Positions 1-64,000 of a stretch of 64,000 nucleotides of DNA are shown here, piece after piece (position 1 is the first letter of the stretch; each line of letters opens with the position of its first letter). Under the pieces are notes generated by a model. It saw nothing but the letters and a program-made list of their open reading frames with translations. It searched no databases and was not told the origin of the DNA. The stretch covers positions 67,755 through 131,754 of the forward strand of contig NZ_LMQC01000001.1 in NCBI RefSeq assembly GCF_001424485.1. Reading direction: 5' to 3'. This DNA comes from Modestobacter sp. Leaf380 (GTDB lineage: Bacteria; Actinomycetota; Actinomycetes; Mycobacteriales; Geodermatophilaceae). A program made the position numbers and the translations under genes.

Positions 1-24
1 AGACCGTGTTTCCGACGGGGTCCT

Positions 25-86
25 GGACGTGTTTCGGGACCGTGAACACGTCCGCGCGTGTCGTCCCCCCGTGTTCCGGACGTGTT
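25..86. repeat. Inverted repeat plus third copy of a 9-mer
   Basis: GGACGTGTT at 25-33 and its exact reverse complement AACACGTCC at 45-53 form a 9-bp-arm inverted repeat with an 11-base spacer. GGACGTGTT recurs at 78-86. It lies upstream of the nickel transporter gene and could be a terminator for a gene left of the window or a regulator site. The function is unknown. Confidence 0.4.
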
Positions 87-152
87 GCGTGGGCCCGACC
101 GGCGCCGTCGGTGTGTCGATCGCCACCCCTCCCTGTGCGGTCCGGGTCCTTC

Positions 153-169
153 TTGCGAACGCTGTGCAG
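153..169 (+). promoter_or_regulatory. Candidate Nur (nickel-Fur) operator
   Basis: TTGCGA (153-158), a 5-base spacer, then GTGCAG (164-169) resembles the Streptomyces Nur box tTGCaa-N5-ttGCAA. The first half matches 5 of 6 positions and the second 4 of 6. It sits 18 bases before the -10 element of a nickel/cobalt permease gene, where nickel-dependent repression would make sense. The match is imperfect and inferred by eye. Confidence 0.3.
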
Positions 170-186
170 GTGCCAGAGGAGTGCAA

Positions 187-192
187 TAAGGT
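187..192 (+). promoter_or_regulatory. -10 element, predicted leaderless transcript (NiCoT)
   Basis: TAAGGT ends 6 bases before the GTG at 199, which would place the transcription start at or next to the start codon. The identical TAAGGT-N6-GTG arrangement precedes the TetR gene at 20327. Confidence 0.45.
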
Positions 193-198
193 CCGCCC

Positions 199-1308
199 GT
201 GACGCTCACCGCACCGACCACCGCCGCCGACGGGCGCGCGGGGTTCACCCGCCCCGACCGCCGCCGGATCGCGGCCATGACCGCCGTCGTCGTGGTCCTG
301 CACGTGGTCGGCTGGGGAGTGCTCGTCCTCGGGGTCGCCCCGCAGCGGCTGGACCTGGGCAGCGCCGGGGTCCTCGGGGTCGGCGTGGGCCTGACCGCCT
401 ACCTGCTCGGCGTGCGGCACGCCTTCGACGCCGACCACATCGCCACGATCGACAACACCACCCGCAAGCTCGTCGGCGAGGGACGCTCCGCCGTCGGCAC
501 CGGGTTCTGGTTCTCCCTGGGCCACTCCTCGGTGGTGCTGGTGGCCAGCGTGCTGCTCGCGGTCGGCGTGCAGTCCGTCGCCGGCGTCATCCAGGACGGC
601 GACTCGAGCACCGCGCAGACCCTGGGGCTCATCGGCACCCTGGTCGCCGGGGGCTTCCTGCTGCTGATCGGCCTGATGAACCTGGCCTCCGTCGTCGGCA
701 TCGCGAAGGTCTTCCGCGGCATGCGGTCCGGCGAGCTCGACGAGGCCCAGCTGGAGCACCACCTGCACAACCGCGGGTTCCTGGCCCGACTGCTCAACCG
801 GGTCACCCGCCGGGTCAGCAAGCCCTGGCACCTCTACCCGGTGGGCCTGCTGATGGGCCTGGGCTTCGACACCGCGACCCAGGTCGGGCTGCTGGTGCTC
901 ATCGCCGGCTCCGCGGCGTTCGTGCTGCCCTGGTACGCGATCGTCGTCCTGCCGGTGCTCTTCATGGCCGGGATGAGCCTGTTCGACACCGCCGACGGCA
1001 TCCTGATGACCCGCGCCTACGGCTGGGCCCTGGTCAAGCCGGTCCGCAAGGTGTTCTACAACCTGACCGTCACGGTGCTGTCGGTGGTCGTCGCGCTCGT
1101 CGTCGGCACGATGGTGCTGATCGGCCTGCTGGTCGAGCGGCTGGGCATCGACAGCGGCCCGCTGGCCTGGATCGCCTCGCTGGACCTGGACTACGTCGGC
1201 TTCGCGATCGTCGGGCTGTTCGTCGTCACCTGGGGTCTGGCGCTGGCGGTCTGGCGCTACGGCCGCATCGAGGAACGCTGGCAGCCCGAGGCCGCCCCGC
1301 ACCACTGA
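199..1308 (+). CDS. NiCoT-family nickel/cobalt permease
   Basis: A 369-residue integral membrane importer for Ni(II) or Co(II) of the HoxN/NixA (NiCoT) family. The family signature HAFDADHI is at residues 74-81, followed by IDNTTRK. Further conserved segments are FSLGHSSVV, LGFDTATQVG and a second acidic loop MSLFDTADG. About eight hydrophobic segments are separated by a central charged loop (EAQLEHHLHNRGF). The GTG start is favoured by a -10 box 6 bases upstream; no Shine-Dalgarno is visible, consistent with a leaderless mRNA. It is a single-gene unit convergent with ftsY. Nickel versus cobalt preference cannot be read from the sequence. A possible Nur-type operator upstream hints at nickel control. 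Confidence 0.9.
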   Translation: MTLTAPTTAADGRAGFTRPDRRRIAAMTAVVVVLHVVGWGVLVLGVAPQRLDLGSAGVLGVGVGLTAYLLGVRHAFDADHIATIDNTTRKLVGEGRSAVGTGFWFSLGHSSVVLVASVLLAVGVQSVAGVIQDGDSSTAQTLGLIGTLVAGGFLLLIGLMNLASVVGIAKVFRGMRSGELDEAQLEHHLHNRGFLARLLNRVTRRVSKPWHLYPVGLLMGLGFDTATQVGLLVLIAGSAAFVLPWYAIVVLPVLFMAGMSLFDTADGILMTRAYGWALVKPVRKVFYNLTVTVLSVVVALVVGTMVLIGLLVERLGIDSGPLAWIASLDLDYVGFAIVGLFVVTWGLALAVWRYGRIEERWQPEAAPHH

Positions 1309-1353
1309 GGGCGCGGGGCGGAGGCTCGGGCGCGGGGGCCCAGGCCCAGGCGT

Positions 1354-2553
1354 TCAGGCGCCGACCAGTGCCTCGGCGAACGCCCGCGGCTCGAAGGGCG
1401 CCAGGTCGTCGGCCCCCTCGCCGAGCCCGATCAGCTTCACCGGGATGCCCAGCTCGCGCTGGACCGAGACCACGATGCCGCCCTTGGCGGTGCCGTCGAG
1501 CTTGGTGAGCACGATGCCGGTGACCGTCACGGCCTCGGTGAAGACCCGGGCCTGCACGATCCCGTTCTGCCCGGTGGTGGCGTCCAGCACCAGCAGCACC
1601 TCGTCGACCGGGCTCTGCTTCTCCACGACGCGCTTGACCTTGCCCAGCTCGTCCATCAGACCGCTCTTGGTGTGCAGCCGCCCGGCGGTGTCCACCAGCA
1701 CGGCGTCCACGTCGGCCTCCCGACCGGCCTTGACCGCCTCGAAGGCCACCGAGGCGGGGTCCCCGCCCTCCCGGCCCCGGACGGTGACGACGCCGACGCG
1801 CTCGCCCCAGGTCTCCAGCTGGTCGGCGGCGGCGGCGCGGAAGGTGTCGGCCGCGCCCAGCAGCACGCTGCGACCGTCGCCCACCAGGACCCGGGCGATC
1901 TTGCCGCAGGTGGTGGTCTTGCCGGCGCCGTTGACCCCGACGACCAGGACGACGGCCGGGCGGTCCAGCTCGGCGTCGGTGGCCAGCGTGCGGTCCATGT
2001 CCGGGCCCAGCACCCCGACCAGCTCGCGGACCAGCAGCTCGCGCAGCGCGCCGGGGTCCCCGGTGGCCAGCACCATCGACTGGGTGCGCAGCCGGTCCAC
2101 GATCTGGGTGGTGGCGGCGACGCCGACGTCGGCGGCCAGCAGGGTCTCCTCGACCTCCTCCCAGTCCTCCTCGGTCAGCCGCTCGCGGGCCAGCACGGTC
2201 AGCAGGCCGCGTCCCAGCGAGGACTGCGAGCGGGCCAGCCGGGACCGGAGCCGGACCAGGCGCCCGGCGGAGGGCAACGGCGTCTCGAAGACCAGCCCGG
2301 GCTCGGGCTCGGCCGGCGGGAGCTCCACCGGGGTGGCCGGGTCGACGTCGACGGGCGGGCCGGTCGAGGGCGGTGCGGGCGGGGCACTGGTCGAGGCGGT
2401 CGCGCCCGTGCCGGGGGCCGGCCGGGTGAGCGTGGTGCCCCGGGCGGCGTCGTCGTCCAGACGGACGGTGCGGCGGCCGCGGCTGACCAGCAGGCCGACG
2501 CCGGCGAGCAGCGCGACGACCACGATCGCCACGGCGATGACGATGAACTCCAT
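1354..2553 (-). CDS. ftsY: Signal recognition particle receptor FtsY
   Basis: The SRP receptor GTPase that docks ribosome-nascent chain-SRP complexes at the membrane. The ATG at 2553 (MEFIVIAV) gives 399 residues and has a GGGAG 9 bases upstream; an earlier in-frame start would only add 11 unlikely residues. One N-terminal transmembrane helix (about residues 3-23) is followed by a Pro/Ala/Thr-rich linker to about 90, as in other actinobacterial FtsY proteins that lack the acidic E. coli A domain. The NG domain follows: P-loop GVNGAGKTTT (about 206-215), DTAGRL (G3) and TKLDGTAKGG (G4). Divergent from the phosphatase gene at 2595, with only 41 bases between the starts. Confidence 0.96.
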   Translation of the reverse strand: MEFIVIAVAIVVVALLAGVGLLVSRGRRTVRLDDDAARGTTLTRPAPGTGATASTSAPPAPPSTGPPVDVDPATPVELPPAEPEPGLVFETPLPSAGRLVRLRSRLARSQSSLGRGLLTVLARERLTEEDWEEVEETLLAADVGVAATTQIVDRLRTQSMVLATGDPGALRELLVRELVGVLGPDMDRTLATDAELDRPAVVLVVGVNGAGKTTTCGKIARVLVGDGRSVLLGAADTFRAAAADQLETWGERVGVVTVRGREGGDPASVAFEAVKAGREADVDAVLVDTAGRLHTKSGLMDELGKVKRVVEKQSPVDEVLLVLDATTGQNGIVQARVFTEAVTVTGIVLTKLDGTAKGGIVVSVQRELGIPVKLIGLGEGADDLAPFEPRAFAEALVGA

Positions 2554-2594
2554 GACAGGAGTCTCCCAGCTCCGGCTGGGCGGCACCTGGGGCG

Positions 2595-4286
2595 GTGCGG
2601 GACCCTGAGGACGTGCCGCCCAGCCCCAGCGCCAGCTCCTCCTCCGCCCCGTCCCTCGTCCTGGGTCCGCTGCTGCGCCACGTCGACCCGGTGTCGGCGA
2701 CGGTGTGGGTGGAGACCGACGGGCCGTGCACCGTGCGGGTGCTGGACGCCTCGGCGCGGACCTTCTGCGTGGGCGGGCACCACTACGCCCTGGTGGTGAT
2801 CACCGGTCTGGAGCCGGGCAGCGTCACGCCCTACGAGGTCCACCTGGACGGCGCCCGGGTGTGGCCGCCCCGGCACACGTCGTTCCCGCCCAGCCGGATC
2901 CGCACCCCCGGCGGTCCCGGGCCCTTCCGGATCGCCTTCGGGTCCTGCCGGTACGCGACGCCCTCGGCGGTCGACGTGCGGGACGGGATCGCCCCGGACG
3001 CGCTGGACTCCTACGCGGTGCAGCTGGCGGACACCCCGCAGCAGGAGTGGCCCGACGCGCTGGTGCTGCTGGGCGACCAGGTCTACGCCGACGAGACGAC
3101 GCCGGCGACCCAGGCCTGGATGGCCACCCGCCGCGACCTGTCGCAGCCGCCGGGCGTACAGGCCGCGGACTACGAGGAGTACACCCGGCTCTACCGCGAG
3201 TCCTGGGGCGACCCGGAGGTGCGCTGGCTGCTGTCGACCATCCCGTCCTCGATGATCTTCGACGACCACGAGATGATCGACGACTGGAACACCTCGGCGG
3301 CCTGGCGCGCGGACACCGTCGGGCAGCCGTGGTGGCGGACCCGGATCACCGGTGGCCTGACCAGCTACTTCGTCTACCAGCACCTGGGCAACCTGTCCCC
3401 CGCCGAGCTGGCCGACAACCCCACCTGGGCGGCCATGCAGAGCGACGGTGCCTCCTCGGTGGACGCCGAGCCGATGCTCACCGCGATGGCCGAGGGAGCC
3501 GACGGGGACCCACAGGCCTTCCGCTGGAGCTACGTCCGGCACTGGGACCACGTCCGGCTGGTGATGGTCGACAGCCGCGCAGGCCGGGTGCTGGAGGAGG
3601 CCGACCGGCAGATCCTCGACGACACCGAGTTCACCTGGGTCGAGGACGCCCTGGGCGAGGCCGTCGCCGACGGCGTCTCCCACGTCCTGGTCGGGACGTC
3701 GCTGCCCTGGCTGCTGCCGCACGCGATCCACGACATCGAGCGGTGGAACGAGACGCTCAACGTGCGCCACCACCGCCGGCCGCTGGGCCGGCTGGCGGAG
3801 GCGGTGCGGCAGGGCGCGGACCTGGAGCACTGGGCCGCCTTCGGCCGGTCCTTCGAGCGGCTGGGCGCCGCCCTGGTGTCCATCGCCCGGGGAGAGGCCG
3901 GCCCCGCCCCGGCGACGGTGATGGTGCTGTCCGGGGACGTGCACCACGCCTACGCGGCGGAACTGGTGCACCCGGGCGACCTGACCAGCCGGGTGCACCA
4001 GCTGACGGTCTCCCCGCTGCACAACAAGGCCCCGCACGCCATCGAGATCGGCTTCCGGGTCGGCTGGAGCCGGTGGGCCCGGGCCGTGACCGGCGCCCTC
4101 ACCCGGGTCGCCCGGGTCCCCCGCACGGGACTGGTCTGGGAGAAGCAGGCCGGGCCGTTCTTCGGCAACGAGCTCGGTGAGCTGGTGCTCGAGGGCGCCG
4201 ACGCCCGCTTCCGGCTGTGGGCCACCAGCCGGGCCGACGACGGCACCCCGCAGTTCACCCGGGTGCTGGACACCGAGCTGTCCTGA
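2595..4286 (+). CDS. PhoD-like metallophosphatase
   Basis: A 563-residue protein of the PhoD/alkaline phosphatase D superfamily (phosphodiesterase/monoesterase with a calcineurin-like metal centre). An N-terminal beta domain (about residues 15-105, GPLLRHVDPVSATVWVETD) precedes the catalytic domain with FGSCRYA, LLGDQVYADET, FDDHEMIDDWN, the late loop LVGTSLPWLLPHAIHD and LSGDVHHAYAAEL, which supply the metal-binding Asp/Asn/His residues. No signal peptide or Tat motif is visible, unlike classical secreted PhoD, so a cytoplasmic location is inferred. The start is uncertain: GTG 2595 or GTG 2613, neither with a good ribosome site. The stop lies one base from the convergent epimerase gene. Confidence 0.85.
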   Translation: MRDPEDVPPSPSASSSSAPSLVLGPLLRHVDPVSATVWVETDGPCTVRVLDASARTFCVGGHHYALVVITGLEPGSVTPYEVHLDGARVWPPRHTSFPPSRIRTPGGPGPFRIAFGSCRYATPSAVDVRDGIAPDALDSYAVQLADTPQQEWPDALVLLGDQVYADETTPATQAWMATRRDLSQPPGVQAADYEEYTRLYRESWGDPEVRWLLSTIPSSMIFDDHEMIDDWNTSAAWRADTVGQPWWRTRITGGLTSYFVYQHLGNLSPAELADNPTWAAMQSDGASSVDAEPMLTAMAEGADGDPQAFRWSYVRHWDHVRLVMVDSRAGRVLEEADRQILDDTEFTWVEDALGEAVADGVSHVLVGTSLPWLLPHAIHDIERWNETLNVRHHRRPLGRLAEAVRQGADLEHWAAFGRSFERLGAALVSIARGEAGPAPATVMVLSGDVHHAYAAELVHPGDLTSRVHQLTVSPLHNKAPHAIEIGFRVGWSRWARAVTGALTRVARVPRTGLVWEKQAGPFFGNELGELVLEGADARFRLWATSRADDGTPQFTRVLDTELS

Positions 4287-4287
4287 G

Positions 4288-5184
4288 TCAGCCCTGTGGG
4301 TCGGCCAGCACGTCCCGCCATGAGTGCTGCGGGTCGAAGCCCAGCAGCCGGCGGGCCTTGTCGATCGAGTAGAACGTCTCGTGCGGCCCCATCGGACGCC
4401 GCAGCTCCACGCCGTCGTAGAACTGCTCCCGGACCTCGTCTGTGGTGGCAGCCACCGAGGAGTCGGCGTTGGCCACGTTGAAGACCTCGTAGCCCAGCCC
4501 GTCGGTCTCCAGGCACCGCTGCACGGCCTGCCCGAGGTCGCGGGTGTCGATGTAGGCGAACACGTTGCGGCGGCGCAGGGCCGGGTCGGCCAGGAACGCC
4601 GGGAAGAGCTGCTCGTACTCGTGCGGCTCGATGACGTTGTTGATCCGCAGGCCGTACACGTCGGCCCCGGTCCGGGCGTGGAAGGACCGCGCCGTCACCT
4701 CACCGGCGACCTTGCTCATCGCGTAGGAGTCCTCGGGCACCGTCGGGTGCTCCTCGTCCACGGGCAGGTACTGCGGACGGCGCTCCCCCTGGGCGAAGCA
4801 GATGCCGTAGGTGGTCTCCGAGGAGGCGAAGACGACCTTCCGGATGCCCAGCCGGGTGGCCGCCTCCAGCACGTTGTAGGTGCTCAGCACGTTGGTCGCG
4901 TACGTCGTCGCGTCGGCGGTCAGCAGGATCGCCGGCACCGCGGCGAAGTGCACCACCGCGTCGTAGGCCGGCACCGCGGGCAGGTCGAGCTCGGACGCCC
5001 GGGCCGCACCGGCCATCGCCGACCACGTCTGGCCCAGGTCGGTCAGGTCCACCCGCAGGTCGGCGATGCCCTCGTGCCGCAGCGGGGTGAGGTCGGCGTT
5101 GGTGACCTGGTGGCCCTGGTCGGCCAGGAAGGGCGCGACGTGGTGGCCGGCCTTGCCGGAGCCACCGGTGAAGAAGATGCGCAT
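4288..5184 (-). CDS. NAD-dependent epimerase/dehydratase family protein
   Basis: An extended short-chain dehydrogenase/reductase of 298 residues. A Rossmann motif TGGSGKAGHH opens the protein (about residues 6-15), followed by the VHFAAVPA strand, the SSETTYG active-site segment and the catalytic YAMSK. It resembles UDP-glucose 4-epimerase-like enzymes, and residues such as RINNVIEPHEYE suggest a nucleotide-sugar or lactone-type substrate that cannot be specified. The ATG at 5184 is preceded by GGGGG 2-6 bases upstream. The open frame continues upstream for about 550 codons, but that stretch lies opposite the endonuclease and esterase genes and has no domain sense. Monocistronic by position. 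Confidence 0.82.
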   Translation of the reverse strand: MRIFFTGGSGKAGHHVAPFLADQGHQVTNADLTPLRHEGIADLRVDLTDLGQTWSAMAGAARASELDLPAVPAYDAVVHFAAVPAILLTADATTYATNVLSTYNVLEAATRLGIRKVVFASSETTYGICFAQGERRPQYLPVDEEHPTVPEDSYAMSKVAGEVTARSFHARTGADVYGLRINNVIEPHEYEQLFPAFLADPALRRRNVFAYIDTRDLGQAVQRCLETDGLGYEVFNVANADSSVAATTDEVREQFYDGVELRRPMGPHETFYSIDKARRLLGFDPQHSWRDVLADPQG

Positions 5185-5281
5185 GCCCCCATGCAACCCC
5201 ACCGCCCGGGCGGCTGCGACCGACGCGGGATGGCAGGGTGGGCGTCGTGCGCCACCCCTCCGCAGCCCACGGCGTCCGCCG

Positions 5282-6037
5282 GTGACCGCGCTGCGGCTGG
5301 TCACCTTCAACACCCACCACGGCGTCGGGGACGACGGCCGGCACGACCTGGTGCGGGTGGCCGAGCTGCTGCAGCGCACCGATGCCGACGTGGTGTGCCT
5401 GCAGGAGGTCGACCGGCACTTCGGGGAGCGCAGCGAGGGCGTCGACCAGGCCGAGCTGCTGGCCCGGGCGCTGGACCGCGAGCTCGTCTGGGGCTCGGCG
5501 ATCAGCAAGCGGACCGCGGGCGCACCCGACCGGCAGTACGGCAACGCGCTGCTCACCCGTCTGCCGGTGCTCGACGACCACGTGACACCGCTGCCCGGGG
5601 ACGGCGAGCCGCGGGGCGCCGTCCGGGTGCTGTTGGGCATCGGGGGCACCGCCGTCACCGTCGTCACCACGCACCTGTCCAGCCAGTCCGCGCGCGCCCG
5701 GGCCGCCCAGGCCCAGGCGCTGGCCGGGCTGCTGCCCGACGCCGGGGCCGCGGTCGTCGTCGGGGACCTCAACTGCGGGCCGGCCGCCGCCGAGCTGGCC
5801 CCGCTGCGGGCGCGGCTGCGGGACGGCTGGCAGGCCGCCGGCGCTCGGGCCGACCAGGCCCGCCGCTGGCAGCTGTGGAAGCGGGAGCAGGGGCTCACCC
5901 ACCCGGCCCGACGTCCCCGGGTGCGGATCGACCAGGTGTGGGTCTCCCCCGAGGTCCGGGTGCGCAGCGCCGCGGTCCTGGACGGCTCGGCCTGCTCGGA
6001 CCACCACCCCCTCCAGATCGACCTCGAGATCGGCTGA
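5282..6037 (+). CDS. Endonuclease/exonuclease/phosphatase family hydrolase
   Basis: A 251-residue member of the EEP (DNase I-like) superfamily. Its metal and phosphate-cleaving residues are visible in order: N in LVTFNTHHG (about residues 5-13), E in CLQEVDRHF, D-x-N in VVVGDLNCGP, and the terminal SDHHPL. In actinobacteria such short cytosolic EEP proteins act on nucleic acids, phosphoinositides or phosphodiesters; the substrate here is unknown. The GTG start is chosen because it opens the first beta-strand (TALRLVTFN). It leads a three-gene operon with the esterase (5 bases downstream) and a small Cys protein, divergent from the epimerase with a 97-base intergenic gap. Confidence 0.83.
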   Translation: MTALRLVTFNTHHGVGDDGRHDLVRVAELLQRTDADVVCLQEVDRHFGERSEGVDQAELLARALDRELVWGSAISKRTAGAPDRQYGNALLTRLPVLDDHVTPLPGDGEPRGAVRVLLGIGGTAVTVVTTHLSSQSARARAAQAQALAGLLPDAGAAVVVGDLNCGPAAAELAPLRARLRDGWQAAGARADQARRWQLWKREQGLTHPARRPRVRIDQVWVSPEVRVRSAAVLDGSACSDHHPLQIDLEIG

Positions 6038-6042
6038 CCGCG

Positions 6043-6921
6043 ATGCCCCCGTTCCACCCCGACCTGGCCGACGCCCGCCGGCTCCCGCAGGTGTCGCTGG
6101 GTCCGCGTTCGCTGCGGGTGGTCCGCACGCTGGGCCGGCTGGCCCGGCCCGACGGCCGGGTGCCCGTCGTCCCGGTGTCGGCCGACGTCACGGTCCGGCT
6201 GTTCCGGCCCGCCGGGCCCGGTCCGTTCCCTGCGCTGCTCTGGGTGCACGGGGGCGGGCTCGTGCTCGGCTCGGCGGCGATGGACGACGCGTTCTGCCGC
6301 CGGGTCAGTGAGGAGCTGGGCGTGCTGGTCGCCGCGGTGGAGTACCGGCTGGCCCCCGAGCACCCCTACCCGGTGCCGCTCGAGGACTGCTGGACCGCGC
6401 TCACCTGGCTGGTCGGCCGCAGCGACGTCGACGCCACCCGGGTCGCCGTGGGCGGCGCCAGCGCCGGGGGCAACCTGGCCGCCGGGACGGCGCTGCTGGC
6501 CCGCGAGCGGGGCGTCGACCTGGCGTTCCAGCTGCTGGTCTACCCGATGCTCGACGACCGGACGACGACCCGCACCGACCTCGACGTCTCCTCGGTCCGG
6601 GTGTGGAGCCCGGGCTCCAACCGGTTCGGCTGGGCCGCCTACCTGGCCGGCCGGGCCGATGTGCCCGCGACCGCGGCGCCGGCCCGCGCGGAGGACCTGG
6701 CCGGCCTGCCCCCGGCCTGGGTGGGCGTCGGGACCAACGACCTGTTCCACGACGAGGACGTCACGTACGCCCGCCGGCTGCGCGCGGCCGGCGTCGACGT
6801 GCAGCTGGTCGAGGTGCCCGGGGCGTACCACGGGTTCGACGCGATCCAGCGCTCCGCTCCGGTGTCCCGGGACTTCACCGCGGCCCAGGTCGCGGCGCTG
6901 CGGGCGGCGCTGATCCGGTGA
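6043..6921 (+). CDS. Alpha/beta hydrolase, HSL-family esterase
   Basis: A 292-residue carboxylesterase of the hormone-sensitive-lipase (family IV) type. The oxyanion-hole motif HGGG sits in LLWVHGGGLVLGS (about residues 62-76), the nucleophile Ser in GGASAGGNLAAG, the catalytic Asp in GTNDLFHDED and the His in YHGFD. It cleaves short acyl esters in the cytosol by family analogy. The ATG follows the endonuclease stop by 5 bases, and the stop overlaps the next gene's start in a GTGA, so the three genes are translationally coupled. The physiological substrate is unknown. Confidence 0.88.
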   Translation: MPPFHPDLADARRLPQVSLGPRSLRVVRTLGRLARPDGRVPVVPVSADVTVRLFRPAGPGPFPALLWVHGGGLVLGSAAMDDAFCRRVSEELGVLVAAVEYRLAPEHPYPVPLEDCWTALTWLVGRSDVDATRVAVGGASAGGNLAAGTALLARERGVDLAFQLLVYPMLDDRTTTRTDLDVSSVRVWSPGSNRFGWAAYLAGRADVPATAAPARAEDLAGLPPAWVGVGTNDLFHDEDVTYARRLRAAGVDVQLVEVPGAYHGFDAIQRSAPVSRDFTAAQVAALRAALIR

Positions 6922-7277
6922 CCGACGTCCACGTCGACCTCCCGGCCGGCCCCCGCGAGCTGACGGCCGACGAACGACGGCTGGTGACCGAGCTGGCGCA
7001 GGCCGCCGGGCTGGGCGACCAGGTCCCCGGCTGTCGGGTCACGGGCGCCTGCGCCTGCGGGTGCGCCTCGATCCGGCTGACCACCGAGAGCCCGCTCGAA
7101 CCACCCTCCCACCGCGCGCTGGGCGCGACCGGGGTGCGGGCGGAGGGCGGACAGGTCGACGTCGTGCTGCACGTGCTGTCGGGCCGTCTCGCGGAGCTCG
7201 AGGTCGTCGACCCCGAGCACGGCGAGGGCCACCGGGTCGACCCCGCCGACGTCCTGGAGCTGACCGGACTGCACTGA
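6918..7277 (+). CDS. Small conserved-type protein with CxCxC cluster
   Basis: An unrecognised 119-residue protein. The GTG start overlaps the esterase stop (GTGA), giving tight coupling. The N-terminal half has an amphipathic helix-like segment (ELTADERRLVTELAQAA), then a Cys-rich centre, GACACGCASIRL (about residues 43-54), with three Cys in CxCxC plus one more six residues earlier, and a C-terminal acidic beta-rich part (VVLHVLSGRLAELEVVDPEHG). The Cys spacing could bind a metal or form a redox pair. No known motif is matched, and no function is proposed beyond its link to the esterase/endonuclease operon. Confidence 0.75.
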   Translation: MTDVHVDLPAGPRELTADERRLVTELAQAAGLGDQVPGCRVTGACACGCASIRLTTESPLEPPSHRALGATGVRAEGGQVDVVLHVLSGRLAELEVVDPEHGEGHRVDPADVLELTGLH

Positions 7278-7279
7278 CC

Positions 7280-10200
7280 TCAGCCGGCGGGGCGCAGCCG
7301 CTGGCTGATCACCCCGGTGATGCCGTCCCCGCGCATGGAGACGCCGTAGAGGGCGTCGGCGATCTCCATCGTCCGCTTCTGGTGGGTGATGACGATGAGC
7401 TGCGAGGTGTCGCGCAGCTGCTCCACCAGGGTCAGCAGCCGGCCCAGGTTGACGTCGTCCAGGGCGGCCTCGACCTCGTCGAGCACGTAGAACGGCGAGG
7501 GCCGGGCCCGGAAGATCGCCACCAGCAGCGCGACGGCGGTGAGCGACCGCTCCCCGCCGGACAGCAGCGACAGCCGCTTGACCTTCTTGCCCGGCGGCCG
7601 GGCCTCGATCTCCACACCGGTGGTCAGCAGGTCGTCGGGGTCGGTGAGGGTGATCCGGCCCTCCCCGCCCGGGAAGAGGGTCTGGAAGACCTGCTCGAAC
7701 TCCCGGGCGGTGTCGGCGAACGCGCTGGCGAACACCTCGTGGATCCGGTCGTCCACCTCCCGCACGACCGTCAGCAGGTCCCGCCGGGTGGCCCGCAGGT
7801 CCTCCAGCTGGGTGGCCAGGAACGTGCTGCGCTCCTCCAGGGCGGCGAACTCCTCCAACGCCAGCGGGTTCACCCGGCCCAGCGCGGCGAGGTCCTTCTC
7901 CGCGCGCGCCGCCCGGTGCTCCTGCTCGACCCGCACGTAGGGCACCGGCTCGGGCTCGGCGTCCCCCGCCGCCCGCGCCGCCGCCAGCTGCGGCGGGGTC
8001 GGGGGCACCGGCGCCTGCGGCCCGTACTCGGCGACCAGCACCTCCAGCTCGATGCCGTGCTCCTGGACCGCGCGGGCCTCCAGTGCCTCGATGCGCAGCC
8101 GCTGCTGCGCCCGGGCGACCTCGTCGCGGTGCACCTCGTCGGTGAGCCGGTCCAGCTCGGCGGTGTGCTCGCGCACCCTCGTCCGGACGACGAGCAGCTG
8201 TGCCTCCCGGCCGGTCCGGGCCGCCGCCAGCACGTCCCGCTCCCCCGCCGCGCGCTGCAGCGAACCGGCCAGCAGGACCGACGCGTCCTCCGCGGCCGAC
8301 CGCACCTCCTCCGCGGTCGCTGCGCCCCGGGCCCGCGCCCGGCGGGCCACCTCGGCGCGCTCGCGGGCGGCCCGTTCCTGACGGGCCTGCCGGCGCAGCG
8401 CCTCGGCCCGGCCGTGCAGCGACCGGGCCCGCTCCTCCGCCGTCCGGACGCCGAGACGGGCCTCGGTCTCCGTCGTGCGCACGGCGGCCAGCTCGGCCCG
8501 CAGCCGGTCCCGCTCGGCCGGGGACGGCTCGTCCTCGACCGGGGCGGCCTCCGCGGCCGCGAGCCGGTCGGCCAGTCCGGACAGCGCGAGGGCAGCCTGC
8601 TCCAGCCCCTGCTCGGCGCGCACCCGGGCGGCGTCGGCGCGGTCGGCCTCGGCGGTCGCCGAGCGGGCGTCCGCGGCGAGCGCCGCCAGCTCGCGTCCCC
8701 GGGCGGCCTGCTCCTTCTCCGCCTCGCGCCGGGCCCGGGCCGCGGCCTCGGCGTCGGCGACAGCGACCCGGTGGGCGTCCCGGGCGCGGGCGAGCTCGGT
8801 GGCGAGCTCTGCGGCGCGGGCGGTCGCCGTCGCCAGCGCGCCGTCCGCCGCGTCGACCCGGGCCCGGACCTCCAGTCCCGAGGGCGCGTCGGGCTGCCCG
8901 CCCACGGCCCGGTCGCTGCCCAGCACGTCACCGGTGACGGTGACCGCTCGGACGGCGGGGTGCTCCGTGACCAGCGAGACGGCGGCGGCCAGGTCGGCGA
9001 CCACGGCCACCCGGTCCAGGGCCCGCTGCACGGCGGCCGCGAGGTCGGCGGGGGCGTCGACGAGGTCGACCGCCCACCGGGCCCCGGCCGGCAGGGCCGG
9101 CCAGTCGGCCCGGTCACCGACGGCGGGGGCACCGGAGACCAGCACACCGACCCGCCCCGCGGCCTCGGCGGCCAGGTGCTCCAGCGCGTCCGCCGCTGCC
9201 CGGGGGCTGGTGACGACGACCGCCTCCGCGAGGCCGCCCAGCGCCGCCGCGACGGCGACCTCGTCCCCCGCGTGCACGGCCAGCCGCTCGGCGAGCGGGC
9301 CGGTGACCCCGCCCAGGACACCAGCCGCGGCGCCGGCGAGCACCGCGGCCGCTCCGTCGGCGGGGGCCAGACCCAGGGCGACGGCGTCGCGGTGCGCCTG
9401 GGCGGCCCCGCGCTCCCGCTCGGCGGTGCGCTCGGCGTCGGCGAGCTCGGCCACCACCCGGGCGGCGGCGGTCTGCGCGGCCAGGGCACGGTCGTGCGCG
9501 GCGGCCAGCGGCGAGGAGTCCCCGTCGTCGTCGGGCTGCTCGTGGGCAGCCAGCCGGTCGCCGGCCGCGTCGGCCCGGGCGGTGGCCTCCCGGGCCGCGG
9601 TCCCCAGCCGCTCCACCTCGGCCTCCCCCGCGGCGACCCGGGACCGTGCGGCAGCGACCTGGCCGCAGAGCCGGGCCAGGCCCTCGCGCCGGTCGGCCAG
9701 CGCACGGGCGGCGGCGACCAGCTCCCGCTCGGCGGCGGTGAGCGCGGCGTCCAGGGCGGTGCGGGCAGCGACGGCGGCGTCCAGCCGGCTCTGCTCCACC
9801 GCCAGCTGGGTGGCCAGCTCGGCCTCGGTGGCCTCGACCCGGGTCGCCTCGGCGTCCAGGGCATCGGGGTCCCGGCCCGAGGGGGCGGCCACCGGGGCGG
9901 ACAGGTGCCGGTGCCGCTCGGCCGCCAGCTGCGCCGTGCCCCGGAACCGCTCCCCCAGCGTCGACAGTCGGAACCAGGTGTCCTGCGCGGCGGCCAGGGC
10001 CGGTGCGTCGGAGGCCAGCGCCGTCTCCAGGTCGGTCTGCTGGGCGGTCGCGGCAGCGAGGTCGACCTCGACCCGCGCGCGCTGCTCCCGGGCCGCGGTC
10101 TCGTCGGCGACGTCGGCGTCCAGCGCGGTGCGCAACGCCACCAGGTCGTCGGCGAGCAGCCGCAACCGGGCGTCCCGCAGGTCGGCCTGGACACCCGCGG

Positions 10201-10843
10201 CCCGGCGGGCGACCTCGGCCTGACGGCCCAGCGGCTTGAGCTGGCGGCGCAGCTCGGTGGTCAGGTCGGCCAGCCGGTCCAGGTTGGCCTGCATCGCGTC
10301 GAGCTTGCGGAGCGCCTTCTCCTTGCGCTTGCGGTGCTTGAGGACGCCGGCTGCCTCCTCGATGAAGCCGCGCCGGTCCTCGGGCCGGCCCGACAGCACG
10401 GCGTCGAGCTGCCCCTGCCCGACGATCACGTGCATCTCCCGGCCGATGCCGGAGTCGCTGAGCAGCTCCTGGACGTCGAGCAGGCGCACCTTGTCGCCGT
10501 TGATCTCGTACTCGCTCTCCCCGGACCGGTACATCCGCCGCGTGATCGAGACCTCGGTGTAGGCGATCGGCAGGGCACCGTCGGCGTTGTCGATCGTGAG
10601 CGTCACCTCGGCACGGCCCAGAGCCGCGCGGCCGGCGGTGCCGGCGAAGATGACGTCCTCCATCTTGCCGCCGCGCAGGCTCTTCGCGCCCTGCTCGCCG
10701 AGCACCCAGGCGATCGCGTCGACGACGTTGGACTTGCCCGAGCCGTTGGGCCCGACGACGGCGGTGATGCCCGGCTCCAGGCGCAGCGTCGTCGGCGACG
10801 CGAAGGACTTGAAGCCCTTCAGCGTCAGGGCCGACAGGTACAC
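7280..10843 (-). CDS. smc: Chromosome condensation ATPase SMC
   Basis: The 1,187-residue SMC subunit of the bacterial condensin (SMC-ScpAB), which extrudes and compacts DNA near origins. The N-terminal head starts MYLSALTLKGFKSFA and has Walker A GPNGSGKSNVVD (about residues 32-43). Two long Ala/Glu/Arg-rich coiled coils flank a hinge near the centre (about 500-660). The C-terminal head carries the ABC signature LLSGGERSLTA and Walker B YVLDEVEAALDD. The GTG start is supported by the exact SMC N-terminus. TAGCCT lies 6 bases upstream, predicting a leaderless transcript. Its stop is 2 bases from the convergent small-protein gene. Confidence 0.98.
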   Translation of the reverse strand: MYLSALTLKGFKSFASPTTLRLEPGITAVVGPNGSGKSNVVDAIAWVLGEQGAKSLRGGKMEDVIFAGTAGRAALGRAEVTLTIDNADGALPIAYTEVSITRRMYRSGESEYEINGDKVRLLDVQELLSDSGIGREMHVIVGQGQLDAVLSGRPEDRRGFIEEAAGVLKHRKRKEKALRKLDAMQANLDRLADLTTELRRQLKPLGRQAEVARRAAGVQADLRDARLRLLADDLVALRTALDADVADETAAREQRARVEVDLAAATAQQTDLETALASDAPALAAAQDTWFRLSTLGERFRGTAQLAAERHRHLSAPVAAPSGRDPDALDAEATRVEATEAELATQLAVEQSRLDAAVAARTALDAALTAAERELVAAARALADRREGLARLCGQVAAARSRVAAGEAEVERLGTAAREATARADAAGDRLAAHEQPDDDGDSSPLAAAHDRALAAQTAAARVVAELADAERTAERERGAAQAHRDAVALGLAPADGAAAVLAGAAAGVLGGVTGPLAERLAVHAGDEVAVAAALGGLAEAVVVTSPRAAADALEHLAAEAAGRVGVLVSGAPAVGDRADWPALPAGARWAVDLVDAPADLAAAVQRALDRVAVVADLAAAVSLVTEHPAVRAVTVTGDVLGSDRAVGGQPDAPSGLEVRARVDAADGALATATARAAELATELARARDAHRVAVADAEAAARARREAEKEQAARGRELAALAADARSATAEADRADAARVRAEQGLEQAALALSGLADRLAAAEAAPVEDEPSPAERDRLRAELAAVRTTETEARLGVRTAEERARSLHGRAEALRRQARQERAARERAEVARRARARGAATAEEVRSAAEDASVLLAGSLQRAAGERDVLAAARTGREAQLLVVRTRVREHTAELDRLTDEVHRDEVARAQQRLRIEALEARAVQEHGIELEVLVAEYGPQAPVPPTPPQLAAARAAGDAEPEPVPYVRVEQEHRAARAEKDLAALGRVNPLALEEFAALEERSTFLATQLEDLRATRRDLLTVVREVDDRIHEVFASAFADTAREFEQVFQTLFPGGEGRITLTDPDDLLTTGVEIEARPPGKKVKRLSLLSGGERSLTAVALLVAIFRARPSPFYVLDEVEAALDDVNLGRLLTLVEQLRDTSQLIVITHQKRTMEIADALYGVSMRGDGITGVISQRLRPAG

Positions 10844-10849
10844 GGGGTC

Positions 10850-10855
10850 AGGCTA
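10850..10855 (-). promoter_or_regulatory. -10 element, predicted leaderless transcript (smc)
   Basis: Reading the minus strand, TAGCCT, six bases (GACCCC), then the smc GTG. No Shine-Dalgarno is present. The same TAGCCT-N6-GTG arrangement precedes the FAH-family gene at 44753. Confidence 0.5.
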
Positions 10856-10922
10856 GCGACCGGGAGCGCCGGGACCTCCCCCTCGCACCGCCCGCGGAGC
10901 GTGGCGTGCGGGGTGCTGCCTC

Positions 10923-11117
10923 TCAGCGGGCGAGCGCGGGCTCCGCGTCGGCGCCGGCCATGGACAGCAGCTCGCGGGCGATGACCGCATCGCGCTCGGC
11001 GCGCAGCGTCGCGTTCTCGGACTCCAGCCGGGCGACCCGGGAGCGGAGCGAGGCGATCTCCTCGGCGATCCGCAGGTCGCGCGGGGCGACGACGTGACCG
11101 AACAGGGCCTTGGCCAT
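10923..11117 (-). CDS. Small coiled-coil protein
   Basis: A 64-residue protein, MAKALFGHVVAPRDLR followed by a heptad-rich helix (about residues 17-55: IAEEIASLRSRVARLESE, then NATLRAERDAVIARE). Similar very short coiled-coil proteins that begin with a GHV/GYV motif are, from memory, widespread in actinobacteria, but I know no assigned function. It lies between smc and the acyP-mutM-rnc operon on the same strand, with no overlap to either. A short purine-rich GGAAAGAAG lies about 10-18 bases upstream of the ATG. It may act as an oligomerisation or partner-binding module. It is real by its codon pattern and coherent heptads. Confidence 0.72.
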   Translation of the reverse strand: MAKALFGHVVAPRDLRIAEEIASLRSRVARLESENATLRAERDAVIARELLSMAGADAEPALAR

Positions 11118-11218
11118 GGCGCAGCAGCTTCTTTCCGTACGGCGGGGCCCGCGGCGACCTCGGGTCGACAGCGCCGGGGAGACCCGGGGCCGTGCGAGGC
11201 AGGCAGCGTGGGCTGGTG

Positions 11219-11243
11219 GGCCCAGGGTGACAGCCCCTGGGCC
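11219..11243 (-). terminator. Hairpin downstream of acyP
   Basis: A 9-bp stem (GGCCCAGGG with CCCTGGGCC) and a 7-base loop, with no T tract. It lies in the 269-base gap between acyP and the small coiled-coil gene and would end the DUF177-rpmF-rnc-mutM-acyP transcript. Confidence 0.35.
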
Positions 11244-11318
11244 ACCGGTCAACGGCTCCCCGGAGGCGCTGACGTGTCGGGGTGGTGTCGCCTTCGTCAC
11301 CCGGGCGTCACCGCCGTG

Positions 11319-11380
11319 TGCCCGTCCCGTGCCCGCCCCGTGCCCGGGCTGTGCCCGCTGTGCGCCCGTCGTGTGCCCGC
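11319..11380. repeat. Degenerate GTGCCCG tandem repeats
   Basis: About six imperfect 10-14 base units built on GTGCCCG(T/C)CC lie immediately downstream of the acyP stop. It looks like slippage-type simple sequence in non-coding DNA. No coding or structural role is evident. Confidence 0.45.
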
Positions 11381-11386
11381 CGTGGC

Positions 11387-11656
11387 TCAGCCGGTGCGGA
11401 AGTCGGCGTCCCCGCGCGGGGCCTCGGTCTGCTGGTCCACGTCCCGTGGGGCGCCGGGTGCTCCCGGCCCGGTCAGCGCCGTGACGGCTGCGGCGACGGC
11501 GTCGTCCGGGCCCTCCAGGACCACCTCGACGCGACCGTCGGGCAGGTTGGTCGCCGACCCGGCGAGTCCGAGCTCGGCGGCCAGCCCGCGCACGAACCAG
11601 CGGTAGCCGACCCCCTGCACGTCCCCGGACACCAGGGCCCGCACCCGCGAGGTCAC
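11387..11656 (-). CDS. acyP: Acylphosphatase
   Basis: An 89-residue acylphosphatase, the usual family length. It hydrolyses carboxyl-phosphate bonds in small acyl phosphates. The signature [13 protein letters not shown] (about residues 11-23) contains the phosphate-binding loop and catalytic Arg (R19 or nearby). [13 protein letters not shown] follows and carries the catalytic Asn. The GTG start overlaps the mutM stop (GTGA). It is last in the DUF177-rpmF-rnc-mutM operon, the same order as in mycobacteria. Confidence 0.92.
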
Positions 11657-12528
11657 GAGCGGCGGGCGCGCGGTCGGGGCTGGCAGACCGGGCAGCTGTA
11701 GCTGGACCGGTTCATGAAGTGCTCCCGGCGGATTGGGGTGCCGCACCGCGGGCAGGGGCGGTCGAGCTGGCCGTAGACGGCCAGGGAGCGGGAGAAGTAG
11801 CCGCTCTGGCCGTTGACGTCGACGTAGAGGGAGTCGAAGGAGGTGCCGCCCTGCGCCAGGGACTGGGTCAGCACGTCCCGGACGCCCTCCAGCAGGTCGG
11901 CGACCTGGCCCCGGGTGAGCTTGTCGGTGGGCCGGGCCCCGTGCAGCCGGGCCCGCCACAGCGACTCGTCGGCGTAGATGTTGCCGACGCCCCCGATGAG
12001 CGTCTGGTCCAGCAGCGCCCGCTTGACCTCGGTCCTGCGCCGGCGCAGGGCGGCGGTGAAGGCCTCGGCGTCGAAGTCGTCCTCGAGCGGGTCGATCGCG
12101 ATGTGCGCCAGCCGGGTCGGCACCGTGTCCGGGTCCGGCGTCTCCTCCACGGCCAGGCCGCCGAAGGTGCGCTGGTCGACGAAGCGCAGTTCGCGGCCGC
12201 CGTCGGTGAAGGTGAAGCGGGCCCGCAGGTGCTTCTCGGTGGGCTCCTCGGGCTTCTCGACCAGCAGCTGACCGCTCATGCCCAGGTGCCCGACCATCGC
12301 CGCGCCCGCCGGGACGCCCTCGCGGGCCAGCGGCAGCCAGAGGTACTTCCCCCGCCGGTGGGCGGCGGTGAAGGTCGCCCCGGTGAGGGCGGCGGTGAAG
12401 TCGTCCACACCCTCCAGGTGCCGGCGGACCGCCCGGGGGTGGTGCACCTCGACGGTGGCCACCGTGCGCCCGGCGACCCAGCGCTCCAGGCCGCGGCGGA
12501 CCACCTCGACCTCGGGCAGCTCAGGCAC
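11653..12528 (-). CDS. mutM: Formamidopyrimidine-DNA glycosylase (Fpg/MutM)
   Basis: A bifunctional base-excision enzyme (291 residues) that removes 8-oxoguanine and FaPy lesions and nicks the abasic site. The mature N-terminus [14 protein letters not shown] supplies the catalytic Pro2 and Glu3. The helix-two-turn-helix region [14 protein letters not shown] is present. The C-terminal zinc finger has four Cys in [10 protein letters not shown]...YSCPVCQ. The GTG start overlaps the rnc stop by 8 bases, and the gene's own stop overlaps acyP. Neighbouring recG and smc add to a repair and chromosome-maintenance context. Confidence 0.97.
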
Positions 12529-13291
12529 GCACGCTGCCCATCGCCGGGCCGTCGCTGCCGTCGGTGGTGCCCGACAGTGCCCGCCAGGCGTCCTCGGCGG
12601 CCATCTGCTCGGCGGCCTTCTTGGTCCGGCCGGTGCCCCGGCCGTGCACGACGTCGGCCAGCAGCACCGCAGCGGTGAAGGTCTTGGCGTGGTCGGGGCC
12701 GTCGTCCTCGACGGCGTAGACCGGGGCGCCCAGCCCGCGGGCGGCGCCCAGTTCCTGCAGGCTGGTCTTCCAGTCCAGGCCGGCGCCGCGGGTGGCCGCC
12801 ACCGACAGCAGCGGGTCGAAGAGCCGGTGCACCACCTCGGAGGCGGCGTCCAGGCCCAGCCCGAGGTGGATCGCGCCGATCAGTGCCTCCAGGGCGTCGG
12901 CCAGGATCGAGTCCTTGCCGCTGCCACCGGTCGTCGTCTCCCCACGGCCCAGCAGCAGGTGCGGACCCATGCCCCCCTCGCCCAGCTGGCGGGACACCCC
13001 GGCCAGGGAGGTCATGTTGACCACCGAGGCACGCAGCTTGGCCAGCTGCCCCTCCGGGAGGTCGGGGTGCCGGCGGTACAGCTCGTCGGTGACGACGAGA
13101 CCCAGCACGGAGTCGCCGAGGAACTCCAGGCGCTCGTTGGTGGGCAGCCCGCCGTTCTCGTAGGCGTAGGACCGGTGGGTCAGGGCCAACGCCAACAGGC
13201 CGCCGGGCAGCGTGGTGCCGAGGGCACCACGCAGCCAGTCGGCGGCCCGGTCGGCGTGCTCGGCCCCACCGGGTGGAGTGGGTCCGTTCAC
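12521..13291 (-). CDS. rnc: Ribonuclease III
   Basis: A double-stranded-RNA endonuclease for rRNA and mRNA processing. With GTG 13291 it is 256 residues, typical for the family. The RNase III signature [13 protein letters not shown] lies near residues 52-64, and the second catalytic acidic cluster is in [13 protein letters not shown]. The dsRNA-binding domain spans the last 80 residues ([14 protein letters not shown] through [15 protein letters not shown]). The frame stays open upstream over rpmF, but that extension has the composition of the overlapped gene. The start is chosen as the first GTG after the rpmF stop; no clear Shine-Dalgarno is seen. Downstream of rpmF and overlapping mutM. Confidence 0.95.
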
Positions 13292-13320
13292 GTCGGGAGT
13301 CGTGCTGGGGACTGCTGCGC

Positions 13321-13500
13321 TCAGACCGCGATGACCTGACGGCCGTCGTACTGGCCGCAGGTCGGGCACGCGATGTGCGGGGGCTTGAGCTCGCCGCACG
13401 CGCGGTTCGGGCACGGCGCGAGGGTGGGGGCCGTGGCCTTCCACTGCGAGCGACGCGAGCGGGTGTTCGAGCGCGACAGACGCCTCTTCGGGACAGCCAC
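13321..13500 (-). CDS. rpmF: 50S ribosomal protein L32 (zinc-ribbon form)
   Basis: A 59-residue L32. It starts [20 protein letters not shown] as in other actinobacteria and ends [15 protein letters not shown]. Four Cys (CPNRAC, then CPTC) suggest the zinc-binding (C+) paralogue, with an atypical C-x4-C first pair. The GTG start has GGAG 9 bases upstream. It sits 2 bases after the DUF177 stop, the near-universal yceD-rpmF pairing, and precedes rnc. A zinc-independent L32 is not present in the window. Confidence 0.97.
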
Positions 13501-13502
13501 GG

Positions 13503-14096
13503 TCAGTTCTCCTTCGATGGGGTGAAACGGTCGGCGAGCCCGGCCCAACGTGGGTCGAGCACCTCGTGCGTGTGGTCCGCCGGGAGGTCGTCGAGCCGCA
13601 GTCCGCAGTCGACGCACAGACCCGAGCAGTCCGGCGTGCAGGTGGGCGAGAGCGGCAGCGTCAGGACGACGGTGTCCCGGACGAGCGGCGCGAGGTCGAG
13701 GAAGTCGCCGTCGATCCGGCGCACCTCGTCCTCCTCGCTGGTGGCTTCGGTGGTGCTGCCCTCGTAGGCGTAGAGCTCCTGGACGTCCAGGTGGACGGTG
13801 TCCTCGATCGGCTCGAGGCACCGGGCGCACTGGCCGGTGACGGGGACGTCGACCTCGCCGGAGACGAGCACGCCCTCCATGACCGACTCCAGCCGCAGGT
13901 GCAGCTCGACGTGGGCGCCCTCGGGCACGCCGATCATCTCGATGCCCCAGCCGGCCTGGGCCGGGACCGTCTTCTCCCAGTCGCGCATGGACCCGGCCCG
14001 GCGGCCGAGCTCACGGAGGTCGACCTTCCAGGGGTCGGCGGCCGGGCGCCGGCCGGAGGGCGCGGCGCCTCGGCGGTGCGAGGAGGCAGCAGGCAT
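13503..14096 (-). CDS. DUF177 (YceD) 23S rRNA accumulation protein
   Basis: A 197-residue YceD/DUF177 family protein, known in bacteria and plastids for a role in 23S rRNA accumulation and almost always encoded next to rpmF, as here. The core shows [28 protein letters not shown] and the conserved Cys block [13 protein letters not shown] near the C-terminus. The ATG at 14096 gives [10 protein letters not shown]; a longer reading would add about 21 Arg-rich residues and is less likely. It heads the operon DUF177-rpmF-rnc-mutM-acyP. A plausible promoter lies about 80-110 bases upstream. Confidence 0.9.
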
Positions 14097-14176
14097 CAGG
14101 GTTCTTCGTCGCTCGGGGTCGGGGGTTCTCCGCGGGACAGCGCATGCGAGCAGGCGCATCTCGTCCGGGAGTCGCC

Positions 14177-14206
14177 AGGTTACCCCAGCCGGACCGGCCG
14201 GGTCAC
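14177..14206 (-). promoter_or_regulatory. Candidate promoter of the DUF177-rpmF-rnc operon
   Basis: On the minus strand GTGACC (14206-14201), 18 bases, then TAACCT (14182-14177). This would start transcription near 14170, leaving a leader of about 75 nt before the ATG at 14096. Confidence 0.4.
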
Positions 14207-14236
14207 CGAGGGCGGGGTCACGCCGGGCCGCGTCAC

Positions 14237-14261
14237 CACCGTCGGCGGTCGGCCGGCGGTG
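14237..14261 (-). terminator. Hairpin after the sepIVA gene
   Basis: A 10-bp stem with one mismatch and a 5-base loop begins at the stop codon of the coiled-coil gene. It would separate the FakA-like/recG/coaD operon from the DUF177 operon downstream. No T tract. Confidence 0.4.
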
Positions 14262-14951
14262 TCAGGGCTGGCGCAGCTGGCTGCGTGCCGCCTCGACCGA
14301 GCGGACCATGTGGCCCAGCGTGGTGCCGAAGTCGGCCAGCCGGCTGTCGACGTACTCGTCGACCTCGGCGCGCATCCGGGCCACCTCGACCGCGGTCTGC
14401 TCCCCCAGGGCGTCCGAGCGGGCGACCGCCCCCCGGTAGACGTCGGTCTCGCTGACCAGCCGGTCGTGCTCGGCCTGCCCGGCCGTCACGAGGGCGGCCT
14501 GCTGGGCGCGGCCCTCGGCGACCAGCTGCACCGCCTGCTGCTCGGCGTCGGCCAGGATCCGCTCCGCCTCCGCCTCGGCCCGGGCGAGCAGGTCCTCGAC
14601 CTGGGCCTGGGCCTGGGTGACGACCTCGTCGCGCTGGCGCTTGGCGGTGCCGATCAGCTCGTCGCGCTGCCGCCGGGCGGTGGCGACGGTCTGCTCGGCC
14701 TCGGTCCGGGTGCGCCCGGTGAGGCGCTCGGCCTCGGCCTGGGCCTGCTCCAGGATCTCGGTGCGCTGCTCGACGATGGCCCCGGCCTGCTGGACCTCGT
14801 CGGGCAGGCCCTCGCGCAGGTCGTCGAGCAGGTCCAGCAGGTGGTCCCGCGGGACCATGCACGAGCTGGACATCGGGACGCTGCGGGCGTTCTCGATGAC
14901 CGAGCTGAGCTCGTCGACGACCTCGTAGAGCCGGTACACGACCTCGGTCAC
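14262..14951 (-). CDS. DivIVA-like coiled-coil septation protein (SepIVA family)
   Basis: A 229-residue mostly helical protein. The N-terminus TEVVYRLYEVVDELSSVIENA is followed by a long Gln/Glu/Ala-rich coiled coil (about residues 55-175) and a C-terminal helix with MRAEVDEYVDSRLADFGTTL. Composition and position next to the rpmF/rnc block match the mycobacterial Rv2927c protein, named SepIVA, a DivIVA-like factor for septation and growth-pole organisation. The assignment to that family is from synteny and coiled-coil pattern, not from a motif. The GTG start overlaps the coaD stop (GTGA). Confidence 0.8.
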   Translation of the reverse strand: MTEVVYRLYEVVDELSSVIENARSVPMSSSCMVPRDHLLDLLDDLREGLPDEVQQAGAIVEQRTEILEQAQAEAERLTGRTRTEAEQTVATARRQRDELIGTAKRQRDEVVTQAQAQVEDLLARAEAEAERILADAEQQAVQLVAEGRAQQAALVTAGQAEHDRLVSETDVYRGAVARSDALGEQTAVEVARMRAEVDEYVDSRLADFGTTLGHMVRSVEAARSQLRQP

Positions 14952-15433
14952 GGTGTCTCCTCCTCGCGCTTGGCGACCAGCCGCTCGTTGACCGCCGCCG
15001 GGACCAGGTGCGCGACGTCGCCCCCGAACGCGGCGATCTGCTTGACCAGGCTGGAGGACAGGTGGCCCACCTGGGGTGCGGTCGGCACGAAGAGGGTCTC
15101 GATGCCGGCCAGCTCGCGGTTCATCTGCGCCATCTGCAGCTCGTACTCGAAGTCCCCCACCGCGCGCAGGCCCTTGACGATGACCGGCACGTCGTGGGCC
15201 TGGCACCACTGCACCAGCAGCCCGCTGAAGGAGTCGACCGTGACGTTGGGCAGGTGCGCGGTGGCCTCGCGCAGCAGCGCCATACGCTCCTCGACGTCGA
15301 AGAGCCCGGCCTTGCCGGGGTTGACCAGCACGGCCACGACCAGCTCGTCGTAGAGCGCCGCGGACCTGCTGATGACGTCGACGTGGCCGTTGGTCACCGG
15401 GTCGAAGGACCCCGGACAGACCGCGCGTCTCAT
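14948..15433 (-). CDS. coaD: Phosphopantetheine adenylyltransferase
   Basis: PPAT, the penultimate enzyme of coenzyme A synthesis (4'-phosphopantetheine + ATP to dephospho-CoA), 161 residues. The nucleotidyltransferase motif GSFDPVTNGHVDVI (residues 8-21) and the second motif VGHLSSSLVKQIA are intact. An ATG start with GAGGG about 5 bases upstream makes it clear. A TACGGT at 15453-15458, inside the rsmD 3' end, could act as an internal -10. It follows rsmD by 7 bases, an order seen throughout actinobacteria. Confidence 0.97.
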   Translation of the reverse strand: MRRAVCPGSFDPVTNGHVDVISRSAALYDELVVAVLVNPGKAGLFDVEERMALLREATAHLPNVTVDSFSGLLVQWCQAHDVPVIVKGLRAVGDFEYELQMAQMNRELAGIETLFVPTAPQVGHLSSSLVKQIAAFGGDVAHLVPAAVNERLVAKREEETP

Positions 15434-15440
15434 GCTGCCC

Positions 15441-15995
15441 TCACGGAGCGCGACCGTACCGGAGCAGGGCCTCGCCGTAGCGCCGATCGCGCAGACCGAC
15501 CAGCGGTGTCGGCCACTCCCACAGCTCGTCCCGCGAGGAACGCTCCACCACCACGACGGCGTCGGGGGCCAGCCAGCCGCGCTCGGCCAGCGAGCCCAGG
15601 ACGCCCAGCACGGTGCCGGTCTCCACCGCGTAGGGCGGGTCCGCGACGACCAGGTCGAAGGCCTCCGGCGCCGGACCGGCCACGACGGTGGGCACCGAGC
15701 CGACCACCACCCGGCCGCCGCGCAGCCGGGTGGTGGCCAGGTTGGCCTCGATCACCCGGACCGCGCCCATCCCCTGCTCCACGAAGACCGCCTCGGCCGC
15801 GCCGCGGGACAGCGCCTCGATGCCGATCGCGCCGGACCCGGCGTACAGGTCGAGCACCCGGGCGCCCTCGACGTCCAGCAGCGAGGTCAGCGAGTTGAAC
15901 AGCCCCTCGCGGGCCCGGTCGCCGGTGGGCCGGACGCCGGTGCGCGGGACGGTGAGCTGCCGGCCCCGGGCGGTCCCGGAGATGACCCTGGTCAT
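15441..15995 (-). CDS. rsmD: 16S rRNA (guanine966-N2)-methyltransferase RsmD
   Basis: A SAM-dependent methyltransferase of 184 residues that modifies G966 of 16S rRNA. Motif I VLDLYAGSGAIGIEALSRGA binds SAM, and the catalytic motif IV is DPPYAV. The N-terminal RVISGTARGRQLTVP and RPTGDRAREGLFNSL are family hallmarks. The ATG overlaps the recG stop (ATGA), and coaD follows 7 bases after its stop, the common rsmD-coaD pair. Confidence 0.95.
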   Translation of the reverse strand: MTRVISGTARGRQLTVPRTGVRPTGDRAREGLFNSLTSLLDVEGARVLDLYAGSGAIGIEALSRGAAEAVFVEQGMGAVRVIEANLATTRLRGGRVVVGSVPTVVAGPAPEAFDLVVADPPYAVETGTVLGVLGSLAERGWLAPDAVVVVERSSRDELWEWPTPLVGLRDRRYGEALLRYGRAP

Positions 15996-18196
15996 GTGCG
16001 CTCCAGCCAGTCGGCGCGGTCGTCGGCGGTGAGCGCCTGGACGGCGGCCGCGAGCTCGGGGTGGTCGGACAGGTCGGGGTCGGCGGCCAGGATCGCCGAC
16101 GCCTCGGCCCGGGCGGTGCTGATCAGCTCCTCGTCGCGCAGCAGGGACAGCAACCGGACGGTCGACCGGGACCCCGACTGGGCCTTGCCCAGCACGTCGC
16201 CCTCCCGTCGGGTCTCCAGGTCCAGCCGGGCCAGCTCGAAGCCGTCGGTGGTGGCCGCCACCTGGGCGAGCCGGGTGCCGGTCGGTGAGCTGGTGGGCGC
16301 CTCGGTGACGAGCAGGCAGAGCCCGGCGTGCGCGCCCCGGGCGACCCGGCCGCGCAGCTGGTGCAGCTGGCTGACCCCGAACCGGTCGGCGTCCATGACC
16401 ACCATCACCGTCGCGTTGGGGACGTCGACGCCCACCTCGACCACCGTGGTGGCCACCAACACGTCGACCTCCCGGGCGGCGAAGGCCCGCATCCGGGCCT
16501 CCTTGTCCTCCGGGGTCATCTTCCCGTGCAGCACCTCGAGCCGGAGCCCGGCCAGCGGCCCGGCCCGCAGCTGCTCGGCGACGTCCAGCACGGCCAGCGG
16601 GGCGCGCTTGGCCGACCCGTCGTCGGGCGGGGCGCCCTCGTCGTCGAGCTCGGCGTCGGCACCGGCGTCGTCGGTCGGGTCCTCCCCGATCCGGGGGCAC
16701 ACCACGTAGGCCTGACGACCGGCGGCGACCTCCTCACGGACCCGCTGCCAGGCCCGGTCCAGCCAGGTCGGCTTCTCCTTGACCGGCACGACGGAGCTGG
16801 ACACCCCGCCACGCCCGGCCGGGAGCTGGCGCAGGGTGAGGGTCTCCAGGTCGCCGTAGACGGTCATCGCGACCGTCCGCGGGATCGGCGTCGCGGTCAT
16901 CACCAGCACGTGCGGGGGGCGGTTGCCCTTGGCCCGCAGCGCGTCGCGCTGCTCGACCCCGAAGCGGTGCTGCTCGTCGACGACGACGAGCCCCAGGTCG
17001 GCGAAGTCGACGCCCTCCTGCAGCAGCGCGTGGGTGCCGATGACGATGCCGGCCCGGCCGTCCGCGACCTCGGCCCGCCCGGCCCGCCGCACGGCGGCCT
17101 TCTGCGAGCCGGTGAGCAGGGTGACCCGGGTGCCGGCGGGGTCACCGTCGAGCTCGCCGGCCTTGCCCAGCGGACCGAGCAGGGCACCGATGCCACGGGC
17201 GTGCTGGGCGGCGAGCACCTCGGTGGGGGCCAGCAACGCAGCCTGTCCCCCGGCGTCGACGACCTGGGCCATCGCCCGCAGCGCGACGACGGTCTTGCCC
17301 GAGCCGACCTCGCCCTGCAGCAGCCGGTGCATGGGCTGCTCCCGGCCGATCTCGGCGGCCAGGGCGTCCCCGACCTCGCGCTGGCCGTCGGTCAGGGAGA
17401 AGGGCAGCGCGGCGTCGACGGCGTCGACCAGGCCACCGCTGCGCAGCGGGCGGGCGATGCCGGGCTCCCGGGTGGCGGCGATCCGGCGGGCACCCAGGGT
17501 CACCTGCAGGACGAGCGCCTCGTCCCACTTGAGCCGGGCGTCGGCGCGCTCGACGGCCTCGTCGGTCTCGGGGTGGTGCTTGTCCCAGATCGCCTGGGCC
17601 AGCGGCACCAGGTCGTACCGGCGGCGCAGCTCGGCCGGCAGCGGGTCGTCCTCGAGCAGGCCCTCCAGGGTGGCCCGGTCGTCGAAGACCAGCTGCAGCG
17701 ACTTCTGCAGCACCCAGCTGGAGACCGTCCTGCTGGCCGGGTAGATCGGCAGCAGCTCGGTGGCCCAGCGCTCGGCGTCGGTGTGCGGGTCGGGGCTGTC
17801 GAGGACCTGGCAGTCCGGGTGGCTGAACTGCAGGTTGCCGTTCCACATCGAGACGGTGCCGGCGAACAGGCCCCAGGTGCCGACCCCGAGGTGGGCGTGC
17901 TTGTGGTTGAAGAAGACCAGCCGCATGGAGCCCGCGCCGTCCCCCACGGTGACCTCGGTGATCGAGCCCCGCTTCTGCTTCATCTGCCGCGTGCTCGACG
18001 TCTTCACCTGGCCGAGCACGGTGACCCGGTCCCCCACCTGCAGGTCGGTCAGCTTCGTCATGTCCCCGCGCCGGGCGTACCGGGCCGGGTAGTGCCGGAC
18101 CAGGTCGCGCACGGTGCGCAGGGACAGCTGCTCGGCCATCGCCTTGGCGGTCTTGTCCCCCACGACGCGGGCCAGCGGGGTGTCCAGGGTAAGCAC
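15992..18196 (-). CDS. recG: ATP-dependent DNA helicase RecG
   Basis: A 734-residue superfamily 2 helicase that regresses stalled forks and branch-migrates Holliday junctions. The N-terminal wedge/OB domain (about residues 45-150, VTVLGQVKTSSTRQMKQ) precedes the helicase core: Walker A GEVGSGKT, motif II DEQHRFGVEQR, motif III TATPIPRT and motif VI QLRGRVARG. An acidic insertion (DDAGADAELDDEGAPPDDGS) lies between core motifs. The GTG start is one base after the DAK-gene stop, and rsmD overlaps its end. Part of the five-gene FakA-recG-rsmD-coaD-sepIVA operon. Confidence 0.97.
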   Translation of the reverse strand: MLTLDTPLARVVGDKTAKAMAEQLSLRTVRDLVRHYPARYARRGDMTKLTDLQVGDRVTVLGQVKTSSTRQMKQKRGSITEVTVGDGAGSMRLVFFNHKHAHLGVGTWGLFAGTVSMWNGNLQFSHPDCQVLDSPDPHTDAERWATELLPIYPASRTVSSWVLQKSLQLVFDDRATLEGLLEDDPLPAELRRRYDLVPLAQAIWDKHHPETDEAVERADARLKWDEALVLQVTLGARRIAATREPGIARPLRSGGLVDAVDAALPFSLTDGQREVGDALAAEIGREQPMHRLLQGEVGSGKTVVALRAMAQVVDAGGQAALLAPTEVLAAQHARGIGALLGPLGKAGELDGDPAGTRVTLLTGSQKAAVRRAGRAEVADGRAGIVIGTHALLQEGVDFADLGLVVVDEQHRFGVEQRDALRAKGNRPPHVLVMTATPIPRTVAMTVYGDLETLTLRQLPAGRGGVSSSVVPVKEKPTWLDRAWQRVREEVAAGRQAYVVCPRIGEDPTDDAGADAELDDEGAPPDDGSAKRAPLAVLDVAEQLRAGPLAGLRLEVLHGKMTPEDKEARMRAFAAREVDVLVATTVVEVGVDVPNATVMVVMDADRFGVSQLHQLRGRVARGAHAGLCLLVTEAPTSSPTGTRLAQVAATTDGFELARLDLETRREGDVLGKAQSGSRSTVRLLSLLRDEELISTARAEASAILAADPDLSDHPELAAAVQALTADDRADWLERT

Positions 18197-18197
18197 G

Positions 18198-19853
18198 TCA
18201 CTCCACCCCGATCAGCAGCGGCCGGGCACCGGGACCGGCGGGGTGCCGGGTGACCTCCACGGTGGGGTGCTCGGCGGCCAGGTGCGCGGCGACGGCGTCC
18301 CCGAGCCGGCCACCGACCAGGGTGACCAGCTCCCCGCCGGTGGACAGCAGCCGGTCCAGCAGCTCGCAGGCCACCGTGAGCAGCGCCGGCCCGACCACCA
18401 CCACCTCGCCCTCGACGACGCCCAGCGCGTCGCCGGGGTGGCACCGCCCGGCCAGGGTCAGTGCCTCGGTCTCGGCGACGGTGACCTCGGCCCAGCGGGT
18501 CGCCGCGGCGGCCTCGGTCATCCCGATGACGTCGTCGGCGAAGCGACGGTGCGGGTCGGCGACGGCGACCGCGGACAGCCCCTGCAACGGGGACCGGGTG
18601 GGCACGACGGCGACCTCGCGGCCCTCCTCGCGGGCGCGGGCCGCGGCCCGGGAGACCGGGGCGGTGAGCTCCCGGGCGTTGGGCAGCACGACGACGTCGG
18701 CGGCCCCGGTGGCCAGCACGGCGTCCAGCACGGCGGACTCCACCGCGGCCGGGCCGTCCCCGGCCGGGACGGTCAGCACCCGCACGCCCTCCCCGGCGAG
18801 GAGCGTCGACAGGCCCTCGGCGGCCTCCCCGGCCGGGACCAGGGCCACGACGGCGCGGGCCCCGGCGACCGGTGCCTCCATCCGCACCGGCGCCAGCGGG
18901 GTGACCGCGATGCGGTGCGGGCGGCCGGCCCGGATGCCGGCCTCGAGGGCGGCGCCGACGTCGGAGACGTGCACGTGCACGTTCCACTCCCGGCCGGTCG
19001 GGGTGTCCACGCCGACGACGACCAGGCAGTCGCCCAGCCAGGACAGCTCGGTCCGCAGCCGGTCGACGGCCGTCTCGGAGGAGTCGGCCAGCAGGAACTG
19101 GACCTCGCTGCCGGGGCCCTCGTGCGGCTGGTGCACCGCGTGGGCGTGCCCGTCGTGGGCCCCGGCACGCGGGACGTCGCGACGGGTGGCCAGGGGGGCA
19201 CGGTCGGGCTCGACGCCGGTGACGGTGGTGACCAGGGCGTCGAGCACGACGCACCAGCCCGCACCCCCGGCGTCCACGACACCGGCCTCGCGCAGGGCGG
19301 CCAGCTGGGCGGTGGTGCCGTGCAGCGCGCGGCGGGCCCCGTCGGCGGCGGCCCGGACGACGTCGGCCAGTGCGGTGGTGCCGGCCTCGACCGCGGCGAC
19401 CGCGGCCTCGCCGCCGGTCCGGGCCACGGTGAGGAAGGTGCCCTCGGCCGGGTCGGCCACGGCCTCGTAGGCGGTGCCGGCCGCGGACCGCAGCGCCGCG
19501 GCCAGGGCGACGCCGTCGACCGGGCCCCGCCCGGCGAGGGCGTCGGCCAGCCCGCGCAGCAGCTGGGCCAGGATCGCCCCGGAGTTGCCCCGGGCGCCGA
19601 GGACCGCGCCGCGGGCCAGCACCGACCAGACGGACTCCCCGTCGGTCCCGTCGGCCAGCGCGGCCGCCCCGGACTCGGCGGTGAGCAGCAGGTTGGTGCC
19701 GGTGTCGCCGTCGGGGACCGGGAAGACGTTCAACTCGTCGATCCGGCCGCGGGCAGCGCGCAACGACACCACGGCGGCGCGGCTCCACCGGCCGACCGCG
19801 GCCTCGTCCAGCGCCGTGAGCACGTGCCGGAGGATACGGGTGGGCACCGACAC
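18198..19853 (-). CDS. DAK phosphatase-domain protein, FakA-like fatty acid kinase
   Basis: A 551-residue protein with an N-terminal DhaL/DAK2 nucleotide-binding domain (NVFPVPDGDTGTNL about residues 43-56, GARGNSGAILAQLLRG about 86-101) and C-terminal FakA-type domains. Homologues phosphorylate fatty acids bound to a FakB partner, feeding the PlsX/PlsY route; no FakB is seen nearby. It is usually encoded beside rpmB and recG, as here. The start is uncertain: GTG at 19853, 19847 or 19823 are all in frame and none has a good ribosome site. It leads the operon running to sepIVA. Confidence 0.82.
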   Translation of the reverse strand: MSVPTRILRHVLTALDEAAVGRWSRAAVVSLRAARGRIDELNVFPVPDGDTGTNLLLTAESGAAALADGTDGESVWSVLARGAVLGARGNSGAILAQLLRGLADALAGRGPVDGVALAAALRSAAGTAYEAVADPAEGTFLTVARTGGEAAVAAVEAGTTALADVVRAAADGARRALHGTTAQLAALREAGVVDAGGAGWCVVLDALVTTVTGVEPDRAPLATRRDVPRAGAHDGHAHAVHQPHEGPGSEVQFLLADSSETAVDRLRTELSWLGDCLVVVGVDTPTGREWNVHVHVSDVGAALEAGIRAGRPHRIAVTPLAPVRMEAPVAGARAVVALVPAGEAAEGLSTLLAGEGVRVLTVPAGDGPAAVESAVLDAVLATGAADVVVLPNARELTAPVSRAAARAREEGREVAVVPTRSPLQGLSAVAVADPHRRFADDVIGMTEAAAATRWAEVTVAETEALTLAGRCHPGDALGVVEGEVVVVGPALLTVACELLDRLLSTGGELVTLVGGRLGDAVAAHLAAEHPTVEVTRHPAGPGARPLLIGVE

Positions 19854-19864
19854 CCCGGCCCCGG

Positions 19865-19894
19865 CGGACGCCCGCCCGGGGGACGGGCTACAGT
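19865..19894 (+). promoter_or_regulatory. Candidate rpmB promoter
   Basis: CGGACG (19865-19870), 18 bases, TACAGT (19889-19894). This predicts a leader of about 85 nt before rpmB. The -35 match is weak. Confidence 0.3.
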
Positions 19895-19987
19895 GGCCTG
19901 AGCAATCTGTGCGGGTGGACCACGTCTGGCTCTCAGATCGTGTCCCCGCTCTTCTTCTGAACGTCTTCTCCTAGGAGTGATCGACCC

Positions 19988-20179
19988 GTGGCTGCCGTGT
20001 GCGATGTGTGTGGCAAGGGGCCCGGTTTCGGCATGTCGGTGTCGCACTCGCACCGGCGGACGCCGCGCCGTTGGAACCCGAACATCCAGGCCGTGAAGGC
20101 CATCGTCGGTGCCGGCACCCGCCGTCGCATCAACGCCTGCACGAGCTGCATCCGGGCCGGCAAGGTCGTCCGCGGCTGA
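19988..20179 (+). CDS. rpmB: 50S ribosomal protein L28 (zinc form)
   Basis: A 63-residue L28. [20 protein letters not shown] carries the first Cys pair and [12 protein letters not shown] the second, so this is the Zn-binding (C+) form. [15 protein letters not shown] is the conserved rRNA-contacting segment. The GTG start has AGGAG about 10 bases upstream. A single-gene unit ending in a perfect 16-bp hairpin. Confidence 0.97.
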
Positions 20180-20201
20180 ACCGCCCCAACCCCTGCTCCA
20201 C

Positions 20202-20236
20202 ACCGACCCCGGTCACCCCAGGTGACCGGGGTCGGT
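20202..20236 (+). terminator. rpmB terminator, perfect 16-bp stem
   Basis: ACCGACCCCGGTCACC (20202-20217), loop CCA, exact complement at 20221-20236. No T tract follows. The tight three-base loop and stem length mark it as a strong terminator of the type common in high-GC actinobacteria. Confidence 0.8.
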
Positions 20237-20314
20237 CGCGTCCCGGGCCCCTCCTCCGGGCGGGCGTCCCGGCCGAGTTCCGGGTCCCGACAGGTCGTCG
20301 CGACGGGACCGCCC

Positions 20315-20320
20315 TAAGGT
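20315..20320 (+). promoter_or_regulatory. -10 element, predicted leaderless transcript (tetR)
   Basis: TAAGGT followed by 6 bases and the GTG at 20327, the same spacing and hexamer as the NiCoT gene at 199. Confidence 0.45.
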
Positions 20321-20326
20321 GCGACG

Positions 20327-20932
20327 GTGCAGTACCGCCGTGAGAACGAGACCGCCGTGCGCCCGGGCCGCCGTCGCGACCCCGCCGTCGACGAGGCCGT
20401 GAAGGCCGCCGTGCTGGACTTGTTGACCGAACGCGGCTGGGACGGCGTCTCGATGGACGGCGTCGCAGCGCGCGCGAAGGTCGGCAAGGCCAGCATCTAC
20501 CGCCGCTGGTCCTCCCGGGTCCAGATGGTCGCCGAGACCATCACCGAGCTGAACCGCGGCCAGATCGACCCGCCGGACACCGGGACCCTGCGTGGGGACC
20601 TGCTGGTGCTCTACCGGTCGATGACGACCGCCCTGCAGGGGCCGCTGGGCACCGCGTCCCGGGCGGTGCTGGGCGTGCTGCCGCACGAGCCCGACCTCGC
20701 CGAGGCCTTCCGGGCGGGACCGCTCGGGGTCTGGTCGCAGGCCTTCGGCGACGTCTTCACCGCGGCCGTGGTCCGGGGGGAGCTGGACCCGGCCCGGCTG
20801 GGGACGGTCGCCGGCGAGGCGGGCCCCGCCGTGCTGATGACCCGCTGGCTGGTGACCGGGCAGCCGTTGGACGACCAGCTCGCCCAGGACGTCGTGGACC
20901 TGGTGGCCATCCCGCTGCTCGCACCCCGCTGA
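20327..20932 (+). CDS. TetR-family transcriptional regulator
   Basis: A 201-residue one-component repressor type. The N-terminal HTH (about residues 20-65) reads AVKAAVLDLLTERGWDGVSM then VAARAKVGKASIYRRWSSR, the standard TetR recognition-helix region. The C-terminal ligand domain is helical, of the TetR_C type (SRAVLGVLPHEPDLAEAF). The target is unknown; the cytidylate-kinase-like gene is convergent, not divergent, so it is not an obvious target. The GTG start is supported by the leaderless -10 spacing; a later GTG (10 codons in) is possible. Confidence 0.88.
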   Translation: MQYRRENETAVRPGRRRDPAVDEAVKAAVLDLLTERGWDGVSMDGVAARAKVGKASIYRRWSSRVQMVAETITELNRGQIDPPDTGTLRGDLLVLYRSMTTALQGPLGTASRAVLGVLPHEPDLAEAFRAGPLGVWSQAFGDVFTAAVVRGELDPARLGTVAGEAGPAVLMTRWLVTGQPLDDQLAQDVVDLVAIPLLAPR

Positions 20933-20958
20933 GGTCCGCGGGGCCCGCCGCACCCGCC

Positions 20959-21582
20959 TCAGCCGATGCCCCGGGAGCGGGCCGCCCGCACCACCAGGTC
21001 CACGACCGTGGCGTGGTCCAGGGCGGTGCTGTCGACCACCAGGTGGTAGAGCCGGGAGTCCGCCGGGTCGGCCCGGTGGAAGTGCCGGACGTAGGCCGCC
21101 CGGGTGCGGTCGGCGGCCAGCAGCTCCCTGCGCACCTCGTCCTCGGGCCGGCCCAGGTGCGCCACCGCGGCAGCCAGCCGGCGCTCCTCGGGCCCGTCCA
21201 GCCGGACGTGCAGCGCGTCGGGCCGGTCCCGGAGCACCAGTGCAGCCGCCCGCCCGAGGACCACGCCACCGTCGCCGTCGGCGATCTCGGTGACCACCCG
21301 GTCGGTCTGCAGCCGGTAGGAGCGCTCGTCGGGCACCGAGGACGCCGGCAGCACGCCGCCCACCGGGTCGGGCATCGAGCCCAGCGAGGCCACCAGTCGC
21401 CACAGACCGCGCACGACGCTCTCGTCGTTGGCCTCGGCCTCCTCCACCGGCACCCCCAGCCGCAGGGCGACCCGGGCCGGGATCACCCGGTCGTGGAAGG
21501 GCAGGCCCAACTGCTCGGCGACCGCCGGGGCGATGTCCGCTCCCCCGCAGCCGAACGTGGCCGACACCGTGACGACGCCCAT
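20959..21582 (-). CDS. Cytidylate kinase-like family protein
   Basis: A 207-residue protein of the Cytidylate_kin2 (AAA_26-like P-loop) family. The N-terminus VVTVSATFGCGGADIAPAVAEQLG is a P-loop-like NMP-kinase start in which the lysine of GKS is not visible, as is common in this family. DADGDGGVVLGRAAAL-type and ADPADSRLYHLVVDST segments (residues about 95-190) follow the family pattern. Substrates of this family are largely untested. The ATG overlaps the GNAT stop (TGATG), so it is coupled to thiL-GNAT. Confidence 0.75.
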   Translation of the reverse strand: MGVVTVSATFGCGGADIAPAVAEQLGLPFHDRVIPARVALRLGVPVEEAEANDESVVRGLWRLVASLGSMPDPVGGVLPASSVPDERSYRLQTDRVVTEIADGDGGVVLGRAAALVLRDRPDALHVRLDGPEERRLAAAVAHLGRPEDEVRRELLAADRTRAAYVRHFHRADPADSRLYHLVVDSTALDHATVVDLVVRAARSRGIG

Positions 21583-22130
21583 CAGGACTCCTCCGCACCC
21601 AGCACCGAGGGCAGCTGCTTGCCCAGGAAGACCGCCTCCGGGGCGCCTGCGTAGACGCCGTACCCGGGTACCGGTGTGTACCCGGCCCGGGCGTAGAGCG
21701 CCAGCGCCTCGGGCTGCCGGTCCCCGGAGTTGAGCACCACCCGGGTGTGGCCGGCCGCGGCCGCCGTCCGCTCCAGCTCGGCCAGCACCGCGGCGGCGAC
21801 ACCCCGCCGGCGGGCCCACGGCGCCACGTACATCCGCTTGAGCTCCACCGTGCGCTCCACCGTGCCCTCCCCCGCCCCGGCGTACCCGTGCCGCCGCCAG
21901 GCGCCGCAGCCGGCCGGCCGGCCGTCGATCTCGGCGACCAGGAAGAGGCCCTCGGGCGGGAGCACGTCGCCGGGCCGCACGACCATCTGGTCCCGGCCGC
22001 CGTAGCGCACCACGTACTCCTGCTGGACCGCCTCGACCAGCTCGACGACCACGGGGTCCTCCAGGCCGGCCGGGCGCAGCGTCAGCCCGGTCGTCCCGGG
22101 GCCCACGGGGAGGTCACCGGAAGTGCGCAT
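21582..22130 (-). CDS. GNAT-family N-acetyltransferase
   Basis: A 182-residue acetyl-CoA-dependent acetyltransferase. The GNAT core runs from LFLVAEIDGRPAGCGAWR to the acetyl-CoA pyrophosphate loop VAPWARRRGVAAAVLAELE (R/Q-x-x-G-x-G/A type, about residues 104-122), then the late VVLNSGDRQPEALALYARAGYTP motif B region. The acceptor substrate is unknown. The start at ATG 22130 overlaps the thiL 3' end by 17 bases. Confidence 0.87.
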   Translation of the reverse strand: MRTSGDLPVGPGTTGLTLRPAGLEDPVVVELVEAVQQEYVVRYGGRDQMVVRPGDVLPPEGLFLVAEIDGRPAGCGAWRRHGYAGAGEGTVERTVELKRMYVAPWARRRGVAAAVLAELERTAAAAGHTRVVLNSGDRQPEALALYARAGYTPVPGYGVYAGAPEAVFLGKQLPSVLGAEES

Positions 22131-23145
22131 GCCCGGTCCCCTCCGTCCCCAGCGCGGCGGCGATGTCGGCGGCCGGGACGCCGTCGACGGTCACCCCGGC
22201 CCGCCCCTCCGACACCACCCCGATGCGCACGAAGTCCGTGGGCAGGTCCGCCGTCGCCGGGAACGTGGCGAGCAGGGCGTGGTCCTCACCGCCGGTGAGC
22301 ACCCAGCCCAGGGCGTCCCCGCCCAGTGCCGCGGCCACCTGGGCCAGCGGGCCCAGCGGGTCCACGAAGGAGGCCAGCGTCCCGCGGTCCAGCTCCAGGA
22401 CCACCCCGCTGGCCTCGGCCAGGTGGCCGGCGTCGGCGAGCAGGCCGTCGCTCACGTCGCACATCGACGTCGCCCCGGCGTCGGCGGCAGCGGGGCCCGC
22501 CGCGTAGGGCGGCTCCGGGCGGCGGTGCGCGGCGACCGCGGCCAGTGGGGAGGTGAACCCCCGGCGCAGCACCGCCCAGCCGCAGGCCGACCAGCCCAGC
22601 CGGCCGGCGACCGCCACGACGTCACCGGGCCGGGCCCCGCCGCGGGTGACCGGGGCACGCCCCTGCAGGTCGCCCAGTGCGGTCACCGACAGCACCACCG
22701 AGGAGGAGTCCGGCGCGCTGGACACGGTGTCCCCGCCGACGACCGCGGCACCGTGCGGGGCACACTCGGCGGCCATCCCGGCGGCGACGCCCTCCAGCCA
22801 GCTCGCTGTCGTGCCCGCGGGGCAGGCCAGCCCGACCAGCAGCGCGGTGGGCACGGCCCCCATCGCGGCGACGTCGGCCAGGTTCGCCGCGGCGGCCTTG
22901 TGCCCGACGTCCTCGGCGGAGGACCAGTCCCGGCGGAAGTGCCGGCCCTCGACCAGCACGTCGGTGCACACGACGACCCGGGAGTCCGGCGTCCGGACGA
23001 CGGCGGCGTCGTCACCGGGCCCGACGTCGGCCAGCCGGGCGGTCCCGGCGCGGGCCGTGACCCGGTCGATGACACCGAACTCCCCCACCACGGCGACGGT
23101 GTCCGCGCTGTCCACGGGGGGCACCAGGGGCCGCGGGCGGGTCAC
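22114..23145 (-). CDS. thiL: Thiamine-monophosphate kinase
   Basis: Phosphorylates thiamine phosphate to the cofactor thiamine diphosphate; 343 residues, AIR-synthase-like fold. Landmarks: GEFGVIDRV (about residues 20-28), DVGPGDDAAVV (Mg/ATP site), TDVLVEGRHFRRDWSS, NLADVAAMGA, GGDTVSSA and CDVSDGLLADAGHLAEASG, ending with TGGEDHALLATFP. The GTG at 23145 (TRPRPLVPP) has GGGAG 7 bases upstream; an upstream reading would add a poorly conserved Arg-rich tail. It heads the thiL-GNAT-cytidylate-kinase-like operon, divergent from the AsnC-domain gene. Confidence 0.95.
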   Translation of the reverse strand: MTRPRPLVPPVDSADTVAVVGEFGVIDRVTARAGTARLADVGPGDDAAVVRTPDSRVVVCTDVLVEGRHFRRDWSSAEDVGHKAAAANLADVAAMGAVPTALLVGLACPAGTTASWLEGVAAGMAAECAPHGAAVVGGDTVSSAPDSSSVVLSVTALGDLQGRAPVTRGGARPGDVVAVAGRLGWSACGWAVLRRGFTSPLAAVAAHRRPEPPYAAGPAAADAGATSMCDVSDGLLADAGHLAEASGVVLELDRGTLASFVDPLGPLAQVAAALGGDALGWVLTGGEDHALLATFPATADLPTDFVRIGVVSEGRAGVTVDGVPAADIAAALGTEGTGHAHFR

Positions 23146-23255
23146 CGGGCACTCCCGGCCGCTGGGGTACGTTGCCGGTCTGTCCGCCGTCCGGCGGGGT
23201 GCACGTCCGCGCGTCGGCGCCCGCACCGACAGCTCAGTCCGAGGAAGGTCGTCCC

Positions 23256-23489
23256 GTGGTCCACGCCTACATCTTGATCCAGACCGAAGTCGGCAAGGCA
23301 GCCGCGGTCGCCTCGACCATCGCCGGGATCTCCGGGGTGACCAAGGCCGAGGACGTGACCGGCCCCTACGACGTCATCGTCCGGGCCGAGGCCAGCAGCG
23401 TCGACGAGCTCGGCCGCCTCGTGGTCGCCCGGGTGCAGTCGGTGGACGGGATCACCCGCACGCTGACGTGCCCCGTCGTCAACCTCTGA
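23256..23489 (+). CDS. Stand-alone Lrp/AsnC ligand-binding (RAM) domain protein
   Basis: A 77-residue protein that is only the AsnC-type ligand-binding RAM domain (VHAYILIQTEVGKAAAVAST then TGPYDVIVRAEASSVDELG), with no DNA-binding domain. Such proteins oligomerise and bind amino acids, and may modulate full-length Lrp/AsnC regulators. The GTG start has GAGGAAGG about 8 bases upstream. It is 10 bases before the DUF3515 gene, and the thiL/AsnC/DUF3515/ddl neighbourhood is conserved in actinobacteria. Confidence 0.9.
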   Translation: MVHAYILIQTEVGKAAAVASTIAGISGVTKAEDVTGPYDVIVRAEASSVDELGRLVVARVQSVDGITRTLTCPVVNL

Positions 23490-23499
23490 GGCGCCCCTC

Positions 23500-24153
23500 C
23501 TGAGCACCGACGAGCCCGACCGGCCCGAGCCCGACACCGAGCCCGACACGGAGCCCGCTGACGCCCCCGTCGAGCGGCCCACGGGCCCCGACCCCACCCG
23601 GCGGGCCGCCCTGCTGGCGACCGCGGTCGCCGTCCCGGTCGTCGTCGCGCTGCTGGTGCTGATCAACGTCTTCGGCCCTGGCTCCGACGACGGCGGGGAC
23701 GGCGACGGCGCGGTCGCCGAGGTGTCCGGCACACCGGTCGCCCCGCGCGACGACAGCCCGGTCGAGGTGGACACCCCGCCGATCACCCCCGAGACCGACG
23801 CCGCCTGCCCGGCGCTGATGAGCCAGCTCCCGCTGGAGGTGGCGGGCGAGACCTCACGCCGGGTCGACTCGGACTCCCCCTACGCCTACGCCTGGGGCGA
23901 CCCGGCCCAGGTCCTGGTCTGCGGTGCGGACCCGCCGGCCGGCTTCGTCGTGGGCGGTCAGCAGGCCTTCCAGATCAACGGGGTGACCTGGTTCGTGGAC
24001 ACCACCGACGCGACGGTCAACGTCTGGACGACGGTGGACCGCACGGTCCCCGTCCAGATCACCATCCCCTCCAGCACGGACGGGTCGGTGGCGACCGCGC
24101 TCAGCCCGACCATCGCGGGCGCCATCCCCTTCACCGAGCCCACCCCGCGGTGA
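23500..24153 (+). CDS. DUF3515 membrane-anchored protein, CTG start proposed
   Basis: A conserved actinobacterial DUF3515 protein of unknown function. From the proposed CTG the product is 217 residues: an acidic Pro/Asp/Glu-rich cytoplasmic tail (TDEPDRPEPDTEPDTEP), one transmembrane helix (about residues 37-55), a linker, then the DUF3515 core (CPALMSQLPLEVAGETSRR, YAYAWGDPAQVLVCGADPP). No ATG, GTG or TTG occurs in frame between the stop at 23464 and GTG 23656, and starting at 23656 would delete most of the membrane anchor. GAGG lies 8 bases before the CTG. The stop overlaps the YchJ start (GTGA). Confidence 0.75.
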   Translation: MSTDEPDRPEPDTEPDTEPADAPVERPTGPDPTRRAALLATAVAVPVVVALLVLINVFGPGSDDGGDGDGAVAEVSGTPVAPRDDSPVEVDTPPITPETDAACPALMSQLPLEVAGETSRRVDSDSPYAYAWGDPAQVLVCGADPPAGFVVGGQQAFQINGVTWFVDTTDATVNVWTTVDRTVPVQITIPSSTDGSVATALSPTIAGAIPFTEPTPR

Positions 24154-24524
24154 GCCCCCGGCGCTGCCCGTGCGGCACCGGCCTGCCCACCGACGAGTGC
24201 TGCGGTCCGCTGCACGCCGGTGCGGGCACGGCGAGGACCGCGGAGCAGCTGATGCGCTCCCGGTACAGCGCCTTCGTCCTCGGCGAGACCGGGTACCTGC
24301 TGGCGACCTGGCACCCCGACACCCGCCCGGCCGACCTCGAGCTGGACCCCGACGTCCGGTGGACCGGGCTGGAGGTGCTGGCCACCAGCGGCGGCGGTCT
24401 GCTGGCCGCCGGGGGCACCGTGGAGTTCCGAGCCAGCCACACCCGGGGCGCCCAGCACGAGCGCAGCCGCTTCGACCGGGTCGGCGGCCGCTGGCTCTAC
24501 CGGGACGGCGTCTCCCTGGACTGA
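24150..24524 (+). CDS. YchJ family protein (SEC-C-like, UPF0225)
   Basis: A 124-residue YchJ/UPF0225 protein. The N-terminus is a Zn-binding Cys cluster, CPCGTGLPTDECCGPLHAG (residues 6-24), followed by the family motif RTAEQLMRSRYSAFVLGETGYL and a C-terminal SnoaL/NTF2-like beta region (TVEFRASHTRGAQHERSRF, WLYRDG). No biochemical function is established. GTG overlaps the DUF3515 stop, so the two are translated together. Convergent with the lipoprotein gene, 16 bases away. Confidence 0.88.
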   Translation: MSPRRCPCGTGLPTDECCGPLHAGAGTARTAEQLMRSRYSAFVLGETGYLLATWHPDTRPADLELDPDVRWTGLEVLATSGGGLLAAGGTVEFRASHTRGAQHERSRFDRVGGRWLYRDGVSLD

Positions 24525-24540
24525 GGGCCGGGCAGCCGCC

Positions 24541-25185
24541 TCAGCCGCGGGGCAGCAGCTCCAGCTGGGCCAGCACGACCGTCTGCACCCGGGCGGAGGC
24601 GTCGGTCAGGTCCGGGGCCACCACGGCCACCGAGACCGTGAACGGCCCGTGCGCGCACCAGACGAACGCCGACGGGCCGTCGAGCCCGGTCTCCTCCGGC
24701 GGGTCCTGGACCGCCAGCTGCGAGCAGCCCTCGGGCAGCCCGTCGGGGTCCCGGTCGGGGCTGCCGCCGTAGTAGGAGGCGTCGTTGCGCCGCAGGTCCG
24801 CGGCGTAGGCGGCGGCACCGGGCACCCCGTCGAACTGGTCGACGAAGACGGTGGTGAGGCCGCCCGCGGGGCGCCAGAAGCGCTCCCAGCCCCAGCGGTA
24901 GCCGTAGTCGGCGAGCACCTCGGCGTCACGGTCGGGGTCCTCGGAGTAGGCGGCGACGTCCTCGACGGTCTTGGCGCCGGCCGGCGGGTCCAGCTCGGCG
25001 TCGGGCACCGGGACCGTGCTGCCGGGCACCTCGGTGAGCACCAGCGCGCCCAGGCCGTCGACGTCCGAGGGCAGCCCGGCGGCCGCGGACGTGCCGGCGG
25101 CCGCGGTCGGCACCCCGTCCACCGGGGTGGCGCACGCGGTCAGCGCGGCGCACCCCGCTGCGGCGGCCAGCAGCCGGGCCCTCAC
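24541..25185 (-). CDS. Predicted lipoprotein
   Basis: A 214-residue lipoprotein: a signal peptide RARLLAAAAGCAALTAC (lipobox LTAC, Cys about residue 18), then a Thr/Ala/Ser-rich spacer and a globular domain (PPAGAKTVEDVAAYSED, YGYRWGWERFWRPAGG) with two paired Cys regions (PEGCSQLAV, AFVWCAHGPF). The family is unrecognised and the role unknown; anchoring to the outer face of the membrane is inferred from the lipobox. The GTG overlaps the ddl stop (GTGA), so it is the second gene of a ddl operon. Confidence 0.82.
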   Translation of the reverse strand: MRARLLAAAAGCAALTACATPVDGVPTAAAGTSAAAGLPSDVDGLGALVLTEVPGSTVPVPDAELDPPAGAKTVEDVAAYSEDPDRDAEVLADYGYRWGWERFWRPAGGLTTVFVDQFDGVPGAAAYAADLRRNDASYYGGSPDRDPDGLPEGCSQLAVQDPPEETGLDGPSAFVWCAHGPFTVSVAVVAPDLTDASARVQTVVLAQLELLPRG

Positions 25186-26288
25186 CCCGCGAGGGCGCTG
25201 GCCACGAGCCGGTCGACCAGCTCGCGGTGGTCGACGCCGGCGGCGGCCCACATCCGCGGGAACATCGAGATGGGGGTGAACCCCGGCATCGTGTTCACCT
25301 CGTTGACCACGAGCACGTCGGCGCCGGTGTCCGGGTCGGTGCCCAGGAAGAAGTCCACCCGGGCCAGGCCGCGGCAGTCCATCGCCAGGTACGCCCGGCG
25401 CGACACGTCCTGCACGGCGGCGGTCTGCTCCGGGGTGAGCTGCGCGGGCACGTCGAAGTCGACGGCGTCGTCGAGGTACTTGGCGTCGAAGTCGTACCAG
25501 TCGACGCCCGGCTTGAGCCGGATCTCCGCAGGCAGGCTGGTGTGCGGCAGCCCACCGCCGGGCGCGGCCAGCACGCCGCACTCGACCTCGCGGCCGGGCA
25601 CCGAGGCCTCGACCACGATCTTGGTGTCCACGGCGGCCGCGGTGGCGACGGCGGCGGCGAAGTCGGCCCAGTCGGCGACCTTGGTGATGCCGATGCTGGA
25701 CCCGGCCCGGGAGGGCTTGACGAAGACCGGCAGCCCGAGCCGCTCGCGCTGGGCGGGGCTCAGCGCCGCGGGGTCGGTGGTGAGCGCCCCGTGACCGTCG
25801 CGCAGCACCACGTGGTCGCCCTGGGCGATCCCGGCCGCACTGAGCAGCTTCTTGGTGAACTCCTTGTCCATCGACGCCGCGGAGGCGAAGACGCCGGAGC
25901 CCACGTAGGGCAGCCCGCTCATCTCCAGCAGGCCCTGGATCGTGCCGTCCTCGCCGTAGGCGCCGTGCAGGACCGGGAAGACGACGTCCACGGGCACCAG
26001 CGGCGCCTGCCCACCCAGCTCGACCAGACCCCGGCCGGAGGGGTCCCCGACCAGGGTGACCGGCCGGCCGCCGGTCACCTCGGGGAGCCGGCCGTCGACG
26101 ATGGCCAGCGGACCGCCGTCGTGCAGCACCCAGCCGCCGTCCCGGGTGATGCCCACGGCCACCACCTCGTAGCGGTCGGGGTCCAGCGCGGACATCACGC
26201 TGCCGGCCGACACGCAGGAGATCGAGTGCTCCGCGCTCCGCCCGCCGAAGACGACGGCGACCCTGGTCTTGCGTGGCTCCTCGGTCAT
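25182..26288 (-). CDS. ddl: D-alanine--D-alanine ligase
   Basis: An ATP-grasp ligase (368 residues) making D-Ala-D-Ala for peptidoglycan. Landmarks: VAVVFGGRSAEHSISCVSAG (N-terminus), VFPVLHGAYGEDGTIQGLLE, LPYVGSGVFASAASMDKEFTK, VFVKPSRAGSSIGI (ATP loop), EVECGVL and the Mg site VVNEVNTMPGFTP. ATG 26288 is preceded by TAGGGT and an 8-base spacer (leaderless prediction), with no Shine-Dalgarno. It lies 26 bases after the PLP lyase stop, so it may be transcribed both from its own promoter and from the plsC operon. Confidence 0.97.
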   Translation of the reverse strand: MTEEPRKTRVAVVFGGRSAEHSISCVSAGSVMSALDPDRYEVVAVGITRDGGWVLHDGGPLAIVDGRLPEVTGGRPVTLVGDPSGRGLVELGGQAPLVPVDVVFPVLHGAYGEDGTIQGLLEMSGLPYVGSGVFASAASMDKEFTKKLLSAAGIAQGDHVVLRDGHGALTTDPAALSPAQRERLGLPVFVKPSRAGSSIGITKVADWADFAAAVATAAAVDTKIVVEASVPGREVECGVLAAPGGGLPHTSLPAEIRLKPGVDWYDFDAKYLDDAVDFDVPAQLTPEQTAAVQDVSRRAYLAMDCRGLARVDFFLGTDPDTGADVLVVNEVNTMPGFTPISMFPRMWAAAGVDHRELVDRLVASALAG

Positions 26289-26296
26289 CGGGACGG

Positions 26297-26302
26297 ACCC
26301 TA
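26297..26302 (-). promoter_or_regulatory. -10 element, predicted leaderless transcript (ddl)
   Basis: Minus strand TAGGGT, 8 bases, then the ddl ATG. The spacing equals that of leuB, serA and galT. Confidence 0.45.
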
Positions 26303-26314
26303 CTGGTGCCTGCG

Positions 26315-27451
26315 TCACCCGATCGCGTCCAACGCGGCGGCCAGGTCCGCGACCAGGTCGTCGGTGTCCTCGATGCCGCAGGAGAAGCGCACGAACCCCT
26401 CCGACACGGCGTCCCCACCCCACTGCGCGCGACGGTCCACGGTGGAGTGCACGCCGCCGAAGCTGGTGGCCGCCAGCCACAGCGAGCTGGCCCGCACCAG
26501 GGCGTGCACGGCCGCCTCGTCGGCGAGGGTGGCCGACACGATGCCGTTCATCCGGGTCATCTGCCGCTGCGCGAGGGCGTAGGACGGGTCCTCGGGGCGG
26601 CCGGGCCAGCGCACCCCGGTCGCGGCCGGGTGCGCGGCGAGCAGCTCGGCGACGGCGGCCGCGGTGGTCGCCTGCCGGGTCAGGCGCAGGTCCAGGGTGC
26701 CCATCGAACGGTGCGCCAGCCACGCCTCGAAGGCACCGGGCCCGTTGCCGGTGTGGTCCCGCCAGGCCCGCAGCCGGGTGTGCAGCTCGCGGCCGCGCTC
26801 GGTGGGGGCGCTGGACACGTGGCCCATCAGCAGGTCGCTGTGCCCGGTGAGCGCCTTGGTGTCCGACCCGACGGTGAGGTCCGCGCCCAGCGCCAGCGGC
26901 TGCTGGCCCAGCGGGGTGGCCGTGGTGTTGTCCACCGCCAGCACCGCCCCGGCGGCCTGCGTCGCACGGGCCACCGCGGCGATGTCGCAGACGTCCAGCT
27001 CGGGGTTGCTGGGGGTCTCCAGCAGCACGAAGGCCGCGCCCTCCAGGTCGCCCCGGGCGGCGACGTCGGCGATCTCCAGGGTCGGCACCTGCTCGACCCG
27101 GACGTCGAAGCGGGCCAGCTCCTCGACGGCCAGTGCGCGGGTCGCGTAGTAGCCGTCGCTGGGGATGACCAGCCGGTCCCCGGCCCGCACGACGGCGAAC
27201 ACCGCGGCGCTGATGGCGGCCATGCCGGTGGCGAAGGACAGGCAGTCCCCGCCGTCCAGCTCGCCGACGGCGCGCTCGAACACCCGCAGGGTGGGGTGGC
27301 CCGGGCGGGCGTAGAAGTCGGTGGCCTTCGGGTCCTCGCCCAGGTGGTAGGGGGCCGCGAACACCGGGGAGGGACGCAACGGGGTGCCGGGGACGACCGG
27401 CTCGTCGCCGGCGCGCACCACCCGGGTGCCGTCGCCTGGGGTGGGACTCAC
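26315..27451 (-). CDS. PLP-dependent trans-sulfuration enzyme (cystathionine gamma-lyase type)
   Basis: A 378-residue Cys/Met-metabolism PLP enzyme, fold type I. The PLP lysine is in [16 protein letters not shown] (about residues 196-211), the cofactor-ring stacking Tyr is in [10 protein letters not shown], the substrate loop is LETPSNPEL and the Asp contacting the pyridine N is VDNTTATP. Closest in style to actinobacterial cystathionine gamma-lyase; gamma-synthase cannot be excluded. The GTG overlaps the gpsA stop (GTGA): operon plsC-gpsA-lyase. No other sulfur-metabolism gene is in the window. Confidence 0.85.
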
Positions 27452-28443
27452 TCGCTCTTGGCCTCTCTGCTCATGATCTCGCGCACCATCTGCACCGGGG
27501 ACTCCCCCTCGTGGCAGACCCGCACGACCGCCTCGGTGATCGGCACGTCCACGCCGTGGGCCCGTGCCAGGTCCAGCACCGACCGGCAGGACTTCACGCC
27601 CTCGGCGGTCTGCCGGGTGGTGGCCACGACCTCGGCCACGCTCATCCCCTGCCCCAGCCGCTCCCCGAAGGTGCGGTTGCGCGACAGCGGCGAGGAGCAG
27701 GTGGCGACCAGGTCGCCCAGGCCGGCCAGGCCGGCGAAGGTCAGCGGGTCCGCACCCAGTGCCAGGCCCAGCCGGGAGGTCTCGGCCAGTCCGCGGGTGA
27801 TCAGCGAGGCACGGGTGTTGTCACCGAACCCCAGGCCCTCGGCGATGCCGGCGGCCAGCGCGATGACGTTCTTCACCGCCCCGCCCAGCTCGCAGCCCAC
27901 CAGGTCGGGGTTGGTGTAGGGCCGGAAGTAGCGGGTGTGGCAGGCGGCCTGCAGCCGCTCGGCGCGCCCGGTGTCGGTGCAGGCGATCACCGTGGCGGCC
28001 GGCTGCTCCTCGGCGATCTCCCGGGCCAGGTTCGGCCCGGACAGCACCGCGACCCGGTCGGGGGTCGCCCCGGTGACCTCGCAGACCACCTCGCTCATCC
28101 GCCGGGTGCTGCCCAGCTCGATGCCCTTCATCAGCGACAGCAGCGTGGCGTCGGGCGGCAGCAGCGGCGTCCAGGCGGTGAGGTTCTCCCGCAGCGTCTG
28201 CGACGGGATGCTCAGCACGACGACGTCGGCCCCCTGCAGCGCCTCGGCCGGGTCGGCGGTGGCCCGCACCCGGTCGGGCAGCCGGACGCCGGGGAGGTAG
28301 TCGGCGTTCTCCCGGTCGGCGGTGATCGCCGCGGCGAGCTCGGGACGGCGGGCGTACAGCGTCACGTCGGACCCGGCGTCGGCGAGCACCTTGGCGAAGG
28401 TGGTGCCCCAGCTGCCCGCGCTCAGCACGGCGGCGCGGGTCAC
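27448..28443 (-). CDS. gpsA: Glycerol-3-phosphate dehydrogenase [NAD(P)+]
   Basis: Reduces dihydroxyacetone phosphate to sn-glycerol-3-phosphate, the phospholipid backbone; 331 residues. A degenerate dinucleotide motif [19 protein letters not shown] opens it (family form GxGxWGTA), with [38 protein letters not shown] (active-site Lys) and [19 protein letters not shown]. The GTG overlaps the plsC stop. Coupling with an acyltransferase gene supplies substrate and next enzyme from one mRNA. Confidence 0.96.
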
Positions 28444-29249
28444 GCGACACCGGCCGCGCCGGGCAGGTCGCCCGGGGTGCGACGGGCGGGCCGCGGGTGC
28501 ACCGCGACGGGCGGGGTCTCCCCGCGGATCTCGCCCAGCTGGTCCCGGACCCGGCCCATCAACCGGTCGGTGGTCTCGCGCAGCAGCTCGGTGGTGACCG
28601 GGCGGCCCTCCTGGACCCGGGCCCGGAGGTCCGCCAGGTCCACGGGCTCCCCGACCAGGTACTCGGCCCGGGTCCGCAGCCGCGGGTGGAACTGCTTGGC
28701 GTGGTAGTCGTGCACCCGCTGCGGCCCCCACTGGGCCAGCGGCACGACGACGGCGTCGGTGGCCAGCGCCAGCCGGGCCACCCCCGTGCGGGGCTGCATG
28801 GGCCACCAGTCGGGGTCGCGGGTGACCGAGCCCTCGGGGTAGATGACCACGACCTCCCCGGCTGCCAGCGCGCGCTCGGCGGCGCCCATCGAGGACTGGG
28901 CGGCGACGGTCCCGCGGTGGACCGGGATCTGGCCGGCGGCCCGCAGGATGGTGCCGGCCAGGCCGGTGAAGACCGAGTCCTTGGCCAGGAACCGCGGCAC
29001 CCGGCCGGCGTCGTAGACCAGCATGGCGCAGGCCAGCGGGTCCAGCACCGAGACGTGGTTGGCCACCAGCAGCACCCCGCCCCGGGCCGGGATGCGGTCG
29101 GCGTGCCGCAGCCGGAGGTCGTAGACCAGCGCGGAGACCGGCCAGACCACGGCCAGTGACATCCGCAGGGCCCAGTTCAGCCGGGGGCGGGGGCGCCACC
29201 GCCGTCGGGGCCACTGCTCCCCGGGGCTGCGGACGACGTCGGGACTCAC
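28440..29249 (-). CDS. plsC: 1-acyl-glycerol-3-phosphate acyltransferase (PlsC-like)
   Basis: A 269-residue membrane acyltransferase. One N-terminal hydrophobic helix ([20 protein letters not shown], about residues 27-46) precedes block [10 protein letters not shown] (HX4D), block II ([11 protein letters not shown]), block [12 protein letters not shown] and block IV (VVPLAQWGP). It transfers acyl groups to lysophosphatidic acid or a related acceptor. The GTG at 29249 is chosen over upstream readings of Arg-rich junk; a CACACT box 6 bases before it suggests a leaderless start. First gene of plsC-gpsA-lyase, divergent from cofC. Confidence 0.9.
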
Positions 29250-29353
29250 CCGTCCAGTGTGGACCGCCACCCCCGGGGTCCCGCGGACCGGCCCGTCCCC
29301 CGCTGCGCGACGGGGACGCCACGACCCGACGCCGGCCCTCGGGCTGTGGCAGC

Positions 29354-29986
29354 GTGCGGGTCGTGCAGGGGTGGTCCGTCGTCGTCCCGGCGAAGCGCCT
29401 GGCACTGGCGAAGACCCGGTTGGGCCCGGTCGGGGACCGGCGGGCCGACCACGAGGACCTGGTGCTGGCCCTGCTCGGGGACACCCTGGAGGCCGCTCTG
29501 GCCAGCCCCGCCGTGGGGGTGCTGTGGGTGGTCACCGACGAGCCCCGGGCCGCCGGGCTGGCCCGGGCGCTGGGCGCCCGGGTGGTCCCCGACGCACCCG
29601 CTGCCGGGCTGAACGCAGCCCTGGCGCACGGCGCGGCCGTGGCCGGGGGCGCACCGGTGGCGGCCCTGCACTCCGACCTGCCCGCGCTGCGCCCGGCCGA
29701 GTTGACCGGTGCCCTGCTGGCGGCAGCCGGACACGAGCGCTCCTCGGTGACCGACGCGGAGGGCACCGGCACCACCCTGCTGGCCGTCACCCGCGGGGAG
29801 CTGCGCCCGGCGTTCGGCGCCGGCTCCGCCACCGCCCACGCCGCGGGCGGGGCGGTGCCGCTGGCCGGGGACTGGCCGGGGCTGCGCCGCGACGTCGACA
29901 CCGTGGCCCACCTGGCGGTCGCCCGGGCGCTGGGCACGGGGCCCCGGACGGCGGTCGCGCGGGCCGGACCCGACGCCTGCGCGTGA
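29354..29986 (+). CDS. cofC: 2-phospho-L-lactate/PEP guanylyltransferase (CofC/FbiD)
   Basis: The nucleotidyltransferase that activates phospholactate or phosphoenolpyruvate with GTP in coenzyme F420 synthesis; 210 residues. The GTP-binding start [15 protein letters not shown] (about residues 8-22), the metal site [11 protein letters not shown], and GTGTTLLAV then [14 protein letters not shown] match the family. The start could be GTG 29354 or GTG 29363. No other F420 gene is present, but the position beside gpsA and ppk is the conserved one (Rv2983 in M. tuberculosis, by memory). Confidence 0.92.
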
Positions 29987-30023
29987 TCATCTGCTGTTCA
30001 CCCGCGTGCGGCACGATGGGCGG

Positions 30024-32084
30024 GTGAGCGAACCGACCACCGAGCCCCTGCACGACGCCGACCGCTTCCTCAACCGCGAGCTGTCCTGGCTGGACTTCAA
30101 CGCCCGGGTGCTGGAGCTGGCCGAGGACGAGCACGCACCGCTGCTCGAGCGGGTCAAGTTCCTGTCGATCTTCGCCAGCAACCTCGACGAGTTCTACATG
30201 GTGCGGATCGCCGGGCTCAAGCGCCGGCAGAACACCGGCCTCACGGTCCGCTCCCCCGACGGGCTGACCATCCGGGAGCAGCTGGCCCGGATCACCGCGC
30301 GCACGCAGGAGCTCGTCGCCCGGCACGCACAGGTGTTCGTGGCCGACGTCGTGCCGCGGCTGGAGCAGCACGGCATCCGGATCGTGCACTGGGGCGAGGT
30401 CGCCGACGGCGAGGCCATGCGGCTGCGCGAGTACTTCCGCGACCAGGTGTTCCCGGTGCTCACCCCGCTGGCCGTGGACCCCGCGCACCCCTTCCCCTAC
30501 ATCTCCGGACTCTCGCTCAACCTGGCCGTGTCGGTGCGCGACCCCGAGACCGGCCGGCCCCGGTTCGCCCGGGTCAAGGTGCCCGACAACGTCCCGCGCT
30601 TCGTGCCGGTGCTGACCCAGGACGACCAGTCGGTGTTCCTCCCGCTGGAGGACCTGATCTCGGCGCACCTCAACCAGCTCTTCCCCGGCCTGGAGGTCAT
30701 CGACCACCACCTGTTCCGGGTCACCCGCAACGCCGACGTCGAGGTGGAGGAGGACCGCGACGAGGACCTGCTGCAGGCCCTGGAGCGCGAGCTGGCCCGG
30801 CGCCGGTTCGGGCCCGCCGTCCGGCTCGAGGTCACCGACACGATGGACCCGGAGATCCTCGACGTCCTGCTGCACGAGCTGGAGGTCTCCCCCTCCGACG
30901 TGCTGCACGTGCCCGGACTGCTGGACCTGGCGGCGCTGATGGCGCTGTACGGCCTGGACCGGCCCGAGCTCAAGGACGACCCGTTCGTCCCGGCCACCCA
31001 CCCGCGGCTGAGCGAGGGCGAGACGCCCAAGAGCGTCTTCGCCACCCTGCGCGAGGGCGACGTGCTGCTGCACCACCCCTACGACTCCTTCGCCACGAGC
31101 GTGCAGCGCTTCATCGAGCAGGCTGCCGCCGACCCGCTGGTGCTGGCCATCAAGCAGACGCTCTACCGCACCTCCGGTGACAGCCCGATCGTGCAGGCGC
31201 TGATCGAGGCCGCGACAGCTGGCAAGCAGGTCGTCGTCCTGGTGGAGATCAAGGCCCGCTTCGACGAGGAGGCCAACATCAGCTGGGCCCGCTCGCTGGA
31301 GCGCGCCGGCTGCCACGTCGTCTACGGCCTGGTCGGGCTCAAGACGCACTGCAAGACGGCGCTGGTGGTGCGTCGGGAGAACGGCGTGCTGCGCCGCTAC
31401 TGCCACATCGGGACGGGCAACTACAACCCCAAGACCGCGCGGATCTACGAGGACCTCGGCATCCTCACCGCCGACCCCCGGGTGGGCGCGGACCTCACCG
31501 ACCTGTTCAACACCCTCACCGGCTACTCCCGGCAGACCACCTACCGCTCGCTGCTGGTGGCCCCGCACGGCATCCGCGCCGGGCTGGTGGAGAAGATCCG
31601 CCGGGAGGCCCGGCACGCCCGTGAGGGCCGCGCCTCGGGCATCAGCATCAAGGTCAACTCCCTCGTCGACGAGGAGCTGATCGACGCCCTCTACGAGGCC
31701 TCGACCGCCGGCGTGCCGGTGCAGCTGTGGATCCGCGGCATCTGCTCGCTGCGCCCGGGGGTGCCCGGGATGAGCGAGAACATCCGGGTCCGTTCGATCG
31801 TGGGCCGCTTCCTGGAGCACTCCCGGGTCTGCCACTTCCTCAACGACGGGTCGCCGGAGTGGTGGCTGGGCAGCGCCGACCTGATGCACCGCAACCTGGA
31901 CCGCCGGGTGGAGGTGCTGCTGCGGATCTCCGACGAGGCCGCCCAGGCGCAGCTGCAGCGGACCTTCGACCGCGCGTGGGCCGACGACGTCCGCAGCTGG
32001 CAGCTGCAGGCCGACGGCAGCTGGACCACGACCGGCGGGCTGGACTACCAGGCGCTCGTCATGGCCGGTGAGCTCGCTGGCTGA
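30024..32084 (+). CDS. ppk: Polyphosphate kinase 1
   Basis: A reversible ATP:polyphosphate phosphotransferase, 686 residues from GTG 30024 (GTG 30006 is an alternative). N-domain [20 protein letters not shown], then [16 protein letters not shown] (tunnel), the head domain, and the two phospholipase-D-like C-terminal domains with the autophosphorylated His in [12 protein letters not shown] and the second in [29 protein letters not shown]-type nucleotide contacts are present as [22 protein letters not shown] 6 bases before the GTG hints at a leaderless start. Overlaps mutT1 by 17 bases. Confidence 0.97.
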
Positions 32085-32997
32085 CCGGCTGCAGCCGGCC
32101 GCGGGCGGCGCGGTCTGGCGGCTGGGGGACGGCGGGACGCTGGAGACCGCCGTCGTCCACCGGCCCAAGTACGACGACTGGTCGCTGCCCAAGGGCAAGC
32201 TGGACGCCGGGGAGCACCCCCTGCAGGCCGCGGTCCGCGAGGTCGGCGAGGAGACCAGCCTGCAGGTCGTCGTCGGCCGGCGCAGCGTGCAGACCCGGTA
32301 CGCCCACCGGCACGGGCCCAAGCGGGTCGACTACTGGACGATGCAGCACGTCGCCGGGGACTTCGTGGTCAACGACGAGGTCGACGAGCTGCGCTGGCTG
32401 CCCGTGCCCGAGGCCTGCCGGCTGGTCACCCACGCCCACGACGCGGCGGTGCTGGAGGACCTGGCCCGCACCGACGTGCCCCGGACCCCGACGGTGCTGC
32501 TGGTGCGGCACGCCAGCGCCGGTGAACGGGAGGACTTCGACGGTCCCGACGACGCGCGGCCGCTGGACTCCCGCGGCCGCGCCCAGGCCCGGCGGCTGGC
32601 CACCGTGCTGCGCGCCTTCGCCCCCGACGAGGTGCTCGCCGCTCCCCCGGTGCGCTGCCGGCAGACCCTGACCCCGCTGGCGCAGGCGCTGGGCCTGCCG
32701 CTGGGCGAGGCGCCCGAGCTGGGCGAGGACGGCTTCGGCGCGGACCCGGCCGCCGGGGTGGCCACCGTGCAGCGCCTGCTGCAGCCCCGGGCGACCCCCG
32801 GGGTGACCGTGGTCTGCAGCCAGGGTGGGGCCATCCCGTCCGTGCTGATGGCCCTGGGCGTGCGTCACCCGGGCTCGGCGGGCGGGGTGTGGCCGCCCTC
32901 GGCCAAGGGCAGCGTGTGGGTGCTGGGCGGTCGCCCGGGCGCGCTTCTGGCCGACTACTACCGCGACTTCCCGGCCGACCCGGACGCTCCCGCCTGA
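32068..32997 (+). CDS. mutT1: MutT1-type Nudix / histidine-phosphatase fusion
   Basis: A 309-residue two-domain sanitising enzyme. The N-terminal Nudix domain (residues about 1-130) has the box [20 protein letters not shown] followed by TSL (Thr replaces the usual Gly). The C-terminal histidine phosphatase domain (about 145-300) has [10 protein letters not shown] (RH core) and a late QGGAIPSV. Mycobacterial MutT1, encoded next to ppk in the same way, hydrolyses 8-oxo-GTP/dGTP and diadenosine polyphosphates. The GTG start overlaps the ppk end, which links polyphosphate and nucleotide turnover. Confidence 0.93.
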
Positions 32998-33016
32998 CGT
33001 CCCGGCGGGCCCGGGC

Positions 33017-33619
33017 TCAGCTGCGACGCCGCCGCAGGACCGCCCCGACGGCGACGCCGGCGGCCAGCAGCACGACCAGCACGGCGACGACGACACCGGC
33101 GCCGGCGCCCTCCTCGGTGGGCGAGGTGCCGGCGGCGTCGCTGGGCTCTGCCGCGGCGGGCGTGGAGGCCTCCTCGGTCGACTCCGGCGCAGCGGTCGTG
33201 GTGGGCGGCGTCGTCCCCGGCACGGCGGATGGCACGGGGAGCGGCACGGGGGGCGCCCAGTCGAAGGTGGTCGCGCCCTCCAGCCGGTGCCCGTCACCGG
33301 AGGTCACCGCCCAGTCGACCGTGTGCGTGCCGCCGGTGGTCAGCGTGACCGGCACGGTGACCACCGACCCGTCGACGGTGGCCTCGCCGCCCACCCCGAC
33401 GCCGTCCGGGCCGGTGACTGTCACCCCGGGCCCGCGGACGGCCGCGGAGAACGACAGCGTCACCGTGGTCGGTGCCTCGGTGACGACCGCGCCGTCGGCG
33501 GGCAGGGTGCCCGAGAGCCCGGTGTGCGCCGACGCGGGGCCGGCGGTGAGCAGCACCGCGGTCAGGGTCAGCAGGGCGAGGGTGGCGGTCCGGGTCCAGG
33601 GCAGCACGGGGGTCCTCAC
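33017..33619 (-). CDS. CopC-domain copper resistance protein, membrane anchored
   Basis: A 200-residue secreted protein. A signal peptide ends ...LTAGPASA, so the mature N-terminus begins HTGLSGTLPADGAVV, the N-terminal His that CopC proteins use to bind Cu(II). The second metal-site region SGDGHRLEG is present. A Pro/Thr/Glu-rich linker (about residues 125-170) leads to a C-terminal transmembrane helix and an RRRRS anchor. No CopD or regulator is adjacent. The GTG at 33619 lacks a clear Shine-Dalgarno. It occupies the slot where hupB lies in many relatives. Confidence 0.88.
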   Translation of the reverse strand: MRTPVLPWTRTATLALLTLTAVLLTAGPASAHTGLSGTLPADGAVVTEAPTTVTLSFSAAVRGPGVTVTGPDGVGVGGEATVDGSVVTVPVTLTTGGTHTVDWAVTSGDGHRLEGATTFDWAPPVPLPVPSAVPGTTPPTTTAAPESTEEASTPAAAEPSDAAGTSPTEEGAGAGVVVAVLVVLLAAGVAVGAVLRRRRS

Positions 33620-33677
33620 GGTCGGGGGTCGGTCACCGGTGCTGTCGTCCGCCGGCGGCCGTGGGTTCCCGGGTGTG

Positions 33678-33717
33678 ACGACGGCCGCCGTCCCCGGGTG
33701 GGGACGGCGGCCGTCGT
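33678..33717 (-). terminator. leuCD terminator, perfect 18-bp stem
   Basis: Arms 33678-33695 and 33700-33717 are exact complements around a GGGT loop, with no T tract. It lies 26 bases beyond the leuD stop on the minus strand. Confidence 0.75.
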
Positions 33718-33718
33718 G

Positions 33719-33751
33719 GGTCAGAGGTCGGTCAGAGGTCGGTCAGAGGAC
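33719..33751. repeat. Triple 11-bp tandem repeat across the leuD stop codon
   Basis: GGTCAGAGGTC occurs at 33719-33729 and 33730-33740, and with one change (AC for TC at the end) at 33741-33751. The last copy contains the leuD stop codon, so two extra copies of the gene's terminal bases follow the end of the gene. Confidence 0.75.
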
Positions 33752-34342
33752 GGGCAGCGTGCGGGGCAGCCAGGCCGGGCGGGCCGCCTCGAACGCGGTG
33801 ACGTCCTCGAGGTGCCTCTCGGTGAGCCCGACGTCGTCCAGGCCCTCCAGCAGCCGCCAGCGGGTGTAGTCGTCGATCTCGAAGGGCACGGCGGCGTCGG
33901 CCCAGCGGACCTGCTTGGCGACCAGGTCCACGGTCACCGGCAGCGCCGGGTCGGCCTCGCACGCGTCCTGCAGCGCCTCGACGTCGGCGGCGGGCAGCTG
34001 CACGGTGAGCAGCCCGGACTTGGTCGAGTTGTTGCGGAAGATGTCGGCGAACCGGGCGCTGACGACCACCCGGAACCCGCCGTCCAGCAGCGCCCAGTTG
34101 GCGTGCTCGCGGGAGGAGCCGGTGCCGAAGTCGGGGCCGGCGACCAGGATCGAGGCGCCGGCGTACTCGGGCTTGTTGAGCACGAAGTCGGGCTCGTTGG
34201 TGCGCCACGCGACGAACAGCCCGTCCTCGAACCCGGTGCGGGTGATCCGCTTGAGGTACTCGGCCGGGATGATCTGGTCGGTGTCGACGTTGGTGCGCCG
34301 CAGCGGGGCCGCGGTGCCGGTGTGCGTGGTGAAGGCGTCCAT
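33743..34342 (-). CDS. leuD: 3-isopropylmalate dehydratase small subunit
   Basis: The swivelling domain of isopropylmalate isomerase (199 residues), also used for citramalate isomerisation. Characteristic segments: [16 protein letters not shown] (about residues 18-33), [20 protein letters not shown] and [17 protein letters not shown]. The ATG overlaps the leuC stop (TGATG), so subunits are made in step. The operon ends in a long hairpin after three short tandem repeats at the stop codon. Confidence 0.97.
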
Positions 34343-35754
34343 CAGGCGTCGGCTCCCTGCAGGGTCGCGGGAGCCGTCAGGCGCCCGGTGATCGCGGTGG
34401 CGGCAGCGACGGCCGGGGACACCAGGTGGGTGCGCCCGCCCTTGCCCTGCCGGCCCTGGAAGTTGCGGTTGGAGGTCGAGGCCGAGCGCTCGCCGGGCTT
34501 GAGCTGGTCGGGGTTCATGCCCAGGCACATCGAGCAGCCCGCCCCGCGCCACTCGGCGCCGGCGGCGGTGAAGACGTCGTCCAGGCCCTCCTCCTCGGCC
34601 TGCAGGCGCACGGCCACCGACCCGGGGACGACGAGCATCCGGGTGTCGGCGGCGACGTGCTGGCCGCGCAGCAGCTCGGCGGCCACCCGCAGGTCCTCGA
34701 TCCGGCCGTTGGTGCACGAGCCGAGGAAGACGGTGTCCACGCTGATGTCGGTCAGCGGGGTGCCGGCGGTCAGCCCCATGTACTCCAGCGCGGACTCCGC
34801 GGCCGCGCGGTCACCGGCGTCGGCGATCTGGGCGGGGTCGGGCACCGAGGAGCCGATGGGCAGGCCCTGGCCGGGGTTGGTGCCCCAGGTGACGTAGGGC
34901 GTGAGGGTCGCGGCGTCGATGACGACCTCGCGGTCGAAGACGGCGTCCTCGTCGGTGCGCAGGGTGGCCCAGTGCGCGACGGCGGCGTCCCAGTCGGCGC
35001 CCTGGGGGGCGTGCGGGCGCCCGGCCAGGTAGTCGGCCGTGGTCTGGTCGGGGGCGATGAGCCCGGCGCGGGCACCGGCCTCGATCGACATGTTGCAGAT
35101 CGTCATCCGGGACTCCATCGACAGCGCCTCGATCGCGCTGCCGCGGTACTCGATGACGTGGCCCTGACCGCCGCCGGTGCCGATCTCGGCGATGACGGCG
35201 AGGATGACGTCCTTGGCGCTGACGCCCACCGGCAGCTGGCCGTCGACGCGGACCGACATCTGCTTGGCGGGGCGCTGGGGCAGCGTCTGGGTGGCCAGCA
35301 CGTGCTCGACCTCGCTGGTGCCGATGCCGAAGGCCAGCGCGCCGAAGGCGCCGTGCGTGGAGGTGTGGCTGTCCCCGCAGACGATGGTCATGCCCGGCTG
35401 GGTCAGGCCCAGCTGCGGGCCGATGACGTGCACGATGCCCTGGTCGCGGTCGCCCATCGGGGCGGTGCGCAGGCCGAACTCGGCGGTGTTGTCCCGCAGG
35501 GCCTGCACCTGGGCCCGGCTGACCGGGTCGGCGATGGGCGCGAGCAGGTCGGTCGTGGGGACGTTGTGGTCCTCGGTGGTCATCGTCAGGTCCGGACGGC
35601 GCACCGTGCGCCCGGCGGCCCGGAGGCCGTCGAAGGCCTGCGGGCTGGTGACCTCGTGCACCAGGTGCAGGTCGATGTAGAGCAGGTCCGGCTCGCCCTC
35701 GGTGCGTCGCACCACGTGCTGCTCGTAGACCTTCTGCGCCAGGGTCTGCCCCAC
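34342..35754 (-). CDS. leuC: 3-isopropylmalate dehydratase large subunit
   Basis: The aconitase-fold catalytic subunit (470 residues) converting 2- to 3-isopropylmalate, and citramalate to methylmalate when fed by CimA. [4Fe-4S] ligands are visible in FLGSCTNGR and [10 protein letters not shown]; substrate segments [20 protein letters not shown] and [13 protein letters not shown] are intact. GTG has a full AGGAGG 8 bases upstream, unlike many neighbours. Transcribed divergently from an IclR regulator across a 64-base region with a perfect palindrome. Confidence 0.97.
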
Positions 35755-35786
35755 GGCCGTGCCTCCTGTGTCCTCGGTGACCTTGC

Positions 35787-35805
35787 CATCTCAACTGGTG
35801 AGATG
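35787..35805. promoter_or_regulatory. Palindromic operator between leuC and the IclR gene
   Basis: CATCTCA (35787-35793), ACTGG, TGAGATG (35799-35805): perfect 7-bp arms. For the regulator gene it falls between TTGCCA (35783-35788) and a weak GAGAGT (35805-35810) that ends 8 bases before the GTG, a position suited to autorepression and to control of leuCD. Binding by the adjacent IclR protein is inferred from the NdgR/LtbR precedent. Confidence 0.6.
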
Positions 35806-35818
35806 AGAGTGTCAGCTC

Positions 35819-36532
35819 GTGGGACAGCCTAACCCCGTTGCCGTGCTGGACAAAGCAGTCGCCATCCTGCACGCCGTCCGTGACGAACCCGCGACGCTCG
35901 CCGAGCTGGTGGAGCGCACCGGTCTGCCCCGGGCGACCACCCACCGGCTGGCCGTCGCCCTGGAGGGCCACCGGCTGGTCCGGCGCACGCCCGACGGCTC
36001 CTGGGCCCCGGGTCCGGCCCTGGCCGAGCTCGGCCGGGCCGGCGCGGACCTCACCGAGCAGCTGGCCGACGCCGCCACCCGGCACCTGGTGGCCCTGCGC
36101 GACGCCAGCGGGGAGAGCGCCCAGTTCTACGTCCGCGACGGCTCCACCCGGGTCTGCGTCGCCGCCGCCGAGCGGCTGTCGGGACTGCGCGACACCGTCC
36201 CGGTCGGGGCCCGCCTGCCGATGACCGCCGGCTCCGCGGCGCACGCCCTGCTCGCCTTCGCCCCCGCCGACGAGGTCACCCCGCTGCTGCCGGCGGCCAG
36301 CTTCACCGCCCGCACCCTGCTCGACGTCCGTCGGCGTGGCTGGGCGCACAGCATCGCCGAACGCGAGCCCGGCGTGGCCTCGCTGTCGGCCCCGGTCCGG
36401 GACGGCTCGGGTGCGGTGCTGGGCGCCGTCTCGGTGTCCGGCCCGGTCGAGCGGCTGGGCCGCCGTCCCAGCCCCGAGGTCGTCGGGGCCGTGCTGGACA
36501 CCGCCGTCGCGATCTCCCGCGCCGTGCGCTGA
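35819..36532 (+). CDS. IclR-family regulator (NdgR/LtbR type)
   Basis: A 237-residue IclR regulator. The N-terminal winged HTH (about residues 8-60) contains TLAELVERTGLPRATTHRLA; the C-terminal effector domain includes ESAQFYVRDGSTRVCVAAAE and GSAAHALLAFAP. The divergent leuC neighbour identifies it with the conserved actinobacterial regulator called NdgR (Streptomyces) or LtbR (Corynebacterium), which controls leuCD and other amino-acid genes. GTG 35819 has no Shine-Dalgarno. Convergent with galK, 12 bases away. Confidence 0.88.
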   Translation: MGQPNPVAVLDKAVAILHAVRDEPATLAELVERTGLPRATTHRLAVALEGHRLVRRTPDGSWAPGPALAELGRAGADLTEQLADAATRHLVALRDASGESAQFYVRDGSTRVCVAAAERLSGLRDTVPVGARLPMTAGSAAHALLAFAPADEVTPLLPAASFTARTLLDVRRRGWAHSIAEREPGVASLSAPVRDGSGAVLGAVSVSGPVERLGRRPSPEVVGAVLDTAVAISRAVR

Positions 36533-36544
36533 GGGACGCCCGCG

Positions 36545-37642
36545 TCAGGAGACGCGGTGCGCCCCCGGCGACGGGACGGCGACGAAGGTCCGGTAGCTGC
36601 CGGCGGCCGGCTGCACGGCCGCGCTGACCGCGTCCAGGTCGGCGGTGTCGACCAGCACGACGGCGCTGCCGCCGAACCCGCCGCCGACCATCCGGGCACC
36701 GTGGGCGCCGGCGGCCAGCGCGGTCTCGACGACGGCGTCCAGCTCCGGGGTGGAGATCTCGAAGTCCTCGCGCAGCGACACGTGCCCGGCGGTGAGGACC
36801 GGCCCGATGGCGCGCGGGTGGCCGCCGCCGGTGAGCAGGTCCACGACCTGGAGGACGCGCGCGTCCTCGGTGACGATGTGCCGGGCGCGGCGGCGCAGCA
36901 CGTCGTCGGCGAGGGTCTCGACGGTCTCCACCGTGGCGTCGCGCAGCGCCGGGACGCCCAGGGCCTCGGTGGCCCGCTCGCACTCCTTGCGCCGGTCGCC
37001 GTAGCCGCCGTCGGCGTGCGAGTGGGCGTGCCCGGTGTCCACGACCAGCAGCGCCAGCCCGGCCGCCGCCAGGTCCAGCGGCACCTGCCGGGTGGAGCGG
37101 TCCCGGGTGTCCAGGAACAGCGCGTGGCCGGCCCGGCACAGCAGCGAGGCCGACTGGTCCAGGATGCCGGTCGGCGCGCCGACGAAGTCGTTCTCCGAGC
37201 GCCGGGCGACGTCGACGAGCTCCTCGACGGACAGGTCGGGGCGCAGCAGGTCGCGCAGCGCCAGGGCCACCGAGCAGGTGACCGCCGCCGAGGAGGAGAG
37301 CCCGGCACCGGCCGGGACGTCGCCGTCGATGCGGACCGACAGCCCGCCCGGCAGGTCGAACTGGGTGACGACGCCGGCGACGTAGCCGGCCCACCCGGCC
37401 GGGTGCCCGGGGCGCAGGTCGGCCACCGGGACCTCGACCAGCACGCCGGGCTGCTGCGCGGAGGCCACGGCGAGCAGGCCGTCCGTGCGGCGGGCGACCT
37501 CGGCGCGCACCCGGTGCGGGAGCGCGATGGGCAGCACGAAGCCGTCGTTGTAGTCGGTGTGCTCACCGATGACGTTGGCCCGGCCCGGGGCCATCCAGGT
37601 GCCCTCGGGCTCGGTGCCGAAGAGGTCGGCGAAGGCGCTCAC
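36545..37642 (-). CDS. galK: Galactokinase
   Basis: A GHMP-family kinase (365 residues) phosphorylating galactose at C1 in the Leloir pathway. The galactokinase signature APGRANVIGEHTDYNDGFVL (about residues 16-35), the ATP loop VPAGAGLSSSAAVTCS, the catalytic Asp region APTGILDQSASL and the late GARMVGGGFGGSAV are all present. The GTG overlaps the galT stop (GTGA). The operon galT-galK lacks galE here; the epimerase-like gene at 4288 is distant. Confidence 0.96.
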   Translation of the reverse strand: MSAFADLFGTEPEGTWMAPGRANVIGEHTDYNDGFVLPIALPHRVRAEVARRTDGLLAVASAQQPGVLVEVPVADLRPGHPAGWAGYVAGVVTQFDLPGGLSVRIDGDVPAGAGLSSSAAVTCSVALALRDLLRPDLSVEELVDVARRSENDFVGAPTGILDQSASLLCRAGHALFLDTRDRSTRQVPLDLAAAGLALLVVDTGHAHSHADGGYGDRRKECERATEALGVPALRDATVETVETLADDVLRRRARHIVTEDARVLQVVDLLTGGGHPRAIGPVLTAGHVSLREDFEISTPELDAVVETALAAGAHGARMVGGGFGGSAVVLVDTADLDAVSAAVQPAAGSYRTFVAVPSPGAHRVS

Positions 37643-38739
37643 GGCAGGACCACCGCGCGCAGCTCCTCGGCGACGCCCTCGGGCGAGGTGTCGGAGACGA
37701 AGGCGCCCATCCCGGACTCCGAGCCGGCCAGGTACTTCAGCTTGCCGGGGGCGCGACGGAAGGAGAACAGCTGCAGGTGCAGCCACCAGTCCTCCCGGCC
37801 GGCGCCGTCGACGGTCTGGGAGACCGGGCCCTGGTTCCAGCTGGAGATGTAGTTCATCGGGGCGTCGAAGCGGTGCGCGAAGCGGCCCAGCACGTCGAGG
37901 TAGACCTCGACGAAGGCGTCCCGCTCGGCGTCGGTGAGCGCGGCGACGTCGGGCACCCGGCGGTGCGGGACCAGGGTCAGCTCGTAGGGCCAGCGGGCGG
38001 CACCGGGGACGAAGGCCGTCCAGTGCTCGTTGGCGGTGACCACGCGGGAGCCGGTGCGCTCGGCGTCGAAGACCTCGGCGAGCAGGTCGCCACCGGTGGC
38101 GGCCCGGTGCGCGGCGACCTGGGTGAGGACCCGCTGCACCCGCGGGGCGAGGAAGGGGTAGGCGTAGACCTGCCCGTGCGGGTGGGCCAGGGTCACCCCG
38201 ATCTCCTCGCCGTGGTTCTCGAAGAGGAAGACCTGCTCGACGCCAGGCTCGGCGGAGAGGGCCTCGGTGCGCTGGGCCCAGGCGTCGACGACCAGCCGGG
38301 CGCGCTCGGCGCCCAGGTCGACGAAGGAGCGGTCGTGGTCGCTGGTGAACACGATGACCTCGCAGCGGCCCTCGCCGGGGCGCAGGGTGACCAGCGGGGT
38401 GCCGTCGGCGTTCGGCGGGACGTCCCGGTCGACCGACAGAGAGAGCGACGGGAAGCGGTTCTCGAACACCGCGACCTCGTACTCGGCCTCGGGCACCTCG
38501 GTGGCGCGCGCAGGCGTGGAGGCGCACAGCGGGCACTGGTCGGTGGGCGGCAGGAACGTCCGCGTCTGACGGTGCGCGGCGATGACCACCCACTCCCCCA
38601 GGAGGGGGTCCCAGCGGACCTGCGAGCGGGTCGCGACGGGCGGCAGGTCGCGGGTGTCGACGGCGTCACGGGGCCGCCGCGCGCTGTCGAAGTAGACGAT
38701 CTCGCGGCCGTCGGCGAGGTGGCGGGTGGTGCTGATCAC
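37639..38739 (-). CDS. galT: Galactose-1-phosphate uridylyltransferase
   Basis: Exchanges UMP between UDP-glucose and galactose-1-phosphate; 366 residues. The uridylylated His lies in TLAHPHGQVYAYP (HPH motif), a Zn-type CPLC occurs near residue 70, and ENRFPSL and NYISSWNQGP-type substrate segments are present. The GTG at 38739 is favoured because TAGCGT ends 8 bases upstream; an in-frame reading ten codons longer has no promoter sense. A LacI-type palindrome overlaps the -10, suggesting sugar-dependent control. Confidence 0.94.
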   Translation of the reverse strand: MISTTRHLADGREIVYFDSARRPRDAVDTRDLPPVATRSQVRWDPLLGEWVVIAAHRQTRTFLPPTDQCPLCASTPARATEVPEAEYEVAVFENRFPSLSLSVDRDVPPNADGTPLVTLRPGEGRCEVIVFTSDHDRSFVDLGAERARLVVDAWAQRTEALSAEPGVEQVFLFENHGEEIGVTLAHPHGQVYAYPFLAPRVQRVLTQVAAHRAATGGDLLAEVFDAERTGSRVVTANEHWTAFVPGAARWPYELTLVPHRRVPDVAALTDAERDAFVEVYLDVLGRFAHRFDAPMNYISSWNQGPVSQTVDGAGREDWWLHLQLFSFRRAPGKLKYLAGSESGMGAFVSDTSPEGVAEELRAVVLP

Positions 38740-38742
38740 GAT

Positions 38743-38756
38743 TGTGAACGCTAACA
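38743..38756 (-). promoter_or_regulatory. LacI-type operator overlapping the galT promoter and -10
   Basis: On the minus strand TGTTAGCGTTCACA matches the CG-centred LacI/GalR palindrome TGTTAGCGCTAACA at 12 of 14 positions. It contains the -10 TAGCGT (38753-38748), which is 8 bases from the galT GTG, so a bound repressor would block a leaderless transcript. No LacI-family gene is in the window. Confidence 0.5.
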
Positions 38757-38788
38757 CCGGCCCGGCCACGCGTCGGCGGCCGGGCCGG
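38757..38788 (-). terminator. Terminator of the SDR gene
   Basis: CCGGCCCGGCC (38757-38767) and its exact complement (38778-38788) around a 10-base loop, just downstream of the SDR stop and abutting the galT operator. No T tract. Confidence 0.6.
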
Positions 38789-38796
38789 GAGCGCCC

Positions 38797-39588
38797 TCAG
38801 ATCGTGGCGACGGACCCGGCGTCCACCCGGTAGTTGCTGCCGTTGACGAAGCTGGCGCGCTCCGAGCACAGGAAGGCGATCACGCCGGCGACCTCCTCGA
38901 CCCGACCGCGTCGGCCCAGCTCCATCCCGGGCCGCTCCTCCTCCAGGAAGGACTCGACCGCCTCGTCGAAGGAGGTGCCGTTCTCCTCTGCCCGCTTGGT
39001 CATCATCGCGTCGGTCATCGGCGAGGCGATGAACGCCGGGGAGACCGCGTTGACCAGCACACCCTCGGAGCCGTAGCTCTTGGACAGGCCCTTGGTCAGG
39101 CTGAGGACGGCGGCCTTGGCCGCGCAGTAGGGCAGCTCGTCGACGTAGGGCTGGACGGCGTCCTCGCTGGCCAGCAGCACGATGCGGCCCCAGCCGGCCG
39201 AGCGCATGCCGTCCACGAACGCCCGGACGACGCGGACCACGGAGAAGAAGTCGATCTCCAGGGTGGACCGCCAACCCTCCTCGTCGATCTCGTGGAAGAG
39301 GCCCTGCGCGCCGGTGATGCCCGCGGCGTTGACCAGGATCGAGGGGTCACCGATCGCCTCGGTGACGGCTGCCTTCAGGCGGGCGACGTCCTCGGGGTCG
39401 GTCAGGTCGGCGGCGACGGCGGTGACGTCGCCGGTGAGCCCGGCGGCGGCGCCGTCGAGGGCCTCCTGGTCCACGTCGGTGATGACCACCCGGACACCCT
39501 CGGCCAGCAGCACCCGCGCGGTCTCCAGGCCGATGCCGGAGTCGGCTCCGGTCACGAGGGCGGTGCGTCCGCTGATGCCGAGGTCCAT
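38797..39588 (-). CDS. Short-chain dehydrogenase/reductase
   Basis: A classical SDR, 263 residues. Cofactor motif TGADSGIG (about residues 13-20) with ITDVDQEA (an acidic Asp after beta-2 suggests NAD(H) preference), NAAG (NNAG-type), catalytic Ser in LLASEDAV, YCAAK (Tyr-x3-Lys) and a C-terminal GSNYRVDAG. The substrate is not identifiable; 3-oxoacyl-ACP reductase-like or sugar/alcohol dehydrogenase activity is possible. The ATG has AGGAG 6 bases upstream. Bounded by hairpins on both sides, so likely monocistronic. Confidence 0.85.
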   Translation of the reverse strand: MDLGISGRTALVTGADSGIGLETARVLLAEGVRVVITDVDQEALDGAAAGLTGDVTAVAADLTDPEDVARLKAAVTEAIGDPSILVNAAGITGAQGLFHEIDEEGWRSTLEIDFFSVVRVVRAFVDGMRSAGWGRIVLLASEDAVQPYVDELPYCAAKAAVLSLTKGLSKSYGSEGVLVNAVSPAFIASPMTDAMMTKRAEENGTSFDEAVESFLEEERPGMELGRRGRVEEVAGVIAFLCSERASFVNGSNYRVDAGSVATI

Positions 39589-39620
39589 GGGTGCTCCTGT
39601 CGTGGGCACCCGGGCTGGGC

Positions 39621-39649
39621 GCGTCCGGGGGCTCTTGTCCCCCGGACGC
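39621..39649 (-). terminator. Terminator of the LLM oxidoreductase gene
   Basis: GCGTCCGGGGG (39621-39631), 7-base loop, exact complement (39639-39649), no T tract. It separates the LLM gene from the SDR gene. Confidence 0.65.
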
Positions 39650-39679
39650 ACCAGGCTCAACCCAGGCGTGACCCGACGC

Positions 39680-40858
39680 TCAGCCCTTCGCGGCGACCTC
39701 TGCGGCGTAGCGCTCGGTCATCGTGGCCACGGCCTGCAGCTGCTGGGCCGCGTAGTCCTCCCGCTTGCCGCCGGCCCGCTCCGCGGCGCCCAGCGTCGCC
39801 TGGGCGTGTGTGGTCTGCCCGCCCTGGAAGTGCGGGAAGACGTGCTGGGCGATGAGCTCGTAGGAGCGCCGGGTCGCCTCGGGGTTCGCCCACTCGTGGG
39901 CCAGCAGCAGCATCGCGCCGAAGCCGCCGGACTGGTCCCACAGCTTCTGCACCTGGGCACGGGCGTCCTCGACGGTGCCGATCGCCCCGATGCCCGCGTC
40001 GTTGATGAAGTCGATCATCTCCTTGGCGTCGCCGCCCTCGACCGCCATCTGCGGGAAGGCCGCGGTCTTCTGGAAGTACCGGAACCAGCTCTCGATGCCG
40101 AACTGGACGTCGGCGTAGGCCTGCTCGCGCGTCTCGGCGACGTGCATGAGCCCGACCAGCCGCCAGTCGGCCCGGGACACGGTCTGCCCGTGCGCCTGTG
40201 CGCGCTCCTCGACGACCGACCAGTGGTGGGCGAGGGCGTCGAAGCCGTCCGGGGAGAGCGTGGCACCGATCGAGAGCAGCCCGATGCCGTGCGTACCGGC
40301 CTGCCGCGGTCCGGTGGGTGAGGCGACGGCGGCCACGGCGACGTCGAAGAGCGGTTCGCTGTAGGGGCGCAGGTGCAGCCGGGCGTCGACCAGGGTGTGC
40401 GTGCGGGTGGTCGCGGTGACGGTCTCCCCGTGCAGCAACCGCATGATGATGTCCAGGTTCTCGGCCAGCAGCTCACGCGTCGCCGTGGGGTCCAGCCCCA
40501 GCATCATCGAGTCCGTCGGCAGCGAGCCCGGGCCGCAGCCCAGCATCACCCGCCCGCGGGTCAGGTGGTCCAGCATCACCATCCGCTCGGCCACCCAGAG
40601 CGGGTTGTGGTAGCTGATCGAGGTCACCCCGGTGCCCAGCTTGATCCTCCGGGTCCGCTCGGCGGCCGCGGCGATGAAGATCTCCGGCGAGGCGATGATC
40701 TCGCTGCCGGCGGAGTGGTGCTCCCCGATCCAGGCCTCGTCGTAGTCCAGCCGGTCCAGGTGGGCGACCAGCTCCAGGTCGCGCTGGATGGCCGTCGTGG
40801 GGTTCTCCCCCGCCGGGTGGAAGGGGGCCAGGAAGATGCCGAACCGGAGCCTGCTCAT
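39680..40858 (-). CDS. LLM-class flavin-dependent oxidoreductase (limonene-monooxygenase-like)
   Basis: A bacterial luciferase-like monooxygenase of 392 residues, (beta/alpha)8 fold. MSRLRFGIFLAPFHPAGENPTT, EAWIGEHHSAGSEIIASPEIFI and VMLGCGPGSLPTDSMMLGL are typical of the FMN-dependent class that includes limonene 1,2-monooxygenase and alkanesulfonate or nitrilotriacetate oxygenases. The substrate is unknown. F420 rather than FMN dependence is possible, as cofC indicates that F420 may be made by this organism. GGAGG lies 6 bases before the ATG. The gene stands alone between tRNA genes and the SDR. Confidence 0.85.
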   Translation of the reverse strand: MSRLRFGIFLAPFHPAGENPTTAIQRDLELVAHLDRLDYDEAWIGEHHSAGSEIIASPEIFIAAAAERTRRIKLGTGVTSISYHNPLWVAERMVMLDHLTRGRVMLGCGPGSLPTDSMMLGLDPTATRELLAENLDIIMRLLHGETVTATTRTHTLVDARLHLRPYSEPLFDVAVAAVASPTGPRQAGTHGIGLLSIGATLSPDGFDALAHHWSVVEERAQAHGQTVSRADWRLVGLMHVAETREQAYADVQFGIESWFRYFQKTAAFPQMAVEGGDAKEMIDFINDAGIGAIGTVEDARAQVQKLWDQSGGFGAMLLLAHEWANPEATRRSYELIAQHVFPHFQGGQTTHAQATLGAAERAGGKREDYAAQQLQAVATMTERYAAEVAAKG

Positions 40859-40939
40859 GGGGGTGCCTCCGCGCTGAGGTGGGTGAGACCCCGATCACAA
40901 CCCACCCGGGTGCCCGCGTCAACGCCCACCCAGGAACGC

Positions 40940-40975
40940 CGAGAGCCCCCGACCTATGCAGGTCGGGGGCTCTCG
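40940..40975 (-). terminator. tRNA operon terminator
   Basis: A perfect 16-bp stem (40940-40955 with 40960-40975) and ATGC loop lie 5 bases after the tRNA-Glu 3' end. No T tract. Confidence 0.8.
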
Positions 40976-40980
40976 AGGTG

Positions 40981-41053
40981 TAGCCCCGAAGGGATTCGAA
41001 CCCTCGCTACCGCCGTGAGAGGGCGGCGTCCTGGGCCGCTAGACGACGGGGCC
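40981..41053 (-). tRNA. tRNA-Glu (CTC)
   Basis: A 73-nt cloverleaf on the minus strand. The 7-bp acceptor stem starts GGCCCCG (G1-U72 wobble), the anticodon loop is CTCTCAC with anticodon CTC, and the T-loop is GGTTCGAATCC. CCA is not encoded. It is the second gene of a tRNA-Gln/tRNA-Glu transcript. Confidence 0.97.
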
Positions 41054-41106
41054 AGAACTGGTGGTGCTGTGTGCAGATCTTACCGGAGGAGGTGGAGCGT
41101 TCCTCG

Positions 41107-41178
41107 CTGGGGTACCAGGACTCGAACCTAGACTAACGGAACCAGAAACCGTCGGGCTGCCAATTACCCCATACCCCA
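41107..41178 (-). tRNA. tRNA-Gln (CTG)
   Basis: A 72-nt cloverleaf on the minus strand. The acceptor stem TGGGGTA pairs with TACCCCA, discriminator G, anticodon CTG in the loop TTCTGGTT, T-loop GGTTCGAGTCC. CCA is not encoded. First gene of the tRNA pair, 53 bases ahead of tRNA-Glu. gltX lies about 1.3 kb upstream on the same strand. Confidence 0.96.
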
Positions 41179-41230
41179 TTGGCCGTTCAGCACCTCGCGG
41201 CGCCGTCGAAGACACTACCCGATGCCCTCC

Positions 41231-41249
41231 GGGGGGTCGCACACCCCCC
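41231..41249 (-). terminator. Terminator of the CPBP protease gene
   Basis: GGGGGGT, 5-base loop, ACCCCCC, immediately after the stop at 41255. It separates the FAH-gltX-protease operon from the tRNA genes. Confidence 0.5.
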
Positions 41250-41254
41250 TCGGG

Positions 41255-42466
41255 TCAGCCGCCGTGTCGCGACCAGCGGGGGTCCGGCGGGGGCGGTCCA
41301 CCCACCCGGACGGCCGGCGGCAGCGGCGGTGCCGGGACCCAGCTGGGTGCCCACACCGGCACCCGCCGCAGGTCGACGGCGGGGCTCAGAGTCGCGGCGG
41401 CCAGGGTCTGCCGGGCCCGGGCCACCAGCCAGACGTAGGCCCCCATCACCAGCACGTCCAGCAGGGTGATGAGCAGCCCGACGCCGGCGGGCGGCACCGA
41501 GGAGGCCACGCCGTCCCCGAGCAGGCCGGCGACGGTGAAGACGACGACGTTGTTCACCGCGTGCAGCACGATCGCCGCCTCCAGGCCGCCGGTGAGCCAG
41601 GTGACGGCGGAGGCGGCCAGCCCGAAGACGAACCGGTCGAGGAACGTGAGCACGTCCGGCGGGGCGTGCGCGGCGGAGAACAGCGCGGCGGTGAGCACCG
41701 CGGCGACGACGGCGCCGGCCCGCTCGGTGCGCACCCAACCGGCGATCGTCTGGCTCAGGTACCCGCGGAAGACGTACTCCTCGGCCGCCGACTGCAGCGG
41801 CGTGGTGAGCAGCACGACCAGCAGCAGCCAGACGTAGGAGGAGTCCGGTCCGGTGATCCCGCCGCCGTCGGCGACCACGCTGATGCCGATGGTGAGGACC
41901 ACCCCGACGCCCAGGGTGGCCAGTGCGCGCCACGTGAGGGGCCACAGCAGCCGCCAGCGCAACCGGCCGGTCACCGAGGAGGCCCACCCCGGACGGAGGC
42001 CGTGGGCGACCGCCCAGCAGGCCCACACGATCGGGATGGCCACGATCAGCGACAGGTTGGTCATCAGCAGGACGCCGGGGTCGGTGAGGTCCAGCAGGTT
42101 CGCCACCGGCACCACGCCGGTCACCAGCACCGCCAGGGTGACCACGACGGCGGCCACCAGGTACAGCACGGTGAACAGCAGCAGCCCCAGCAGCGGGCGC
42201 CACCAGGCCCAGTCCCGGGCCAGCATCAGCTGCAGGTAGGTGCGGGGGACGTCGAAGGGCGGCATCCCGGGCGGGGTCACCGGACGCCCACCGGCGGCGG
42301 GTGCCGGCGGTGGCGGCGGCGGGGCGGCCTGCACCCAGCCCCGGGGGACCTGGGGCGGTGCGTACCAGCGCCCCGTGGGCGGCGGACCGGCGTAGCCACC
42401 CTCGGGCCCGGCCTGTAGCTCGCCGGGCGGCGGCGGTGGTGCCGGCTGCCCCGCTCCCCCGGGCAT
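41255..42466 (-). CDS. CPBP-family intramembrane metalloprotease (CAAX protease-like)
   Basis: A 403-residue polytopic membrane protein. A Pro/Gly-rich cytosolic tail (residues 1-75, PPPPPAPAAGGRPVTPPG) precedes about eight transmembrane helices. The Abi/CPBP active site is complete: EEYVFRG (motif 1, EExxxR), FSAAHAP (motif 2, His) and HAVNN (motif 3). In bacteria this family is linked to peptide maturation, bacteriocin immunity or stress signalling; the substrate is unknown. Start at ATG 42466, or GTG 42469 one codon earlier; both overlap the gltX stop. Last gene of FAH-gltX-protease. Confidence 0.88.
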   Translation of the reverse strand: MPGGAGQPAPPPPPGELQAGPEGGYAGPPPTGRWYAPPQVPRGWVQAAPPPPPPAPAAGGRPVTPPGMPPFDVPRTYLQLMLARDWAWWRPLLGLLLFTVLYLVAAVVVTLAVLVTGVVPVANLLDLTDPGVLLMTNLSLIVAIPIVWACWAVAHGLRPGWASSVTGRLRWRLLWPLTWRALATLGVGVVLTIGISVVADGGGITGPDSSYVWLLLVVLLTTPLQSAAEEYVFRGYLSQTIAGWVRTERAGAVVAAVLTAALFSAAHAPPDVLTFLDRFVFGLAASAVTWLTGGLEAAIVLHAVNNVVVFTVAGLLGDGVASSVPPAGVGLLITLLDVLVMGAYVWLVARARQTLAAATLSPAVDLRRVPVWAPSWVPAPPLPPAVRVGGPPPPDPRWSRHGG

Positions 42467-43953
42467 CACGCCGCCGCGACCTCCCGGGCCGCGGCCAGCC
42501 GGGCCAGGGTGGTGTCCCGGCCCAGCAGCTCCATCGACTCGTAGAGCGGCGGGGACACCGTCCGGCCGCTGACCGCCACCCGGACCGGGCCGAAGGCCTG
42601 GCGCGGCTTGCGGCCCAGCTCCTCGACCAGCGCCTGCTTGAGCGCGGCCTCCAGGGCCGGCGTCGTCCAGTCGTCGAGGGCGGTCAGCGCAGCGGTCGCG
42701 GCGTCGAGCACCTCGACGGCGTCGGGGCCGGTCAGCTGCTTGGCGACGGCGGCCTCGTCGAAGACGACCTCGTCCACGAAGAGGAAGCCCAGCAGCCCGA
42801 CGGCCTCGCTGAGCACGACCATCCGCTCCTGGGCCAGGGGGGCGATGGCGTCCAGCACCCGCTGCTGCTCCGGGGTCGGGGTGGCCTCCACCAGGCCGGC
42901 ATCGGCCAGGTACGGCGTCACCCGGGTGACGAAGTCGGCGACCGGGAGCGCGCGCAGGTGCGTGGCGTTGATCGCCTCGGCCTTCTTCAGGTCGAAACGC
43001 GCCGGGTTGGGGCTGACCCGCCGGACGTCGAAGGCCTCGACCATCTCGGCCGGGGAGAAGACGTCCCGGTCCTCGGCGATCGCCCAGCCCAGCAGGGCCA
43101 GGTAGTTGACCAGGCCCTCGGGCAGGAAGCCGCGCTCGCGGTACAGGTCCAGGTTCGACGTGGGGTCCCGCTTGGACAGCTTCTTGGCGCCCTCGCCCAT
43201 CACCAGGGGCAGGTGGCCGAAGCGGGGCGCGCCCGAGGCGAGGCCGACGTCGCTGAGGGCCTCGTAGAGCGCGAGCTGGCGGGGCGTGGAGGACAGCAGG
43301 TCCTCCCCGCGCAGCACGTCGGTGATGCCCATCAGGGCGTCGTCGACCGGGTTGACCAGCGGGTAGAGCGGCTGGCCGCCGGCGCGGGCCAGCACGAAGT
43401 CCGGGACGGCGCCGGCGGCGAAGGTGACCTCGCCGCGGACCAGGTCGGTCCAGGACAGGTCGTGGTCGGGCATCCGCAGCCGCAGGACCGGGGAGCGGCC
43501 CTGCGCCAGGTACGCGGCCCGCTGGGCGTCGGTGGTCTCCCGGTCGGCGCCGTCGTAGCCCTGCTTGGGGTCCTGCCCCGCCGCGACCCGGCGGGCGACG
43601 ACTTCCTCGGGGGTGGAGAAGGACTCGTAGGCGTGCCCTGCCTCGACCAGCTTCGCGAGCACGTCGCGGTAGACCTCGCCGCGCTCGGACTGCCGGTACG
43701 GGCCGTGCGGGCCGCCGACCTCGGGGCCCTCGTCCCAGTCCAGGCCCAGCCAGCGCAGGCTGTCCAGCAGGTGCCGGTAAGACTCCTCGGTGTTGCGCGC
43801 GGCGTCGGTGTCCTCGATGCGGAAGACGAACTGACCGCCGGTGTGCTTGGCGTAGGCCCAGTTGAACAGCGCCGCACGCATGACCCCGACGTGCACGGTG
43901 CCGGTCGGCGAGGGGCAGAACCGGGTCCGGACAGCGCCCGTGGGGGCCGTCAT
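42466..43953 (-). CDS. gltX: Glutamyl-tRNA synthetase
   Basis: A class I aminoacyl-tRNA synthetase (495 residues) charging tRNA-Glu and, in bacteria without GlnRS, mischarging tRNA-Gln for GatCAB. The HIGH motif appears as [18 protein letters not shown] (His-Val-Gly-Val), and KMSKS as [21 protein letters not shown] and [12 protein letters not shown] are conserved. The two cognate tRNA genes lie 1.3 kb downstream on the same strand. The ATG overlaps the FAH gene stop (ATGA). Confidence 0.97.
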
Positions 43954-44753
43954 CGGGCGGTCGAGACGGTGTCGGCGCCGGTGACGGTGTTGGTCAGCTC
44001 GCCCAGGCCCTCGATGGCACAGGTGACCGAGCCGCCGATGGTCAGCGGGCCGACGCCGGCCGGGGTGCCGGTGAGCACCACGTCGCCGGGCAGCAGGGTC
44101 ATGACCTGCGAGATGTAGGAGATCAGCGTGGGGATGCCGAACAGCAGGGAGCTGGTGCGGCCGTCCTGGCGCAGCTCGCCGTCCACGGTGCAGGTGACCT
44201 GCAGGTCGGCCGGGTCCTTGCCGATGCCGGCCAGGTCGGTCTCGATCCACGGCCCGATCGGGCAGAAGGAGTCGAAGCCCTTGGCGCGGGTCCACTGGTT
44301 GTCGCTGCGCTGCATGTCCCGCTCGGTGACGTCGTTGCCGATCGTGTAGCCGAAGACGCTGGCCAGCGCCTGCTCCTCGGTGACGTGGCGGGCGCCGCGG
44401 GCACCGATCACGACGGCCAGCTCGGCCTCGTGGTGCACGTTGGTGCTGCCCGGCGGGATGCGGATCGCGTCGCCGGGACCGATCACCGAGGTGGAGGGCT
44501 TGAGGAAGAGCAGCGGCTCGCTCGGGGCGTCACCGGTCTTCATCTCGGCGACGTGGTCGGCGTAGTTCTTGCCGACGCACACCACCTTGCTGGGCAGGAT
44601 CGGGGACAGCAGCCGGACGTCGGCCGCGGCGTGCCGCTGGCCGGTGAAGCTGATCTGGCCGAACGGGTGGCCCTCGATCTGGGCGACCTGACCGTCGCCG
44701 TCGAGGACGCCGAAGGACATGCCGGTGGGTGAGGCGTAACGGACGATGCGCAC
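43950..44753 (-). CDS. Fumarylacetoacetate hydrolase-family protein
   Basis: A 267-residue FAH-superfamily enzyme (fumarylpyruvate hydrolase, 2-hydroxyhepta-2,4-diene isomerase or oxaloacetate-tautomerase type). The core begins [15 protein letters not shown]; metal-binding acidic residues lie in [11 protein letters not shown] (E-x-E) and [14 protein letters not shown] (D); the end has [16 protein letters not shown]. The same neighbour of gltX occurs in other actinobacteria (Rv2993c, by memory), so its role is probably housekeeping. A TAGCCT box 6 bases before the GTG predicts a leaderless mRNA for this three-gene operon. Confidence 0.88.
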
Positions 44754-44759
44754 GGGACG

Positions 44760-44765
44760 AGGCTA
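44760..44765 (-). promoter_or_regulatory. -10 element, predicted leaderless transcript (FAH-gltX operon)
   Basis: Minus strand TAGCCT, CGTCCC, then the GTG at 44753. Hexamer and spacing are identical to smc. Confidence 0.5.
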
Positions 44766-44797
44766 CTGGCGTGCGGTCGCGCCCGTGCCGGCGCTGA

Positions 44798-46405
44798 TCA
44801 GCCGCGGAGCCGGACGGCGTAGGTGAGGGCGTCGACCATCGCCAGCCAGGAGGCCTCGACGACGTTCTCGTGCACCCCGACGGTGGTCCACTCCCCCGCC
44901 TTGTCCGCGGTGTCCACCAGCACCCGGGTGGTGGCGCTGGTGCCGCCGGTCCAGCCCAGGATGCGGACCTTGTAGTCGGCCAGCTCGACGTCGGCCAGCA
45001 GGGGCCACCGGCCCACCAGGGCCGTCCGCAGCGCGGTGTCCAGGGCGTTGACCGGCCCGTTGCCCTCGCCGACGGTGACCACCCGCTCGCTGCCGCCGAC
45101 CCCGTCGGGCAGCAGCACCTTCACGACGGCCTCGCTGACCACCCGGCCGTCGGCCCGGTGCTCCACGGTGGTCCGCCAGCTCTCCAGCTCGAACAGCGGT
45201 ACCGGGGCGCCGGGCAGCTCCCCGCGCAGCAGCAGCTCGAAGGAGGCGTCGGCGGCCTCGTAGGACCAGCCCCGGGCCTCGCGCTCCTTCACCGCGGCCA
45301 CCACCCGGCCGACGGCGTCCCCCTGCCCGGCGAGGTCGACACCGAGCTCGCGGCCCTTGAGCTCGACCGAGGCCCGGCCGGCCATCTCGGTGACCAGGAT
45401 GCGCATGTCGTTGCCGACCACCACCGGGTCCAGGTGGTTGTAGAGCTCCGGGCTGACCTTGATGGCGCTGGCGTGCAGACCCGCCTTGTGCGCGAACGCC
45501 GAGGCCCCGACGAAGGGCTGGTGGTCGTCGGGGGTCAGGTTGGCCAGCTCGGCGACCGCGTGGCTGACCCGGCTCAGCTCCGCCAGGCACTCCTCCGGCA
45601 CGACCGGGAGCCCCATCTTGGTGACCAGGTTGCCGATCAGCGTGAAGGTGTCGGCGTTGCCGGCCCGCTCGCCGTAGCCGTTCGCCGTCCCCTGGACCTG
45701 GGTGGCCCCGGCCTCGACGGCGGCGAGGGAGTTGGCGACGGCGCAGCCGGTGTCGTCCTGGCAGTGGATGCCCAGCTGGCCCTCCACCCGGGCCCGGACG
45801 TCGGCGACCACCCGGCCGATGCCGCTGGGCAGCATCCCGCCGTTGGTGTCGCACAGCACGCCGACCTCGGCACCGGCGGCGAAGGCGGCGCGCAGGACGG
45901 CGACGCCGTGGTCGGGGTCGACGGCGTACCCGTCGAAGAAGTGCTCGCAGTCGACGAACACCCGCCGGCCGTGGCCGACCAGGAAGGCGACCGTGTCGGC
46001 CACCATCGCCAGGTTCTCCTCCGGCGTGGTGCGCAGGGCGTCCCGCACGTGCCGCAGGTCGGACTTGGCGACCAGGCAGACCACCGGTGCCCCGGAGTCC
46101 AGCAGCGCCCGCACCTGGGCGTCGTCCTCCACCGCGACCCCGGCCTTGCGGGTGGCGCCGAAGGCGACCAGCACCGCGTGCCGCAGCGTGAGCTCGGTGC
46201 GGGCGCGGGCGAAGAACTCGGTGTCCTTGGGCAGGGCCCCGGGCCAGCCGCCCTCGATGTAGGAGACCCCGACGTCGTCGAGCAGCCGGGCGACGGCGAG
46301 CTTGTCGGCCACCGAGTAGGTGATGCCCTCGCGCTGGGCGCCGTCGCGCAGGGTGGTGTCGAAGACCTGGACGACGGGGCCGACGGGGGTCTGCTGCTCG
46401 GTCAC
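44798..46405 (-). CDS. cimA: (R)-citramalate synthase
   Basis: Condenses pyruvate and acetyl-CoA to citramalate, opening the threonine-independent isoleucine route that continues with LeuCD and LeuB. 535 residues, the usual CimA length. The DRE-TIM catalytic motif VQVFDTTLRDGAQREGI (about residues 12-28), GGWPGALPKDTEFF, GIHCQDDTGCAVANSLAAVE (metal His/Asp) and TANGYGERAGNADTFTLIGN precede a C-terminal LeuA-type regulatory dimer domain (about 400-530). GTG has AGAGG 7 bases upstream. Preceded by a leader-peptide attenuator rich in Ile. Confidence 0.93.
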   Translation of the reverse strand: MTEQQTPVGPVVQVFDTTLRDGAQREGITYSVADKLAVARLLDDVGVSYIEGGWPGALPKDTEFFARARTELTLRHAVLVAFGATRKAGVAVEDDAQVRALLDSGAPVVCLVAKSDLRHVRDALRTTPEENLAMVADTVAFLVGHGRRVFVDCEHFFDGYAVDPDHGVAVLRAAFAAGAEVGVLCDTNGGMLPSGIGRVVADVRARVEGQLGIHCQDDTGCAVANSLAAVEAGATQVQGTANGYGERAGNADTFTLIGNLVTKMGLPVVPEECLAELSRVSHAVAELANLTPDDHQPFVGASAFAHKAGLHASAIKVSPELYNHLDPVVVGNDMRILVTEMAGRASVELKGRELGVDLAGQGDAVGRVVAAVKEREARGWSYEAADASFELLLRGELPGAPVPLFELESWRTTVEHRADGRVVSEAVVKVLLPDGVGGSERVVTVGEGNGPVNALDTALRTALVGRWPLLADVELADYKVRILGWTGGTSATTRVLVDTADKAGEWTTVGVHENVVEASWLAMVDALTYAVRLRG

Positions 46406-46441
46406 GGGGTGCCTCTCGAGGGGGGTGCGGGGCCGGACACG

Positions 46442-46467
46442 AAAAAACCCCCCGGGGTACGGAGGGT
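46442..46467 (-). terminator. cimA attenuator terminator
   Basis: Minus strand ACCCTCCG (46467-46460), 5-base loop, CGGGGGGT (46454-46447), then T's to 46442: a run of six T's in a GC-rich genome. It lies 36 bases before the cimA start and downstream of a leader peptide, so read-through rather than termination is needed to express cimA. Confidence 0.8.
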
Positions 46468-46469
46468 CG

Positions 46470-46497
46470 GCGCGCAGTCGGGGAGCTGACTGCGCGC
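46470..46497 (-). promoter_or_regulatory. cimA leader stem 1
   Basis: A perfect 10-bp stem (GCGCGCAGTC with GACTGCGCGC) and 8-base loop, starting at the third base of the leader peptide's TAG stop codon. A ribosome at the stop codon would melt it. Its loop region (46479-46485) can also pair with the 3' arm of the terminator (46448-46454), a possible alternative structure. Confidence 0.65.
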
Positions 46498-46526
46498 TAG
46501 GTGATGATCGTGCCGGCGGTGTGCAT
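46497..46526 (-). CDS. cimA leader peptide MHTAGTIIT
   Basis: A 9-residue open frame (ATG 46526 to TAG) with consecutive Ile-Ile-Thr codons (ATC ATC ACC) just before the stop. It sits between a promoter and an intrinsic terminator upstream of citramalate synthase, the committing enzyme of an isoleucine pathway, so stalling at the Ile codons would report isoleucyl-tRNA charge. CACCAT ends 8 bases before the ATG, so the leader mRNA is predicted to begin at or near this ATG. Function inferred, not shown. Confidence 0.65.
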   Translation of the reverse strand: MHTAGTIIT

Positions 46527-46534
46527 CGCCGCAG

Positions 46535-46564
46535 ATGGTGGCACCCGCGGTCCGCGAGGGGCAA
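46535..46564 (-). promoter_or_regulatory. cimA leader promoter
   Basis: Minus strand TTGCCC (46564-46559), 18-base spacer, CACCAT (46540-46535). Transcription would begin within a few bases of the leader-peptide ATG. Confidence 0.5.
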
Positions 46565-46616
46565 GCGCCCGAGGGCGCCCGCCGTCCGCGACGCGCCGGT
46601 CCCGGCCCCTGTTCGG

Positions 46617-46904
46617 CGCACGGGTGCGCACCGACAGCGCGGGTGCGCGCCCACTCCGCCTTCCCGGGCCCGGGGCCCGCGTGGGCGCGCACCAGCCGCG
46701 CGGCTGCGCGCCCCGGTCCCCCGCCGCCGTCCCGGGCTCGCGACCCGCGTGGGCGCGCACCGGCGGCGCGCGTGCGCCACGAGGCCGCCCGGGTTCTCCG
46801 GACAGCAGCGTGGGCGCGCACCGGCGGCGCGGGTGCGCCACGAGGCCGCCCGGGTCCCCCGGACAGCAGCGTGGGCGCGCACCCGCGGAGGGGTGCGCGC
46901 CCAC
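46617..46904. repeat. Array of about five palindromic units, including a 61-bp tandem duplication
   Basis: Units built on GTGGGCGCGCACC and its complement begin near 46617, 46681, 46749, 46810 and 46871. The copies 46749-46809 and 46810-46870 are head-to-tail 61-mers differing at only three positions. Each unit can fold into a GC hairpin; the final one is a perfect 14-bp stem. Probably amplification of a terminator-like hairpin downstream of leuB. Confidence 0.8.
46871..46904 (-). terminator. leuB terminator, perfect 14-bp stem
   Basis: GTGGGCGCGCACCC (46871-46884), loop GCGGAG, exact complement (46891-46904), 21 bases past the leuB stop on the minus strand. It is the last and most regular unit of the repeat array. 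Confidence 0.65.
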
Positions 46905-46925
46905 GGGGCGACGGTGCGGGTCGGG

Positions 46926-47948
46926 TCAGCCGCCGGCGAGGGCGGCCAGCCGGTCGCCGACCTCCGACGTGCGGACGGCGGCGCGCGGGTCCCGGGTGGA
47001 CAGGTCGAAGGCGACCGCGGCGTTGACCCGGCGGGCCTGGTCGGCTCGGCCCAGGTGGTCCAGCAGCAACCCGACCGACAGCACGGTGGCCGTGGGGTCG
47101 GCCTTGCCCTGCCCGGCGATGTCGGGCGCCGAGCCGTGCACCGGCTCGAACATCGAGGGGTTCACGCCCGAGGCGTCCAGGTTGCCGCTGGCGGCCAGCC
47201 CGATCCCCCCGGTCACGGCGGCGGCCACGTCGGTGACGATGTCGCCGAAGAGGTTGTCGGTGACGATGACGTCGTACCGGCTGGGGTCGGTCACGAAGAA
47301 CATCGCCGCGGCGTCGACGTGCTGGTAGGCGACCGCGACGTCGGGGAACTCCACCGACAGCTCCTCCACCGTGCGCGACCACAGCGACCCGGCGTGGGTC
47401 AGCACGTTGGTCTTGTGGATCAGCGTCAGGTGCTTGCGGGGGCGCAGGACGGCGCGCTCGAAGGCGTACCGGACGACCCGCTCCACCCCGAACGCGGTGT
47501 TCAGGCTGACCTCGGTGGCGACCTCGTGCGGGGTGTCGCGGCGCAGGACGCCGCCGTTGCCCACGTAGGGGCCCTCGGTGCCCTCGCGGACACACAGCAT
47601 GTCGATCTCGCCGGGGCTGGCCAGCGGGCTGGTCACGCCGTCGTACAGCTTGGCCGGGCGCAGGTTGACGTGGTGGTCGAGCTCGAAGCGCAGCTTGAGC
47701 AGCAGCCCGCGCTCCAGGATGCCGGCGGGCACGCTGGGGTCACCGACCGCGCCGAGCAGGATCGCGTCGTGCTGGCGCAGCTCGTCGAGCACGGTGTCGG
47801 GCAGCAGCTCACCGGTCCGCTGCCAGCGCGCGGCGCCCAGGTCGTAGGTGGTGGTCTCGACGTCCGGGGCGACCTCGCCCAGGACCTTGAGGCCCTCGGC
47901 CACCACCTCGGGGCCGATGCCGTCTCCAGGGATCACTGCCAGGCGCAT
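46926..47948 (-). CDS. leuB: 3-isopropylmalate dehydrogenase
   Basis: NAD-dependent oxidative decarboxylase (340 residues) for leucine, and for methylmalate in the citramalate route. [17 protein letters not shown] at the start, [30 protein letters not shown] (substrate Arg), [11 protein letters not shown] (catalytic Lys), [20 protein letters not shown] (metal Asp) and [20 protein letters not shown] (NAD site) are all intact. ATG with TAGCCT ending 8 bases upstream, predicted leaderless. Separated from cimA by the repeat-filled gap. Confidence 0.97.
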
Positions 47949-47956
47949 GAGGCAAG

Positions 47957-47962
47957 AGGCTA
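47957..47962 (-). promoter_or_regulatory. -10 element, predicted leaderless transcript (leuB)
   Basis: Minus strand TAGCCT, 8 bases (CTTGCCTC), then the leuB ATG. No Shine-Dalgarno. Confidence 0.5.
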
Positions 47963-47995
47963 GTGCCCGCGCAGGTCAGGACCGGCACCCGGACG

Positions 47996-48038
47996 CACCG
48001 ACGCCCCCCGCAGGTGGTTCACGCGGGGGGCGTCGGTG
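47996..48038 (-). terminator. Subtilase gene terminator, perfect 16-bp stem
   Basis: CACCGACGCCCCCCGC (47996-48011) and exact complement (48023-48038) around an 11-base loop, 20 bases past the protease stop. No T tract. Confidence 0.75.
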
Positions 48039-48057
48039 TCGGGGCTGCTGCCGGGGG

Positions 48058-51000
48058 TCAGCCGGCGGGCGGCGCCTCCGTGCTGGCGGGTGCCTCGGTG
48101 GCGGGTGCCTCCGCAGCGGGTGCCTCGGTGGCGGGTGCCTCGGCTGCCGGCGTCTGGGTCACCGGGGCCGCGGGGGGCTCGGTCACCTGCTCGTCCGGCG
48201 GCGTCGGGTCGACCGGGGTGCCCTCGGCCGGCGGCGCCGGTGTCACCGTGGCGTCCCCGGCGGCCGGCGCGATGCCGACCGACTGGGTCCGACCGGCTGC
48301 ACCGCTGTTCTGGTGCAGCACGACCATCGCGCCCGCGTCCCCGCCCACCGCAGCGTCCGCGGCGTAGGAGGCGGCGTCCTGGGTGACGGTCAGCGTCGTC
48401 CCGTCGGTGACCGGCACCAGCAGCGCCGACTCGCCGTCGACGTCGAAGGACAGGCCCGGGGCGGTCGGGTCGAAGCTCATCGGCTGCGCCGCGAGCTCGG
48501 GCCCGGTCGGGGTGCTGACCGTGCCGACGTCGTCCACCGTGCCGGCGTAGCTGGCGGACTGGACCCCGAAGGTGATCCGGCCCGACACCTCCGGCAGCGC
48601 CGACAGCGGCACCCCGAGCACCTGGACGTCGGAGTCGAAGGCGTTGGTGTCGACGAGCCCGTCGTAGAGGTTCATCGGCGCCACGTACGGCTCCCCACCC
48701 GGCCCGACCAGGGCGAAGTCCCGGTCGGTGATGACGACCAGCGGGACGTCGTAGTCCGCGATCCGGGTGGTGGTGACCTGGTAGTCCCAGACGCCGTCAC
48801 CGGTCGCGTCGAGGAAGACGCCGTAGTTCACGGCCGTCTCCGCCGAGGTGAACCGGCCGTGCGCGGAGACCGCGAAGTACAGGCCCGGGTCGTCGCCGGA
48901 CTGCTGCACGTCGGAGGCGACCCCGACCGCGGCCAGGTCGACGGAGCGCTCCAGCTCGGTCTTGTAGCAGCTGCTCAGCGCCTCGGCGTCGCACCGCGGC
49001 ATCTGCGGGCTGGTGCCCAGCTGCTCGAACCCGCTGACCAGCGAGGTGTAGCTGGTCGGGTCCAGGGCCGGGCCGTTGGCCACGCCCTCACCGGTGAGGG
49101 TGATGGCCGAGCCGTCCTCGGCGGCCGACGCGGTGAGCGTGGAGGCCGGCTTGGGGTTGGCGTGCACCGGCACCCGCAGCGTCTCGCCCCGGTTGTTGGC
49201 CGGGGTGAGGACGACGCGACCGCTGGCCTCGCCGAGGAACTGACGGCCGTCGTCGGTGACGACGGTGGGGTCGGCGACCTTGAGCAGCTGGTCCTGGGTG
49301 GCGGTCATCGTGATCGTCACCGTGCGGCTCTGCCCCGGGGGGACGGTGAGCCGCTGGGCCGACAGCGCGTACCGGACGCCGGGCTGGTCGACCAGGGCGT
49401 CGTAGGCGACCCGGTAGACCGCGGCGTTGCGGCCCTTGTTGTCCACGGTGATGGTCTTGGTCGCGGTGACCCACTCGGCGTCGACCTCGACCACGCCGAA
49501 GGACGCGGTCACGACACCGGACCCGGCCTCGGCGTAGGCCAGCACCTGGTTGCGCAGCGCAGCCGGGGCGTCGATGCGCCCGGCCCCGACCCGGTTGGGC
49601 CCGTAGACCTCACCGGTCTGACCCGGCTCGGTGTACAGGTCGTGGGTCGCCGTGTTCATCAGGTCGGCCTTGACCTCCTCGGTGGTCCAGTCCGGGTGCG
49701 CCGCACGGATGAGCGCGGTGACGCCGGCGGCGGTCGGGGAGGCCATCGAGGTGCCGGACTCGCTGACGCCGCCCGAGCCCGAGCCGACGGCCGCGGAGAA
49801 CAGCGTGACGCCGGGGGCGCTCACGTCGGGCTTGGCGCCGTCCTCCTGGCGGGTGCCCCGCGAGGAGAACGAGGCCAGCAGGTCGACCTGGTCCGGGTTG
49901 GTGTAGGTCGACGCGCCGGCCAGGCTGGGCCCGAAGGTGACGGTGACCGTCTGCGCGCCGGCGACGGCGGCGCGCACGGCCTCGCCGTCGGTCGCGGTGA
50001 CCAGGATCCCGGGGACCTGGGCGACACCGGTGATGCCGGTCTCGAGCAGGTCGTCGTCGGCGACGATGAGGAAGCCCGCGGCACCGGCGGCGGCGGCGTT
50101 GGTGCCCTTGGCGACGGACCCACAGGCGAAGCCGTCGGCCTCGATCAGCAGGACCCGCCCGGTGGCGTACCCGGCCGGGATCGGCGCACAGGCCGACTCG
50201 TTGCCCGCCGGGGGCAGCAGCAGGTCGCCGGTGACGTCGGGCTTGGTGGCCCCGGCGGCGTCCCGGTCGCTGTAGGCGATCGAACGCAGACCCGGCCGGA
50301 CGCCGTCCACGACGCCGGTGGGCGCGGTGACCTGCCAGCCGTCGAAGACGCCGTAGCCGTCGTTGCTGGCGGCGACGCCGATGCCGCGCGGGGCGTTGCC
50401 CGGCGAGCCGCCGATGTCGTAGCTGTCCCCGGCGTTGCCGGCGGCGAGCACGGCCAGCATGCCCAGCTCCATGGCGCGGTCGATGGCCACGGAGTCGGCG
50501 TCGTCGGCCAGGCCGTAGTCCGAGCCGAGGGAGAGGTTGACGACGTCGAGGTGGTCGGAGGGGTCACCGTCGCCGTTGGGGTCCAGCGCCCACTCGATCG
50601 CCTGCATGGTGACGTCGGTCGAGCCGTCGCAGCCGAAGACCTTCAGCGCGTAGAGCTCGGCGCCGGGCGCCATGCCCGGGCCGATGCGCAGGTCCGCGGG
50701 GACGCCGCCGTCGTAGCCGGCGGTGTAGGTGGTGCCGTCGGCGTTGACGCCGTACCCGGCGGACGTGCCGGCGACGTGGGTGCCGTGGCCGTTGCAGTCC
50801 AGCGGGTTGAGGTCGGGCCGGGCCTCGGGCTGGTAGGTCGGGCTGGTCGGGTCGGCGTTGTAGCTGTCGCCGACGAAGTCGTAGCCGCCGACGACCTTGG
50901 CGTTGGGGTAGACCCCCGCCGGCGCCGGCTGCGCCTCGTAGGACTGCAGGGTCGTGAACTGGTCCACGCTCCCACTGCCGCCGAAGTCGCTGTGGGTGTA

Positions 51001-51660
51001 GTCGATGCCGGTGTCGATGACGCCGATCGAGACGCCCTCACCGGTGTTGCCGAGGTCCTGCCACGCCTGGACGGCCTGCACGACACCGGCGGCGCCGGTG
51101 TTGCTGACCTCCTTGGGCGTGATCGGGTGGACGGCGACGACGTCGGGCAGGGCGGCGAGCGCCTCGTAGTCCGCGGCGTCGGCGCGGACGGCGACCCCGG
51201 AGAGCACGGTGGTGGTCGTGTAGAGCACCTGGGCGGCGGGGACCGCGCCGGGCACCTCGGCGGCGACCCGGGACGCGGCGGCCTCGGCAGCCGGCTGCGC
51301 GGCGGCGGCGGCGGCACCGGCGGCGGCCTCGCCCGCGGGCAGCGTGTCGGTGAAGACCTCCGACGTGGACGGGGTGGCCGTCTCGACGAAGAACGACGCG
51401 GGGCCGCTGGCGGGGACGCCGGCGGGCCGGGAGCCGTCCCGGCGGGCGTCGAGCTGCTGCTGGACCTGCTGGAGCTGGTCGCCGGTGAGGGTGATCGGCT
51501 CCTGGCCGGCCCGCGCGGCGACGTCGGCCGGGGCGGCCAGCGACGTGCCGGCCCCCGCGGTCATCGTGAGGGCCGCCGCGATGGCGACGACCCCGCTCCG
51601 GGCGAGGACGCGGTCGCGTCCCTCCCGGGTGGTGCTTCTCGTCCTGGGAACCACGTGCAC
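48058..51660 (-). CDS. Secreted S8 (subtilisin-like) serine protease
   Basis: A large 1,200-residue exported subtilase. A signal peptide (SGVVAIAAALTMTAGAGTSLA, cleavage near residue 43) and a propeptide-like region with an Ala-rich helix lead to the catalytic domain: Asp in IGVIDTGID (about 216), His in NGHGTHVAG (about 292) and Ser in SGTSMASPTAAG. A PA-type insert lies between His and Ser (GYATGRVLLIEADGFACG). The last 350 residues are beta-sandwich-like, ending in a Pro/Ala/Thr/Glu tail (TEAPAAEAPATEAPAS) with no LPxTG. GTG 51660 or 51654 (the latter has AGGGG 7 bases upstream). Substrate unknown. Confidence 0.93.
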   Translation of the reverse strand: MHVVPRTRSTTREGRDRVLARSGVVAIAAALTMTAGAGTSLAAPADVAARAGQEPITLTGDQLQQVQQQLDARRDGSRPAGVPASGPASFFVETATPSTSEVFTDTLPAGEAAAGAAAAAAQPAAEAAASRVAAEVPGAVPAAQVLYTTTTVLSGVAVRADAADYEALAALPDVVAVHPITPKEVSNTGAAGVVQAVQAWQDLGNTGEGVSIGVIDTGIDYTHSDFGGSGSVDQFTTLQSYEAQPAPAGVYPNAKVVGGYDFVGDSYNADPTSPTYQPEARPDLNPLDCNGHGTHVAGTSAGYGVNADGTTYTAGYDGGVPADLRIGPGMAPGAELYALKVFGCDGSTDVTMQAIEWALDPNGDGDPSDHLDVVNLSLGSDYGLADDADSVAIDRAMELGMLAVLAAGNAGDSYDIGGSPGNAPRGIGVAASNDGYGVFDGWQVTAPTGVVDGVRPGLRSIAYSDRDAAGATKPDVTGDLLLPPAGNESACAPIPAGYATGRVLLIEADGFACGSVAKGTNAAAAGAAGFLIVADDDLLETGITGVAQVPGILVTATDGEAVRAAVAGAQTVTVTFGPSLAGASTYTNPDQVDLLASFSSRGTRQEDGAKPDVSAPGVTLFSAAVGSGSGGVSESGTSMASPTAAGVTALIRAAHPDWTTEEVKADLMNTATHDLYTEPGQTGEVYGPNRVGAGRIDAPAALRNQVLAYAEAGSGVVTASFGVVEVDAEWVTATKTITVDNKGRNAAVYRVAYDALVDQPGVRYALSAQRLTVPPGQSRTVTITMTATQDQLLKVADPTVVTDDGRQFLGEASGRVVLTPANNRGETLRVPVHANPKPASTLTASAAEDGSAITLTGEGVANGPALDPTSYTSLVSGFEQLGTSPQMPRCDAEALSSCYKTELERSVDLAAVGVASDVQQSGDDPGLYFAVSAHGRFTSAETAVNYGVFLDATGDGVWDYQVTTTRIADYDVPLVVITDRDFALVGPGGEPYVAPMNLYDGLVDTNAFDSDVQVLGVPLSALPEVSGRITFGVQSASYAGTVDDVGTVSTPTGPELAAQPMSFDPTAPGLSFDVDGESALLVPVTDGTTLTVTQDAASYAADAAVGGDAGAMVVLHQNSGAAGRTQSVGIAPAAGDATVTPAPPAEGTPVDPTPPDEQVTEPPAAPVTQTPAAEAPATEAPAAEAPATEAPASTEAPPAG

Positions 51661-51751
51661 CCCTGTCAGCGGTGTTCTGGATCGGATCCGGCGGCGACTC
51701 CCCGTGTTCACCCGGTCGCCACCAGAGAGCACCTAGAGCGTGGTCGTGTGC

Positions 51752-51781
51752 ATTGCTAAGGAGCAATGGGCCGAACGGCCC
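51752..51781. promoter_or_regulatory. Adjacent palindromes upstream of the subtilase
   Basis: ATTGCT AAGG AGCAAT (6-bp arms) directly followed by GGGCCG AA CGGCCC (6-bp arms), about 92-121 bases upstream of the protease start. The first is AT-rich against its background and operator-like. The regulator is unknown. Confidence 0.35.
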
Positions 51782-51997
51782 AGCGACGGCGTCCTGCGCT
51801 GTGCACACGGCCCAGCGGAACGACTCGTTCCTCCGATGTGCACGCAACCATCGGCAGACGGCCCGGGGACGTCGGCACTCGGCCCAACCGCCCGACGCCG
51901 GACGGCGGGGTGGACCAGCGTTCAACGACCCACCTGGCCGCCCGCTGGCAGTCCCCCGGCCGGGACCTGTGCAGACCGGGGAGGGCCGGACACGCCA

Positions 51998-52033
51998 GGA
52001 GGCGGCGCCGACCGTGTGGTCGACGCCGCCTCC
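51998..52033 (-). terminator. serA terminator
   Basis: A 16-bp stem with one mismatch (51998-52013 with 52018-52033) and a 4-base loop, 36 bases past the serA stop. Confidence 0.65.
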
Positions 52034-52069
52034 CGGAGACGTGCGGTGCGCCCTTGCGGGCGCGGCGGA

Positions 52070-53671
52070 TCAGATCGGGTCGAGGTCGGCCGCGCGGGCC
52101 TCACGGGCACCGATGCGACCGGCGATGTCGGCGAGCAGCTCACTGCTGACCTCGCTGTCGACGGTGACCGCCATCAGGGCGTCGCCGCCCTGCGTGGTGC
52201 GGCTGACCTGCGCCCCGGCGATGTTGACCCCGGCCTCGCCCAGCGCGGCACCCACCGTGCCCACGACGCCCGGACGGTCGGCGTAGGTGAAGAACAACAG
52301 GTGGCCCTTGGCTTCGAGGTCGATCTCGAAGCCGCCGACCTCGGTCAGCTTGGGCACCTGGTTCTTGCCGTAGAGCGTGCCGGAGACGGCCACCTCGGTG
52401 CCGTCGGCCATCGCCCCGCGGACCGAGATCAGGTTGCGGTAGTGCGGGCTCTCGACGTCCTGGCTCAGCGTGACGTCCAGACCGCGGGCCTCGGCCAGCA
52501 GCGGGGCGTTGACGTAGCTGACCTGCTCCTCGACGACGTCGGTGAAGACCCCACGCAGCACGGCGAGCTGGACGACGGAGACGTCGAACTCGGCGATCTT
52601 GCCCAGCACCTCCACCGACACCGACTGGGCCAGCCCACCGGCGACGGCGGTGAAGACCCGGCCCAGCTTCTCGGCCAGCGGCAGACCCGGGCGGACGTCC
52701 TGCGCGACGACCCCGCCGGCCTGGACGTTCACCGCGTCGGGCACGAAGTCGCCCTGCAGGGCCAGGCGGACGCTGCGGGCGACGGCGGTGCCGGCCTTGT
52801 CCTGGGCCTCGGTGGTGGAGGCGCCCAGGTGCGGGGTGACGACGACGTTGGGGAGGGCGAAGAGCGGGCTGTCCGTGCACGGCTCCTTGGCGTAGACGTC
52901 GATGCCCGCCGCGCCCACCTGACCCGACTGCAGCGCGTCGGCCAGGGCGGCCTCCTCGACCAGACCACCGCGGGCGGCGTTGACGATGATCACGCCGCGC
53001 TTGGTCATGGCCAGCTGCTCGGCCCCGATCATGCCCAGGGTCTCGGGGGTCTTGGGCAGGTGGATCGTGATGAAGTCCGACTCGCGGAGGAGGTCCTCCA
53101 GCGACACCAGCCGCACCCCGAGCTGGGCGGCGCGACCGGGCTGGATGTAGGGGTCGTAGGCGATGAGCGTGACGCCGAAGGCGGCCAGGCGCTGGGCGAC
53201 CAGCACGCCGATGCGGCCCAGGCCGACGACGCCGACGGTCTTCTCGGTCACCTCCACACCGGTGAACTTCGACCGCTTCCAGGTGCCCTCGCGCAGCGAG
53301 GCGTCGGCGGCGGCGATGTGCCGGGCGGCGGCCAGCAGCAGCGCGACGGCGTGCTCGGCGGCGCTGACGATGTTCGAGGTGGGGGCGTTGACGACCATGA
53401 CCCCGCGCGCGGTGGCGGCCGGGACGTCGACGTTGTCCAGCCCGATGCCGGCCCGGGCGACCACCTTGAGGTGGGGGGCGGCGGCGAGTGCCTCGGCGTC
53501 GATCGTGGTGGCGCTGCGGACCATCACGGCCGCGGCGTCGGCGAGGGCGGGCAGCAGCGCGGCCCGGTCGGCGCCGTCGACGTGCCGGATCTCGAACTCC
53601 GAGCCGAGCACCTCCAGCGCACTGGGGGCGAGCTCCTCGGCGATCAGGACGACGGGCGCAGACGTGGTCAC
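52070..53671 (-). CDS. serA: D-3-phosphoglycerate dehydrogenase
   Basis: First enzyme of serine synthesis, long (type I) form of 533 residues. Catalytic domain: [22 protein letters not shown] motif [17 protein letters not shown] (about residues 147-163), [13 protein letters not shown] (catalytic Arg region), [11 protein letters not shown] and [13 protein letters not shown] (catalytic His). An intervening ASB domain (about 320-450) leads to the C-terminal ACT domain ([20 protein letters not shown]), where serine feedback inhibition acts in homologues. GTG with TAGGCT ending 8 bases upstream, predicted leaderless. Confidence 0.97.
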
Positions 53672-53679
53672 GGCTGGAC

Positions 53680-53685
53680 AGCCTA
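53680..53685 (-). promoter_or_regulatory. -10 element, predicted leaderless transcript (serA)
   Basis: Minus strand TAGGCT, 8 bases (GTCCAGCC), then the serA GTG. Confidence 0.45.
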
Positions 53686-53772
53686 GGACCGAGCGGGTCG
53701 GAGGCCCGTCCTGGGTGTCCCCGGCCCACCCGCACGGCACACCGGCACCACCCCGCAGGGGGTGCGCTTCGC

Positions 53773-53801
53773 TTGCCCGTCGCCGGTGGCCCAGCCATCC
53801 T
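53773..53801 (+). promoter_or_regulatory. Candidate promoter of the QYG membrane protein gene
   Basis: TTGCCC (53773-53778), 17 bases, CATCCT (53796-53801), giving a leader of about 50 nt with a strong GGAGGAG ribosome site before the ATG at 53857. Confidence 0.4.
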
Positions 53802-53856
53802 GGGCGTTCACCGCCGGTGGCCGCAGCGGCTTCCCCGGCCCCGCGTGGAGGAGACC

Positions 53857-54771
53857 ATGAGCGACGAGAAGGACGAGACGAGCCGGACGGAGACCTCCCC
53901 GTTCGACCGGGGGACGTCGTCCGGGCAGGGCTCGTGGGAGCGCGACGCCACGCGGGAGTCCGCCGCCCCCCAGTACGGCCAGCAGCAGTACGGGCAGCCG
54001 CAGTACGACTCCCCCTCCTCCGGGCAGCCGCAGTACGGGGCGCAGCAGTACGGCGGCCAGCAGTACGGGGCGCAGCAGCACGGCGGCCAGCAGTACGGGG
54101 CCCAGCAGTACGGCGACCAGCAGTACGGCGGCCAGCAGGGCTACGGCCAGCAGAGCCCCGGGCCGGAGCTCTACGGCCAGCAGGGGTACGGGCAACAGGG
54201 ATACGCGCAGCAGGGATACGGGCAACAGGGGTACGGCCAGCAGGGGTACGGGCCGGTCGCCTACGGGCAGCCCTTCGGCACCGGGCAGGCCGCGCCGGCC
54301 AAGCCCGGCGGGGTCATCACGGCCGCGGTCCTCGGGTTCGTGTTCGGTGCGCTGGGCGTGCTGGTGACCGGCCTGTTGCTGGTCGTGGGCTCGGTGGTCG
54401 TGGGTGCCGGGTCCGGCGTCGGCGCCGCCGAGCTCGACGACGTCGTCCCCGGCCTCGGCGGCGCGCTCGGTGCGATCGCCGGGTTCCTGATCATCGCCGG
54501 CCTGCTGGCCCTCGCCTGGACCGTGCTGGTCATCTGGGGGTCCGTCTGGGCGCTGAGCGGGCGCAGCCGGGTGCTGCTGATCGTCGCCGCCTCGGTGTCG
54601 GTCCTGGTGACCGGGATCGGCCTGATCGGCAACCTCGCCGACGCCACCTCGGCCGGTGACGTGGTGGTGTCGCTGCTGTTCTTCGGCGCCGCTGTCGCCA
54701 TCGTCGTGCTGCTGTCGGTGGGCTCGGCGTCCCAGTACTTCGCGGCGCACCGCGCTCTGCGCGCCCGCTGA
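53857..54771 (+). CDS. QYG-rich low-complexity membrane protein
   Basis: A 304-residue protein in two parts. Residues about 40-140 are a prion-like low-complexity tract of repeated [14 protein letters not shown] units, almost free of charge. After [15 protein letters not shown] comes a membrane domain of about four helices with short loops. The layout (disordered Gln/Tyr/Gly cytosolic tail plus DUF4190/DUF4064-like helices) is common in actinobacteria, but no function is assigned. ATG with GGAGGAG upstream. Ends in a 23-bp tandem repeat. First of three co-directional small membrane protein genes. Confidence 0.85.
53970..54262 (+). repeat. QYG-coding short repeats
   Basis: Runs of 9-15 base units coding CAG(CAG)TACGG(N) (Gln-Gln-Tyr-Gly) with near-identical codon use, indicating recent expansion by slippage or unequal exchange. 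Confidence 0.8.
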
Positions 54772-54819
54772 CCCGCGCTCTGCGCGCCCGCTGACCCGCG
54801 CTCTGCGCGCCCGCTGACC
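54751..54819. repeat. Triple 23-bp tandem repeat across a stop codon
   Basis: A 23-base unit starting CGCGCTCTGCGCGCCC and ending GCTGACC is present at 54751-54773, 54774-54796 and 54797-54819 without mismatch. The first copy encodes the final RALRAR and stop of the QYG protein; the other two are outside the gene and out of frame with it. Confidence 0.9.
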
Positions 54820-54863
54820 CCCGCCTCCGGGCACCCACCACCCCACCACCGGGAGACCCCGAC

Positions 54864-55430
54864 ATGAGCACCCCCACCCCGCCCGACGGTCCGCGCGAGG
54901 ACTGGCTGCAGCCCGGTCAGGGCGCCCAGCCCCCCTCCTACGGCTCCCAGCCGCCGGCGTACGGCTCCCAGCCACCGGCCTGGGGCCAGCCCGGTCCGGG
55001 CAACGCGCCCCTGACGCCCGGGGGGTACACCACCGGGGTCCGGCCGCCGCAGGTCACCTCGGCCTCGGTGATCGGCATCGTGATCGGCGGGCTGTCCGTG
55101 CTGCTCAACGTCGTCGGCCTGCTGGCGGCCAGCTCGGTGGGGGTGGAGATCTCCGGCTTCGGCATCGTGCTCACCGTCATCGGCATCGCGGTGTCGCTGG
55201 CTCTGCTGGTGGGCGGGATCCGCACGCTCAAGGGCGGCCGGCCCGAGCTGCTGCTCTACGGCGCCTTCGGGGTCATCGCCATCTGGGTGCTGACCCTGGC
55301 GCTGAACATCGTGCTGGGCAACGGCTTCACCGCCTCGGGCCTGCTGGGGCTCATCGGCGCCGGCGCCATCGTGTTCCTGGTGCGCCAGCCGCCGGCGCAG
55401 CAGTGGTTCGCCTCCCGCGGGACCCCGTGA
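54864..55430 (+). CDS. Proline/glycine-tailed four-helix membrane protein
   Basis: A 188-residue protein: an N-terminal disordered tail (residues 1-65) with three SQPPxYG/SQPPAWG repeats, then about four transmembrane helices (ASVIGIVIGGLSVLLNVVGL, IVLTVIGIAVSLALLVGG, LYGAFGVIAIWVLTLALNI, LLGLIGAGAIVFLV) and a short cytosolic tail. The ATG follows a GGGAG. It resembles the QYG protein upstream in plan though not in sequence. Function unknown. Its stop overlaps the next gene (GTGA). Confidence 0.82.
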   Translation: MSTPTPPDGPREDWLQPGQGAQPPSYGSQPPAYGSQPPAWGQPGPGNAPLTPGGYTTGVRPPQVTSASVIGIVIGGLSVLLNVVGLLAASSVGVEISGFGIVLTVIGIAVSLALLVGGIRTLKGGRPELLLYGAFGVIAIWVLTLALNIVLGNGFTASGLLGLIGAGAIVFLVRQPPAQQWFASRGTP

Positions 55431-55852
55431 CCTCCCCCTCCGCACCCACCGGCGGGGTCGCCGGCCGTCGTCCCCCGCCGGCGGTGGTCGCGGCCGCGGC
55501 GCTCGCGGCCCTGCAGGCGCTGTTCTGCCTGTTGCCGGGCCTGTCCGGGCTCAGCTTCGGGATGGGCGGCAACCTGCCGGCGCTCGCCGTCGGGCTCGGT
55601 TACCTGGTGCTGTCCGCGGCGTCGGTGCTGGGCGCGGTGCAGGCGGTGCGTGGTCGCAGCGGCCGGGTGCTGACCGTCGTGGGCCTCGCGCTGGCCGTCG
55701 TGTGGGCGGTCAACCTGGTGCTGTCGCTGGTCCTGGGCATCGGTTTCGACGTGCTGTCGGTGCTGCTGCTGGTCCTCGCGGTCGGGGTGGTGCTGTGCAT
55801 GCGCCGTCCCGAGGTGCAGGCCTGGGCCCCGCCGCGCGGCACCCCGGTCTGA
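55427..55852 (+). CDS. Small membrane protein
   Basis: A 141-residue protein with about four hydrophobic helices (AVVAAAALAALQALFCLLPG, LAVGLGYLVLSAASVLGAV, VLTVVGLALAVVWAVNLVLS, VLSVLLLVLAVGVVLCM) and the tail RRPEVQAWAPPRGTPV. The tail echoes RQPPAQQWFASRGTP of the preceding protein, so the two are probably distant paralogues from duplication. GTG overlaps the preceding stop by four bases. No function assigned. Confidence 0.8.
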   Translation: MTSPSAPTGGVAGRRPPPAVVAAAALAALQALFCLLPGLSGLSFGMGGNLPALAVGLGYLVLSAASVLGAVQAVRGRSGRVLTVVGLALAVVWAVNLVLSLVLGIGFDVLSVLLLVLAVGVVLCMRRPEVQAWAPPRGTPV

Positions 55853-55889
55853 TCGCCCGGTCCGAGGACCCCCCTCCCCCACGAACGGC

Positions 55890-55925
55890 CGACGGCCGCC
55901 TCCCCACACGGGGAGGCGGCCGTCG
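55890..55925. terminator. Shared terminator, perfect 16-bp stem
   Basis: Arms 55890-55905 and 55910-55925 around an ACAC loop, between the convergent small membrane protein gene and ilvC; it could serve both. No T tract. Confidence 0.75.
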
Positions 55926-55939
55926 TCGTCGGGCGGGGG

Positions 55940-57019
<1,080 letters not shown>

Positions 57020-57054
57020 TCATGAGGGGCTGCGTGCGGGGCTGGGGTCTTCGG

Positions 57055-57567
57055 CTACGCGGAGCGCAAGGTACCGGCGCCGGACATGGACCGCGGACCG
57101 CGGCCCAGGGCGACGGTGCCCGACTGCGCCATCTCCTTGATCCCCATCGGGGCGAGGACGGCGAGCAGGGCCTGGAGCTTCTCGGGGGTGCCGGTGGCCT
57201 CGAGGGTCACGGTGTCGGTGTTGACGTCGATCACCCGGGCCCGGAAGAGCTCGGCGGTCTGCAGCACGGTGACCCGGTCGGCCAGCGGCGCCCGGACCTT
57301 GACCAGCAGCAGCTCGCGCTGGACCGAGGCACCGTCGAGCTCGACGATCTTGATGACCTCGATCAGCTTGTTCAGCTGCTTGGTGATCTGCTCCAGCGGC
57401 TGGGCATCGACGTCGACGACGATCGTCATCCGGGACAGGTCGGGGTTCTCGGTCGGCCCGACGGCGAGGGACTCGATGTTGAACCCGCGGCGGCTGAACA
57501 GCGCCGAGACGCGGGCCAGCACACCGGACTTGTTCTCGACCAGGACGGAGAGGGTGTGGCGGGGCAT
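57055..57567 (-). CDS. ilvN: Acetohydroxyacid synthase small (regulatory) subunit
   Basis: A 170-residue regulatory subunit that stimulates IlvB and confers valine-type feedback. The N-terminal ACT domain reads HTLSVLVENKSGVLARVSAL then FSRRGFNIESLAVGPTE; the C-terminal domain has ELLLVKVRAPLADRVTVLQT and VTLEATGTPEKLQALLAVL. ATG with GAGG 9 bases upstream. It follows ilvB by 85 bases. Confidence 0.96.
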   Translation of the reverse strand: MPRHTLSVLVENKSGVLARVSALFSRRGFNIESLAVGPTENPDLSRMTIVVDVDAQPLEQITKQLNKLIEVIKIVELDGASVQRELLLVKVRAPLADRVTVLQTAELFRARVIDVNTDTVTLEATGTPEKLQALLAVLAPMGIKEMAQSGTVALGRGPRSMSGAGTLRSA

Positions 57568-57652
57568 GGGGTGGACCTCGTTCCTTCGTGCAGTGCCGGC
57601 CCCCTCTCAGGGGCCCGCGGCGAGCCTGCGAGTCGTGGGGGGAGAGAGGGTC

Positions 57653-59554
57653 CTACACCTGGTCGGCGCCGAAGACCGGACGGAGGTCCCGGGCGGCGAG
57701 GATGTCGTCGTTGCTGGCGCCGGCGGCGACCATCGGCCAGACCTGGGCGTCGGAGCCGACGATGAAGTCGATGACCACGGGCCGGTCGTTGATCGCCATG
57801 GCCTTCTCGATCGTGGCGTCGACGTCCTCGGCGGTCTCGCAGCGCAGGCCCACGCAACCCAGCGCCTCGGCCAGGGCGACGAAGTCCGGGATGCGCACCG
57901 AGCGCGGCGCGGTGGTGTCCCCGCCGCCCGAGCCGCGGTGCTGCAGCTTGGTGTTGGAGTAGCGGCCCTCGTAGAAGAGGGTCTGCCACTGCCGCACCAT
58001 GCCCAGGTTGCCGTTGTTGATCACGGCGACCTTGACCGGGATGCCCTCGATGGCGCAGGTGGCCAGCTCCTGGTTGGTCATCTGGAAGCAGCCGTCGCCG
58101 TCGATCGCCCACACGGTGGCCTCGGGGCGACCGGCCTTGGCGCCCATGGCCGCGGGGACGGCGTAGCCCATGGTGCCCAGGCCGCCGCTGTTGAGCCAGG
58201 TGCCCGGCTTCTCGTACTTCACGAACTGGGCGGCCCACATCTGGTGCTGGCCGACGCCGGCGCAGTAGACGGCGTCGGGACCGGCGATCGCACCGAGGCG
58301 CTCGATGACGTACTGCGGGCTCAGCGCGCCGTCCTCGGGCAGGTCGTAGCCCAGCGGGTACGTCTCGCGCCAGCGGTCCAGCTGGACCCACCACTCGGCG
58401 AGGTCGGGGCGGCCCTGCTCGGCCTGCAGCGCGGTCAGCGCGGCGATCAGCTCGGTGATCGTCTCCTTCGCGTCGCCCACGATCGGCACGTCGGCCTTGC
58501 GGTTCTTGCCGATCTCGGCCGGGTCGATGTCGGCGTGCACGACGGTCGCGCCGGGGGCGAAGCTGGACAGCTGCCCGGTGACCCGGTCGTCGAAGCGGGC
58601 GCCCAGGGCGATGAGCACGTCGGCCTTCTGCAGCGCGGTCACCGCGGTGACCGTGCCGTGCATGCCGGGCATGCCCAGGTGCTGGGGGTGGCTGTCGGGG
58701 AACGCCCCGCGGGCCATCAGCGTGGTGACGACGGGGGCACCGGTCAGCTCGGCCAGCTGTGCCAGGACCTCGCTGGCGCCGGCCTTGAGCACGCCACCGC
58801 CGACGTAGAGCACCGGCCGGGAGGCCGCCTGGACGACCGAGGCGGCCTCGCGGACCTGCTTGCCGTGCGGGCGGGTGGTCGGCTTGTAGCCGGGCAGGTC
58901 GATCCGCGGCGGCCAGGAGAAGTCGGTGGTGGCCTGCAGGACGTCCTTGGGGACGTCGACCAGGACCGGGCCGGGCCGGCCGGTGGAGGCCAGGTGGAAG
59001 GCCTCGGCGATCCGCTGCGGGATCTCGGCGGCATCGCTGACCAGGAAGTTGTGCTTGGTGATCGGCATCGTGATGCCGCGGATGTCGGCCTCCTGGAAGG
59101 CGTCGGTCCCGATGAACCCGCTGGCGACCTGGCCGGTGATGGCGACCATCGGCACGGAGTCCATGTAGGCGTCGGCCAGCGGCGTCACCAGGTTGGTGGC
59201 GCCGGGGCCCGAGGTGGCGATGCAGACGCCGACCCGGCCGGTGGCCTGGGCGTACCCGGTGGCGGCGTGCCCGGCACCCTGCTCGTGGCGGACCAGCACG
59301 TGCCGGACGCTGGAGTCGAAGAGCGGGTCGTACAGCGGCAGGATCGCCCCGCCGGGGAGACCGAAGACCAGGTCGACGCCGACGGCCTCGAGCGAGCGGA
59401 CCAGGCTCTGCGCCCCGGTGATCCCGGTGGCGGGCTGGTGCGCGGCCTCGGCGAGGGAGCGGTCGGTGGACTCCACACCGGCGACGGACTCGGCGGCGAT
59501 CTGGGTGGGGGCGTCCTCACCAGCAGCGGCGGTGGCGGTGGCGGTGGTGCTCAT
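57653..59554 (-). CDS. ilvB: Acetohydroxyacid synthase large (catalytic) subunit
   Basis: ThDP-dependent AHAS, 633 residues, committing pyruvate to valine/leucine and 2-oxobutyrate to isoleucine. [13 protein letters not shown] and the catalytic Glu in [14 protein letters not shown] (about residues 88-101), [10 protein letters not shown], the FAD-binding middle domain, and the ThDP/Mg motif [19 protein letters not shown] with [12 protein letters not shown] are all present. An N-terminal Ala/Thr-rich extension of about 45 residues precedes the fold. ATG with GGGAG about 10 bases upstream. Preceded by a Leu/Val/Ile leader-peptide attenuator. Confidence 0.98.
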
Positions 59555-59635
59555 CTGGTCGATCTCCCTGGGCGAGGGGGTGGGCGTGCGGCGCGGTGTG
59601 GTGTCCGTGGGGGTCCCTGGCGGTCCCCGGTCATG

Positions 59636-59667
59636 AAAAAACCCCTCGTGCCACGGGCACGGAGGGG
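59636..59667 (-). terminator. ilvB attenuator terminator
   Basis: An 11-bp stem (59656-59667 with 59642-59652, one bulged base) and 3-base loop, followed on the minus strand by six T's (59641-59636). It lies about 80 bases before the ilvB ATG, so it must be read through for expression. Confidence 0.85.
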
Positions 59668-59669
59668 CG

Positions 59670-59697
59670 AGCGCGTCGGTCGGTGGACCGGCGCGCT
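59670..59697 (-). promoter_or_regulatory. ilvB leader stem 1
   Basis: AGCGCG-C-CGGTC, loop CACC, GACCG-A-CGCGCT: 11 pairs with one mismatch. It begins on the last two bases of the leader-peptide TAG, exactly as in the cimA leader. Confidence 0.65.
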
Positions 59698-59740
59698 AGT
59701 CGATGAGTACGAGGAGGGTGGGGATCCCGGAACGCAGCAC
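59696..59740 (-). CDS. ilvB leader peptide MLRSGIPTLLVLID
   Basis: A 14-residue open frame from GTG 59740 to TAG, with codons for Leu, Ile, Leu, Leu, Val, Leu and Ile, the end products of the pathway. The frame continues upstream to GTG 59767 (PYEAHSVVV), but CACAGT ends 6 bases before GTG 59740 and gives a leaderless start there, matching neighbouring genes. Position between promoter and terminator fits a classic ilv attenuator. Confidence 0.75.
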   Translation of the reverse strand: MLRSGIPTLLVLID

Positions 59741-59746
59741 GACGAC

Positions 59747-59776
59747 ACTGTGCGCCTCGTACGGCACCGCCGTCAA
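59747..59776 (-). promoter_or_regulatory. ilvBNC promoter
   Basis: Minus strand TTGACG (59776-59771), 18-base spacer, CACAGT (59752-59747). The TGA stop of the upstream GGDEF-EAL gene is embedded in the -35 hexamer. Confidence 0.6.
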
Positions 59777-62514
59777 CCAGCCCGTCCCACTCCGTGGGAC
59801 GGGACCGTCCGCACCGTGGGACGGTCGAGGACCGTCGGGTCGAAGGCGTCGATGACGCCGGGCAGGTCGGCGGCCTCCGTGGGGCGGGCCAGCAGGAAGC
59901 CCTGCACGAAACGGCAGCCCAGGTCGACCAGCGCGGCCAGCTCCCCCGGGGTCTCCACGCCCTCGGCCACGACGTCGATGGACAGCCGCCGGCCCAGCTC
60001 GATGACGCTCTGCACCACGGCTGCGCCGCGCTCGTCGGTCTCGATCCCGGCCAGGAACTCCCGGTCCATCTTCAGCACGTCCACCGGCAGCCGGGCCAGG
60101 TAGGCGAAGGAGGAGTAGCCCCGGCCGAAGTCGTCCAGGGAGACGACGCAACCCAGGTCGTGCAGGGTCTGCAGGTCGCTGCCCAGCCGGTCCTGCTCGC
60201 TCATCAGCACCGACTCGGTCACCTCCAGCATCAGCCGGTGCGCCGGCAGACCGGAGGCGGCGAGCGCGGCGGCCACGTCGGGCACCAGGCAGCCGGCCTG
60301 CAGGTGACGCACGCTGATGTTCACGCCCAGCTGCAGGTCCCGGCCCGCCGCCAGCCAGCCGGCCACCTCGGTGCAGGCCCGGCCCAGCACCCAACGCTGC
60401 AGCGGGACGATCAGGCCGTCGTCCTCGGCGAGTGGGACGAACTCGTCGGGGCCGACCTCACCGAGGTCGGGGTGGTCCCAGCGGACCAGTGCCTCCAGCC
60501 CCAGCACCCGCCGCTCCGCCAGGCCCACGACGGGCTGGTAGACCACCCGCAGCTGGTCCCCGGCCAGCGCCGCGGGCAGGTCGTGGGCCAGCCGGGTCCG
60601 CCGCGTGGTGGCCGCGTCGGCGGCGTCGCCGTGGCTGCGCACCCGGCCCTTGCCGGCCGCCTTGGCCGCCCGCAGGGCCAGGTCGGCCTGGCGCAGCGTG
60701 GTGGCGACGTCGTCCTGGGGGCGCAGCTCGGTGACCCCGATGCTGCCGGCGACGGCGAAGACCGGGCCGTCGTGCGCGCCGTCGGGCCCGGTCGCCTGGT
60801 GGTCGCGGTCCAGCCCGGCCACGACCCGGCGGGCCAGCGCCGCGGCGTCCTCGAGCCCGGACCGCACCAGGACGGCGAACTCGTCGCCGCCCAGCCGGGC
60901 CACCAGATCCGGCTCCCGGACCAGGTCGCGGAGCCGGTCGGCGACCTCGACCAGCAGCAGGTCGCCGGCCTCGTGGCCGGCGACGTCGTTGACGGCCTTG
61001 AAGCCGTCCAGGTCCAGCAGCAGCAGGCTGGCGACCTCGCCGTCCCCGGTGCGGGCCCGGGCGGCGGTGAGCGCGGCGGTCAGCCGGGCGCGGTTGGGCA
61101 GCCCGGTCAGGTAGTCGGTGAAGGCCATCCGCTCGAGCTCGCGCTCGGCGTCCCGGCGGGCGGTGACGTCGCGCAGGTGCAGCACCCTGCCCTGCCCGGT
61201 GTCCCCGCCCAGGGCCCCGCCGCCGACGCTCTCGACCTCCCGCCACTCCCCCGCCCGGGTGCGCAGCCGGAAGCCCTGCCCGCCACCGGGCGTGGCCACC
61301 GCGGCACGGACGGCGGCGGCGTCGGCCGGGTGCACCACGTCGGTCAGCCGGCGGCCGGCCAGTTCGCGCGGGGTCCAGCCCAGCCGCGGGCGGACGCTCT
61401 CGGAGACCCAGCCCATCCGGCCGGCGTCGTCGAGGACGACGGTGACGTCGTCGGTGTCCAGGACCAGGGAGCGGAACCAGGACTCGGTGCGGGCCAGGCG
61501 CCGGGTCAGCCGGGCGCCGTCCACGGCCCAGAGCAGGCTGCGCGCCAGGGTCAGGACGAGCAGGAGCGAGGCGGCCACCGCCTCCAGCCCCGAGACCGGC
61601 CGCCCGACGGCGACCCCGCAGACCAGCAGGACGCCGACCCCCGAGGCGGCGCAGTAGCTGAACACGACGCCGGCCAGCGGCAGCTGGGTCTGCACCGAGG
61701 CCTCGGGGGTGCCGCTGTCGGCGGCCGCGGCGAGCAGCCCGGCGGCCAGCATCACCGACCAGGCCACCACCGTGACCAGGTCGAGCACCCGCAGCCCCAG
61801 GGCGACCGCGATCGCCCCGCTCACCGCGACGACGCCGAGCGCGAGCCAGGCGGTCATCAGCCAGGCGGCCGCGGCCCGGCGGCGCGCGGGCGCGGTGGCG
61901 AAGGTGAGCAGGCCGACGGCACACAGCAACGCCCCGACGGCCGGGTAGCCGACCGAGACGAGGGTGTCGACGTCGGCCACCGACCCGGCCAGCGCGTCGT
62001 GGACGACGACCTCGCCCAGCACCGCCACGGCCACCAGCACGACGGCTGCGTCCAGCCACACGCGGGAGTCCGCGGACCGAGGTCCACCGCCCTCGACCAG
62101 GCGGGCACAGGCCAGCAGCGCGCAGGGGACGGCCAGCAGCAGCGGCAGGTCCTGCACCCCGGCGGAGGTGGTGTTCACCCCGACGCCCCGGACGGCGCTG
62201 AGGGTCTGACCCAGCGAGATGAGCGCGCAGGCGGCCGCGAACGCCGTCCAGGGGCGGCCGTCGGCGCCCCGGGCGCGGGCGCCGCGGACGAGGACGACGG
62301 CGGTCGCGCCGCTGAGGACGGCCAGCACGGCCGGACCGGTGCGCAGTCCGGTGCCGGCGCCCAGCAGGGCGTCCAGCCCGGACAGCAGCAGGGCGCCGGC
62401 GATGACGGTCAGCAGGCCGCGGGTCTCCCGGACGGTGCGTGCGGCCGGGTGCGCCCCGGGCCGGGAGCCGCCGTCGCGGCGGTCGCGCAGCGGGAGCGGG
62501 ACCTCGGTGAGCAC
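59773..62514 (-). CDS. Membrane GGDEF-EAL cyclic di-GMP enzyme with PAS domain
   Basis: A 913-residue bifunctional c-di-GMP protein. About eight to ten transmembrane helices (residues 32-335), a PAS-like domain (about 345-450: VVLDDAGRMGWVSESVRPR), GGDEF (ARLGGDEFAVLV, 542-546) with an intact RxxD inhibitory site (REPD, 533-536), and EAL (LGLEALVRWDHP, 674-676). The EAL metal and base residues are present: NISVRHL, LEVTES, SLDDFGRGYSS, VVAEGVET. It should be able to make and break c-di-GMP. GTG 62514, two bases after the preceding gene. Inputs unknown. Confidence 0.9.
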   Translation of the reverse strand: MLTEVPLPLRDRRDGGSRPGAHPAARTVRETRGLLTVIAGALLLSGLDALLGAGTGLRTGPAVLAVLSGATAVVLVRGARARGADGRPWTAFAAACALISLGQTLSAVRGVGVNTTSAGVQDLPLLLAVPCALLACARLVEGGGPRSADSRVWLDAAVVLVAVAVLGEVVVHDALAGSVADVDTLVSVGYPAVGALLCAVGLLTFATAPARRRAAAAWLMTAWLALGVVAVSGAIAVALGLRVLDLVTVVAWSVMLAAGLLAAAADSGTPEASVQTQLPLAGVVFSYCAASGVGVLLVCGVAVGRPVSGLEAVAASLLLVLTLARSLLWAVDGARLTRRLARTESWFRSLVLDTDDVTVVLDDAGRMGWVSESVRPRLGWTPRELAGRRLTDVVHPADAAAVRAAVATPGGGQGFRLRTRAGEWREVESVGGGALGGDTGQGRVLHLRDVTARRDAERELERMAFTDYLTGLPNRARLTAALTAARARTGDGEVASLLLLDLDGFKAVNDVAGHEAGDLLLVEVADRLRDLVREPDLVARLGGDEFAVLVRSGLEDAAALARRVVAGLDRDHQATGPDGAHDGPVFAVAGSIGVTELRPQDDVATTLRQADLALRAAKAAGKGRVRSHGDAADAATTRRTRLAHDLPAALAGDQLRVVYQPVVGLAERRVLGLEALVRWDHPDLGEVGPDEFVPLAEDDGLIVPLQRWVLGRACTEVAGWLAAGRDLQLGVNISVRHLQAGCLVPDVAAALAASGLPAHRLMLEVTESVLMSEQDRLGSDLQTLHDLGCVVSLDDFGRGYSSFAYLARLPVDVLKMDREFLAGIETDERGAAVVQSVIELGRRLSIDVVAEGVETPGELAALVDLGCRFVQGFLLARPTEAADLPGVIDAFDPTVLDRPTVRTVPSHGVGRAG
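59781..59803. repeat. Perfect inverted repeat near the 3' end of the GGDEF-EAL gene
   Basis: CCCGTCCCAC, TCC loop, GTGGGACGGG (10-bp arms). It lies inside the coding end and just upstream of the ilvB -35, so it may terminate the GGDEF-EAL message or bind a regulator of ilvBNC. Confidence 0.55.
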
Positions 62515-62516
62515 GG

Positions 62517-64000
62517 TCAGACCCGGCCGACCAGCCCGGGCCACAGCATCCCCGCCGTGCCGTCGACGAGGGCGACGAAGCGGGGCAGGGACAGCGGGCG
62601 GGACAGCAGGAAGCCCTGCGCGAAGCCGCAGCCCATGCTGCGCAGCACGGCCAGCTGGCTGGGCGTCTCCACGCCCTCGGCGACGACGTCGATGCCCAGG
62701 GCGCCACCGATGCCGATGACCGACTCGCACAGCGCGCGGGTCTGGGCGTCCTTGTCGATGCGGGCCAGGAAGGTGCGGTCCAGCTTGATGATGTCGACGG
62801 GCAGCCGGGTCAGGTGGGCCAGCGAGGAGTAGCCGGAGCCGAAGTCGTCCAGGGCGACGTGCACGCCCATCAGGCGCAGCGCCGCGAAGTCGGTCTCCAC
62901 GTGCGGGCCGTCGGCGAGCACGGTGGACTCGGTGATCTCGATGACCAGCCGCTCGGGCTGCAGGCCGCTGGCCTTGAGCGCGTGCGAGACGTCGCCGACC
63001 AGCGTCCCGCTGGCCACGTGGACGGCCGAGACGTTGATGCCCAGCCGCAGCGGCTCCCCGTGCACCGGCAGCGCCGCGGCAGCCGTGGTCGCCTCGACCA
63101 GGACCCAGCGCTGCAGGTCCCCGATCAGCCCGGCGCGCTCGGCGATCGGGATGAACTCCTCGGGCTCGAGCTCCCCGAAGGACGGGTGCCGCCAGCGCAG
63201 CAGGGCCTCCACGCCGGTGACCCGCTGGTCCGACAGCGACACGATCGGCTGCCAGGCCAACGCCAGCTCACCGCGGGCGCGGGCCCCGACGAGGTCCCCG
63301 CGCAGGCGCTCCCGACGGTCCCGGGCAGCCCCCAGCGCAGGCTCGTAACGGCGCACGGTGCCCGGCCCGGCGGCGCGGGCGGCGAGCACGGCCAGCTCGG
63401 CGCGGTCGGTGACCACGCCCGCGGACAGCCCGGCGACGAGCGGGACCAGACCGACCGCCGCGGTCAGGTCGACCAGGCCGAGCTCGGTGGTGATCGGCTG
63501 CTCCACCACCGACAGGCAGCGGGCGGCGACCAGGTCGGGCTCGCCGTCGACACCGTGGGCCAGCACGGCGAAGAGCTCCGGGCCGACCCGGGCGACCTGG
63601 TCGTCGCCACGGACGGTGGCCCGCAGGCGTCGACCGACCTCGATGAGGGAGACGTCGACGACGTCACGGCCCACGTTCTCGCGGGCCTCGTTGAGGCCCT
63701 CGACCTCGAAGAGCAGCAGCGCGACGGCCGGTGTCTCCCCCGCCTCCGCGAGCTCGTCACCGAGCACGCGCAGGTGCGCGGCCCGGTTGGGCAGGCCGGT
63801 GACCGGGTCGGTGAAGGCCAGCGAGCGCAGCTCGTCCTCGGTGTCGGACCGCACGGTGACGTCGCGGCAGTGCAGCACCAGCGCGCGGACGTCGAGGTCG
63901 CGCCGCAGGTCGGTGACACCGGCCTCGAGCACCCGCCAGGTGCCGTCGGCGGCGGGCAGCCGGAAGCTGCGCAGACCGGAGAGCGTGCCCTCCTCGACGG
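62517..64000 (-). CDS. GGDEF(degenerate)-EAL protein, 5' end outside the window
   Basis: The C-terminal 494 codons of a larger protein; the frame runs off the right edge. Visible: the end of a PAS-like domain (LSGLRSFRLPAADGTWRVLE), a degenerate diguanylate cyclase domain in which GGDEF is GPELF (ARVGPELFAVLA) although the RxxD site (RGDD) five residues upstream remains, and an EAL domain with GVEALLRWRHP, INVSAVHV, IEITES, ALDDFGSGYSSLAHL and VVAEGVETP intact. Prediction: phosphodiesterase with a sensing, non-catalytic GGDEF. Two bases upstream of, and transcribed with, the second GGDEF-EAL gene. Confidence 0.88.
   Translation of the reverse strand, partial: VEEGTLSGLRSFRLPAADGTWRVLEAGVTDLRRDLDVRALVLHCRDVTVRSDTEDELRSLAFTDPVTGLPNRAAHLRVLGDELAEAGETPAVALLLFEVEGLNEARENVGRDVVDVSLIEVGRRLRATVRGDDQVARVGPELFAVLAHGVDGEPDLVAARCLSVVEQPITTELGLVDLTAAVGLVPLVAGLSAGVVTDRAELAVLAARAAGPGTVRRYEPALGAARDRRERLRGDLVGARARGELALAWQPIVSLSDQRVTGVEALLRWRHPSFGELEPEEFIPIAERAGLIGDLQRWVLVEATTAAAALPVHGEPLRLGINVSAVHVASGTLVGDVSHALKASGLQPERLVIEITESTVLADGPHVETDFAALRLMGVHVALDDFGSGYSSLAHLTRLPVDIIKLDRTFLARIDKDAQTRALCESVIGIGGALGIDVVAEGVETPSQLAVLRSMGCGFAQGFLLSRPLSLPRFVALVDGTAGMLWPGLVGRV

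Follow-up and report, generated by a model that had tools for sequence, protein, structure and literature searches.

Anatomy of the cimA leader

The window, i.e., the whole stretch of 64,000 nucleotides from Modestobacter sp. Leaf380 that was analysed, contains on its minus strand the gene cimA (44798..46405, GTG start at 46405), which codes for a citramalate synthase of 535 amino acids (593.7 bits with TIGR00977, for which the cut-off is 450). Upstream of cimA, and on the same strand, lies leuB, the gene for 3-isopropylmalate dehydrogenase (46926..47948; NF002898, 580.2 bits against a cut-off of 393). An array of GC-rich, palindromic direct repeats of the type GTGGGCGCGCACC...GGTGCGCGCCCAC, spaced by 61-68 nt, occupies 46620-46908 between leuB and the cimA leader; at most one copy was seen by eye in six Klenkia relatives.

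The leader is read on the minus strand as well. It opens with a putative promoter (46535..46564) consisting of TTGCCC at 46564-46559, a spacer of 18 nt and CACCAT at 46540-46535, which is followed after 8 nt by an ATG at 46526. The letters of this promoter are present as originally predicted, but a sigma-70 consensus scan over 46380-46920 found no promoter, and this is the weak part of the prediction. Transcription is predicted to start at or beside the ATG, giving a leaderless transcript. Among 100 aligned cimA leaders, the best -10-like hexamer lies 5-8 nt ahead of the chosen start codon in 90 of the 96 that could be scored, according to a loose score for which there is no control and which retains the best among several positions; this position fits a leaderless transcript, but does not prove it.

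The ATG opens a frame of nine codons (46497..46526), MHTAGTIIT, which is read directly and is conserved in relatives. The control codons ATC ATC occupy 46508-46503, the last one ending 5 nt ahead of a first hairpin, stem 1, and the stop codon TAG (46499-46497) provides with its G the first base of that hairpin. Stem 1 (46470..46497) has the build GCGCGCAGTC - AGCTCCCC - GACTGCGCGC, in which the arms GCGCGCAGTC and GACTGCGCGC pair 46497-46488 with 46479-46470 in a perfect 10-bp helix closed by a loop of 8 nt. This loop occurs at 46487-46480, instead of the 46479-46485 given in the original prediction. A single free base separates stem 1 from an intrinsic terminator, a GC-rich hairpin of 9 bp (46446..46468) ending in a run of six T (46447-46442), and the GTG of cimA follows 36 bases past this run. 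Direct reading thus bears out the nine-residue frame with its tandem Ile codons near the stop, the perfect stem starting in the stop codon, and the terminator with its six T and its distance to cimA, all of which had been predicted beforehand. Folding and covariation agree with both hairpins: the 125-nt leader folds with -55.5 kcal/mol (z -4.10, none of 200 shuffled sequences being equally stable), and a terminator scan yielded three overlapping terminator-like matches, all corresponding to the same hairpin, against a mean of 0.0 in shuffled sequences.

Distribution of the leader among Actinomycetota

Among named relatives, the nearest ones found were Klenkia marina and K. taihuensis, whose CimA is 92% identical. 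In Klenkia, the leader precedes cimA in all seven loci holding the gene, that of the window included, and encodes the peptides MHTAGTIIT, MHTAGTIIIT, MHTVGTIVIT, MHTTGTIIIA, MHTTGTIIIT and, twice, MHTTGTITIT. A larger sample of 110 loci, with some species present twice, was collected by CimA similarity alone, independently of any leader model. In 93 of these loci, cimA is preceded by a short ORF whose last eight codons include two or more Ile, and the complete element was found by hand and by pattern in 94. It was not found in the other 16 (L044, L077, L086, L087, L088, L095, L100, L101, L103, L107, L112, L119, L125, L130, L131 and L135), of which L077 and L087 count as negative because their contigs end there. 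In L044, from the Geodermatophilaceae, cimA is nearly joined to leuB and no leader occurs. The isoleucine leader-peptide attenuator proposed for cimA from the window alone is accordingly upheld as regards its short frame, its Ile codons and its terminator, which are conserved in the Geodermatophilaceae and far beyond.

A covariance model was built from 39 leaders (alignment A1) hand-picked out of the 94 positive loci. In the genome to which the window belongs, it matches two sites at E <= 1, the cimA leader (82.3 bits) and a leader of the same build preceding ilvB (47.9 bits). The latter, located in the same window (59636..59740, minus strand), consists of VLRSGIPTLLVLID followed by a TAG-CGCG stem and a terminator. 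In a class-wide draw of 393 genomes, the model matches 241 at E <= 0.001, and TIGR00977 is present at E <= 1e-100 in 311 of the same genomes. Eighty RNA matches could be joined to a listed cimA, all of them located 32-175 nt upstream on the same strand, the other 70 of the 150 listed RNA matches having no partner among the listed cimA matches. The 70 remaining genomes that have a listed cimA were scanned again at E <= 0.01, which gave 32 more leaders. Together, a match no more than 400 nt upstream of cimA on the same strand occurs in 112 of 150 genomes (80 at E <= 0.001 and 32 at E <= 0.01), a figure that covers only the best 150 of the 311 cimA-bearing genomes. No match within 400 nt was found in 38 of these best-scoring 150, which comprise all 21 genomes of family f18 present in the set of 70, 11 of family f24, sized 1.2-1.9 Mb, three of family f25 and three singletons. 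Among 40 loci picked for their spread over families, partly with the match list in view, 30 carry a model match (two weak, at 24.9 and 29 bits). Streptomyces-like genomes (L192 and L208, the genus being inferred) also carry the element. Two genomes of family f13, G156 and G121, are absent among the TIGR00977 matches listed and harbour the element before ilvB (L227 and L250); in G156 it also occurs before leuA (L226) and leuS (L228).

At the level of the phylum, 44 of 296 genomes, some of which belong to the same class, match the model at E <= 1e-4, including 32 located outside the class. Twenty sites outside the class were read. Fourteen of them precede an IlvB-like protein. Two, with Ile runs, precede a CimA-like protein (L268 and L272, 50 and 57% identity), and two others, with Ile/Val codons, precede a LeuB-like protein (L261 and L273), a CimA-like gene following about 1 kb further on. 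To judge from this arrangement, the attenuator may control a leuB-cimA operon at L261 and L273 (and at L274 and L275). The remaining two sites, L254 and L269, received no assignment. The leader of L269 contains Leu/Val codons (GLLVVVT, then TAG) ahead of an ORF holding MTKTALLIVDMQNDLAHPDGKGF, and this ORF showed no similarity to the proteins of the window at E 1e-8.

Control codons and paired helices

A second alignment (A2) comprises 100 model hits upstream of cimA, including most of the training leaders or duplicates of them, so that its counts are conditional on a model which itself contains Ile columns. When the four codons up to the one that ends 5 nt ahead of stem 1 are counted, 89 of these leaders have two or three Ile, as compared with 2-4 of 100 at four neighbouring offsets and 0.16% at random positions of the same loci; codon slots 1, 2 and 3 are Ile in 72, 84 and 67 rows, respectively. 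In Pseudonocardia, in some relatives of Actinoplanes and in others, the stop codon lies further downstream, within stem 1, with an unchanged distance from the Ile codons to the stem, which indicates that the codon-stem distance, rather than the position of the stop, is what is kept.

The control codons differ according to the gene that follows. Forty further model sites precede an IlvB-like protein (22), a leuS-type ORF (14), leuA (1) or cimA (2), one site having no ORF in reach. Thirty-six of them were aligned with the ilvB leader of the window, giving 37 sites (23 ilvB, 13 leuS-type and one leuA). In the 23 ilvB leaders, slots 4 to 1 are mainly Ile/Leu, Leu/Val, Val and Leu/Val/Ile, respectively, with GTA at slot 2 in 22 of them, and the spacing from codons to stem is the same as in the cimA leaders. 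The 13 leuS-type leaders display, by eye, runs of Leu codons, e.g., CTG CTC CTT, several of their rows being aligned one base out of frame, so that their slot table is partly wrong. Their assignment relies on the appearance of the ORF, together with TIGR00396 run on three of them, L228 scoring over the cut-off and L222 and L231, both partial proteins, under it. The protein following L226 is a 2-isopropylmalate synthase and its leader reads, by eye, KHLLLIESAR. With Ile before cimA, Ile, Leu and Val before ilvB and Leu before leuS, the control codons vary according to the product encoded downstream.

The choice among Ile codons is also peculiar. Outside the Geodermatophilaceae, the rare ATT accounts for 52 of 83 leader Ile codons against 26 of 574 Ile codons in cimA genes, and within the family for 7 of 98 against 1 of 479, 74 cimA genes having been measured in all. 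Such an excess is as expected if the leader were tuned for sensitivity.

No CimA match at E <= 1e-100 was obtained in three Geodermatophilaceae genomes that are 99% complete (G004, G060 and G070). Each of them keeps a single model match of 43-50 bits, which by its score is at the level of the ilvB leaders, and no match of the cimA type was found in them; five relatives possessing cimA have a second, stronger match. Threonine ammonia-lyase scores above the TIGR01127 cut-off in all nine genomes checked and, on this ground, cimA probably offers a second road to 2-oxobutyrate.

Both hairpins covary among the cimA leaders. Over the 100 rows of A2, 96.4% of the cells fall in standard pairs and 10 of 17 pairs are changed on both sides; for stem 1, 94.8% of the cells are paired and both sides are changed in 6 of 10 pairs, and for the terminator 98.7% of the cells are paired. 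The covariation score of 0.317 was equalled by none of 500 shuffled alignments (0.133), and it falls to 0.02-0.09 when the partners are shifted by 1-3 columns; the score benefits from the fitting of the alignment to the structure, and kinship alone can beat shuffles. In the aligned leaders, stem 1 has the control codons on one side and the terminator on the other, and the gap between the two hairpins amounts to 0-1 nt in 89 of the 100 cimA rows, the length of the loop varying from 1 to 58 nt. Bases shared by stem 1 and the terminator, as in a classical overlap of helices, were not seen in these rows.

Proposed attenuation mechanism and known relatives

The leader combines, in a predicted ORF, codons for the amino acid of the downstream pathway with an intrinsic terminator located between this ORF and the gene, and on this evidence it is very probably an isoleucine-responsive, ribosome-mediated transcription attenuator. 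Citramalate synthase would then probably be made mainly when isoleucine is short. The transcript, starting at or beside the AUG at 46526, would be translated at once. When charged Ile-tRNA is plentiful, the ribosome would pass ATC ATC and reach TAG, with its leading edge over the 5' arm of stem 1, the terminator would form and RNA polymerase would halt before cimA. When Ile-tRNA is scarce, the ribosome would halt on the Ile codons with its leading edge at most at the base of stem 1, which would stay folded, and the polymerase would read through into cimA, the product of which leads to 2-oxobutyrate and isoleucine.

The leading edge of a ribosome lies 14 nt past the first base of the P site. 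With this edge assumed, about four bases of stem 1 come under the ribosome when the last Ile codon occupies the A site; halted two codons earlier, the ribosome does not get as far as the stem, and on the stop codon it covers nearly all of the 5' arm. On these distances, stem 1 would remain folded under starvation and would be opened under repletion. The least certain point is how a folded stem 1 would act on the terminator. The preferred conjecture is that the terminator, with a helix lying 0-1 nt from its base, cannot zip up in the RNA exit channel; the tightness of this junction, being conserved, suggests that closing of the terminator base is hindered once stem 1 is folded. A broader proposal, which is rather doubtful, is that a single old design of Actinomycetota has had its control codons swapped for each gene (Ile for cimA, Ile, Leu and Val for ilvB, Leu for leuS and leuA), and that antitermination proceeds without shared bases, the stem abutting the terminator base acting as a steric block that the ribosome on the stop codon would remove.

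Nearest-neighbour folds, which leave out the polymerase and kinetics, revealed no thermodynamic antiterminator or classical switch among the predicted folds of the 100 cimA leaders. The terminator has a mean P of 0.989 both without a ribosome and with either Ile stall. With the ribosome on the stop codon, its mean P is 0.900 (below 0.5 in 9 of 100 leaders, and 0.166 in the window leader), which is opposite to expectation. Other pairings were considered and rejected. Stem 1 could be prolonged into the base of the terminator via a bulged A (CUAG..AG) in 35 of 100 leaders. Pairing of the leader codons with the region behind the T run gave -12.89 for matched, -12.21 for mismatched and -10.48 for shuffled partners in 39 Geodermatophilaceae rows, the matched value being lower in 23 of the 39; in the other 61 rows it was no better than mismatched (-8.77 vs -9.02). 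In Klenkia and relatives, GGCACGA of the leader (46514-46508, minus strand) can pair with UCGUGUCC (46442-46435) at the end of the T run, with weak support for coevolution.

The main rivals of the abutting-helix step are loop pairing and a pause hairpin. According to the first, which had been put forward in the original prediction as an alternative fold, the loop (CUCCCC), once stem 1 is blocked, captures the 3' arm of the terminator (GGGGGG) as an antiterminator in a mutually exclusive pairing. Stem 1 loops are indeed 71% pyrimidine and, in the 92 rows where they measure 5-20 nt, pair with the 3' arm at a mean of -8.26 kcal/mol against -2.93 for leader windows, but shuffled loops do so almost equally well (-7.39 kcal/mol), which points mostly to C-richness. 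In addition, the predicted loss of the terminator is confined to the stop-codon state, which in the window leader is the opposite of what antitermination requires; a helix formed by capture would itself still end at the T run; and the loops of L113 and L126 seem, by eye, to hold a hairpin of their own. This part of the prediction is a weaker one, and loop capture is unlikely. In the second rival, stem 1 acts as a hairpin at which RNA polymerase pauses while the first ribosome catches up, and antitermination results from a contact between ribosome and polymerase with no RNA switch. The position of stem 1 between the control codons and the terminator is precisely where a pause would synchronise the two machineries; however, the 0-1 nt gap to the terminator in 89 of 100 rows and the 5-nt spacing from codons to stem are left unexplained, and we give this explanation a similarly small chance.

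Two further rivals concern regulation itself. The presence of leuB upstream on the same strand would suit an ordinary terminator of the leuB transcript accompanied by a chance short ORF, without any regulation. This is very improbable, since the Ile codons, the frame, the spacing and stem 1 are kept while other residues vary, the codons switch with the downstream gene, and the three relatives without a CimA match have no cimA-type match. A riboswitch or T-box acting on cimA in place of a translated leader, as a structured 5' region with a terminator might suggest, is scarcely tenable, as conservation tracks codons and frame and an Rfam search of the leader gave no family at gathering score, its two weaker matches, of 17.5 and 16.5 bits, falling far short of their cut-offs of 49.5 and 70.

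The cimA leader is thus best read as a member of the known branched-chain attenuators of actinobacteria, the common trait of which, i.e., codons that stop about 5 nt short of a GC stem, followed by an abutting terminator, it displays, the gap having been measured on the cimA rows only. In the attenuators of the enterobacterial trp, leu and ilv operons, the position of the ribosome on control codons located just before the first helix decides termination, and the antiterminator and terminator helices overlap. The layout with codons before the first helix is common to these attenuators and to the cimA leaders, but the overlap of helices is not seen in the latter.

Among actinobacteria, leaders for trp, cys, ilvB, leuA, leuS and ileS were treated by Seliverstov et al. 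2005 (PMC1262725), in the consulted part of which no cimA leader was seen. Similarly, the consulted part of a transcriptome survey of S. lividans TK24 (PMC8079986) lists eight leader peptides, none for cimA, and describes the ilvL and leuL2 leader ORFs as leaderless. In the open PMC literature, no description of a cimA or citramalate attenuator was found, subscription papers being mostly outside the search. As judged from sequence, the cimA attenuator is real, widely conserved, undescribed as far as searched, and ordinary in kind. The suggestion that it may be new holds for the cimA case, which appears undescribed, but not for the kind, already known before ilvB and leuS in actinobacteria.

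The closest counterparts are the ilvB attenuators, which in the consulted parts of PMC1262725, PMC8079986 and PMC13236596 likewise comprise branched-chain codons, a hairpin and an intrinsic terminator, and which are picked up by the cimA model itself at 23 of the 37 aligned sites, the leader in the window among them. They differ in mixing Ile, Leu and Val codons ahead of acetolactate synthase, whereas the cimA leaders use Ile. For ilvB1 of M. tuberculosis, the change of LVVI into AAAA abolished induction, and stalling was proposed to allow an antiterminator, with mutually exclusive hairpins, as far as the part consulted reports (PMC13236596, 2026), whereas stem 1 and the terminator of cimA share no bases. 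This result on a related leader counts for the attenuator reading of cimA, and a Corynebacterium ilvB-II paper, consulted in part, supports attenuation of ilvB by a uORF. In S. coelicolor, codon changes in the ilvB leader were without effect and those in the leuA leader gave inconsistent results, as told in the part of PMC1262725 consulted, which counts against that reading. The Streptomyces leuS attenuator (PMC1262725; leuL2 in PMC8079986, both in part) shares with cimA a short leader, a stem and a terminator, and 13 leuS-type sites align to the cimA model, but it uses Leu codons before a tRNA synthetase gene. The LEU element before leuA also presents consecutive control codons ahead of a related synthase, but it involves a pseudoknot and pairing to the Shine-Dalgarno box (PMC1262725, in part), and the leuA leader of S. 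lividans is, unlike that of cimA, devoid of a typical terminator (PMC8079986, in part).

By virtue of this leader, the citramalate route to isoleucine would, in many Actinomycetota and in Streptomyces-like genomes among them, be under transcriptional control by its end product. Equal in build and different in their codons, the cimA, ilvB and leuS leaders would amount to a natural codon-swap experiment, in which the step of antitermination becomes testable.
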